DNA of 40,723 bases from a bacterium (GTDB lineage Bacteria > Patescibacteriota > Gracilibacteria > JAHISY01), in NCBI GenBank assembly GCA_021779375.1, contig JAJYAT010000001.1:1-40723 (forward strand). Reading direction: 5' to 3'. How positions within the stretch are numbered: the first letter of the stretch is position 1; every line of letters begins with the position of its first letter. The translations under genes and the position numbers were made by a program. This document shows, one piece after another, positions 1-40,723 of this stretch. The notes under the pieces are model-generated. The model saw only the letters and a program-made list of their open reading frames with translations. It made no database searches and had not been told where the DNA came from.

Positions 1-1
1 G

Positions 2-121
2 CTAGAGCCAATCCTTTGCCAAAGAGCTCTGAATAGGTACTTGCCTTACTACAACACCGAGCGTCCCCATCTTGCTTTAGGGATGCTCTCACCCCTAAAG
101 TGTTTCCAAGCTATTGGTTAG
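2..121 (+). mobile_element. C-terminal fragment of an IS3/IS481-type transposase (cut by window edge)
   Basis: An open frame enters from the left edge and stops with TAG at 119-121, giving 39 residues. It carries YNTERPHLALG followed by SPLKCFQAIG, which is the typical end of DDE integrase-core transposases (YNxxRPHxALG...SP). Only the tail is visible, so the family (IS3 or IS481) and whether the element is intact cannot be decided. No terminal inverted repeat is recognisable between the stop and the next gene at 158, a gap of 36 bases. Confidence 0.8.
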
Positions 122-144
122 AAAACGACGGGCTGGAAATGAAT

Positions 145-150
145 TAAAAT
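145..150 (+). promoter_or_regulatory. -10 box TAAAAT, leaderless-type, for the PH-domain gene
   Basis: TAAAAT is followed by 7 bases and then ATG at 158, so transcription would start at or next to the start codon. No Shine-Dalgarno is present. The same arrangement recurs through the window. Confidence 0.5.
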
Positions 151-157
151 CAGGGTA

Positions 158-877
158 ATGGTTTTTTGGAAATTCAACATCGCGGACAGCCAGGCGCGTA
201 TCGAAAAACTGCATACGCAGGTTCACCAAAGGACAAATCTTTTCCCTGGTCAGCGCCCGAGTGAAAAAGTTCAACTCTACATTCGCACCCACTGGCTACA
301 GCGCGCCAAAATCTTCTTATGGTTCTTTTTATTTGGCATTTTACTGCCTGGTGTAATTTTCCGATTTTTGATGGGAACGAATCTACCAAACAAAGTTTGG
401 CTAATCTTCGAGATAATCGAAACTTTTTATTTCTTGTTTGCCTGGCTGCTCACTTTCATTGAATTTATGAAGAGTGAATTTACAGTGGTAGTCGTGACAA
501 ACGAGCGCGTCGTCGACATCGCGCAAAAAAGCGCTTTCGACCGGACAATCACAGAAACCAATCTCGACCGCATTCAAGAAGTCGCTGGTCAGACGCATGG
601 AATTTGGCTGAATTTTTTTGACATCGGACAAGTCGAGGTCCAGACCGCTGGCAGTGATGTCCCACTTTTGATGAATTTTGTGGAATCACCACAACTCACC
701 GCCCGCAAAATTTTAGACATTCAGCGCGAGAGCCAGAGTCGGCGGCGCGTGAGTGATGTCGACAAGCGCACCAATGACCAAATACCAAAACGCAGCGGCG
801 AAAATTTTTCAACCGAAGAGTTAAAAAAAATGCGCAGCGGCTCAGCATCAGCTCGCAAGCCGTATAATTCACCATAA
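158..877 (+). CDS. Membrane protein with bacterial PH domain
   Basis: The protein is 239 residues. After a soluble N-terminus come two hydrophobic segments (about 52-71 and 81-101), then a region (about 104-185) that looks like the bacterial PH domain of YdbS/YdbT-type proteins: FTVVVVTNERVVD, a basic or acidic stretch DRTITETNLDRIQEV, and a glycine-containing strand GQVEVQTAG. The last 50 residues are polar and low in complexity. Such proteins sit in the cytoplasmic membrane with the PH domain in the cytoplasm; the ligand is unknown. The TAA stop lies 9 bases before the murG start codon, so the gene could be cotranscribed with murG. The family call rests on pattern only. Confidence 0.65.
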   Translation: MVFWKFNIADSQARIEKLHTQVHQRTNLFPGQRPSEKVQLYIRTHWLQRAKIFLWFFLFGILLPGVIFRFLMGTNLPNKVWLIFEIIETFYFLFAWLLTFIEFMKSEFTVVVVTNERVVDIAQKSAFDRTITETNLDRIQEVAGQTHGIWLNFFDIGQVEVQTAGSDVPLLMNFVESPQLTARKILDIQRESQSRRRVSDVDKRTNDQIPKRSGENFSTEELKKMRSGSASARKPYNSP

Positions 878-880
878 AAT
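875..880 (+). promoter_or_regulatory. -10 box TAAAAT for murG, overlapping the upstream stop codon
   Basis: TAAAAT begins with the TAA stop of the preceding gene (875-877) and is followed by 8 bases and ATG at 889. A TATAAT at 863-868 inside the preceding gene is an alternative -10 that would give a leader of about 15 bases. Confidence 0.4.
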
Positions 881-888
881 CACCGATC

Positions 889-1947
889 ATGAAGATTGTT
901 TTCACGGGCGGTGGCACGGCTGGTCATGTCATCCCCAATCTCGCCATCATCGCCGAGCTGCGCAAAATCGCCGGTCACGCGCAAATTTTTTACATTGGTT
1001 CGAAGAGCGGAGTCGAGCGCGAACTAGTGGAAAAAATCGGAGTCAAATTTTTTCCGATTGAGACCGGAAAATTACGACGCTACTTCGATTGGCAAAATGC
1101 CGTCGATGCTGTGCGCATCCCGGTCGGCGTGATTCAGTCCATTCACCGCCTCGTAAGGATCAAACCGGATATCGTCTTTTCAAAAGGCGGATTTGTGAGC
1201 GTGCCAGTCGCACTCGCCGCGACGATTTTGCGCATCCCGCTCGTCATCCACGAATCCGACCTCTCACCAGGTCTCGCGACACGCCTCACTTCCCGTTTCG
1301 CGCAAAAAATCTGTCTGTCTTTCCCGATTACCCAGCCGGGCAAAAAAATCCAAATCACGGGAAACCCGATTCGGTCTGGCGGAGACGCCGCACGCGGCAA
1401 AAGATTTCTGAAATTCGCAAATCAAAAACCCTTCGTCCTCATCTCCGGCGGATCGAGCGGCGCGACTTTTTTGAATACCCTGCTCGAAAAAAGTCTGTTC
1501 GTGCTCGCACACAAAGTAAATATCGTCTGGTTGACCGGACGCGGCAAATTGCCGGAAATTGAAGCGCTTGAGAATGTTCGAATTTTTGAATACCTCGATG
1601 CGGAATATCTCGACGTGCTCGCAGCCGCCGATCTCGTCGTCTCGCGCGCCGGGGCGAATGCGCTTTTCGAGATTGCAGCCGCCGGTCGTCCGAGCGTCCT
1701 GATTCCGCTGCCGGCAAAATCCTCGCGCGGCGACCAAGCCGAGAACGCGCATTTTTTCGAGCAAAATGGCGCAGCGATGGTTCTCTCGCAAGAAAGTGCC
1801 AAACCGCACGATTTCACGAAACTCGTCGTCTGGCTGCTCGGTGACGAAAGTCGTCTCGCGAAAATTGGCGCCGCCGCCCAAAAACTTGCTCCCATCGGAG
1901 CAGCTGAGAGAATCGCTAAAATTATCCTGGATGTCGCGAATAAATAA
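889..1947 (+). CDS. murG: MurG, UDP-GlcNAc:lipid I N-acetylglucosaminyltransferase
   Basis: The 352-residue protein catalyses the last cytoplasmic step of peptidoglycan precursor synthesis, adding GlcNAc to undecaprenyl-PP-MurNAc-pentapeptide (lipid I) to make lipid II. It starts with the GT28 glycine-rich loop FTGGGTAGHV (residues 4-13). The C-terminal UDP-GlcNAc-binding half has ISGGSSGATFLN and the signature SRAGANALFEIAAAGRPSV...DQAENAHFF. Length is normal for the family. The start at 889 places the GGGTAGH loop at the usual distance. The 3' end overlaps the next gene by 17 bases, which suggests translational coupling with an envelope polysaccharide gene. Confidence 0.96.
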   Translation: MKIVFTGGGTAGHVIPNLAIIAELRKIAGHAQIFYIGSKSGVERELVEKIGVKFFPIETGKLRRYFDWQNAVDAVRIPVGVIQSIHRLVRIKPDIVFSKGGFVSVPVALAATILRIPLVIHESDLSPGLATRLTSRFAQKICLSFPITQPGKKIQITGNPIRSGGDAARGKRFLKFANQKPFVLISGGSSGATFLNTLLEKSLFVLAHKVNIVWLTGRGKLPEIEALENVRIFEYLDAEYLDVLAAADLVVSRAGANALFEIAAAGRPSVLIPLPAKSSRGDQAENAHFFEQNGAAMVLSQESAKPHDFTKLVVWLLGDESRLAKIGAAAQKLAPIGAAERIAKIILDVANK

Positions 1948-3181
1948 TTTTCTCGACTGGCTAGCGTGGTGGCTCAGCGCAATCTTGCTCGCTGTTTTGC
2001 CTTTTCACGCCTTTCTCTTCACTTGGTTCAAAGCATTTTTTTGGAGCAATGCTTGGACGATTTTCGTGCAATCCTGGAAGGAAATTCTCGTCGGGACGCT
2101 CGGTGCGCTCGCGTTGGCGAAATTGATTTCGACAAGGAAATTTCCGCGCGAACGCAGCTTTTGGCTCGGCGTAATTTTTGTAATTTTGGCGAGCTTGTAC
2201 GCGATTTTTGGCGGCGGACTGCTCGCGCAAAAACTACTCGGCTTGCGCACGGCGACACTTTTCATCTTCGCCTTTTTGTCTGTGCAATTCTTCGATTTCG
2301 ACGCAGAGAAAATCGCGTGGCTCAGGCGAATTGTTTTGACCACAGCCGGAGCAGTAATTCTTTTCGCACTCGCGCAGAAATTTTTGCTACCGGCGGATTT
2401 TTTGAAAAATTTCGGCTACTCAGAAAATTTTTCCAGCTGGTTGCCCGGCGGCAATTTGCCGATGTTTCACTTGGTCGGTGAATCGACGACGATTCGCCTG
2501 CAATCAACTTTCGCCGGACCAAATCAGCTCTCCGCCTTTTTACTCGTAATCTTGCCACTCATCGGAACGCAATTTTCCCGCGCGAAAAATTGGGCGAAAT
2601 ATTTTTGGTTAGCGGAATTCGTCGCCGGAATTCTGGTCCTGATTTTCACTTTCTCGCGCTCGGCCTGGCTCGGCGCAGCGGCAATTTTCCTGATTTTCGC
2701 CGTCACGATGTGGCGACAGAATCTGCCGGAAAAACTGAAATACAAGCTGCTCTGGGGCGGGATAATATCAGCTGCCACGCTCGCAGTGCTGATTTTTTCG
2801 AGTGGAAATTTATTGGCAATCGTCACGCGCGAAGCCTCGACCAGTGAACACTTCGAGAAAAGTCTCGCAGCCGCTGAACTCGTCGCCGAAAATCCGCTCG
2901 GACTCGGACTCGGCAAAACCGCCGGTGTCGCACAACGTTTCGAGGCGAATCCGATTACGCCGGAAAACACTTACCTCGGAATCGCACTCGAGCTCGGCTG
3001 GCTCGGCGGAATTCTGTTTTTGTTATTTTGCGGCACACTTTTGTTTGAGCTTAGAAAAAAGCACTCGCCGCTCTTCTATTCGCTCGCGGGAATTCTGGTT
3101 GTCGCGCTGCTGCTGCACCCACTCGAAGACGCTCCGACCGCGCTAACGCTCTTCTTGCTCTTGGGTCTGGAGAAAAATTAA
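1931..3181 (+). CDS. O-antigen ligase/polymerase-like multispanning membrane protein
   Basis: I choose the ATG at 1931 (416 residues). A longer frame from 1766 exists but would run inside murG. The protein is almost entirely hydrophobic, with about ten to eleven membrane segments. It has the Wzy_C/O-antigen-ligase features SRSAWLG in a central segment, a large extracytoplasmic loop, and the late motif NTYLGIALELGWLGGILF. Proteins of this type join or polymerise lipid-linked glycans on the outer face of the membrane. The murG linkage fits a cell-surface glycan role, but the substrate cannot be told. Its TAA interlocks with the stop of the convergent gene at 3178. Confidence 0.8.
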   Translation: MSRINNFLDWLAWWLSAILLAVLPFHAFLFTWFKAFFWSNAWTIFVQSWKEILVGTLGALALAKLISTRKFPRERSFWLGVIFVILASLYAIFGGGLLAQKLLGLRTATLFIFAFLSVQFFDFDAEKIAWLRRIVLTTAGAVILFALAQKFLLPADFLKNFGYSENFSSWLPGGNLPMFHLVGESTTIRLQSTFAGPNQLSAFLLVILPLIGTQFSRAKNWAKYFWLAEFVAGILVLIFTFSRSAWLGAAAIFLIFAVTMWRQNLPEKLKYKLLWGGIISAATLAVLIFSSGNLLAIVTREASTSEHFEKSLAAAELVAENPLGLGLGKTAGVAQRFEANPITPENTYLGIALELGWLGGILFLLFCGTLLFELRKKHSPLFYSLAGILVVALLLHPLEDAPTALTLFLLLGLEKN

Positions 3182-3645
3182 ATCCGATGGCGAAACGGTG
3201 GAAAAATTAGAGAAAATGTCTCCAACATTTTATCTTGAATATTTTTAGTTCTAGCTTTATCCAAAACCTGAAATCGATTTCCGAGATTGCCGAGCGAAAT
3301 GATTTTCATTACCTGGTCAGCTACTCCTGAGTTAGCCCAAAAAATAATTTGGCAGTCTGTCCGCGAAAGCTCTCTCAATGAAGCCACCGCCTTTACTTTT
3401 CCAAGGTCGTCTAAAGGTATGCCACTTAATAAAGCATTGTCAGCCTCTCCTTCACTCAAAACTCGCAATGCTTCACTGTTATTGGGAGCCGAAATAATGT
3501 TATCTTTCGGAACAGATAAAGACATCAACCAATTTCTGACCTGCTCTACAAGAGAGATTGATTCGTCATGCAGTACAATTCTCGATCTTCTGCTGTCGAT
3601 CCATTCTCTATCTTCATCTCTGCAACTGATTGCTAACTTATGCAT
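3178..3645 (-). CDS. Orphan protein with receiver-like (CheY-like) fold, probably a pseudo-receiver
   Basis: The protein is 155 residues and not confidently assigned. From about residue 20 the order of elements resembles a response-regulator receiver: strand RIVLHDES where receivers have ILIVDDE, helix SLVEQVRNWLMSL, strand plus helix with NNSEALRVL, ADNALLSG where the phospho-Asp strand would be, IIFWANSG where the conserved Ser/Thr strand would be, and FQVLDKA where the conserved Lys strand would be. The phosphoacceptor Asp position seems to be Ser or Gly, so if the match is real it would not be phosphorylated in the usual way. The gene lies alone between convergent wzy-like and divergent M16 protease genes. 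Its codon use is less GC-rich than its neighbours. Confidence 0.55.
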   Translation of the reverse strand: MHKLAISCRDEDREWIDSRRSRIVLHDESISLVEQVRNWLMSLSVPKDNIISAPNNSEALRVLSEGEADNALLSGIPLDDLGKVKAVASLRELSRTDCQIIFWANSGVADQVMKIISLGNLGNRFQVLDKARTKNIQDKMLETFSLIFPPFRHRI

Positions 3646-3673
3646 ATAACTTTAAGTTAACGACTCTAACCGC

Positions 3674-3679
3674 TAAACT
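3674..3679 (+). promoter_or_regulatory. -10 box TAAACT for the M16 protease gene
   Basis: TAAACT is followed by 7 bases and ATG at 3687, another leaderless-type arrangement. The same TAAACT variant precedes the restriction-modification gene. Confidence 0.4.
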
Positions 3680-3686
3680 GCGTTCT

Positions 3687-4949
3687 ATGAAAGTTACCAC
3701 TCTTCCCAATAAACTCAAAATCGTCACGCAAAGCCTTCCGGGGACTGAATCGATCACTTGCCTGGTGCTCGCTGGCGCAGGCAGTCGCTACGAGACGCGC
3801 GAGCGCAATGGGCTTTCGCATTTTCTCGAACACATGTTTTTCAAGGGCGGCGAGAAATTCAAAAATACGAAAGAAGTCAGCGAAGCGATTGACTCGATTG
3901 GCGGCGAATTCAACGCTTTCACGGGCAAAGAATACGCGGGCTACTTCGTGAAAGTCGCGGCGACGCACGCCGACATCGCCTTCGAAGTCTTGAGTGACAT
4001 GCTCGTGCATGCGAAATTCCCAGCGGAAGAAATCGAAAAAGAACGCGGCGTGATTTTGGAAGAATACAACATGTATCTCGACACGCCGATGTACCAAGTC
4101 GGTTGGAATTTCGAGCGGCTGCTTTTCGGCGACCAGCCGATGGGCTGGGATCAGATTGGCACGCGAGAAAATATCTCGCGTTTCATGCGGGACGATTTCG
4201 TGAAATACAAAAACGAGCTTTACCAGCCTGACAATCTCGTCATCGCCGTCGCCGGAAAATGCGAACACGCCGCGGTCGTCGCGCAGGTCGAAAAATTTTT
4301 TAATTTTGGCGAGGGCAAAAAAGCTTCCGCGTGGAAACCGCTGGAAGAATTTGCACCAAGTATGCCAGTCAAAATTCAGGATAAAAAAACCGAACAAGGT
4401 CACCTCGTCCTCGGCGTGCGCGGAGTAGCAGCGGAAGATCCGCAGCACTGGACGCAGCGCATTCTCGCAATTATCCTCGGTGGCAACATGAGCTCGCGCA
4501 TGTTTTTGAAGGTGCGCGAAGAACAGGGCTTGTGCTATTACATTCGCACCTCGACTGACGACTACACCGACGCCGGCGTGGTCTCGACTTCGGCGGGAGT
4601 CGATTTGAAAAGATTACCCCTCGCAGTCGCCGCGATTCGCGCCGAGTACGAAAAAATCGTAGCTGAGCCGGTGTCAGACGAGGAGCTGAGTCGCGCAAAA
4701 GAATTTTTGAAAGGCAAATTAACTCTGCGACTCGAAGACAGCGAAGAATACGCCCACCTGCTCGGCAAGCAGTTTTTGCTTTACGCGCAGCAAGACGAGC
4801 TCGCGGAAATCTTCGCGAAGATCGATGCCGTCTCAGCCACAGATGTTCAGAAGCTCGCTGCGGAGATTTTCGTGCCAGGCAGCTTGCGCCTCGCCGCGAT
4901 CGGACCATTCGAGGGGCGCGAAGAAGAGCTGGCAAAATTATTGAGATAA
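3687..4949 (+). CDS. M16-family zinc metallopeptidase (processing-protease/PqqL-like)
   Basis: I choose ATG 3687 (420 residues), which puts MKVTTLPNKLKIV at the start as is usual in the family; a frame from 3630 adds 19 poorly conserved residues. The inverted zinc motif HFLEH is at residues 45-49 and the third ligand is E125, exactly 76 residues later, within GVILEEYNMY. The second half carries the catalytically inactive M16_C domain with the R/Y-type pocket (MFLKVREEQGLCYYI). M16 enzymes of this size act as dimers or with a partner subunit, degrading or trimming short peptides. There is no signal peptide, so it is probably cytoplasmic. The neighbours give no hint of a specific substrate. Confidence 0.9.
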   Translation: MKVTTLPNKLKIVTQSLPGTESITCLVLAGAGSRYETRERNGLSHFLEHMFFKGGEKFKNTKEVSEAIDSIGGEFNAFTGKEYAGYFVKVAATHADIAFEVLSDMLVHAKFPAEEIEKERGVILEEYNMYLDTPMYQVGWNFERLLFGDQPMGWDQIGTRENISRFMRDDFVKYKNELYQPDNLVIAVAGKCEHAAVVAQVEKFFNFGEGKKASAWKPLEEFAPSMPVKIQDKKTEQGHLVLGVRGVAAEDPQHWTQRILAIILGGNMSSRMFLKVREEQGLCYYIRTSTDDYTDAGVVSTSAGVDLKRLPLAVAAIRAEYEKIVAEPVSDEELSRAKEFLKGKLTLRLEDSEEYAHLLGKQFLLYAQQDELAEIFAKIDAVSATDVQKLAAEIFVPGSLRLAAIGPFEGREEELAKLLR

Positions 4950-4959
4950 GCCCTTTGAT

Positions 4960-7900
4960 TTAAAGATCAATATTAGCTTCAGAAATCTTATCAAGTTCAA
5001 GATTTATAGCTGACTTGATATTCTGTACTTTTTTGTATTTTTCTGCAATTTCCTTTTGGGCTTCTAAATCAAAATTTCCACTTTTATCTACTGGAATTTG
5101 GATCTCAATATCTTTAATCTTTCCTTTCCCTGCTTTATTCCCAAATCCAAAAGAATGTTTAGCAAATTCAGTTTCAATAATATTTTTTAGAAAATTTATA
5201 CTTAGCTTGCTCTTTAATTCCTCTTTTATAATCAAAGGAATTACTTTTTCAGACAAACTAAATCTTCCTTTTCTGTAATGTGCTTTACCTATTGAACCAT
5301 CAATATTCCATGTTAAACAATCTTCAAAATATTTAATTTCTTTAATGTTGTCCTGCACATAACCATAGTCTACTGTTTCTGGAAATTTTGAAGCAGAATA
5401 AACTGGAATATTTCCTTTGTGTTTGTTGATAAAAGTTTTAGTAAATTTACTATTGTTTGTTTTTATTGATAAATCAAAAATGTCATCAATTTTTGCATCT
5501 TTACTATTTTTACTGTCATCTTTTATTTCAACATTCAATTCTTTAATTTTTTTCTTATAATCTTCAATTTTTTGTTTTGTCTCTTCAATAAAAACAATTT
5601 TTTCTACTATCTCGCTTTGAACAAGAAGATCAATTTCGTTATTGGAATTTACAGGAAAGTTAATTCTAACATCTTTAAGCATTGACGGATAAACTTTTGT
5701 AAATTCATCTTCGCCTTTTTCGCCTTTACGACCTTTTGCTAAATTCCTTAAAATTGGTTCCAATTTATATTTTACATATTTTGAGTTTAAATCTTTTTGT
5801 TTTGGCTTGAGCAAACCTCTATCTGCATTTATTGAAAATTTTCCAGAAATCAATTTAATGTATCCAGCAAATCCATTTGTAGCCCAAGTAAGATACTCTC
5901 CATTAAAATCAAAAGTATTTATATGCGTAAGGGGGGCGTTATTTGATGCTGAAAAAACAGGGAATTCACCTTTATTCTTATCTCCATATTTTTTTGTATA
6001 TTTTGATACCCCTCTTTCAATATCAAATAATTCACTTAATAAAAAAGGTTTATAGCCTATTTCAGTCTTTTTTTTTTCTGAAATTTCTTTTACTTCATCT
6101 TGAAATTCTTTTATAGAATTGCCAACATCTTCAATTATTGAAGCAAACTCTAAAAGAGTCACTTTATCTTTTTTTTCAACTATTCCCAGTTCTATCTTTT
6201 CTTTTTCCGTCCACCATTTATCTATAATCCAAGTTTTTTCAATGTTGTCTAAAAACTTATTAAATAGTTGTAATTTACATCTTTTGTCAGTATTTATTTT
6301 TCCGAACCCTTTTTTGTTTCCCTTAAAGAAGGAGTATAGGGTTGTTGCCTCTTGTAAATCATTTTGATCAATATCAAAACGATAAATATTTCTTGATTCT
6401 CCAATTTCACTTACTAAATATGTAAATACAGGATCACTCTGAATATCTTTTCTGTTTATTTTTTTTGTAATTGCTAAAATGTAAGTTTTTTTATTAGTTG
6501 TAAAAAAAGTATTTAATGGAAGTGAAATAAGTCCGTCAATATAGCATTCATCTAAAATAAATTTTCTTAAATTTTTATCGTTCTGGCGATTTAAAACCCC
6601 GTCAGGAACTACAACAAATGCTTTTCCGCCAGGCTTTAAAGCTCTAACAATCCACTCCATAAAAAGACCTTCAACGCCCATGGCGTTAATTTTGTAGTAA
6701 TTGATTAAATCACCATCTTTTTTAATTTCGTCTTTCAAATTTCCACTCCCACTTGTTACATACGGAGGATTGGTAAGAATAAGATCATATTTATTTTCAA
6801 CAGGATCAGACAATGTTCCTAAAATAGAATTGGTTTTTAGTGTAAAGCTATTATTGAACAGCTTTGCAAAATCTTTCGTTAGTCCTGGATTCTCTTTTAT
6901 AAGATCGGAAAAATAAATAAGCATATTGGCTTTTGCCAAAATAATTGTTTTTTGCTCATCTTTGTCAAAGCCTTTATCAAATCCATGTATTTCAATTTTT
7001 GGAGTAATTCCGTTTTTAGTTATGGTATAAAAATCTTCTAATCTTGTAACAAGAGGCTCTAAAAGAAATTTTCCAACACCACAAGCAGGATCACAAATTT
7101 TTGCACCTTCTTTTATGTCATCTTTCGCCATTTCAATAATTGGGCGAATAACTTTGAGTGGAGTAAAAAATTGCCCCCAATTTTTCTTACTAATACTTTC
7201 TTTCAGAAAACTTTCAAAAAGCTGACTTTTAAAATCATAATCAATGTTTTCAAGTTTTCCGTATTTCAAAAATTTATTAAGAACGGTTTTAAATGTTGTG
7301 CTGTATCCAGCTACAGCTTTTTGATCTTTACTTACAAAAATTGTTCCGTTAATAATTGTTGTTTTATCTTGTACATCTTGTGGAAAAAGTTCTTTTATTT
7401 TTGGACGAATATTATTTGCATAATATTCCAATACTTCATCATTTGTATTTCCTCCATCATACATTTCCATTAGGAAATAAAAGCCATTCACAGTCTTTAA
7501 AACTCCTAAATCACTTAAATACTTAAAAATAAACAACTCAACAAATGTGTAAAGACAATTTTCAGGAGTAGCACCACTTACAGACCAAATATCTTGCCAA
7601 ATGCTTTTTGCGAGATTTGTCGGATTTACAAAATTTTTGGGTTTTATATTGTCGCTTTCTTCATTTATAGATTCATAGATTTTTTTAAGAATATCAGCAA
7701 TGTTCTCACTCTTTGGATCAAACAAGGTTTTAATTTCTTTTCCGTCTTCGTTTCCAATTCTATTTTTTGTCAAAGCATTTACCCAAACGGCTTCTTGGGT
7801 ATCAGTAGCAATAAAAATTTTTGCTCCTAATTTTTGAGCAACTTCAACTTCTTGATCTATTGCTTTTTGTTTTTGAGCTTCTGTTTTAAATTCAGATGGT

Positions 7901-8109
7901 TTTTTGTATTCAATAACTGCTATAACATTTTTTCTTTGCACAATTAAAGCATCAACTTTCTTATTTTCTACACTTCCATAATCAACATTACGAATAATTC
8001 CATATTCTTTGAGTGCTTTAACACTTGTTGCCCCAATATTATAAAAATCCCATTTCCCAATTTTCTCAGGATTTTTTACAAGATTTCGTTGCAATAATTC
8101 CTCACTCAT
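4960..8109 (-). CDS. Single-chain restriction-modification enzyme (type IIG/IIB-like: nuclease, N6-adenine methyltransferase and two TRDs)
   Basis: The protein is 1049 residues. Residues about 40-75 form a PD-(D/E)xK nuclease core with D53 and E67-Y-K69, as in HsdR-N-like domains. The gamma-class N6-adenine methyltransferase has motif I DPACGVGKFL at 340 and NPPYV at 447, preceded by FFTPLKVIRPI. Two target-recognition domains follow (about 685-840 and 885-1040), each starting with a LSELFDIERG- or IDDIFDLSIK-like strand, with a Lys/Glu-rich coiled coil between them. Nuclease, methylase and specificity in one chain means cutting and protective methylation at a bipartite sequence. The gene is far more AT-rich than everything around it and sits 10 bases from the convergent protease gene, so it was probably acquired by transfer. 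No separate hsdR or hsdS gene is present. Confidence 0.88.
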   Translation of the reverse strand: MSEELLQRNLVKNPEKIGKWDFYNIGATSVKALKEYGIIRNVDYGSVENKKVDALIVQRKNVIAVIEYKKPSEFKTEAQKQKAIDQEVEVAQKLGAKIFIATDTQEAVWVNALTKNRIGNEDGKEIKTLFDPKSENIADILKKIYESINEESDNIKPKNFVNPTNLAKSIWQDIWSVSGATPENCLYTFVELFIFKYLSDLGVLKTVNGFYFLMEMYDGGNTNDEVLEYYANNIRPKIKELFPQDVQDKTTIINGTIFVSKDQKAVAGYSTTFKTVLNKFLKYGKLENIDYDFKSQLFESFLKESISKKNWGQFFTPLKVIRPIIEMAKDDIKEGAKICDPACGVGKFLLEPLVTRLEDFYTITKNGITPKIEIHGFDKGFDKDEQKTIILAKANMLIYFSDLIKENPGLTKDFAKLFNNSFTLKTNSILGTLSDPVENKYDLILTNPPYVTSGSGNLKDEIKKDGDLINYYKINAMGVEGLFMEWIVRALKPGGKAFVVVPDGVLNRQNDKNLRKFILDECYIDGLISLPLNTFFTTNKKTYILAITKKINRKDIQSDPVFTYLVSEIGESRNIYRFDIDQNDLQEATTLYSFFKGNKKGFGKINTDKRCKLQLFNKFLDNIEKTWIIDKWWTEKEKIELGIVEKKDKVTLLEFASIIEDVGNSIKEFQDEVKEISEKKKTEIGYKPFLLSELFDIERGVSKYTKKYGDKNKGEFPVFSASNNAPLTHINTFDFNGEYLTWATNGFAGYIKLISGKFSINADRGLLKPKQKDLNSKYVKYKLEPILRNLAKGRKGEKGEDEFTKVYPSMLKDVRINFPVNSNNEIDLLVQSEIVEKIVFIEETKQKIEDYKKKIKELNVEIKDDSKNSKDAKIDDIFDLSIKTNNSKFTKTFINKHKGNIPVYSASKFPETVDYGYVQDNIKEIKYFEDCLTWNIDGSIGKAHYRKGRFSLSEKVIPLIIKEELKSKLSINFLKNIIETEFAKHSFGFGNKAGKGKIKDIEIQIPVDKSGNFDLEAQKEIAEKYKKVQNIKSAINLELDKISEANIDL

Positions 8110-8115
8110 ATTCTG

Positions 8116-8121
8116 AGTTTA
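8116..8121 (-). promoter_or_regulatory. Extended -10 (TGCTAAACT) for the restriction-modification gene
   Basis: On the minus strand TGC-TAAACT is followed by 6 bases and the ATG at 8109. This is the host-like leaderless pattern in front of an otherwise foreign-looking gene. Confidence 0.45.
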
Positions 8122-8140
8122 GCAGGTAAATCTATTAATT

Positions 8141-9835
8141 TTACTTGATTCGCGTATTTTTCAGCGCATCGCCCGGTGCGACCATCGGGAAAACATTTTC
8201 CTCAGGCTCGATGAGATATTCGACCAAGACTGGACCGGGAGTTTTCGCTGCCTTCTGCGTGATGGCGAGTGCTTCGGAGACTTTCGTGACGCGAAAAGCT
8301 TTGATGCCGCAAGCTTCGGCGAGCTTCACGAAGTCGGGATTCATGAGTGGAGTGGACGAATAATTTTTATTGTAAAAAAGTTCCTGCCACTGGCGCACCA
8401 TACCGAGAAATCCGTTGTTGAAAACAGCTATTTTTAAAGGAATTTTATCCTGTGCGAGTGTCGTCAATTCTTGGATGTTCATCTGAATCCCGCCGTCACC
8501 CGTCAGGCACCAGACTGGAATCTTGGGCTGCGCGACCGCCGCGCCGAGCGCCGCCGGCAAGCCGTAACCCATCGAGCCGAGTCCGCCGGAGGAAAGCAGC
8601 CGTCCCGGTTTGCGGAATTGGAAGTGCATCGCCGCCCACATTTGATTTTGTCCGACGTCTGAGACGATGAAAGCATCGGGCGAAACTTTATTGATCGCGT
8701 GGACGACTTCGACGGCACGCAAGCGTTTCGGATTTTTTTTCTTTTCAATCGCGAGCAACTGCGCTTCGACCTTTTCCGCGTAAGCGCGAATCTCAGCCAA
8801 CCACGCAGCATTTTTTTGCGGCGCGATTTTTTGGTTTAATTTCACGAGCGCATCGCGCGCGTCGGCGATGACCGGCGCATCTGGGCGAATGATCTTGCCG
8901 ATTTCCGCCGGATCGATGTCGATATGAATGACTTTGGCGTGTGCCGCGAATTCACTTAATTTACCTGTGATGCGATCATCGAAACGCGCACCGACCGCAA
9001 TAATGAGATCCGCGTGCGAAATCGCGAAATTCGCCTCCGGCGAACCGTGCATCCCGAGCATGCCTAAATAATTTTTGTGACCAAACGGAATCGAAGAAAT
9101 GCCGAGCAAAGTCGCGACCACCGGCGCATCGAGCTGCGCGACGAATTTCTGCATCTCGACAGACGCACCCGCAATCAAGACACCGTGCCCGGAAATCACG
9201 ACGGGCTTGCGCGCAGCGCGAATCAGCTCAGCGGCTTTTTGGACTTGCGCGGCTTCCGCCGGTCCCCGCGGCAAATAACCCGGCAAATTAATTTTCGTTT
9301 TTTGGTAGTCGAAATCCGCGAATCCAATCTGCGCATCCTTCGTCACATCGATGTGAATCGGTCCCGGTCGGCTGTTTTTCGCCAGGTAAAATGCTTCGCG
9401 AATCGTCGGCGCGAGATCCGCCGCCCGCGTCACGAGATAATTGTGTTTCGTAATCGGTAAAGTAATCCCGGTCATGTCGGCTTCCTGGAAAGCGTCCGAG
9501 CCAACTAAATCACTCGGGACTTGTCCCGTGATAGCGACCAGCGGAATCGAATCGAGAAAAGCATTCGCGATACCGGTAATGAGATTGGTCGCACCCGGAC
9601 CGGAAGTCGCGAGACAGACGCCGACCTTGCCACTCGCACGCGCGTAACCCTCCGCCGCGAATGCCGCACCCTGCTCGTGTCGCGTCAGTACATGCCGAAT
9701 TTTTTTGGAGTAATTCGTGAGCGCATGATACAAAGGCAAAACCTGTCCGCCTGGATAGCCGAAAATCGTATCGACACCTTCGGCGATCAAACTTTCGAAG
9801 ACGATTTCGCTGCCTGTTTTTTGCACGAAAACCAT
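8141..9835 (-). CDS. ilvB: Acetolactate (acetohydroxyacid) synthase large subunit
   Basis: I choose ATG at 9835 (564 residues); an upstream TTG at 9862 would add nine residues. The enzyme condenses two pyruvates, or pyruvate and 2-oxobutyrate, in the first common step of branched-chain amino-acid synthesis. It is ThDP-dependent. Visible are the N-terminal FGYPGG, the activating Glu in HEQGAAFAAEGYARA (E54), SGPGATN, the FAD-domain GARFDDR, and the ThDP motif GDGGIQMNIQEL ending in NNGF. The ThDP-enzyme folds are complete. No regulatory subunit gene (ilvN) and no other ilv gene lies in the window. It diverges from groES across 79 bases. Confidence 0.95.
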   Translation of the reverse strand: MVFVQKTGSEIVFESLIAEGVDTIFGYPGGQVLPLYHALTNYSKKIRHVLTRHEQGAAFAAEGYARASGKVGVCLATSGPGATNLITGIANAFLDSIPLVAITGQVPSDLVGSDAFQEADMTGITLPITKHNYLVTRAADLAPTIREAFYLAKNSRPGPIHIDVTKDAQIGFADFDYQKTKINLPGYLPRGPAEAAQVQKAAELIRAARKPVVISGHGVLIAGASVEMQKFVAQLDAPVVATLLGISSIPFGHKNYLGMLGMHGSPEANFAISHADLIIAVGARFDDRITGKLSEFAAHAKVIHIDIDPAEIGKIIRPDAPVIADARDALVKLNQKIAPQKNAAWLAEIRAYAEKVEAQLLAIEKKKNPKRLRAVEVVHAINKVSPDAFIVSDVGQNQMWAAMHFQFRKPGRLLSSGGLGSMGYGLPAALGAAVAQPKIPVWCLTGDGGIQMNIQELTTLAQDKIPLKIAVFNNGFLGMVRQWQELFYNKNYSSTPLMNPDFVKLAEACGIKAFRVTKVSEALAITQKAAKTPGPVLVEYLIEPEENVFPMVAPGDALKNTRIK

Positions 9836-9852
9836 TCTAACGGCTAGAAATC

Positions 9853-9881
9853 TTGACTTCAAGCCATTTGGAAATTAAACT
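9853..9881 (+). promoter_or_regulatory. Sigma70-type promoter of the groES-groEL operon
   Basis: TTGACT at 9853-9858 and TAAACT at 9876-9881 are separated by 17 bases, 33 bases upstream of the groES ATG. No CIRCE inverted repeat (TTAGCACTC...GAGTGCTAA) is visible, so HrcA control is not indicated by this sequence. Confidence 0.5.
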
Positions 9882-9914
9882 TCGAATCTGCGAAATCATT
9901 TAACTCTTTTGAAA

Positions 9915-10208
9915 ATGTCCAAAATCCAACCAGTCAACGACTACATTTTGATTGAGCCCGAAAAGGCCAAAGAAAAAACTGCCAGCGGGATTTTCATCCC
10001 CGACACTGCGGACAAAGAAAAACCGCAACAGGCGAAAGTCATCGCCGTCGGTCCGGGCAAAATGGGGAAAAATGGCGAGCGCAAACCGCTCTCGGTCAAA
10101 GTTGGCGAGACGATTCTGTATTCGAAATACGGCCCGACCGAGGTCAAGCTCGGCACTGATGAATATTTTTTCATTCAAGATTCGGACGTGATTGCGATTT
10201 TGAAATAA
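9915..10208 (+). CDS. groES: GroES co-chaperonin
   Basis: I choose ATG 9915 (97 residues) over the TTG six bases earlier. GroES caps the GroEL ring and encloses the folding substrate. The chain begins with IQPVNDYILIEP, has the mobile loop KTASGIFIPDTADKEKPQQAKVIAVGPG, then VKVGETILYSKYGPTEVKLGTDEYFFIQDSDVIAIL, all in the normal order. In front is a plausible TTGACT/TAAACT promoter. The operon is unusual in holding an extra small gene between groES and groEL. Confidence 0.96.
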   Translation: MSKIQPVNDYILIEPEKAKEKTASGIFIPDTADKEKPQQAKVIAVGPGKMGKNGERKPLSVKVGETILYSKYGPTEVKLGTDEYFFIQDSDVIAILK

Positions 10209-10213
10209 TTTCT

Positions 10214-10495
10214 ATGGAAGCCCTTCCAGTTATCGAAAAAATTATTAGGAGCGTCGCTCCGGAAGTCAAAATCACGAGAGCAGCTATTGAAGCAATGTTT
10301 CGGCAATCAATGCAAGAAAGTGGGGATGATTTAGGTCAAGCATTAGTAAAATTAGCGGCTAAATTGACTGACGAAATCGCCCCAGAAAAATCGGGAAACC
10401 ACGAACAAAGGAAAAAAATCGGAATCGCTTTGTTTGAAGGAATTAGCAAAGAAGTTGACTGCAAAATAATGCAAGCTGTGGTCGAATATAATTAG
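10214..10495 (+). CDS. Small protein between groES and groEL, possibly histone-fold
   Basis: The protein is 93 residues, starting 5 bases after groES and ending 51 bases before groEL, so it is cotranscribed with the chaperonin. It is helical and charged. Residues about 4-48 line up with archaeal histones: LPVIEKIIRSVAP (helix 1, cf. PIAPIGRIIKNAG), EVKIT (loop 1, cf. ERVSDD), then a long helix with AIEAMFRQSMQESGDDLGQA and LVKLAA (cf. ALAKVLEEMGEEIASEAVKLA). The C-terminus, with RKKI and KEVDCKIMQAVVEYN, could supply the last loop and helix after an insertion of about 25 residues. This is by-eye similarity only. Alternatively it is an unrelated helical orphan. Coding is supported by frame, operon position and lack of overlap. 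Confidence 0.6.
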   Translation: MEALPVIEKIIRSVAPEVKITRAAIEAMFRQSMQESGDDLGQALVKLAAKLTDEIAPEKSGNHEQRKKIGIALFEGISKEVDCKIMQAVVEYN

Positions 10496-10531
10496 AAAAT
10501 TCTTAACCATCTCCAACTTAATCCTTACTAA

Positions 10532-12190
<1,659 letters not shown>

Positions 12191-12210
12191 TTCGCCGAAA
12201 ATTTAGAATT

Positions 12211-12242
12211 AAAAAAAGCTTCGAGAAATCGGGGCTTTTTTA
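12211..12242. terminator. Bidirectional rho-independent terminator between groEL and the pilin-like gene
   Basis: The stem AAAAAAGCTTCGA pairs with TCGGGGCTTTTTT around a GAAA loop, with two G-T pairs. Flanking A and T runs give a U tract in both directions, so it can end groEL rightward and the convergent gene leftward. Confidence 0.85.
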
Positions 12243-12265
12243 GTTTTTAGATTTGCTCATCTCAA

Positions 12266-13072
12266 TCAACAACCATTCTTGGCGAAATAATTTGCGATTG
12301 CCGTCTGTGTACACTGACCGTAGAGTCCGTCAATCTTCGAACAATTCGCCGGCAGCGGCGTCTCTGGATGACCCGAGACGTAGTAATAAGCGCTCACTTT
12401 GGACTGAATGCCGATGACTTTGCACGGAGAAACTCCAAGCTTGTCGCAAATTGATTTCAGGACTATCTCAGGCTCCTTGCAACTGCTCGAGCCAGTCGAA
12501 TACTGTGTGCCCGTAATTTCACCTACGAAACAAGCTGCTGGAACCGAGGGCGGCGGAGTAATCGAACATGGTGGTGTCGGCGGGTTCACAATCGGCGGGA
12601 TAATCGTACCTAGCCCGTCACCTTCCCCCTCTGCCCCAGTAGTCCCCGTATCGTCCACAGCCGCAATTTCATAAACTTTCTTCGTAATATTTTTGACGAG
12701 CAAAAGCGAAAGAATGATGACAATGAGTCCGACGAGCGTCCAGGTTATCTGTTTCTTGGCTACGCCGATGGCGTCTTGATTGCCGTGTGCGACGGTGAAA
12801 CGCAAAGCCACGACGATAAGCATCACGACCGCAACAATCGCTGCGAAATTGAGCAAGCCACCGACCAATTTCAAAATGAAATCTTGGGTGCCCGTGATCG
12901 AATAAGCTCCGGGACCGTCACCATTGGCAGCACAACCCGCCGCACCTTCCGGACAGGTGACGACTAGGCCGATCTCGCTCGCCGATTCCAAAAGCCCAAC
13001 TCCGCCAGCCGCTAGAGTCGGCTGGATCGAGAGCGAAAGCAAGAGCGTAGCGAGAAGAAAAATTCTGCGCAA
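12266..13072 (-). CDS. Exported pilin-like (VirB2/TrbC-type) protein with Cys-rich C-terminal extension
   Basis: The protein is 268 residues and starts at TTG 13072, chosen because a clean signal peptide follows (about 1-21, ending QPTLA). Two membrane segments lie at about 65-90 and 108-127, separated by a short polar loop. That layout is common in the small pilin-like proteins of CPR bacteria and in VirB2/TrbC. After an acidic linker and a proline-rich stretch comes a C-terminal region of about 100 residues with eight cysteines, which suggests disulphides outside the cell. It is the last gene of a leftward group of exported proteins. The pilin assignment is by topology; the C-terminal region is not recognised. 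Confidence 0.65.
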   Translation of the reverse strand: MRRIFLLATLLLSLSIQPTLAAGGVGLLESASEIGLVVTCPEGAAGCAANGDGPGAYSITGTQDFILKLVGGLLNFAAIVAVVMLIVVALRFTVAHGNQDAIGVAKKQITWTLVGLIVIILSLLLVKNITKKVYEIAAVDDTGTTGAEGEGDGLGTIIPPIVNPPTPPCSITPPPSVPAACFVGEITGTQYSTGSSSCKEPEIVLKSICDKLGVSPCKVIGIQSKVSAYYYVSGHPETPLPANCSKIDGLYGQCTQTAIANYFAKNGC

Positions 13073-13093
13073 AATTGATTTTTATTTCCCGCC

Positions 13094-13099
13094 ATTTTA
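13094..13099 (-). promoter_or_regulatory. Extended -10 (TGCTAAAAT) for the pilin-like gene
   Basis: On the minus strand TGCTAAAAT lies 21 bases before the TTG start at 13072. Confidence 0.45.
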
Positions 13100-13118
13100 G
13101 CATTAAACACTGGGAAAA

Positions 13119-14438
13119 TCAACGCGGCTGCTTCTTGTGTTGGACGGTTTTCCAGAAGATGTAGAGGAAAATCAGCAGCAGTAAAATCATCAGCCAGAGC
13201 AAAATTTGCTCAAGCAGCGGTGAATTCTCGACTACGACGAGCGCAGTTTTCACACGGCTCTCACCCACATTGTCGGTGACTTTCAGTTTCACGGTGTACT
13301 CGCCGACTTTTTGGTAAATGTGCGTCGCCTTAGCTGTGTCGACAATCGTGCCGTCACCGAAATCCCAAGAATAGGCAGTGATTTGACCGTCAGGATCCGT
13401 CGAGGTCGAGGCGTCGAAAGTGACTTCTTCTCCAATAATCACAGTGCGATCGCCTTCAGCGACGACCACCGGTCCTTGATTCGCGTCATTGGTGTCGGCG
13501 TTGTCGCCGAGTCCATCATGGTCACTGTCGAGCCATTCGTTTGGGTCATTGGGAAAAGCGTCTTCAGTGTCGGGATGTCCGTCATTATCGTCATCGCTAT
13601 CGACACTATCATCCACTCCGTCTTTGTCAGCGTCCGAGCAGATTTTGGAGTCTTTTGGATTCGGATCGGAATTGTCGCCGCAACCGTCACCGTCCGTATC
13701 GACACACTCCGTACTCATGAGCGGAAACTTGTCGAGTAAATCATTGCATTGCTCGACGCCATCACCGTCCGTGTCGGGATTGAGCGGATCCGTACCGAGA
13801 GTCAATTCAGCCGCGTCGGGCAATCCGTCATTGTCGTCGTCCGTGTCAGCATTGTTGCCAATCCCATCTTTGTCCGTGTCCTCCCATTCCGTCGGATCAA
13901 GCGGAAAAACATCTTTCGCGTCATTCACGCCATCGCCGTCCGTGTCGTATTTTTTCGGATTCGTACCAGTCGAGTTTTCGGTATCGTCATTTGAGCCGTC
14001 ATTGTCGTCGTCGACATCGACCGCATCGCCAGTGCCATCGCCGTCCGTATCCGAATCGACAAAAAATGTTTTCTCGACATAGTTATTCGAGCTATTGTCC
14101 GTCGCTGGATCAGCGGGGAAAATTTGCGCCGCGATTTTGTGTGTTCCGGCAATCGCCGTCCAATTGACGAAAACCTCATCCGGTACGCTCCCTGCCTTCA
14201 CGCTCACCGGTTGGTCAGTCGCGATTTGCTCACCGTCAACGAAAAATTTGACTGTCCCAATCAAATCAACAGTGCCGGAATTATTAACCGTCGTATAAAT
14301 CTTAACGACATTACCGTTAATTACTCCTGCCGCCGGCTTAATCGTCAGCTCATCGCTCGTGACCGAGAGATCAGCGAAAGCCGGACTCGCCAAAATGAGG
14401 AAAGCGGCAAGGCTGGTAAGAGTGCGAAAAATTTTCAT
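13119..14438 (-). CDS. Surface protein with thrombospondin type 3 repeats and PKD domain
   Basis: The protein is 439 residues. A signal peptide (1-22, ending SPAFA) is followed by a CARDB-like beta-sandwich (about 28-125, with NNSGTVDLIGTVKFFVDG). Next are calcium-binding TSP3 repeats (about 128-320) of the type DTDGDGVxDxxD, including blocks ending in FPLDPTEW and FPNDPNEW. A PKD domain follows (about 325-408, with AYSWDFGDGT and YTVKLKVTDN), then a membrane helix (about 412-431) and a short basic tail. It is thus anchored by the C-terminus and displayed outside, probably as a calcium-stiffened adhesive or structural protein. It sits between the DUF4012 and pilin-like genes on the same strand. 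Confidence 0.85.
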   Translation of the reverse strand: MKIFRTLTSLAAFLILASPAFADLSVTSDELTIKPAAGVINGNVVKIYTTVNNSGTVDLIGTVKFFVDGEQIATDQPVSVKAGSVPDEVFVNWTAIAGTHKIAAQIFPADPATDNSSNNYVEKTFFVDSDTDGDGTGDAVDVDDDNDGSNDDTENSTGTNPKKYDTDGDGVNDAKDVFPLDPTEWEDTDKDGIGNNADTDDDNDGLPDAAELTLGTDPLNPDTDGDGVEQCNDLLDKFPLMSTECVDTDGDGCGDNSDPNPKDSKICSDADKDGVDDSVDSDDDNDGHPDTEDAFPNDPNEWLDSDHDGLGDNADTNDANQGPVVVAEGDRTVIIGEEVTFDASTSTDPDGQITAYSWDFGDGTIVDTAKATHIYQKVGEYTVKLKVTDNVGESRVKTALVVVENSPLLEQILLWLMILLLLIFLYIFWKTVQHKKQPR

Positions 14439-14462
14439 TTGAATTTTTTAATTGTTAGCTGG

Positions 14463-14468
14463 ATTTTA
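14463..14468 (-). promoter_or_regulatory. Extended -10 (TTTGCTAAAAT) for the TSP3/PKD gene
   Basis: On the minus strand TGCTAAAAT is placed 24 bases before ATG 14438, in the short gap after the DUF4012 gene. Confidence 0.45.
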
Positions 14469-14474
14469 GCAAAT

Positions 14475-16184
14475 TTAGAGCTTGTGCTCGGGGTCACAGT
14501 TTTTCCCAGCCGCATCGATCCACTGCACGATTGTCACCTTTTGATCGTGCAAAACATTGCCGTGTAAATCGGCGACTCCGTCAAAATTCAAACCAAACCA
14601 TTCGCGACATTCCGACGTCACACCCGAAATTTTGAGCTCGATGTCCTGCGGTGAGATGAAGCTAATTTTTTTAATCTGAATTTGGTCGGTGTTTTTATTG
14701 CGAAAATTGAGATCGCTAAGTGCGAAAGTTGCACTCGCGACGGAATCCGGGTCGAGCGGTTCATTGAAACGGAGGTCGATGGTCTGGAGATTTTTCCCGA
14801 CAAATTCCTGCCACGCGAGCCGCGGTGGATGTGTGTCGGGCAGAATTTTGAGCGCGAGAGTTTGGTCGGCGGCGAGCTCAGTCTCGAAGATCGCGAGATT
14901 TTCTCGCGCGTCAAAATCGTGCGATGCGAGCAAAAATCCCGGCGGCAGTTTGACCGTGACGCGAAAATGATCCGCTGCGGAACCGGGCTGTTTGACGAGC
15001 TGTAAATTGTAAATTCCATTGGCGACGACACTCGGCGGCAGCTCGTAGGCAAGATTGATCTCGCGCGACTCGCCCGGATTCATTTCGACGATTTTGGTGA
15101 AAACATGACGCGCGCCGTCGTCGAAAATCTGGTCGAGTGTGCCGGAGATTTTCTGTGAACCAAGCGGCGTGAAAATGCGCCAGAGACTTTTGTAATAGCC
15201 GGAAATCGGCTCGGCGGCATCACCGCGGTGTGCGAGCTCGATCTTGAGATTCGCGGTCGCGACCAAACCTTTTTCCGCATCTTCGGTGAAGGTGACATCG
15301 TAAAAAATATCTCGGACGAGGTAGCGGCTTGATTTCATCCCGCCGAAATTACCTTCGTTGACCGCGAGCAAATCGGAATTTTCCGCAGCCGGTAGCACGC
15401 CACCCCAATTCTTTGCTTCGACAACTTTTTGAATCTTGGGATCGCGGAAATAAAAAAGTAAGTGCTTACTTTTCAAGCTTTCGAGCAAACTCGCGATCGC
15501 GATGTGCGGATGGAAAATGGATTTTTTAATCAGGTTTTTGGCGACATCCGCGAGGAAATTTTTACGATTCTGCAAATCATCCGGATTGTGCAGATCGACA
15601 TCTTGAATCTGATTTTCGAGTGCCGCGAAAAGTCCCGCTTCGCCGCCAATCTCCGGCGCCAGCTTTTTGGCGAGGTTTTGAAAAGCCGTGAAATCAATCG
15701 CAATCACGCCGTCGAAATCAGCGTCCGGATAACCCAATTTATAAAGCCGGATTAATTCTTTGGCGGCAGTCGGAAAATCGGGGTCGAGATTACCGTCGCG
15801 AAAACCGTGCCCCGGATAAAAATCGCCGGCGAGCAGCTCAGTGACCAGCGGATCCGGCGGCGTAGAATTTTTTTGAATTAATTTGTCATCGTAAACATTG
15901 CCAAATTCGAAGAACGGAATCCCCGCACGAAACTTGAGCGTCGCGAATGAAGTGATAAATCCGCCCGATGGTCGCCGCTCGGCGTCATTTTGGAAAACGA
16001 TGAGATAATTTTTCGCGAGCGGAAAACCCGTAATCCTCAGCATCCCGAGCTGACCCAGCTCGCCCGCTGCGATACGGATCGCCAGGAAAACAACTGCCAA
16101 AATCGCGACAGCCGTAACCGCAACGAAACCCCAAACTCGCTTCTTGGGACGGCGAATCTTGGCGAGAATTTGCTGGAAAAACAT
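14475..16184 (-). CDS. DUF4012-domain membrane-anchored extracellular protein
   Basis: The protein is 569 residues. A basic N-terminus (RRPKKR) precedes one membrane helix (about 17-40); the rest should lie outside the cell. The DUF4012 hallmark is clear: NYLIVFQNDAERRPSGGFITSFA, where family members have YLVLFQNNAELRPTGGFIGSYG (residues about 60-80), followed by the conserved PDFPTAAK and DGVIAIDFTAFQNLAK. DUF4012 is widespread in CPR and Gram-positive bacteria, often near surface glycan genes; its function is unknown. Length and domain order are normal. Upstream on the minus strand are TAAAAT and a GGGGAA close to the ATG. Confidence 0.85.
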   Translation of the reverse strand: MFFQQILAKIRRPKKRVWGFVAVTAVAILAVVFLAIRIAAGELGQLGMLRITGFPLAKNYLIVFQNDAERRPSGGFITSFATLKFRAGIPFFEFGNVYDDKLIQKNSTPPDPLVTELLAGDFYPGHGFRDGNLDPDFPTAAKELIRLYKLGYPDADFDGVIAIDFTAFQNLAKKLAPEIGGEAGLFAALENQIQDVDLHNPDDLQNRKNFLADVAKNLIKKSIFHPHIAIASLLESLKSKHLLFYFRDPKIQKVVEAKNWGGVLPAAENSDLLAVNEGNFGGMKSSRYLVRDIFYDVTFTEDAEKGLVATANLKIELAHRGDAAEPISGYYKSLWRIFTPLGSQKISGTLDQIFDDGARHVFTKIVEMNPGESREINLAYELPPSVVANGIYNLQLVKQPGSAADHFRVTVKLPPGFLLASHDFDARENLAIFETELAADQTLALKILPDTHPPRLAWQEFVGKNLQTIDLRFNEPLDPDSVASATFALSDLNFRNKNTDQIQIKKISFISPQDIELKISGVTSECREWFGLNFDGVADLHGNVLHDQKVTIVQWIDAAGKNCDPEHKL

Positions 16185-16231
16185 TTCCCCAAAATTTTAT
16201 CACGCCACCGTTTTGTCATCCTCGCTCCCAC

Positions 16232-16263
16232 TTTGTCCTCCCCGCGAAAGCGGGGATCCAAAA
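16232..16263. repeat. REP-like palindrome, copy 1 (TTTGTC...CCCCGC/GCGGGG...ATCCAAA)
   Basis: The hairpin CCCCGC-GAAA-GCGGGG is flanked by TTTGTC on the left and ATCCAAA on the right. A degraded half copy precedes it (GTCATCCTCGCTCCCA, 16215-16230). Confidence 0.75.
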
Positions 16264-16342
16264 AAATACTAATTTGGATGGGAATCCAGAAACACGCAAA
16301 CAGCCTTAGAACAATCCTCCGAACCCACTGACCCATGACCAG

Positions 16343-16374
16343 TTTGTCATTCCCGCGCAGGCGGGAATCCAAAA
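16343..16374. repeat. REP-like palindrome, copy 2
   Basis: TTTGTCATTCCCGC, a short loop, GCGGGAATCCAAA: same frame and orientation as the copy at 16232, about 110 bases away. Between them is a half copy TGGATGGGAATCCAG. Confidence 0.75.
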
Positions 16375-16386
16375 TAAAAAATGCGC

Positions 16387-16392
16387 TAAAAT
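16387..16392 (+). promoter_or_regulatory. -10 box (GCTAAAAT) for ridA
   Basis: TAAAAT is 19 bases before ATG 16412, giving a short A/T-rich leader without a Shine-Dalgarno. Confidence 0.4.
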
Positions 16393-16411
16393 TTCCTAGA
16401 ACTTTTTCAAA

Positions 16412-16783
16412 ATGAAAATCATCCAAACAGCAAACTCCGCCCCAGCCATCGGACCCTACTCGCAAGCGATCGTCGCGGGCAATTTAATTTTCACGAGCGG
16501 ACAAATCGCACTCACGCCCGCCGGAGAATTTTTGGACGGCACGATTGAAGAACAAGCGCGCCAAGCGCTGAAAAATTTGGGCGCGGTTCTGCAGGCGGCG
16601 AATTCGGATTTTTCTAAAGTTGTGAAAACAACTATTTTTCTAGCGGAAATGGACGACTTCGCCAAAGTGAACGCGATTTACGCCGAATTTTTTGGCGACG
16701 CGAAACCGGCGCGTTCGACCGTCGCCGCCGCGAAATTGCCGAAAAACGCGAAGATTGAGATTGAAGCCATCGCGGAAATTTAA
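16412..16783 (+). CDS. ridA: RidA-family enamine/imine deaminase
   Basis: The 123-residue protein is full length. RidA trimers hydrolyse reactive 2-aminoacrylate and related enamines that leak from PLP enzymes such as threonine dehydratase. Seen are the N-terminal APAIGPYSQAIVAGNLIFTSGQI landmark, the central QARQALKNLGAVL helix, and the substrate-binding Arg in PARSTV (R101), followed by LPKNAKIEIEAIA. It stands alone between palindromic repeats on both sides. In a genome with ilvB and thrC it probably protects against by-products of amino-acid metabolism; that link is inference. Confidence 0.93.
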   Translation: MKIIQTANSAPAIGPYSQAIVAGNLIFTSGQIALTPAGEFLDGTIEEQARQALKNLGAVLQAANSDFSKVVKTTIFLAEMDDFAKVNAIYAEFFGDAKPARSTVAAAKLPKNAKIEIEAIAEI

Positions 16784-16817
16784 AAAATCCGCCGTGGCTA
16801 AATCAGATTTTTTATTT

Positions 16818-16845
16818 GTAGGGAACGCACATGTGCGTTCCCTAC
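16818..16845. repeat. Perfect 28-base palindrome
   Basis: GTAGGGAACGCACA and its exact reverse complement TGTGCGTTCCCTAC abut without a spacer. The unit lies in the ridA-M23 peptidase gap. It differs in sequence from the CCCCGC repeats and could serve as a terminator-like hairpin, a repeat unit or a binding site; there is no long T tract after it. Confidence 0.85.
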
Positions 16846-16927
16846 CAGCTAACTGAAAAATTGGAGCCGAACCCCGAACTAATTGATTTTAACTGAAGGA
16901 AATGTTAAAATACCGTGAAAAATAAAT

Positions 16928-17470
16928 ATGAAAATTCTTTCCCCTCTCGAAAATTCCGCCCGATTTTATTTGAACTGGATTCAAGTCCGTCCGAAAATCA
17001 CCCAAAACTTCGGTGCTGAGTTTAAGAAAAACGGCAAAGATTTTTACCACTCACTCGGATTACGAGGTCACAATGGTCTCGATTTTTCAGCGAAAATCGG
17101 CACACCGATCTTCGCTCCGCTCGGCGGCACTGTGAAAATCGGTGACGACGGCGTGAAGGGTTACGGCAAATTTGTGAAAATTCGCAGCGCAACACACAAG
17201 ATGGAAATCATCGTCGCACACCTGAGCGAAATCGCAGTCGAAAATAATTCGGAAGTCGCCGCAGGCGACCGACTCGGCGCGACCGGCAATTCTGGCGCTT
17301 CGACCGGACCGCACCTGCACCTCGGCTTGCGTTTCTTGCTGGAAAAAAATGAGCCGGTTTTCGGCTGGACCGTGCAGAATTATGAAAATGGTTTCTTGGG
17401 CTACGTCGACCCGCTGGAATTTCTAGTGACTTGGAAAGGCGACTTCACGAAATGCTCACTCGCTGATTAA
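16928..17470 (+). CDS. M23-family (LytM-like) peptidase
   Basis: The protein is 180 residues. The M23 zinc site is complete: HNGLD (H48, D52), H98 in VAHLS, and the HLH motif at H129 and H131 in GPHLHLG. Such enzymes cut glycine-containing or peptide cross-links of peptidoglycan. No signal peptide or membrane segment is visible at the chosen ATG, which is unusual for a wall hydrolase; export by another route or an intracellular role is possible. A TAAAAT lies at 16906-16911. The stop codon interlocks with that of the convergent methylase gene. Confidence 0.88.
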   Translation: MKILSPLENSARFYLNWIQVRPKITQNFGAEFKKNGKDFYHSLGLRGHNGLDFSAKIGTPIFAPLGGTVKIGDDGVKGYGKFVKIRSATHKMEIIVAHLSEIAVENNSEVAAGDRLGATGNSGASTGPHLHLGLRFLLEKNEPVFGWTVQNYENGFLGYVDPLEFLVTWKGDFTKCSLAD

Positions 17471-18582
17471 TTTTTCGCGAGCACGACGACCTCACGCCCG
17501 ACGACCTGATTTGAGCGAGCGTAAATGAGCTTCTCGGAATTTTGCATTTTCCAGCCCAATTTAGCGATTTTGGGAAGAATGGTTTGGGAGGAGAAAAATT
17601 TTGGCGCACCATTTTCGAGATAGACCGGGAAGCAGATGGCGACACGACGACAATCGAGCCAGGCGAAAAAGTCGGAATACAACTTCTCTAGCTCAGCAAA
17701 AATTTTGTTGCGCATGTTTTCGTCCGGCAGAGTTTTGCGCGGCGGTCCGAGGTAGCCCTCGCTCGCGACGACATCGAATTTTTTGAAACTTTTTTGCCGC
17801 GCATCGTGGAGAAAAAGATCACCGGCGAAATTAAATTCCGCGAGATTTTTAGTCGAAAATTCGAGCATGCGCGGATCGACATCGCTCCCGAGAATCTCGT
17901 GACCGAGTAAACCCGCCTCGACCAAAACTCCCCCGCTCCCGCAAAACGGATCGTAAACTTTCAATTTTTCGGAATCGCGCACCGCCAAATTGACGAGAAT
18001 CTGCGCAAGCTTCGGCGGCAGCATGCCGACCTTGGCATCGCGGAATTTCTTTTCGTAATCGCGGAATTTGTAATTTTCGAAAGGCTGCACTGCCGTCAAT
18101 TTCGCGAGCCACCAATTTTTGCCGGACTGCGCGATCAGGATTTCCACGCCGTCTTTTTTGAGAATTTCGAAAGTTGATTGCGCCGAAGTCAGATTCGCGA
18201 AATCTTTGTTGGCGAAACGAACAGAAATCCCCGCTTTTTGCAGCGATTTCTTCACACCGACGAGCAGAGTCTTGAGCGTTTTGTTTTCTTCAGGAAAGAG
18301 TGAAAGCGCGAAATTGTGTTTGCCCGACTTCTCGGCAAACTCATTGGCGAGGAATTCGGCAATCTGCGCGAGCGGAAAATCGAGCGAATGCGCGAAGACT
18401 AAACCGGCTTTGACTGTGCCGCCGATTTTTTTCAAATCAGGTAAATCGATATTTTCGAAAATCGCGAAAGCGTTTTCCCGGGCGCAGATTTTGGAATTCG
18501 GGAAACGCGCACGGATCTCCGCGAGCGAAATCGCCGGATGGCGACCGAGAATGACGAGCGTTTGCGTGTTTTTAGAATTCAT
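17467..18582 (-). CDS. TRM11/Trm-G10-like RNA (guanine-N2) methyltransferase
   Basis: The protein is 371 residues. An N-terminal THUMP-like region (about 1-165) precedes a Rossmann methyltransferase. The family signature RDYEKKFRDAKVGMLPPKLAQILVNLA (residues 174-200) and motif I DPFCGSGG (211-218) place it with archaeal/eukaryal Trm-G10/Trm11-type tRNA methylases and the UPF0020 group. The catalytic DPPY motif is replaced by SEGYLGPP at 274-281, so activity or target base may differ. Substrate is probably tRNA, by family. It is convergent with, and overlaps by four bases, the M23 peptidase gene. Confidence 0.8.
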   Translation of the reverse strand: MNSKNTQTLVILGRHPAISLAEIRARFPNSKICARENAFAIFENIDLPDLKKIGGTVKAGLVFAHSLDFPLAQIAEFLANEFAEKSGKHNFALSLFPEENKTLKTLLVGVKKSLQKAGISVRFANKDFANLTSAQSTFEILKKDGVEILIAQSGKNWWLAKLTAVQPFENYKFRDYEKKFRDAKVGMLPPKLAQILVNLAVRDSEKLKVYDPFCGSGGVLVEAGLLGHEILGSDVDPRMLEFSTKNLAEFNFAGDLFLHDARQKSFKKFDVVASEGYLGPPRKTLPDENMRNKIFAELEKLYSDFFAWLDCRRVAICFPVYLENGAPKFFSSQTILPKIAKLGWKMQNSEKLIYARSNQVVGREVVVLAKN

Positions 18583-18620
18583 TTCGAGTAAACAGTTTGG
18601 AAATTTTAAACGATTTCAAG

Positions 18621-18645
18621 AAAAAAGGCGGGAAACAATCGCGCC
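18621..18645 (-). terminator. Weak terminator after the 127-residue orphan gene
   Basis: On the minus strand GGCG, 11 bases, CGCC and six T follow the stop of the gene at 18736. The four-pair stem is short, so this is a tentative call. Confidence 0.35.
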
Positions 18646-18735
18646 ATTTATTTGGATAAAATCCAATCAATCCTTTGCGAATTTTATCAGGCGAAATAAT
18701 CGTCGCTTCATCTTGACGATCAACGTTCGCGCTGG

Positions 18736-19119
18736 CTACTCGTAGTCAGGAACATCACCAAGTTTTACCGCTCCTGTTCGAGTCGCTGCATATGCGACTT
18801 TATTGTAATCTTCGAGTCCTGCCCCACTTTGTTCCGCCAGCTTTCTCAGACCGTCTAAGCCAAACGCCACACCAATTTCTGCATAAATTTTTTCTGCTTT
18901 TGTATCATCAATTGTTTTATCAAGTGCTGCTCTGATTTTCAAAAGCGCGTCTAACTCCCCAAAATAATCCTCAATTACCTCAATGGCTCGCTGAGGATTA
19001 ATACTTTCAGCTCTAGGAGTAGCAGCTCCTTCAAGTTTATTCCTAATCCTAGGATCTACTTCTGGAGGCAAAGCCCCCTTTGTCTCCAATATTTCATCGC
19101 TTTTGTCTTTGTCGCTCAT
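18736..19119 (-). CDS. Orphan small acidic protein
   Basis: The protein is 127 residues and not recognised. The N-terminal 50 residues are polar and probably disordered (KDKSDEILETKGALPPEVDPR). The rest is predicted helical by composition, with RAIEVIEDYFGELDALLKIRAALDKTIDD and a glycine-containing FGLDGLRKLAEQSGAGLEDYNKVAYAATRTG. There is no signal peptide, membrane segment or cysteine. Codon use is less GC-rich than purM next door, from which it diverges. ATG 19119 is the first possible start after the shared AT-rich spacer. Confidence 0.65.
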   Translation of the reverse strand: MSDKDKSDEILETKGALPPEVDPRIRNKLEGAATPRAESINPQRAIEVIEDYFGELDALLKIRAALDKTIDDTKAEKIYAEIGVAFGLDGLRKLAEQSGAGLEDYNKVAYAATRTGAVKLGDVPDYE

Positions 19120-19185
19120 TTGATTAAGTTAATGACTATTTTAATTTTAACAAAATTAGTCAATTTTGTCAAAGATTTTATTTGC

Positions 19186-19191
19186 TAAAAT
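19186..19191 (+). promoter_or_regulatory. Extended -10 (TTTGCTAAAAT) for purM, leaderless
   Basis: TGC-TAAAAT is followed by exactly 6 bases and GTG 19198. Upstream is an AT-rich stretch shared with the divergent orphan. Confidence 0.55.
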
Positions 19192-19197
19192 CTTGGC

Positions 19198-20262
19198 GTG
19201 AAAAAAATTAAAAAGTACGCACTCGCGGGCGTGAATATCGAGGAAGGCGACGCCTCCTCGTCAATCGCGGGAAAATTCGCCGGCACGACTTTCGCCGGGC
19301 GGAAAAATAAAATCGGTGAACCGGTGAAATTACTCGGCGGCTTCGCGGGGATTTTGGACTTCGGAAAATACTATTTGGTGACTGGCGACGACGGTGTCGG
19401 GACGAAAATGGAGGTCGCCGAACGGCTTGGCAAATTCGATTCGCTCGGCGCGGATCTCGTCGCGATGGTATCGGACGATGCAGTCTGCCTCGGTGCCGAG
19501 GTCGTCTCGATGACGAACACGCTCGACGCGGCGAAACTGGACAGAAAAATTGTCGGCGAACTTTTGAAGGGTTTGGCGCATTTTTGCCTGAAACAGAAGA
19601 TCGTCATCGCGGGGGGCGAACTCGCGGAAGTCGGCGACGCCGTGAATGGCATGGTCTGGAATGCGACTGCCATCGGCATCGTCGCGAAAAAGCGCGTCAT
19701 CCTCGGCGATAAAATTAAAGCTGGTGATATAGTGATTGCGCTGCGCGAAAATGGTCTGCGCTCGAACGGATTTTCACTCGCACGCAAAATTTTGAAAGAT
19801 AATTTTGGCAAAGATTGGCATAAGGAAAAACCTGCCCTCGCGAAGGCGGGGGTTGGCAACAAAACTTGGGGCGAGATTTTACTCACACCAAGCGAGATTT
19901 ATCACGCGGCGGTACTCGGACTCGTCGGTCGCTTCGGCGAAAAACGCAGCGTCGATGTACGCGGAATTTGCCACGTCACAGGCGGCGGAATTCCGGGCAA
20001 TTTGCCGCGCATTTTGAAAAATAAAAAATTGGGCGCAAAGCTCGATAATCTCTGGCCCATTCCAAAATTTGTCGAGGAGCTGATTCGCCTCGGCAAAGTC
20101 GACCTCGAGGAGGCGCGCGAAGTTTGGAACCTCGGCAACGGCATGCTCATCGTCGTCGCGGCAAAAGATACCGCGCGCAGTTTGAAAATTTTGGCGAAGA
20201 ATAAAATTGCCGCACGCATCGCCGGCGCGATTACAAATAGTGGGAAGATCGAGATTGTCTAG
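19198..20262 (+). CDS. purM: Phosphoribosylformylglycinamidine cyclo-ligase (AIR synthetase)
   Basis: The 354-residue protein starts at GTG. It closes the imidazole ring of the purine pathway, converting FGAM and ATP to AIR. Seen are the early YALAGVNIEEGD, the metal/ATP loop VTGDDGVGTKMEVAE, LGADLVAMVSDDAVCLGAE, the GGELAEV loop, LRSNGFSLAR, and HVTGGGIPGNLPRIL. The segment KEKPALAKAGVGNKTWGE (residues about 207-224) is encoded by a palindrome-containing stretch resembling the intergenic repeats (see findings). No other pur gene lies in the window. Confidence 0.94.
   Translation: MKKIKKYALAGVNIEEGDASSSIAGKFAGTTFAGRKNKIGEPVKLLGGFAGILDFGKYYLVTGDDGVGTKMEVAERLGKFDSLGADLVAMVSDDAVCLGAEVVSMTNTLDAAKLDRKIVGELLKGLAHFCLKQKIVIAGGELAEVGDAVNGMVWNATAIGIVAKKRVILGDKIKAGDIVIALRENGLRSNGFSLARKILKDNFGKDWHKEKPALAKAGVGNKTWGEILLTPSEIYHAAVLGLVGRFGEKRSVDVRGICHVTGGGIPGNLPRILKNKKLGAKLDNLWPIPKFVEELIRLGKVDLEEAREVWNLGNGMLIVVAAKDTARSLKILAKNKIAARIAGAITNSGKIEIV
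19835..19852. repeat. REP-like hairpin inside purM
   Basis: CCCTCGC-GAAG-GCGGGGG forms a seven-pair stem (one T-G) within the coding frame. Its GCGAA centre and GGGG arms resemble the intergenic palindromes. Confidence 0.4.
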
Positions 20263-20279
20263 CTTTTAACTCCTTCACA

Positions 20280-20690
20280 ATGTCCAAAGTCCCCGCCCGC
20301 AATCGTTTCCTGGTCGCGCTCCCGCTCGGTCTCGCTTTCGGTGTTCTGTGTGCTTGGCTCGCTTCGCAAAAAGATCCCACAATTTTCGACGTGAAATCTT
20401 TTATGTTTTGGACAATCGTGTGGAATCGCTTTTTGATTGGACTCATCATTGGCTTCGCGGGCGCATTCACCCGGCATCCGGTTTTTGGTTTTCGCTGCCC
20501 GGCCTTTTTGCGCGGCATCGTCCTCGGCGCAGTCGTCTCACTCGCGCTCGCCTTCGGCGCGCTGATTGCCCCGATTGAAAATGCAGCGCAGATTTTTTGG
20601 CTGACAGTCGGCGTCGGCGCATTTTATGGACTCATCATCGATCTCATCGCGACCAAAGTCGGCGGCGAAGGCAAAAGTTTGGTTGCGTAA
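20280..20690 (+). CDS. Small integral membrane protein, function unknown
   Basis: The protein is 136 residues with about four membrane segments (roughly 9-28, 41-63, 76-97 and 104-124) and short loops (for example TRHPVFGFRCPAF). No family is recognised. It starts 17 bases after purM and may be read with it. The basic N-terminus suggests an N-in topology. There is no signal peptide beyond the first helix. Confidence 0.7.
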   Translation: MSKVPARNRFLVALPLGLAFGVLCAWLASQKDPTIFDVKSFMFWTIVWNRFLIGLIIGFAGAFTRHPVFGFRCPAFLRGIVLGAVVSLALAFGALIAPIENAAQIFWLTVGVGAFYGLIIDLIATKVGGEGKSLVA

Positions 20691-20761
20691 AATTGAATAA
20701 AAAAATAATTCAAACTAAAATTATTTCCCAAGATGAATTGGCGAAATAACCAACTGACCAA

Positions 20762-20792
20762 TGACCCTCCGAACCAATTAACCCTCCGAACC
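20762..20792. repeat. Short tandem repeat upstream of argH
   Basis: CCCTCCGAACCAA occurs twice, with CCAATTAA-type sequence between, just before the argH start. A related string (CCTCCGAACCCACTGACCCATGACC) is at 16316-16340, next to a REP-like palindrome. Confidence 0.45.
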
Positions 20793-20797
20793 AAGCC

Positions 20798-22186
20798 ATG
20801 AAACTCTGGCAAACAAAATCCTCGCAAAAACTTGATCCGTTCATCGAGATTTTCACGGTCGGACCAGATTTGATTTGGGACAAATATCTGCTGCCCTTCG
20901 ATTGTCTCGCATCAGCTGCTCACGCTTTCATGCTACAAAAACAAGGTTATTTGAAAGTCGGTGAATTTCAAAAAGTTAAAAAGGTTCTGCACGAAATTTA
21001 TTCGAAAGCCCACGCGCGCCAGTTTGAACTCAAAAACGTCGAAGACAGTCACTCCGCCATCGAGGGCTTACTGACACACCGGCTCGGCGAACTCGGCGGC
21101 AAGATTCACCTCGGGCGCAGCCGCAATGACCAGTCCGCGACGACGATTCATCTTTTTGCGAAAGACGAGCTGCTCAAAATTCGGAAGGCACTTCTCACGC
21201 TAATCGAAATTTTGCAGTCACTAGCGAAAAAATACGCCGAGACACCCATGCCGGGCTACACACACACACGTCCAGCCATGGTCGCGACGCTCGGACATTA
21301 TTTCGCCGCCTTCGCCGAAACGCTCTCGGTGGATTACGTCAGCGTGCAAGCCGCCTTCGAGGCGGTCGACCGCTGTCCACTCGGGTCAGCTGCCGGCTAT
21401 GGCACCTCGGTCGCGATTGACCGAAAATTGACAGCGAAATTACTCGGCTTCGAGGAGCTGCAGATCAACACGCTCTCCGCCCAACTAGGCCGCGGTCAGG
21501 TCGAGACGACGACACTCGGCGCGCTAACGAATGTCGCGCTGACGCTTTCGCGCCTGGCGAATGATTTGATTTATTTTTCCACGCCCGAATTTGATTTCTT
21601 CGAATTGTCCGATGTTATCGCGACTGGCAGCTCCATCATGCCGCAGAAAAAAAATCCCGATCCGCTCGAGATTATTCGCGCTGCCGCCGGTATGCTCGTC
21701 GGCGCGCACACACAGACTGCGACGATCGTGAAAGGTCTGCCCGCAGGCTACCAACGCGATTTGCAGCTTCTGAAGCAGCCCTTCGTCCAGGGCGTGAAGC
21801 TCTCGAAACACTCGTTCCAGGCAATGCAAATCGTGCTGCAAAATCTGAAGGTGAACTCCAAAAAGCTCGAAAAAGCCGCAAGCGACACGCACCTCTTTGC
21901 GGCGGACCTCGCGAATGAATTAGTTTTGAAAAAAGGTCTGAGCTTCCGTGAAGCTTATCGGAAGGTAAAAGAGAGCTACACGCACGCCGGCTGGCGCGGC
22001 GTAATCGAATTCGACGATGTCCCGCGCTTCGATCCAGTGAAACAAATCCGCAGCAAAAAATCTGACGGTATGCCGGGCAATCTGCGGCTCGACGTCGGGC
22101 GCAAATGGCTCGCAGCACAATCACGAAAAATGGCGGGCGAAACGAAAAGATTCGAGAATGCGCTCGAAAAGATTTGGCAACTGTGA
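20798..22186 (+). CDS. argH: Argininosuccinate lyase
   Basis: The 462-residue protein is full length. It splits argininosuccinate into arginine and fumarate, the last step of arginine synthesis. The superfamily signature GSSIMPQKKNPDPLE is present, as are HLGRSRNDQSATTIH, the TPMPGYTHTRPAMVATLGHYF region and the CPLGSAAGYGTS loop. It begins a rightward run with lysW 46 bases downstream. argF is near the right end of the window; argG is not seen. Confidence 0.96.
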   Translation: MKLWQTKSSQKLDPFIEIFTVGPDLIWDKYLLPFDCLASAAHAFMLQKQGYLKVGEFQKVKKVLHEIYSKAHARQFELKNVEDSHSAIEGLLTHRLGELGGKIHLGRSRNDQSATTIHLFAKDELLKIRKALLTLIEILQSLAKKYAETPMPGYTHTRPAMVATLGHYFAAFAETLSVDYVSVQAAFEAVDRCPLGSAAGYGTSVAIDRKLTAKLLGFEELQINTLSAQLGRGQVETTTLGALTNVALTLSRLANDLIYFSTPEFDFFELSDVIATGSSIMPQKKNPDPLEIIRAAAGMLVGAHTQTATIVKGLPAGYQRDLQLLKQPFVQGVKLSKHSFQAMQIVLQNLKVNSKKLEKAASDTHLFAADLANELVLKKGLSFREAYRKVKESYTHAGWRGVIEFDDVPRFDPVKQIRSKKSDGMPGNLRLDVGRKWLAAQSRKMAGETKRFENALEKIWQL

Positions 22187-22232
22187 AAAAATTTTTTAAA
22201 CTCGCGCCACTTTTTTAATTTAATTTTTCGAA

Positions 22233-22409
22233 ATGCCTAAAACTGCCAAATGCCCGCAATGCGACGCGGATCTCATCATCACGGCTGATGCCGAAGTCGG
22301 CGAAATTATCAGCTGCGATGAATGCGGCGCGGAACTCGAAGTGAAAGCACTCACGCCAAACGTCGTGCTCGACGATGCACCCGCCGTCAAAGAAGATTGG
22401 GGCGAATAA
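22233..22409 (+). CDS. lysW: LysW-type amino-group carrier protein
   Basis: The protein has only 58 residues. It has an N-terminal zinc ribbon, CPQC at 7-10 and CDEC at 28-31, then GAELEVKAL and an acidic tail ending in EDWGE, identical to the C-terminus of LysW from Thermus. In the known pathway the gamma-carboxyl of the terminal Glu (E58 here) is joined to the amino group of 2-aminoadipate (lysine route) or glutamate (ornithine/arginine route), which protects the intermediate and carries it between enzymes. Position right after argH favours the arginine branch, but a lysine role or both cannot be excluded. It lies 6 bases before the MBL-fold gene. Confidence 0.9.
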   Translation: MPKTAKCPQCDADLIITADAEVGEIISCDECGAELEVKALTPNVVLDDAPAVKEDWGE

Positions 22410-22415
22410 TTTTTT

Positions 22416-23012
22416 GTGGAAATTCACAAAATTGAAACCGGATTTTTAGCCGAGAATTGCTGGCTTTTGGTGAATGCGCGAAATGAAGCCGTCATCATCG
22501 ACCCCGGCGACAATGCCGCGGCAATTTTGGAAACGCTCAGCACGGCGAAGTTGCAATTGATTTTGCTGACGCACTCGCACTCCGACCACCGCGGTGCGCT
22601 CGCCGAGCTAGTCGCGAAAACTGGTGCGCCAGTCGCGCTGCATTTTTCTGAAGCGGCAATCGTCGAACAAGGCGCGGCGAATCCGCCTGATTTTGGCGAG
22701 CGGTTTGAGAAAGTTCCGGTCGCGCGGAAATTGCGCGGCGGCGAGATTTTGGATTTTGGCGAAGAAAGAATTGAAGTGATTGCGACGCCCGGACACACAG
22801 CCGGCTCGGTTTGTTTTTTAGTCAATAGCGAACTTTTTTCCGGCGACATGCTCTTTCGCGAGAATGTCGGACGCACGGATTTGCCTGGTGGCAATGAAGA
22901 TGAATTAAATGAAAGTCTCGCTAAACTGCTGAAATTAAAGCCTGAAACGCGCATCCATCCCGGTCACGACGCCGACTGGACGATCGGCGAAGCGCGAAAA
23001 TTTTTCGTGTAA
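22416..23012 (+). CDS. MBL-fold hydrolase, glyoxalase II/YcbL-like
   Basis: The protein is 198 residues with a GTG start 6 bases after lysW. It has the metallo-beta-lactamase metal site THSHSDHRG (H53, H55, D57, H58), the GHTAGSV histidine, the GDMLF aspartate and a final histidine in HPGHD. The length and N-terminus (TGFLAENCWLLVN) match small YcbL/GloB-like thioesterases. A likely role is hydrolysis of S-lactoylglutathione-like thioesters or another small ester; no glyoxalase I is in view. Its stop codon lies within the tpiA -10 box. Confidence 0.88.
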   Translation: MEIHKIETGFLAENCWLLVNARNEAVIIDPGDNAAAILETLSTAKLQLILLTHSHSDHRGALAELVAKTGAPVALHFSEAAIVEQGAANPPDFGERFEKVPVARKLRGGEILDFGEERIEVIATPGHTAGSVCFLVNSELFSGDMLFRENVGRTDLPGGNEDELNESLAKLLKLKPETRIHPGHDADWTIGEARKFFV

Positions 23013-23015
23013 AAT
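23010..23015 (+). promoter_or_regulatory. -10 box TAAAAT for tpiA, overlapping the upstream stop
   Basis: The TAA stop of the MBL gene (23010-23012) is the first half of TAAAAT; six bases later comes GTG 23022. Confidence 0.5.
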
Positions 23016-23021
23016 CCAGAT

Positions 23022-23672
23022 GTGATTATTGTTAATTTCAAAACTTACGAGTCGGCGGTCGGTGAAAATGCCATCGCCCTCGCGAAAATTCACGAGCTCA
23101 TCGCCGCTGAGACCGGCGCACCAATCGCCGTCGCCGTGAATGCGCTCGACCTCGCGCGCGTCGTCGCGGCGGTCAAGATTCCAGTTTTCGCGCAACACAC
23201 CGACGCGGCTGGTTTCGGCAGCTTCACCGGATCAATCGTGCCTGAGCTTTTGCAGAAAATGGGCGTCGCCGGAACTTTGCTGAATCATTCTGAAAAACGA
23301 GTCGTAGAAAAATTACCCGAGCTCGTCGCCGCCGCGAAAAAAGCCGGACTGCAAATCGTGATCTGCGCGGAAGATGATGACGAGGCGGCTGAATTTGCCG
23401 AAAAATATGAGCCGGATTTTGTCGCCGTAGAACCGCCGGAATTGATTGGCGGCGAGATTTCCGTGACTTCGGCGAATCCACAAATCATCGAACATTCCGT
23501 CGCGAAAGTCGGCGCGATTCCCCTGCTCGTCGGCGCGGGCGTGAAAAACGGCACAGATGTCGCGACTGCCATCAAGCTCGGCGCAGCCGGCGTGCTGCTC
23601 GCGAGCGGCGTGACGAAGGCTGCCAACCCGGCGGAAGTTTTGCGCGACCTCGCGCGTGGCTTAATTTCTTAA
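23022..23672 (+). CDS. tpiA: Triosephosphate isomerase, archaeal type
   Basis: The 216-residue protein is much shorter than bacterial TIM (about 250). It interconverts dihydroxyacetone phosphate and glyceraldehyde 3-phosphate. Catalytic residues are in place: N5 and K7 in NFKTY, H89 in GTLLNHSEKR, E137 in VAVEPPELIGG. The phosphate-binding part LLVGAGVKNGTDVATAIKLG and VLLASGVTKA follows the archaeal pattern. The GTG start is fixed by the NFKTY motif. It follows the MBL gene and precedes the hibernation factor on the same strand. Confidence 0.93.
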   Translation: MIIVNFKTYESAVGENAIALAKIHELIAAETGAPIAVAVNALDLARVVAAVKIPVFAQHTDAAGFGSFTGSIVPELLQKMGVAGTLLNHSEKRVVEKLPELVAAAKKAGLQIVICAEDDDEAAEFAEKYEPDFVAVEPPELIGGEISVTSANPQIIEHSVAKVGAIPLLVGAGVKNGTDVATAIKLGAAGVLLASGVTKAANPAEVLRDLARGLIS

Positions 23673-23682
23673 TCCTTAAAAA

Positions 23683-23982
23683 ATGCAATTCACCAGCTGG
23701 AATCACGACGGCTACGAGCCGAGCGAACAGGATCGCGAACTGATCATCGAAAAAATTTCCAAACTCGAAAGATTCGACGCGCGACTCGCCGACGAAAGCA
23801 CGACTGTCCACGTCGAAATCGTCCGCGGCAAAAAACACGCCTCACCGAATTTCGGACTGCGCGTGCAAATCACGATTCCTGGTGGCGCACTCCGCGCGGA
23901 AGCCAGTGGGAAAACAGTCGCTGAAGCGACTGACGAAGTTGAGCGGAAATTGCGCGCTCAGGTCGAGAAGATGAAAGACTAG
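23683..23982 (+). CDS. hpf: Ribosome hibernation-promoting factor, short form
   Basis: The protein is 99 residues of the HPF/RaiA fold: an edge strand, helix SEQDRELIIEKISKLERF, strands with TTVHVEIVRGKKHASPNFGLRVQITIPG, then AEASGKTVAEATDEVERKLRAQVEKMK. It lacks the C-terminal dimerisation domain of long HPF. It binds the 30S subunit between mRNA and tRNA sites and keeps idle ribosomes from translating. Its stop codon interlocks with that of the next, convergent gene. Confidence 0.85.
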   Translation: MQFTSWNHDGYEPSEQDRELIIEKISKLERFDARLADESTTVHVEIVRGKKHASPNFGLRVQITIPGGALRAEASGKTVAEATDEVERKLRAQVEKMKD

Positions 23983-24602
23983 CGCAGTCTTTTTGTTCCG
24001 GGCAATAAGTGCCACACAACAGAAAGTATTCTCGCAATTTTTCCACGAGACAATTTGCGAGCCTCTTTCGCTTCCATTATATCAAGCTCAGTTCTGATGT
24101 TTTGAAAAAGAGCACGAAACTTTTTTGGCGTGTTGCCTGTAACCTTGGCGTCAAAAATTTCTCTTAATCTAATCGGATCAATATTTGTTTTCGGATCGAG
24201 CTTTCTTTCTAGCTCGAAAAGACTATTTTCCAAATCTTTAACTAGGTTGTGATATCCAATGTCAGAAGTGCTATTAGCAAATTGCTCGACCTCGCCCAAA
24301 CGTACCTCCGTCTCCCCGATCAAACCAGGCAGATCAAAATCTGCTCGCAGTTTTTGCAAATCCGCAGACTGAATATCTGGATCCTGTGCTGCAGCCCCCG
24401 AATTTAAATATGCCCGAATTTCCGCGACCCTTGCTGGATTTCTTTGACAATCTTCAACCGTAAGACGACCAGGCAAAATAAAGTCTTTAACTAAAATCTC
24501 AGCTGGAAAAACTGAAAGCCATTCAATAACTAAAACTTCACGACACTCGGGCGGCACTTCGTCGACTGGCTCCCTAAAAGCAAGTCCTTGCTGAAACAGC
24601 AT
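23979..24602 (-). CDS. Orphan cytoplasmic protein, mostly helical
   Basis: The protein is 207 residues and not recognised. It has no signal peptide or membrane segment. Most of it reads as helical with charged faces (for example DLQKLRADFDLPGLIGETEVRLGEVEQF, LVKDLENSLFELERKLD, FRALFQNIRTELDIMEAKEARKLSRGK), and a basic tail ends in PGTKRLR. Codon use is lower in GC than in hpf and infB. On the minus strand a TAAAAT lies 9 bases before the ATG. Confidence 0.65.
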   Translation of the reverse strand: MLFQQGLAFREPVDEVPPECREVLVIEWLSVFPAEILVKDFILPGRLTVEDCQRNPARVAEIRAYLNSGAAAQDPDIQSADLQKLRADFDLPGLIGETEVRLGEVEQFANSTSDIGYHNLVKDLENSLFELERKLDPKTNIDPIRLREIFDAKVTGNTPKKFRALFQNIRTELDIMEAKEARKLSRGKIARILSVVWHLLPGTKRLR

Positions 24603-24736
24603 ATTTGAATAATTTTAAAAATCTTTTTTACTTTAAGATAAAAATTGCTTACTGTCAATGGCACGGTGAGAAAATTTTAAGGCAAAGGGACGGACGCGCA
24701 AAACTATTTTAAATTCGCATTCTTGCGTATTTTCGG

Positions 24737-24742
24737 TAAAAT
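24737..24742 (+). promoter_or_regulatory. -10 box (GGTAAAAT) for infB
   Basis: TAAAAT is 23 bases before ATG 24766; the leader ends in a T-rich stretch and lacks a Shine-Dalgarno. Confidence 0.4.
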
Positions 24743-24765
24743 CGGGTTCACGTTTTTGGCTTTTT

Positions 24766-27009
24766 ATGAGAATCTCTGATCTCGCTCGCAAACTCGGAAT
24801 CAAGACGGAAGAACTTCGCCCGAAGCTCGCGGATTTTGGCGTGGCAGAAAAAGCTCTCGAGATTGACGCGCCCAAGGCGGAAGAGATTTTGAAAAACTGG
24901 GGACAGAAAAAAGAAGAGGACGATCAGAATCTGATGGGCATGGTCTTCGACGAAGAACCCGAGGAAAATGCCGAACCCGAAAAAAAATCCGCTACGAAAG
25001 AAGATACGAAAAAAGAAGTGCCTGCGGACGAGCCGAAGAAAGAAGGCGAGGTCAAAGCTGTCAACACCGACCAAGAAGCCGCCCGCGCACGCTGGGCGCG
25101 CGCGAAGAAAGCGAGCGAAAAATTGATTTCGCGCAAGGTCAAGAAAATGGAAAAGGACAAAGTGAAACGAATTTCACGCCAGCAGGAAAGACTAGAAGAA
25201 GCGATGTCCGACCAGAGCAAGCAGACTGCGGCGGCGCACGGCGAAGTCAAAATCGGCGACGCGATTTCGGTGCGTGAGCTCGGTGAAAAAATGGGCGTCT
25301 CTCCTGTCCGCATCGTCGGTGAGCTTTTGAAAAATGGCGTGATGGCGAACCTGAATCAAATCATCGATTACGACACTGCCGCAATCGTGTGCGAAGCGTT
25401 TCACTGTCACGTCGTGCGCGATACGTCAGCCGTCAGTGGCAAAGAAATTTTGAAAGGCAACATCGCGAAACTGCTGGAAGACGAGCCGGAGAATCTGGTC
25501 GACCGCCCGCCCATCGTCGCGGTCATGGGTCACGTCGATCATGGCAAGACGACTTTGCTCGATGCGATTCGCAAAACGAATGTGGTGAGTGGCGAATCCG
25601 GCGGCATCACACAACACATCGGCGCGTACCAAGTGAAAATCAAAGACCGCAAAATTACTTTCCTCGACACGCCGGGTCACGAAGCCTTCACGACGATGCG
25701 CGCCCGCGGCGCGCGCGCGACCGACATCGCCATCATCGTCGTCGCGGCCGAGGAAGGCATCAAACCGCAAACAATCGAAGCTATCAATCACGCCCGCGCG
25801 GCGGAAGTACCGATTGTCGTCGCAATTACGAAAATCGACAAACCCGGCGCGAATATCGAAAAAGTCAAAGGTGAACTTGCCGAGCATGATCTGCAAGCGA
25901 CGGACTGGGGCGGCAAAACTGAAATCGTGCCCGTCTCCGCGCTGACCGGCAAAGGCGTCGAAGATCTGCTCGAAATAATTTTGCTGACAAATGACGTCGA
26001 TCCGGTGAAAGCAAATCCGAATCGCGACGCCGTCGGGACAGTCATCGAATCGCGCCTCGACAAATCGCTCGGTCCGGTCGCGACTGTGCTCGTGAATACC
26101 GGCACGCTGCATAACGGCGATAATTTCGTGATTGGTCCGGTCGTCGGCAAGATCAAAAAAATGTTCGACTGGAACCAGAAAACCGTGAAGTCGGCCGAGC
26201 CGGGTATGCCAGTCCTCATCGCCGGACTGTCGGATCTGCCGCAAACCGGTGTCGGTGAAATCCTGCAAGTCCTCCAAGACGGCGAAACGGCAAAACGCAA
26301 AGCGCTCGAAATGCAGAAAATCTTGGATGCGACGGCACGCGAAAAATCCGGCGGCATGAGTCAAATCATCGGACGGATTAATTCCGGCAATTTGAAAGAA
26401 CTCAAGATTGTCTTGAAGGCGGATGTCGAAGGCTCGCTCGAAGCGATTTCAGAAAACATCGCGAAGATCGGCAATGAAAATGTGAAAGCGAAAATCATTC
26501 ACTCGGGCGTCGGCAATGTGAGCGAGACGGACGTCATCATGGCGGCTGCCGCGGATAATTTTTTGATTGCTTTCCATGTGGCGATTCCACCCGCCGCAGC
26601 GAAAATCGCCGACCGCGAAGGCGTGACGATTCGCCAGCACACGATTATTTACAAACTCCTGGAGGAAATCGAGAAAATGCTGAATGGCATGCTCGATCCG
26701 GAGGAGATCGAAACGACGCTCGGCGAGCTCGAAGTGCGCGGGATTTTCTTCACGAAAGGCAAAGAGCAAACCATCGGTGGCATGGTGAAGTCCGGCAAAA
26801 TGGTGAATGGCGCGAAAGTCCGCATTTTCCGCGAAGGTAAATTGATTGAAGAAAGTCGCATCTCGAGCCTCAAGCGCGAAAAAGAAAATGCTCACGAGGT
26901 GAAGGCTGGTTTCGAGTGCGGCCTGAAATTGTCTCTCACAAAAACGAAAGTCATGGAAGGAGATACGATTGAAGCCTGGACAATTGAAAAAAAGGAAAGG
27001 AAACTCTAA
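24766..27009 (+). CDS. infB: Translation initiation factor IF-2
   Basis: The protein is 747 residues. IF-2 brings initiator tRNA to the 30S subunit and promotes subunit joining. Order: an IF2-N domain (1-45, [18 protein letters not shown]), a charged Lys/Glu linker (about 50-140), a second IF2-N domain (about 168-215, [18 protein letters not shown]), and the GTPase domain with G1 GHVDHGKT at 255, G2 GGITQHIG, G3 DTPGHEAF, G4 TKID and G5 SALTGKG. The C-terminal domains include the fMet-tRNA binding part. The usual G4 is NKxD; here the first residue is Thr. tRNA-Asp follows about 100 bases downstream. Confidence 0.97.
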
Positions 27010-27037
27010 AATCACGCCCACGCCATTCTCATAAAGT

Positions 27038-27086
27038 AAAAACCCCTACGCGGGAGTAGTCCGCCACGGCGGACGCCGCCCATGTA
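27038..27086 (+). pseudogene. Degenerate partial copy of the tRNA-Asp 5' region
   Basis: A 22-base stretch (27038-27059) matches 27095-27116 with one mismatch, including the first ten bases of the tRNA (GCGGGAGTAG). It is then followed by a hairpin GTCCGCC-AC-GGCGGAC that resembles the tRNA anticodon stem with the D arm and loop missing. It cannot fold as a tRNA. Confidence 0.45.
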
Positions 27087-27106
27087 GCAAAGCAAAAAAC
27101 TCCTAC

Positions 27107-27183
27107 GCGGGAGTAGCTCAGCTGGTTAGAGCGCCGCCCTGTCACGGCGGAGGTCGCGGGTTCAAGTCCCGTCTCTCGCGCCA
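27107..27183 (+). tRNA. tRNA-Asp (anticodon GTC), CCA encoded
   Basis: A full cloverleaf is visible: acceptor GCGGGAG pairs with CTCTCGC (one G-U), D arm GCTC/GAGC, anticodon stem CCGCC/GGCGG with loop CTGTCAC (anticodon at 27141-27143), and T arm GCGGG-TTCAAGT-CCCGT. The discriminator is G, and CCA is encoded at 27181-27183. Confidence 0.97.
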
Positions 27184-27204
27184 CTTTCATCCGAAACGAA
27201 AGTG
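27181..27204 (+). terminator. Hairpin immediately after tRNA-Asp
   Basis: CCACTTTC pairs with GAAAGTGG over an eight-base loop; the stem begins with the encoded CCA. There is only a weak T run afterwards, so it may be a processing or termination hairpin. Confidence 0.45.
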
Positions 27205-27249
27205 GTATTTCGGTTTGAGTCGAGATGGAACGAGCCTACAAAGATGGGC

Positions 27250-27278
27250 TTGATTTTTCTGACGACTTTTGCTAAAAT
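27250..27278 (+). promoter_or_regulatory. Promoter of the pilB-surface-protein operon
   Basis: TTGATT at 27250-27255 and TAAAAT at 27273-27278 are 17 bases apart, 24 bases before ATG 27303. TGC does precede the -10 directly, giving an extended -10. Confidence 0.65.
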
Positions 27279-27302
27279 AGCCTGAAAAAATTACAAAAAT
27301 AA

Positions 27303-29015
27303 ATGCCAATTAGCAAAACTCTTCTCGCTAAAAAAACTCCGGAAAGAGCTTTCAATTCCGCTGAAATCAGCGCAGTAGATGCGCTGCGGGAGATTAATCG
27401 CGGCTTCGCCGAACAAAAAACTCGGACCACCGCTCACTCGCAGAAATCCGCCTATGTCGATATTTTGAGTACGGCAATCAACGCTGATTTGCTCTCGAAA
27501 ATCGATGCCGACGAAGCAACTGCGGCGCTGGCTTTACCTTTCTTGCAGATTGGCAAGAAATTACGCGTCGCAGTCGTCGATCCGCAAAATCCCGCAACGA
27601 AAAAATATCTCGCCAATTTGGAAAATCAAGGTTGGCAAGTTTTTGCCGGATTCGCGAGTCGCGAAGGTTTGCTGACGAAAATTGAAGAAATTCGCGCGCT
27701 CCAGCCACGCCGGCCAAAAGAATTCAGCAATACGAATGCCGAGTCCGACCTCAAAAATTACGAGGAGGAATTGCACGCGCTCGAACAACTCGCGCACACC
27801 GCCGATACCGTGCCTGCGAAAACAATCTTGAATCAAATTTTGGTCGGCGCAATTCGCACCGGCGCCAGCGATATTCACCTCCAGCCGGAAGATCAGAAAA
27901 TTGAGCTGCGTTTTCGCATCGACGGCATTTTGCAAAAAGTGCTTGAATTCGAGCGCGACAAAGGCGATGACATTTTGAATCAGCTGAAATTCGAAGCGAA
28001 GCTGCGACTGAATGTCGCGGACTTGCCGCAAGACGGACGAATGAGCTTCCTCGTCAGCGACCGCAAAATCGACGTGCGCGTCGCGACACTTCCGACAGAA
28101 TTTGGTGAAAGCGTCGTCTGCCGAATTCTCGACAGCGGCAGAAAAGTGAAAACGCTCGAGCAGCTCGGCTTCGGCAACGTCGCACTCGCCAATTTGAAAA
28201 GTGTGCCCGCCATGCGCGAAGGCATGCTCCTCGTCACCGGTCCGACTGGCTCGGGCAAAACGACGACGCTCTACACCGTGCTCGCCAATTTGAATGATTC
28301 CGAACGCAAAATCGTCACGCTCGAAAATCCAATCGAATACCATCTCAAAAATATTGTTCAAAGCCAAATCGATGAACGCGTGCATTATGATTTCGCGGAA
28401 GGACTCCGCGCCTTGCTGCGCCAAGATCCGAATGTACTGATGGTCGGAGAAATTCGCGACCAAGAAACGGCTGAGACCGCGACGCAGGCTGCGATGACCG
28501 GACATATTTTGCTCTCAACACTCCACACCAATTCGGCGATTGAGACCATCCCGCGTCTGCTCGATCTCGGTATCAAGCCATTCGTCTTGGTTTCGAGTCT
28601 GCGCATCGTCGTCGCTCAGCGTCTGCTGCGCCGTGTCTGCAAAAAATGCGCGCAGCGAACTTCGCCCGACGCGAAAATGATTGCGCGACTCACGCCGCCA
28701 TTCGAAGAAATCAAACGGACGAATCGAGCCGCGGTGAGCTCAGAGCTGCCGGAATTTTTGTGGGAAGCGAAAGGCTGCCCGGTCTGCGGCGGCAGCGGCT
28801 ACCGCGGTCAAATCGCTATCGCCGAAAGTTTTCAAGTCGATGAAAAAATGCGCGCGCTGATTTTGGCAAATGCTTCCGCCGCGGAGCTCGCCGATTATGC
28901 CCGCCGCAATCAAGGCATGCTCACCTTCGCAGAAGATGGATTGCTCAAAGTCGCCGCTAGCGAAACGACGCTCGCCGAAGTCGCGCGCGTCACTGGTCTA
29001 AATTTAGCTAATTAA
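27303..29015 (+). CDS. pilB: PilB/GspE-type secretion and pilus assembly ATPase
   Basis: The protein is 570 residues. A short N-terminal domain precedes the N2 region with GASDIHLQPEDQKIELRFRIDG. The ATPase core has Walker A GPTGSGKTTT at 313, the Asp box ENPIEYHL, Walker B DPNVLMVGEIRD, and the His box TGHILLSTLHTNSA. A late zinc finger is made of CKKC and CPVCGG, as in PilB/GspE rather than PilT. Such hexamers power assembly of type IV pili or type II pseudopili at the inner membrane face. It is followed without real gaps by three exported proteins. pilC, pilT and prepilin genes are not in the window. Confidence 0.92.
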   Translation: MPISKTLLAKKTPERAFNSAEISAVDALREINRGFAEQKTRTTAHSQKSAYVDILSTAINADLLSKIDADEATAALALPFLQIGKKLRVAVVDPQNPATKKYLANLENQGWQVFAGFASREGLLTKIEEIRALQPRRPKEFSNTNAESDLKNYEEELHALEQLAHTADTVPAKTILNQILVGAIRTGASDIHLQPEDQKIELRFRIDGILQKVLEFERDKGDDILNQLKFEAKLRLNVADLPQDGRMSFLVSDRKIDVRVATLPTEFGESVVCRILDSGRKVKTLEQLGFGNVALANLKSVPAMREGMLLVTGPTGSGKTTTLYTVLANLNDSERKIVTLENPIEYHLKNIVQSQIDERVHYDFAEGLRALLRQDPNVLMVGEIRDQETAETATQAAMTGHILLSTLHTNSAIETIPRLLDLGIKPFVLVSSLRIVVAQRLLRRVCKKCAQRTSPDAKMIARLTPPFEEIKRTNRAAVSSELPEFLWEAKGCPVCGGSGYRGQIAIAESFQVDEKMRALILANASAAELADYARRNQGMLTFAEDGLLKVAASETTLAEVARVTGLNLAN

Positions 29016-29020
29016 AAACC

Positions 29021-29653
29021 ATGTCCAAGATTTTAAAAATCGGTGTCGCCTGCGCACTCACCTGCGCACTCACGAATGTGACACTCGCGGCAACCTTCGA
29101 TCCGCTCGCTGATGCGGCGACGAATAGCGATGCCTTGCTTGGGCTGGATTTGCCGACTGATTTTGGCAACCTGGATCCACTTACGATTCCGGCGACCACC
29201 GACCCGACCACGCCGACGACGACTGTCCCGGTGACCAACACGCCGACGACTACTCCGACCACTACTACGGCAACTACTACGGCAACTACAACCACGGTGC
29301 CAACAACGACCGTCACACCGACGACGGTTGGCAGCGGCGGAGCGCTCGATGGTACGAGCGAACCGCAAACTAGTGCGAAGACGGTCAGCGTCTCACAGAA
29401 AAAAACTACTAATCAAAATCTCATGACGCCGATGCCGAGCTCTTTTTCAAACGGTGAAATGATGAACACAGTCTCCGGAAACACGATCTCAGGAGGTATG
29501 ACCTCCGTAAGCACAGTCCACAATTACGGTATGCACGGCTCTGCGACGAAATCCAAACTCGCCGAGACCGGACCAGCCGAGACACTCACGCTCGCATTCG
29601 GAGCCGCCATCGGCCTCGCAATTCTCATTCGTAGAAAACTAAAACATGCTTAA
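29021..29653 (+). CDS. Secreted Thr-rich protein with LAETG-type C-terminal anchor
   Basis: The protein is 210 residues, 5 bases after the ATPase gene. It has a signal peptide (about 1-24, ending VTLAA), a region of TTTxP/TTTAT low complexity (about 58-105) that could be a glycosylated stalk, and a Met/Ser-rich middle. The end is LAETGPAE at 180-187, a hydrophobic helix of about 17 residues and the tail RRKLKHA. Signal, helix and basic tail after LAxTG are the layout of sortase substrates; LAxTG is known for class E sortases. No sortase gene is visible here. Otherwise the helix simply anchors the protein. The end overlaps the next gene by 8 bases. Confidence 0.7.
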   Translation: MSKILKIGVACALTCALTNVTLAATFDPLADAATNSDALLGLDLPTDFGNLDPLTIPATTDPTTPTTTVPVTNTPTTTPTTTTATTTATTTTVPTTTVTPTTVGSGGALDGTSEPQTSAKTVSVSQKKTTNQNLMTPMPSSFSNGEMMNTVSGNTISGGMTSVSTVHNYGMHGSATKSKLAETGPAETLTLAFGAAIGLAILIRRKLKHA

Positions 29654-30977
29654 AAAAATCCAACAGTTCGCCACCGAACAAGCCGAGAGAATCATCGGTG
29701 ATCCGGCGCACGCCAGTCGTGCCGTCCTCGCCAGCGTTTTGATACTCGGAATTTTTTCACTCACACTCAATCTCAGCTCGGAAATCATGCCAGAACTTTT
29801 TGGCGCGCGTTTGATTGAGTCCCCGACCGAAGAGGATCTTGCCGCGACTGCCGCAGCACAAGCTGCGGCGAATTCCAATATCGTCGCCCGAGCGCAAACC
29901 TGCTCCAGTACCCGCACCGCCAAGGACTACGATACTTTGATTAAGAATTTTGAAAAAAGTCTGTCGGGGATTTTGCCCGGTGCGGGCGACCTCATCGCCA
30001 GCTATCCCGCAGTCGTGAGCGAACGCAAAAATCAGATTGCTTTGGAAGTCCTGAAGAAGTACGCAAATTTGAGATATTGTGTTCCAGAAGAAAGCTTCGA
30101 GACGCTTTATCTCACGGATTACGTAGACATGGACAAATTCCTAAGTGCCTACATGCAGGTGCGTCTCAATGAAGATGACCCCGAGACCTACCCGCTCGGC
30201 AAACTCAATCGAGTACCTGACATGAAAAAAACAGACGAAAATAAACTCGCAGAACAAGATCTGCGCATGACGGAACAGCAGATTATTGATGACATCGAAA
30301 AGGCAATTGATTTTGCGACGAAGCTGGATAAACAGACCGGCGAGACGGTCAAGCAGCTCGAGACTGTGACCGCCAACCGTGTCGCTATGAGTACGAATAC
30401 AGCACTCCAAACTCTCGCCGATATCGGCAATCAAGCAAACAACATTAGTGCTAGTCAAACAGGCTTACTCTCTAACCTGCTTGAAGTTGCTATTATCGAC
30501 AATACAGTCCCTCTGCCAGCCGGACTTGGCTTCGGCGGGTCAGTGGAGAGAGTGCCGAGCGCGGCTCTGGTCAAAAAAATGATGGGAATCGTGAAAGGTC
30601 AAGATGCGGTTTATTCATCCAATGTCGCGGCAGATTTGCCTGGACTACCCCCGGTCGGCAGCAAAATCGCCGGTGAAATCAGTCGCTTGATGGATACGGG
30701 TGAAATTTCCTACGGACTTTTCAATCTGTTCAAAGTCGGCGATCGTCCAATCGTAGCGGAACGCCTCGGTGCCGCGATGACACTTTATGCCGGCGCCAAG
30801 CTTGGTCTGGATGCTTCCACCCCCGGCAGTGAAGACCAGGTCGCCACCGCCGCGAGCACTTTTGCGCTCTTTTTGATCTCTCAAACCAGCACAGCTAAAG
30901 AACAATTTTGTTATGCGATTGATCCTGAGCAAGAAGCTAAACCTTGCTTCGGCTTCGATCCAGAAACCGCTATCTAA
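29646..30977 (+). CDS. Membrane-anchored extracellular protein of unknown function
   Basis: The protein is 443 residues and not recognised. After a cytoplasmic N-terminus one membrane helix lies at about 25-46 (VLASVLILGIFSLTLNLSSEI). The rest, about 395 residues, is probably outside: a long alpha-helical region with an Ala-rich start, four cysteines (QTCSST, YCVPEE, FCYAID, KPCFGF) and few repeats. The last pair of cysteines near the end may close a disulphide. Overlap with the gene before it and 6 bases to the gene after it show one operon with the PilB-like ATPase. Confidence 0.7.
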   Translation: MLKKIQQFATEQAERIIGDPAHASRAVLASVLILGIFSLTLNLSSEIMPELFGARLIESPTEEDLAATAAAQAAANSNIVARAQTCSSTRTAKDYDTLIKNFEKSLSGILPGAGDLIASYPAVVSERKNQIALEVLKKYANLRYCVPEESFETLYLTDYVDMDKFLSAYMQVRLNEDDPETYPLGKLNRVPDMKKTDENKLAEQDLRMTEQQIIDDIEKAIDFATKLDKQTGETVKQLETVTANRVAMSTNTALQTLADIGNQANNISASQTGLLSNLLEVAIIDNTVPLPAGLGFGGSVERVPSAALVKKMMGIVKGQDAVYSSNVAADLPGLPPVGSKIAGEISRLMDTGEISYGLFNLFKVGDRPIVAERLGAAMTLYAGAKLGLDASTPGSEDQVATAASTFALFLISQTSTAKEQFCYAIDPEQEAKPCFGFDPETAI

Positions 30978-30983
30978 AAACTC

Positions 30984-33233
30984 ATGAACAAAAAGAAAGA
31001 TTTTCTCGTCATCTCTATCCTGGCTGTTTATTTCAGCCTCATCGGCGCGAATCTAATCTGGCAGCACGGTGAGCAGCTCGCCGGCTCCGCTTTGTCAGCC
31101 GAGATAGTCGCGGCTACGCCAATCGTAAAAACTCCCGAGCAAAAGGCGGCAGACGACAAAGCCGCTAATGCTAATAGCCTAGCTAAAAACGCAGCTGCTG
31201 ATGCCGCTGCAAAACAATCGGCGCGCAATGCCCAAGAAGCACTGCAAAAATCGAGCCAAACTGACGGCGCGAAAGAAGCCGAACTCCAGAAAAACGCCAA
31301 TAAAATCGCGCTCTACCAGCAAAATCCCTCTGCTCTCGTGAATAAACCCGCGATGCCGCCGACTTATATGAAACCAATTCTCGAGGCTGAAAAGGCGAAA
31401 AAGATTGCGGACACTCTCGCGCTAGCGCAACAGCAAAATGATGCGGCGACCGCACGCAAACAAAATGACATCAAAGTGATGCAGGCTCAATTGCAGTATT
31501 CCAAAGACAACAATGTCCCGATTTCTCCACAATTAGCCAATAAATTTGAGACAACGAAATCGGACGCATACAACGACTGCATCGCCAATGCGACTGCTCT
31601 GTCGGATCGAGATGCCGCGCAAAAAGCTGCGACCGAATCAGCGGCCGATGCAAACACTGCCGGCATCACGACAACCACTGACCCGGACACAGGTCTCAAG
31701 ACTGAGATTGTCGGCACTGAGACTGCTGACCCAGTAGTAGAATTGACTGGAGAACAAAAAACTCAGCTCGCTGCTGACAAAACTGCCCAAGCAGTCGCAG
31801 ACGAAACAGCACGCCAAGAAGCCATCAAAGCACAGTGCGCCTCGCTGTCTCCAGACAGCCCGACCAATGATGTCGCAGCTGGCAGCAAAAATTATGCCGC
31901 CCTCGAAGCTAATTTAAGCAATCTGAGCGCAGCAATCGATACATCTGCCAACGCGCAAAAAACAGCATCGCAGGCGGCTGTAGCGACGGCGTCCGGAGCT
32001 GTCGACTCCATCCGAGAAGATGCTTCCGCTGCAAAACTGGCAGCGACGGAACAAGCAGTCGGCGCACAAAAAAAATCCAATGCCGAGTCTGCCATGAAAA
32101 CAGAAAAACCTAAAACCCCGATTGTTGCAATTGGGCTGAGCAATCTCAAATCCGACGGCACCACCCATGTTTACAATTATTGTGAAACAGATGCAGCTGG
32201 AAATTGCTTAAAAAATGACGACGGAACCGACAAGCTTCTGGATGTCATTCCGATTTACCCCGATAAATATGACGACTCGCTTGGCGATCAAGAAGCGAAG
32301 TATCTCGTCCCTTCTTGGAACTACAATACGAATGTCACAACGGCAGGAGATTCGGGATTGACTGTCTATGGGACTGGTCCTGACGGAATTCAAATCCCCA
32401 ATCCAAGCATAAACACTTTAGGAAAAATTACTAGCGGAACAGGGTCTGTCGCAGGCTCTAGTGGTGGAAGTTCAAGCGGCGGTTCTTCAAGTGGCGGAAG
32501 TTCGAGCGGCGGATCATCCAGCGGCGGATCTTCAAGTGGTGGAAGCTCGAGCGGTGGGTCATCTAGCGGCGGTGACACCGATGATATTGCGACGGCCAAA
32601 TCAATAACAAAAACTGGCCATACTTCAGATGGAACAGCCGTCACCTTGAGTGTTAAGGATATTACTATTCGTGATGCAGGTATTTGTCTTGAATATAAAG
32701 CAACCTGCCAAAACGACCTAAACAGCACAACTGCAACTGGAGCCGAAAATAGCTCACCGACGTTGGCAGCTGAAAACTGTCTAGATGCACTCTCCACCAC
32801 ATTAAATCTCACTGGAACAAGTGGTAGTTCTTCTAGTGGTGGAAGCTCGAGTGGTGGGTCATCCAGCGGCGGAAGCTCGAGTGGTGGGTCATCCAGTGGC
32901 GGAAGTTCGAGTGGCGGAACTGGCGGAGACAATATTTACACTGATGCTGAGATAATCGAAATGCGAAAAGAGCACTTTAATGGTGGGATTTACCACGATA
33001 TGGATTTCTCTTTTGAGATCCCCACAGCCAAGTCAAAAACAAGAACCCTTACGGATGCAGGCGGTAAAATAGTCACCCTGACTGTTACCAGTGTTAGCTC
33101 TAATCATTGCGGAAGTTATCTGGCGAATTGCACAAACGGTTCAAAGTCTGTAACAAGTCCTGCGGAAAATTATCCATTGGACGCAGCCTACAGCTGCCTA
33201 GACAAGCTCGCTGCTGAATTAGGACTCTCTTGA
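30984..33233 (+). CDS. Large surface protein with Ala-rich helices, two Ser/Gly repeat tracts and a duplicated Cys domain
   Basis: The protein is 749 residues and not recognised as a family. An N-terminal membrane helix (about 7-27) is followed by a very Ala/Lys/Gln-rich region (about 45-390) that reads as long helices or coiled coil. Then come two SSSGG-repeat linkers (residues about 492-530 and 613-645). Each linker is followed by a segment that looks like a copy of the same domain: VTLSVKDITIRDAGICLEY...TCQ...AENCLDAL and VTLTVTSVSSNHCGSYLANC...AYSCLDKL, each with three cysteines. The layout (anchor, stalk, flexible linker, head, linker, head) suggests an extended adhesin or pilus accessory. 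It is the last gene of the pilB operon. Confidence 0.7.
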   Translation: MNKKKDFLVISILAVYFSLIGANLIWQHGEQLAGSALSAEIVAATPIVKTPEQKAADDKAANANSLAKNAAADAAAKQSARNAQEALQKSSQTDGAKEAELQKNANKIALYQQNPSALVNKPAMPPTYMKPILEAEKAKKIADTLALAQQQNDAATARKQNDIKVMQAQLQYSKDNNVPISPQLANKFETTKSDAYNDCIANATALSDRDAAQKAATESAADANTAGITTTTDPDTGLKTEIVGTETADPVVELTGEQKTQLAADKTAQAVADETARQEAIKAQCASLSPDSPTNDVAAGSKNYAALEANLSNLSAAIDTSANAQKTASQAAVATASGAVDSIREDASAAKLAATEQAVGAQKKSNAESAMKTEKPKTPIVAIGLSNLKSDGTTHVYNYCETDAAGNCLKNDDGTDKLLDVIPIYPDKYDDSLGDQEAKYLVPSWNYNTNVTTAGDSGLTVYGTGPDGIQIPNPSINTLGKITSGTGSVAGSSGGSSSGGSSSGGSSSGGSSSGGSSSGGSSSGGSSSGGDTDDIATAKSITKTGHTSDGTAVTLSVKDITIRDAGICLEYKATCQNDLNSTTATGAENSSPTLAAENCLDALSTTLNLTGTSGSSSSGGSSSGGSSSGGSSSGGSSSGGSSSGGTGGDNIYTDAEIIEMRKEHFNGGIYHDMDFSFEIPTAKSKTRTLTDAGGKIVTLTVTSVSSNHCGSYLANCTNGSKSVTSPAENYPLDAAYSCLDKLAAELGLS
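32457..32573 (+). repeat. In-frame 15-base repeat tract 1 (SSSGG units)
   Basis: About eight degenerate copies of a 15-base unit encode SSSGG. Codon wobble differs between copies, which suggests age or selection on the peptide rather than recent slippage. Confidence 0.9.
32820..32918 (+). repeat. In-frame 15-base repeat tract 2 (SSSGG units)
   Basis: About six copies; several neighbouring units are nearly identical at DNA level (GGAAGCTCGAGTGGTGGGTC alternation), so this tract may be younger and prone to length change. Confidence 0.9.
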
Positions 33234-33300
33234 GACTATTCCTCCAAATTAATTTAGAAAATAACTCTGGTTGGATAAACTGCAAACTCTCTAAAACAAA

Positions 33301-33615
33301 ATGACTTCTCACACTCACATCACACACCGCAATCAGACCGCCGCCGTCGGCTACATTCCCCTCATGAATCTTTTGATTCTGTGGGCGCATCGCCACGATC
33401 GCTTCATTCTCGAGCACGCGCTGAATGGTGTGCTGCTGACGATTTATTTGCTCGGCGCGTATTTCTTGATTCCGGATTTTGGGATTTACATCGCACTGAT
33501 TTTCATCGCCGGTGTCGCCGCCGGATTCATCCACGCCTCAAGTGGTCGCGAATTTCGCCTACCGCTAATCTCAGACTTCGTCGATTGGCTGGCGGATTTT
33601 TTTGACAAAAAATAA
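33301..33615 (+). CDS. Small Tic20/DUF4870-like membrane protein
   Basis: The protein is 104 residues with three likely membrane segments (about 16-30, 43-58 and 64-80). GYIPLMNLLILWAHRHDRFILEHALNGVLL resembles the start of DUF4870/Tic20-like proteins, where a helix is followed by (H/F)AxQALN. The function is unknown. It stands between the pilB operon and mfd and is preceded by TAAAAC but no Shine-Dalgarno. Confidence 0.65.
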   Translation: MTSHTHITHRNQTAAVGYIPLMNLLILWAHRHDRFILEHALNGVLLTIYLLGAYFLIPDFGIYIALIFIAGVAAGFIHASSGREFRLPLISDFVDWLADFFDKK

Positions 33616-33685
33616 AAGTCTCTCTAAACTCGCGAACAATTTGTGCCCAAACTTTTTTTGGGAAAGTTGATTTTTAGTTTAATTT

Positions 33686-36916
<3,231 letters not shown>

Positions 36917-36960
36917 GACTCGCTTTCTGTTTTGGTTTTGATTATGGAAATAGAAGATTG

Positions 36961-37033
36961 TCATCCCTGCATGTTCGTCATTCCTGTCTCTCTTTTGTCA
37001 TTCCTGCGAAGGCAGGAAACCAAAATGTAAAAG
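36961..37033. repeat. Long direct repeat, left copy, containing a REP-like palindrome
   Basis: This 73-base segment matches 37954-38026 at 65 of 73 positions without gaps. It contains TTTTGTCATTCCTGC, a short loop and GGCAGGAAACCAAAA, plus two degraded GTCATTCCTG half units before it. Similarity continues weakly to about 37066 (TTTGGGTCCCCGCC). Confidence 0.85.
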
Positions 37034-37120
37034 CGTGAGACTATTTGGGTCCCCGCCAGAGCCTGCCCTCATGAAAATGGGAACGGCAAAGACAAAACGG
37101 TAATAAAAAAACGAGCCAAA

Positions 37121-37173
37121 AGGAAAAAGCCGCCGAGAGAAAGCTGCGCGAATGGCGGCTCTTCCTCGGCGGC
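37121..37173 (-). terminator. Terminator of the lipoprotein gene
   Basis: On the minus strand GCCGCCGAG (37165-37173) pairs with CTCGGCGGC (37129-37137), followed by five T at 37128-37124. The loop is long and contains a smaller hairpin. A second small hairpin (GGCGGCT/AGCCGCC) lies between it and the stop codon. Confidence 0.75.
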
Positions 37174-37185
37174 TAAAAGCCGCCC

Positions 37186-37749
37186 CTACTTTTTTGGTGG
37201 CGGGAGAGGGGGTGGAATAAGTGTATATTCCCCCACTCCCGAAATTAATATCTTTACCGCTTCCCGTAACTGGGAAGCAAACTCGTCCTTCGTCCCGCGC
37301 TCTTTAGCGCGAGTCGCGAAGTCAGCAAGACTCTTGCGCAAACCAGCGGAGGCGTCGTTCCCCCAGACATCAGGGACATCCTTGATGATGTCTTGGACGA
37401 AGACCAACTCAGCCTCAATGGCTGAGAGGTTATACCCCGGTTGGAGATTGAGGATAACCTTGACCGCCGCGTTTGCCGCGACTGAAAGCAACTTAGGCTG
37501 GCGAATGCAGACCTCGATTGCCCAGTCGTAAAATCTGGGAGATATGGCCTGGGCAGAAAGACGAATCAAAGAAGGGCTGATGGGCTCCTCGTTTTTGTTT
37601 GTCGCAATTAACAATCCGGCGACCTGACTGCCGAAAGACGCGAACGCCTCAGAATAATCAACCTTTTTAGTTTCAGCCGCAGCAGAAATACACGCGCCCA
37701 ATGCGCCTACCAGAATAACCAGAGCTGCGATAAGAGCTAATTTTTTCAT
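37186..37749 (-). CDS. Predicted lipoprotein of unknown function
   Basis: The protein is 187 residues. A basic, hydrophobic leader ends in ALGAC (Cys 20), a lipobox-like site, so it should be lipid-anchored on the outer face of the membrane. The mature part is helical (YSEAFASFGSQVAGLLIATNKNEE, LREAVKILISGVGEY) and ends in PPPLPPPKK. No family is recognised. Unlike all neighbours it has a strong Shine-Dalgarno (AAAGGAG, 7 bases before ATG), a TTGACA promoter, a leader of about 120 bases with inverted repeats and its own terminator. It lies between two 73-base direct repeats, so it may be an acquired unit. Confidence 0.75.
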   Translation of the reverse strand: MKKLALIAALVILVGALGACISAAAETKKVDYSEAFASFGSQVAGLLIATNKNEEPISPSLIRLSAQAISPRFYDWAIEVCIRQPKLLSVAANAAVKVILNLQPGYNLSAIEAELVFVQDIIKDVPDVWGNDASAGLRKSLADFATRAKERGTKDEFASQLREAVKILISGVGEYTLIPPPLPPPKK

Positions 37750-37751
37750 TT

Positions 37752-37845
37752 TATTCTCCTTTGTTGAGGCGGCTCCGACAATCCAGAGTCTGCCGATTTA
37801 TAAAAATAGCGATCATCATAAATCGCCGGAAGACCTCAACAAAAC
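37752..37845 (-). promoter_or_regulatory. Structured 5' leader of the lipoprotein gene
   Basis: In the transcript, UUUGUUGAGG (37833-37842 region, minus strand) can pair with CCUCAACAAA (37760-37769), closing a domain whose 3' strand runs into the Shine-Dalgarno AAAGGAG. Inside are CGATTTAT/ATAAATCG, an alternative GCGAT/ATCGC hairpin that excludes it, and CTCTG/CGGAG. The layout is like a small multi-branch regulatory RNA. It matches no riboswitch that I recognise. Confidence 0.5.
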
Positions 37846-37876
37846 CGAGATTTCAAAGGACAAAAAGAAAGAAAGG

Positions 37877-37906
37877 AGATAACTCTAACTCTCTCTATTT
37901 TGTCAA
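37877..37906 (-). promoter_or_regulatory. TTGACA promoter of the lipoprotein gene
   Basis: On the minus strand a perfect TTGACA (37906-37901) is followed after 18 bases by TTATCT (37882-37877). A second TTGACA lies at 37929-37924. The -10 is weak, so the exact pair is uncertain. Confidence 0.45.
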
Positions 37907-37953
37907 GACCTGTTTTCGTTTTTTGTCAAAGCCTGAAATCTGCCTGAATTTTG

Positions 37954-38026
37954 TCACCCCTGCGTGTTTGTCATTTCTGCCTCTATTTTGTCATTCCTGC
38001 AAAGGCAGGAAACCAAAACGTAAAAG
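37954..38026. repeat. Long direct repeat, right copy, containing a REP-like palindrome
   Basis: The second copy of the 73-base repeat at 36961, offset by 993 bases. The region 37750-38080 holds no gene: it contains the lipoprotein leader and promoter, this repeat and the inverted palindrome that follows it. Confidence 0.85.
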
Positions 38027-38035
38027 ACACAGTAA

Positions 38036-38066
38036 TTTGGATCCCCGCCTACGCGGGGAAGACAAA
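38036..38066. repeat. REP-like palindrome, inverted orientation, left of the GIY-YIG gene
   Basis: TTTGGATCCCCGC, CTAC, GCGGGGAAGACAAA is the reverse complement of the unit seen at 16232. It forms a head-to-head pair with the palindrome at 37986-38020. Confidence 0.8.
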
Positions 38067-38080
38067 ACGAGAGAATCAAA

Positions 38081-38404
38081 TTAGCCACAAAAATCCTCTG
38101 ACAATGGACCAAAAAGCTCCAATGATAAATCACGCCAGCTCGGATTTTCTGCATGAATTAAACGGATTTTCCAAGCGCGTTTCCACTTCTTTAGCCTTTT
38201 TTCACGCTGAATTGCTTCATCGACTTCACCAAACTCCTCGAAATAAACCAACTTATCCACGCCATATTTTTGCGTGAAGCCGCGAATCTTTCCCTGCTTG
38301 TGTTCCCAGATTCTTCTTTGTAAATCGTTCGTAATTCCAATATAAATCGTGCCATTGATTTGACTGGCAAGAATATAGACGAAGTAAATCCGATCCTCCT
38401 GCAC
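38081..38404 (-). CDS. Single-domain GIY-YIG endonuclease (UPF0213/COG2827-like)
   Basis: The protein is 107 residues with a GTG start. The nuclease core is complete: VYIL (GIY strand, Y10), GTIYIGIT (YIG strand, 19-25), R30, the HK pair in EHKQGK, and E68 in the helix AIQREKRLKKWKRAWK. Small free-standing GIY-YIG proteins of this type are common in bacteria, and their role is largely unknown. Identical 31-base palindromes lie in the same orientation on both sides (38036-38066 and 38423-38453), so gene and repeats look like one unit. A leaderless-type TAAAAT precedes it. Confidence 0.92.
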   Translation of the reverse strand: MQEDRIYFVYILASQINGTIYIGITNDLQRRIWEHKQGKIRGFTQKYGVDKLVYFEEFGEVDEAIQREKRLKKWKRAWKIRLIHAENPSWRDLSLELFGPLSEDFCG

Positions 38405-38410
38405 GAAATT

Positions 38411-38416
38411 ATTTTA
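38411..38416 (-). promoter_or_regulatory. -10 box (GCTAAAAT) for the GIY-YIG gene, leaderless
   Basis: On the minus strand TAAAAT is followed by exactly 6 bases and GTG 38404. Confidence 0.5.
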
Positions 38417-38422
38417 GCTGAT

Positions 38423-38453
38423 TTTGGATCCCCGCCTACGCGGGGAAGACAAA
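38423..38453. repeat. REP-like palindrome right of the GIY-YIG gene
   Basis: The 31 bases are identical to 38036-38066, in direct orientation, with the GIY-YIG gene between the two copies. Confidence 0.85.
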
Positions 38454-38489
38454 CAGTAAAGCCAAAACCAAAAAACAATCTTCTTTTGT

Positions 38490-38495
38490 TAAAAT
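38490..38495 (+). promoter_or_regulatory. -10 box (TTAAAAT) for thrC, leaderless
   Basis: TAAAAT is followed by 6 bases and ATG 38502. Confidence 0.5.
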
Positions 38496-38501
38496 CTCAG
38501 C

Positions 38502-39785
38502 ATGCTTAAACTTCTTTGCAATTCCTGCCAAAAGGAATTCGCGCTCACGGAAAATCGCGTCGTCTGCGACTGTGGTGGTCTACTCGATCTCGTTCAGCCG
38601 CTTGAGGAATTGAAGAAACTCGACCTCAAAAAGACTTTCGATGCTAGACTCGGCAGCCGCGCACTCCCTGACGGTAGCGGCGTCTGGCGTTTTCGCGAGC
38701 TTTTGTTCCCCGCGAAGAAAATTATTTCCAAATGGGAAGGCAATACCCGGCTGTATTTCTCAGAGAAAATTTCGCAAGAAATCGGCGCGGAAATATTTTT
38801 CAAACACGAAGGTGAAAATCCGAGTGGCAGCTTCAAAGACCGTGGGATGACTGCAGCAATCACTGCGGGTGCGTCAGCTGGTTGCCGTAACTTCGTCTGC
38901 GCCTCGACCGGCAACACCTCCGCCAGCCTCGCGAGCTACTGCGCCAATGCCGGACTGAATGGCATCGTGATTATTCCGGAAGGCAAAATCGCATTTGGCA
39001 AATTGAGCCAGGCTTTGGCTTTCGGCGCGAAAGTGCTGCAAATCAAGGGGAATTTTGACGCCGCGATGCAGCTCGTCAATGAGCTCAGTCGCAAGTTCGA
39101 TCCTGAGAATCCGAGCGAGTCAGTTTATATTTTGAACTCAGTGAATCCGTTTCGGGTCGAGGGTCAGAAGACCATCGTGCTGGAAATTTTGCAGCAGCTG
39201 AATTGGGAGGCGCCGGATTGGATCGTGCTGCCTGCCGGCAATCTTGGAAATACTTCGGCTTTCGGCAAAGCCATCGCGGAAGCTTTCGCGCTCGGACTGA
39301 TTGCGAAAAAACCGCGTATCGCCGCCGTCCAGGCGGCTGGTGCGAATCCATTTTTCAAATATTTCCAATCCGGCTGGACGAAATTCGAAGCTGTGGAAGA
39401 TCCCGAGACCGTCGCAACCGCCATCAAGATTGGAAATCCGCAGAGTTATTTGCGCGCGAAGAGAGCTATCGAGACAACGGATGGTGTCGTCCTCGAAGCC
39501 AGCGAGAATGAAATCTTGGATGCGAAAGCGACCATCGATGCCGCCGGCATCGGCTGTGAACCTGCCTCGGCCTGCTCGCTCGCTGGCATTCGCCAACTCG
39601 TGAAATCCGGCGAAATTAAAAAAGGTCAAAAAGTCGTCGGTGTGCTGACCGGTCACCTTTTGAAAGATCCGGACACGACCATCGACTATCACCTCGGTAA
39701 GCTCGCGAATGTCGAAATCAATAAAGCCAATCGACCAATCGCCATCGAAGCGAATGTAGATGCTTTTTTAAGCGCAATCCGCTAA
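38502..39785 (+). CDS. thrC: Threonine synthase
   Basis: The protein is 427 residues. It converts O-phosphohomoserine to threonine with PLP. The N-terminus has a small zinc ribbon (CNSC...CDCGG, residues 6-26), found in the archaeal/plant-like ThrC class. The PLP lysine is K112 in GSFKDRG, and the phosphate loop follows in STGNTSASLASYCANAG and PAGNLGNTSAFGKA. Late motifs GIGCEPASACSLAGI and VLTGHLLKDP support ThrC over other fold-type II enzymes. Its TAA is part of the argF -10 box. No thrA or thrB is present in the window. Confidence 0.94.
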   Translation: MLKLLCNSCQKEFALTENRVVCDCGGLLDLVQPLEELKKLDLKKTFDARLGSRALPDGSGVWRFRELLFPAKKIISKWEGNTRLYFSEKISQEIGAEIFFKHEGENPSGSFKDRGMTAAITAGASAGCRNFVCASTGNTSASLASYCANAGLNGIVIIPEGKIAFGKLSQALAFGAKVLQIKGNFDAAMQLVNELSRKFDPENPSESVYILNSVNPFRVEGQKTIVLEILQQLNWEAPDWIVLPAGNLGNTSAFGKAIAEAFALGLIAKKPRIAAVQAAGANPFFKYFQSGWTKFEAVEDPETVATAIKIGNPQSYLRAKRAIETTDGVVLEASENEILDAKATIDAAGIGCEPASACSLAGIRQLVKSGEIKKGQKVVGVLTGHLLKDPDTTIDYHLGKLANVEINKANRPIAIEANVDAFLSAIR

Positions 39786-39788
39786 AAT
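39783..39788 (+). promoter_or_regulatory. -10 box (GCTAAAAT) for argF, overlapping the thrC stop
   Basis: The thrC TAA (39783-39785) forms the first half of TAAAAT; after 6 bases comes GTG 39795. Confidence 0.5.
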
Positions 39789-39794
39789 TGCGGA

Positions 39795-40667
39795 GTGAAA
39801 AAAGATTTTCTCTCCATCACCGACCTTTCGAAGGAGCAAATTTTGGAAGTACTCAATGTCGCCGCGAATGAAAAACGCGGCGCGACTTCGGAAATTTTGC
39901 GCGGTAAACAAATCGCGCTGTATTTCGAAAAACCAAGCCTGCGCACCAAAGCCAGTTTCGAAGTCGGAATTCACGAGCTCGGCGGTAATTTTTCGTATTT
40001 CTCCACCGTCGATGTCGGCAAGCTCGGCGAACGTGAGAGCATCGACGATTTTGCCAAAGTTTTGTCGGGCTATTTTGACCTAGTGGTCGCGCGCGTTTTC
40101 GAGCACGAGAATCTGGAAAAATTTGCTGAAGTCTCAGAAATTCCAGTCATCAATGCGCTGTCCGACCGCGAGCATCCCTGCCAAATTCTCGCCGACCTGC
40201 TCACGATTCGCGACAAGCTCGGTCGGGTGAATAATTTCAAGCTCGTCTATCTCGGCGATGGTAATAATGTCGCGCTTTCGCTCGCGCTCGCCGCGGAAAT
40301 TTTGGGTTTTGAATTCGTGCTCGCCGGTCCGAAAAAATACCAGCTCGAATATCCGCAAATCAAACAAACTGAAAATCTCGACGAAGCACTCGCCGAGACG
40401 GATGTGATTTACACCGACACCTGGAATAGCATGGGTGAACCGAAAAAATCAGACGAGACGATTTTGACGCCTTTTCAACTGAATGCTGAAGTGCTCAAAA
40501 AAGCCAAACCCAGTGCCATCGTCTTGCACTGCCTCCCCGCCCACCGCGGCAAGGAAATCACGGACGAGGTGCTCGACGGTCCGCAGTCCGTCGTCTTCGC
40601 CCAAGCCGCGAATCGCTTGCCCGTCCAGAAAGCTTTGCTCGCGAAGATTTTTGCGCAGACTTTCTAA
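39795..40667 (+). CDS. argF: Ornithine carbamoyltransferase
   Basis: The 290-residue protein starts at GTG. It transfers the carbamoyl group from carbamoyl phosphate to ornithine, giving citrulline, the step before argininosuccinate synthesis. The carbamoyl-phosphate loop is KPSLRTKASFEVG (48-52 SLRTK, where many enzymes have STRTR). HPCQILADLLTI, the DTWNSMGEP loop that selects ornithine, and HCLPAHRGKEIT are all present. It is slightly shorter than the usual 300-330 residues. With argH and lysW in the same window it supports an arginine route starting from carrier-bound glutamate. Confidence 0.94.
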   Translation: MKKDFLSITDLSKEQILEVLNVAANEKRGATSEILRGKQIALYFEKPSLRTKASFEVGIHELGGNFSYFSTVDVGKLGERESIDDFAKVLSGYFDLVVARVFEHENLEKFAEVSEIPVINALSDREHPCQILADLLTIRDKLGRVNNFKLVYLGDGNNVALSLALAAEILGFEFVLAGPKKYQLEYPQIKQTENLDEALAETDVIYTDTWNSMGEPKKSDETILTPFQLNAEVLKKAKPSAIVLHCLPAHRGKEITDEVLDGPQSVVFAQAANRLPVQKALLAKIFAQTF

Positions 40668-40723
40668 TTCGGCGGAAACGCGTCGCGTACCACCAAGCTG
40701 CTCCGAGCAAAATCGGCACGACG

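Follow-up and report, generated by a model that had tools for sequence, protein, structure and literature searches.

The synthesis of arginine on the carrier protein LysW is best known from archaea. Bacteria of the Candidate Phyla Radiation (CPR) are generally described as being without complete amino acid biosynthesis, and are thought to scavenge amino acids. In characterized LysW, the last glutamate of the C-terminal EDWGE is the attachment site for the substrate amino group, and a GSWGR motif in the ligase LysX/ArgX recognizes EDWGE (PMC10433800). Replacement of Asn-Thr by Gly-Phe in a signature motif of Sulfolobus LysX shifts the enzyme towards glutamate, and TkLysX is bifunctional (PMC10433800). 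Here we describe a lysW gene from a Gracilibacterium of the CPR and infer from the genome sequence that the LysW-mediated arginine pathway is very probably complete in this organism.

The stretch analysed (hereafter the window; 40,723 nucleotides) lies at the beginning of contig C12. The genome comprises 1,073,675 bp in 14 contigs and is 98.3% complete and 0.39% contaminated. An open reading frame at 22233..22409 (forward strand) encodes the amino-group carrier protein LysW/ArgW, with the translation MPKTAKCPQCDADLIITADAEVGEIISCDECGAELEVKALTPNVVLDDAPAVKEDWGE. The original prediction of a 58-residue LysW with a zinc ribbon and an exact EDWGE tail is borne out, as the protein exceeds the cut-offs of both Pfam PF21344 (52.9 bits, cut-off 27) and NCBIfam TIGR01206 lysW (59.4 bits, cut-off 53.2). 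The four zinc-ribbon cysteines (C7, C10, C28 and C31; 22251..22325, forward strand) fall in the same columns in alignments with LysW proteins of the PDB, including 3wwl, and the protein ends in KEDWGE, with EDWGE encoded at 22392..22406 (forward strand). Among solved structures, Thermus LysW (3wwl, E 6e-11) is the nearest, and the alignment with it runs through EDWGE; further PDB relatives are 5k2m and 3vpb. In the whole-genome search the match was far above chance (E 6e-14); apart from lysW itself, only a distant paralogue, also on C12, was found.

Directly upstream is argH, encoding argininosuccinate lyase (20798..22186, forward strand; TIGR00838 340 bits, cut-off 279.5). The lysW start is 46 bp downstream of argH, and a gene for a protein of the metallo-beta-lactamase fold lies 6 bp 3' of lysW. 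The original prediction named argF as a second neighbor, and here it held only in part. The gene for ornithine carbamoyltransferase (39795..40667, forward strand; TIGR00658 315.5 bits, cut-off 280.85; NF001986 340.4 bits, cut-off 306) is within the window, but 17 kb from lysW and not adjacent to it. Also present in the window are a triose-phosphate isomerase (23022-23672, forward strand) that scores 238.6 bits to NF003302 (cut-off 132) versus 147.3 bits to the general TIM model, and two open reading frames of 127 and 136 aa (18736-19119, reverse strand, and 20280-20690, forward strand) that match no Pfam or NCBIfam family.

We examined the genome by whole-genome family searches and in the stretches around the matches. 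Homologues of LysX, LysZ, ArgC/LysY, LysJ and LysK, which the original prediction had led us to look for, were all identified, as were ArgF, ArgG and ArgH, and the genes are spread over five contigs (C1, C4, C10, C12 and C14). The LysZ-type kinase on C1 passes NF010659, [LysW]-aminoadipate kinase (240.8 bits, cut-off 223), and is under the cut-off of the ArgB model (124.8 versus 151.3). Adjoining it is argC (339.5 bits, cut-off 233.6), and this pair lies beside a ribosomal protein cluster. On C10, beside a histidine gene cluster, lysJ and lysK lie near each other with two small reverse-strand open reading frames in between. LysJ/ArgD scores about 404 bits to the argD model and to the Thermus LysJ model alike. 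LysK scores 311 bits to TIGR01902 (cut-off 163) and 344.7 bits to the [LysW]-lysine hydrolase model NF003367 (cut-off 363). Both proteins are under their strictest equivalog cut-offs. A second M20 peptidase, on C2, scores 89.5 bits to TIGR01902, versus 311 for the C10 copy, and was not accepted as LysK. The argG gene is on C14 (511.5 bits, cut-off 334).

Genes of the acetylated route were also sought. ArgJ has no match anywhere in the whole genome. The genome encodes four amino-acid kinases (aspartate kinase, ProB, PyrH and LysZ); since all four AAK proteins are thus accounted for, there is no AAK-type ArgA and no second ArgB among them. For ArgJ and AAK-type ArgA, this agrees with the absence that the original prediction had proposed to check.

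From these genes we predict the following reactions, in this order and with glutamate as substrate. ArgX (C4) would link glutamate, through its alpha-amino group, to the side chain of the C-terminal glutamate in LysW. The bound glutamate would then be phosphorylated by LysZ and reduced by ArgC/LysY (both C1), and transamination by LysJ would give LysW-ornithine, from which LysK (both C10) would hydrolyze off ornithine and free LysW. ArgF, ArgG and ArgH would convert ornithine to arginine. LysW would thereby take the role that acetyl groups have in the common pathway: with the amino group blocked, the semialdehyde could not cyclize to proline precursors. LysW may also be a docking surface for the enzymes.

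The ligase (L010:9528-10388, reverse strand, contig C4) is an ATP-grasp protein of the LysX/ArgX type. It scores 273.7-274.2 bits to TIGR02144, just below the curated LysX cut-off of 275.6, and 228 bits to TtLysX (3vpd), and has GSWGR at residues 134-138. A second RimK-like ATP-grasp protein (L011:8924-9808, forward strand, contig C14) was rejected as ArgX, with 77.7 bits to TIGR02144 and 118 bits to rimK_fam, under the cut-off of that model. Among GTDB contigs the closest relative of the ligase, at 79% identity, is from a Candidatus Gracilibacteria metagenome-assembled genome (NCBI phylum Candidatus Altimarinota), and thus the original guess of a CPR genome was right. The next relatives are from Chloroflexi, at about 50% identity.

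The same proteins could instead make lysine from alpha-aminoadipate, like those of Thermus, and two features are in keeping with such a role: the model that the kinase passes is named for aminoadipate, and the ligase has, near the substrate site, a WITNTARG stretch identical to that of AAA-using LysX. WITNTARG is, however, carried by both the AAA-specific TtLysX and the bifunctional TkLysX. We therefore dropped it as a substrate marker and used the residues after EF[HKR] instead. That position probably corresponds to the published signature motif, with which we equated it by matching letters. It reads EFHGL in the ligase, EFKGF in StArgX, EFKNS in TtLysX and EFKN in TkLysX. We compared motif and gene context over 79 related loci. 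Where arginine genes alone are nearby, 45 of 47 ligase copies have [HK][TSG] at this position; where aminoadipate genes are nearby, nine of ten have NS (Fisher p 6e-8, which is only indicative because the loci are phylogenetically non-independent). In the ligase tree the window genome and the Gracilibacteria copy are sisters within a clade (support 100/95) whose eight members all have EF[HK]GL. Several of these are encoded in loci of Chloroflexia and Rubrobacter in which there is a second LysX, of the FRNS type.

Homocitrate synthase catalyzes the first step of the aminoadipate pathway. None was identified among the HMGL-family proteins of the genome, which are LeuA (776 bits to NF002086), a citramalate synthase CimA (684 bits, cut-off 450) and a partly matched protein of 1,220 aa taken to be a pyruvate-carboxylase-like enzyme. 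The genome does encode dapB. Given the missing homocitrate synthase and the presence of dapB, we expect lysine to be made by the DAP route and reject a lysine role for LysW. The motif and arginine-linked clade of the ligase, the position of argH directly upstream of lysW and the presence of argF and argG also speak against it, and we consider it very improbable. LysW is thus expected to carry glutamate towards arginine.

Gene order bears on the same question. In the usual operon of Chloroflexi (Anaerolineae, Chloroflexia), the order is argG-argH-lysW-lysX/argX-argC-lysZ-lysJ-lysK. Among related loci with both argH and lysW, lysW comes immediately after argH in 43 of 44; the corresponding counts are 54 of 65 for lysZ after argC and 37 of 41 for lysK after lysJ. 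The window genome keeps all three pairs in the Chloroflexi order, at three separate places. We interpret the argH-lysW pair of the window as most probably what is left of an arginine operon. As such, it supports the arginine assignment independently; since the genes are scattered, operon structure gives no evidence for the whole set. Two independent tests, ligase motif and clade on the one hand and gene-pair synteny on the other, agree on arginine. Together with the absence of homocitrate synthase and the presence of DapB, they support the arginine branch, which the original prediction had favored from the gene neighborhood.

The pathway might instead be bifunctional, like that suggested by TkLysX (PMC10433800) for Thermococcus, or an amino acid other than ornithine might be made on LysW. 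An unusual cluster in another CPR genome (G192; L065, G192:C1:191500-205500), with the order lysW-lysX-lysY-TPP enzyme-PALP-SHMT-like-lysZ, lends this some plausibility, as perhaps an unusual amino acid is built on LysW there. In the window genome there is no source of AAA, no extra modifying enzymes lie beside lysW, and the single ligase copy has the arginine-type motif; a second product is accordingly given very little weight. Our preferred reading remains that arginine is the product.

The LysX type is rare in the CPR. In a survey of 380 genomes sampled evenly across the phylum, a clear LysX was identified in four, three over the cut-off and the window genome just under it; the next genome scores 184 bits. 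LysW with EDWGE or EDWGQ was present in three of the 380. This rarity, and the finding that the relatives from outside the CPR are Chloroflexi, could indicate a binning artefact or a relic, with genes derived from another organism or out of use. We regard this as extremely unlikely. The genes are on five contigs, with argC-lysZ beside a ribosomal protein cluster, and contamination is 0.39%. In addition, a second Gracilibacteria genome encodes the same ligase (79% identity), all reading frames are intact and the key motifs are present. The Gracilibacterium probably makes its own arginine by the carrier-protein route.

Other CPR genomes encode related clusters of different content. One (G039; L058, G039:C63:1-18000) has a whole Thermus-like aminoadipate-lysine operon, including homocitrate synthase, homoaconitase, HICDH, three LysX copies, LysJ, LysY and LysZ. 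The LysW of this genome has 108 residues with two cysteine-bearing halves, and ends in EDWGQ. This tail replaces EDWGE at L029 and L058, and in three of 70 LysW read at LysX loci. If the C-terminal residue is glutamine, ligation would have to be preceded by deamidation, as is the case for Pup. In the lysW-lysX-argC-lysZ cluster of a 9-kb contig with the label Patescibacteria (L126), the ligase is of the aminoadipate type (FRNS).

The biosynthetic capacity of the window genome is unusually rich for the CPR (window 8141-9862, reverse strand, and 38502-39785, forward strand; L018, L025 and L026). Identified were acetolactate synthase, threonine synthase, histidine genes, LeuA, citramalate synthase and proA/B/C, and genes for NAD synthesis are likely. 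Also encoded is a 3-dehydroquinate synthase II (L012:11880-12878, reverse strand; NF002627 404.8 bits, cut-off 392), the type usual in archaea.

The distant LysW paralogue is encoded outside the window (G000:C12:129165-129318, equivalent to L012:9166-9318, reverse strand), where it was identified by a LysW-domain match. It is without EDWGE, ends in PVDEEK and scores 40.6 bits to TIGR01206 (cut-off 53.2). It belongs to a LysW-like family present in roughly 34 of the 380 CPR genomes. A terminal lysine was found in 33 of the 35 members whose ends were read, including all five members that were found only by the profile, having been left out of its building. An alignment of 22 members (29-84% identity to the first) shows no invariant residues other than four cysteines, one glycine and the C-terminal lysine. 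In 22 of 28 loci, a gene for a PALP enzyme lies no more than 600 bp away in divergent orientation; PDB profile comparison shows this enzyme to resemble threonine synthase. In five more loci the PALP gene is at a distance of 1.2-4.1 kb, and the last locus is on a short contig without PALP. All five profile-only members also have the PALP enzyme. Recurring neighbors are an ATP-grasp protein weakly similar to peptide ligases, a Mur ligase, an MraY-like transferase, a GNAT/ATE_C protein and an NlpC/P60-like peptidase, the last called by a DCSGF...H pattern.

We infer from these neighbors that the K-terminal family may act as a carrier or scaffold in a system associated with cell-wall synthesis. 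It is separate from the arginine pathway. More tentatively, the genome could use LysW-fold carriers twice: the EDWGE protein for arginine, and the K-terminal protein in a new system in which the terminal lysine would be the site where an amino acid, such as a diamino acid of the cell wall, is attached or assembled. We found no description of this family in the open-access literature, including in searches for LysW with peptidoglycan, and it provides a separate, testable lead.

The arginine pathway itself is known; the host lineage is new and rare. We found no description of a LysW arginine pathway in the CPR in the open-access literature, which is no proof that none exists. A nearly closed arginine route in a Gracilibacteria genome of 1.07 Mb suggests that some CPR bacteria keep or acquire such synthesis, and annotation that relies on ArgA and ArgJ would wrongly label them as arginine auxotrophs. 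The tie in gene order to Chloroflexi operons bears on whether the pathway was inherited or acquired in the CPR, and the ligase motif may be a simple means to separate arginine from lysine copies of LysX.

Among known systems, the Chloroflexi operon shares with the window genome the gene set and the order of the pairs argH-lysW, argC-lysZ and lysJ-lysK. In Chloroflexi the genes form one operon, whereas here they are at five places and lysJ and lysK are split by the two reverse-strand open reading frames. The lysine pathway of Thermus thermophilus provides the closest solved LysW (3wwl) and LysX (3vpd), and its LysZ and LysJ models match. Unlike the window genome, which is missing homocitrate synthase and has a ligase with EFHGL, T. 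thermophilus makes lysine from AAA with a ligase that has EFKNS. AmCP of Streptomyces is also a LysW-like amino-group carrier with an acidic C-terminus, but occurs in secondary metabolite clusters and is not known to serve arginine. Shared with the Sulfolobus LysW/ArgX and haloarchaeal ArgW pathways are the EDWGE carrier, the GSWGR ligase, the homologues of LysZ, LysY, LysJ and LysK, and ArgF, ArgG and ArgH (PMC10433800). Haloarchaea with the ArgW pathway use DAP for lysine (PMC10433800), as is likewise expected for the window genome. In contrast to these archaea, the host here is a CPR bacterium with scattered genes, and its ligase is nearer to the LysX of Thermus and Chloroflexi than to Sulfolobus ArgX.
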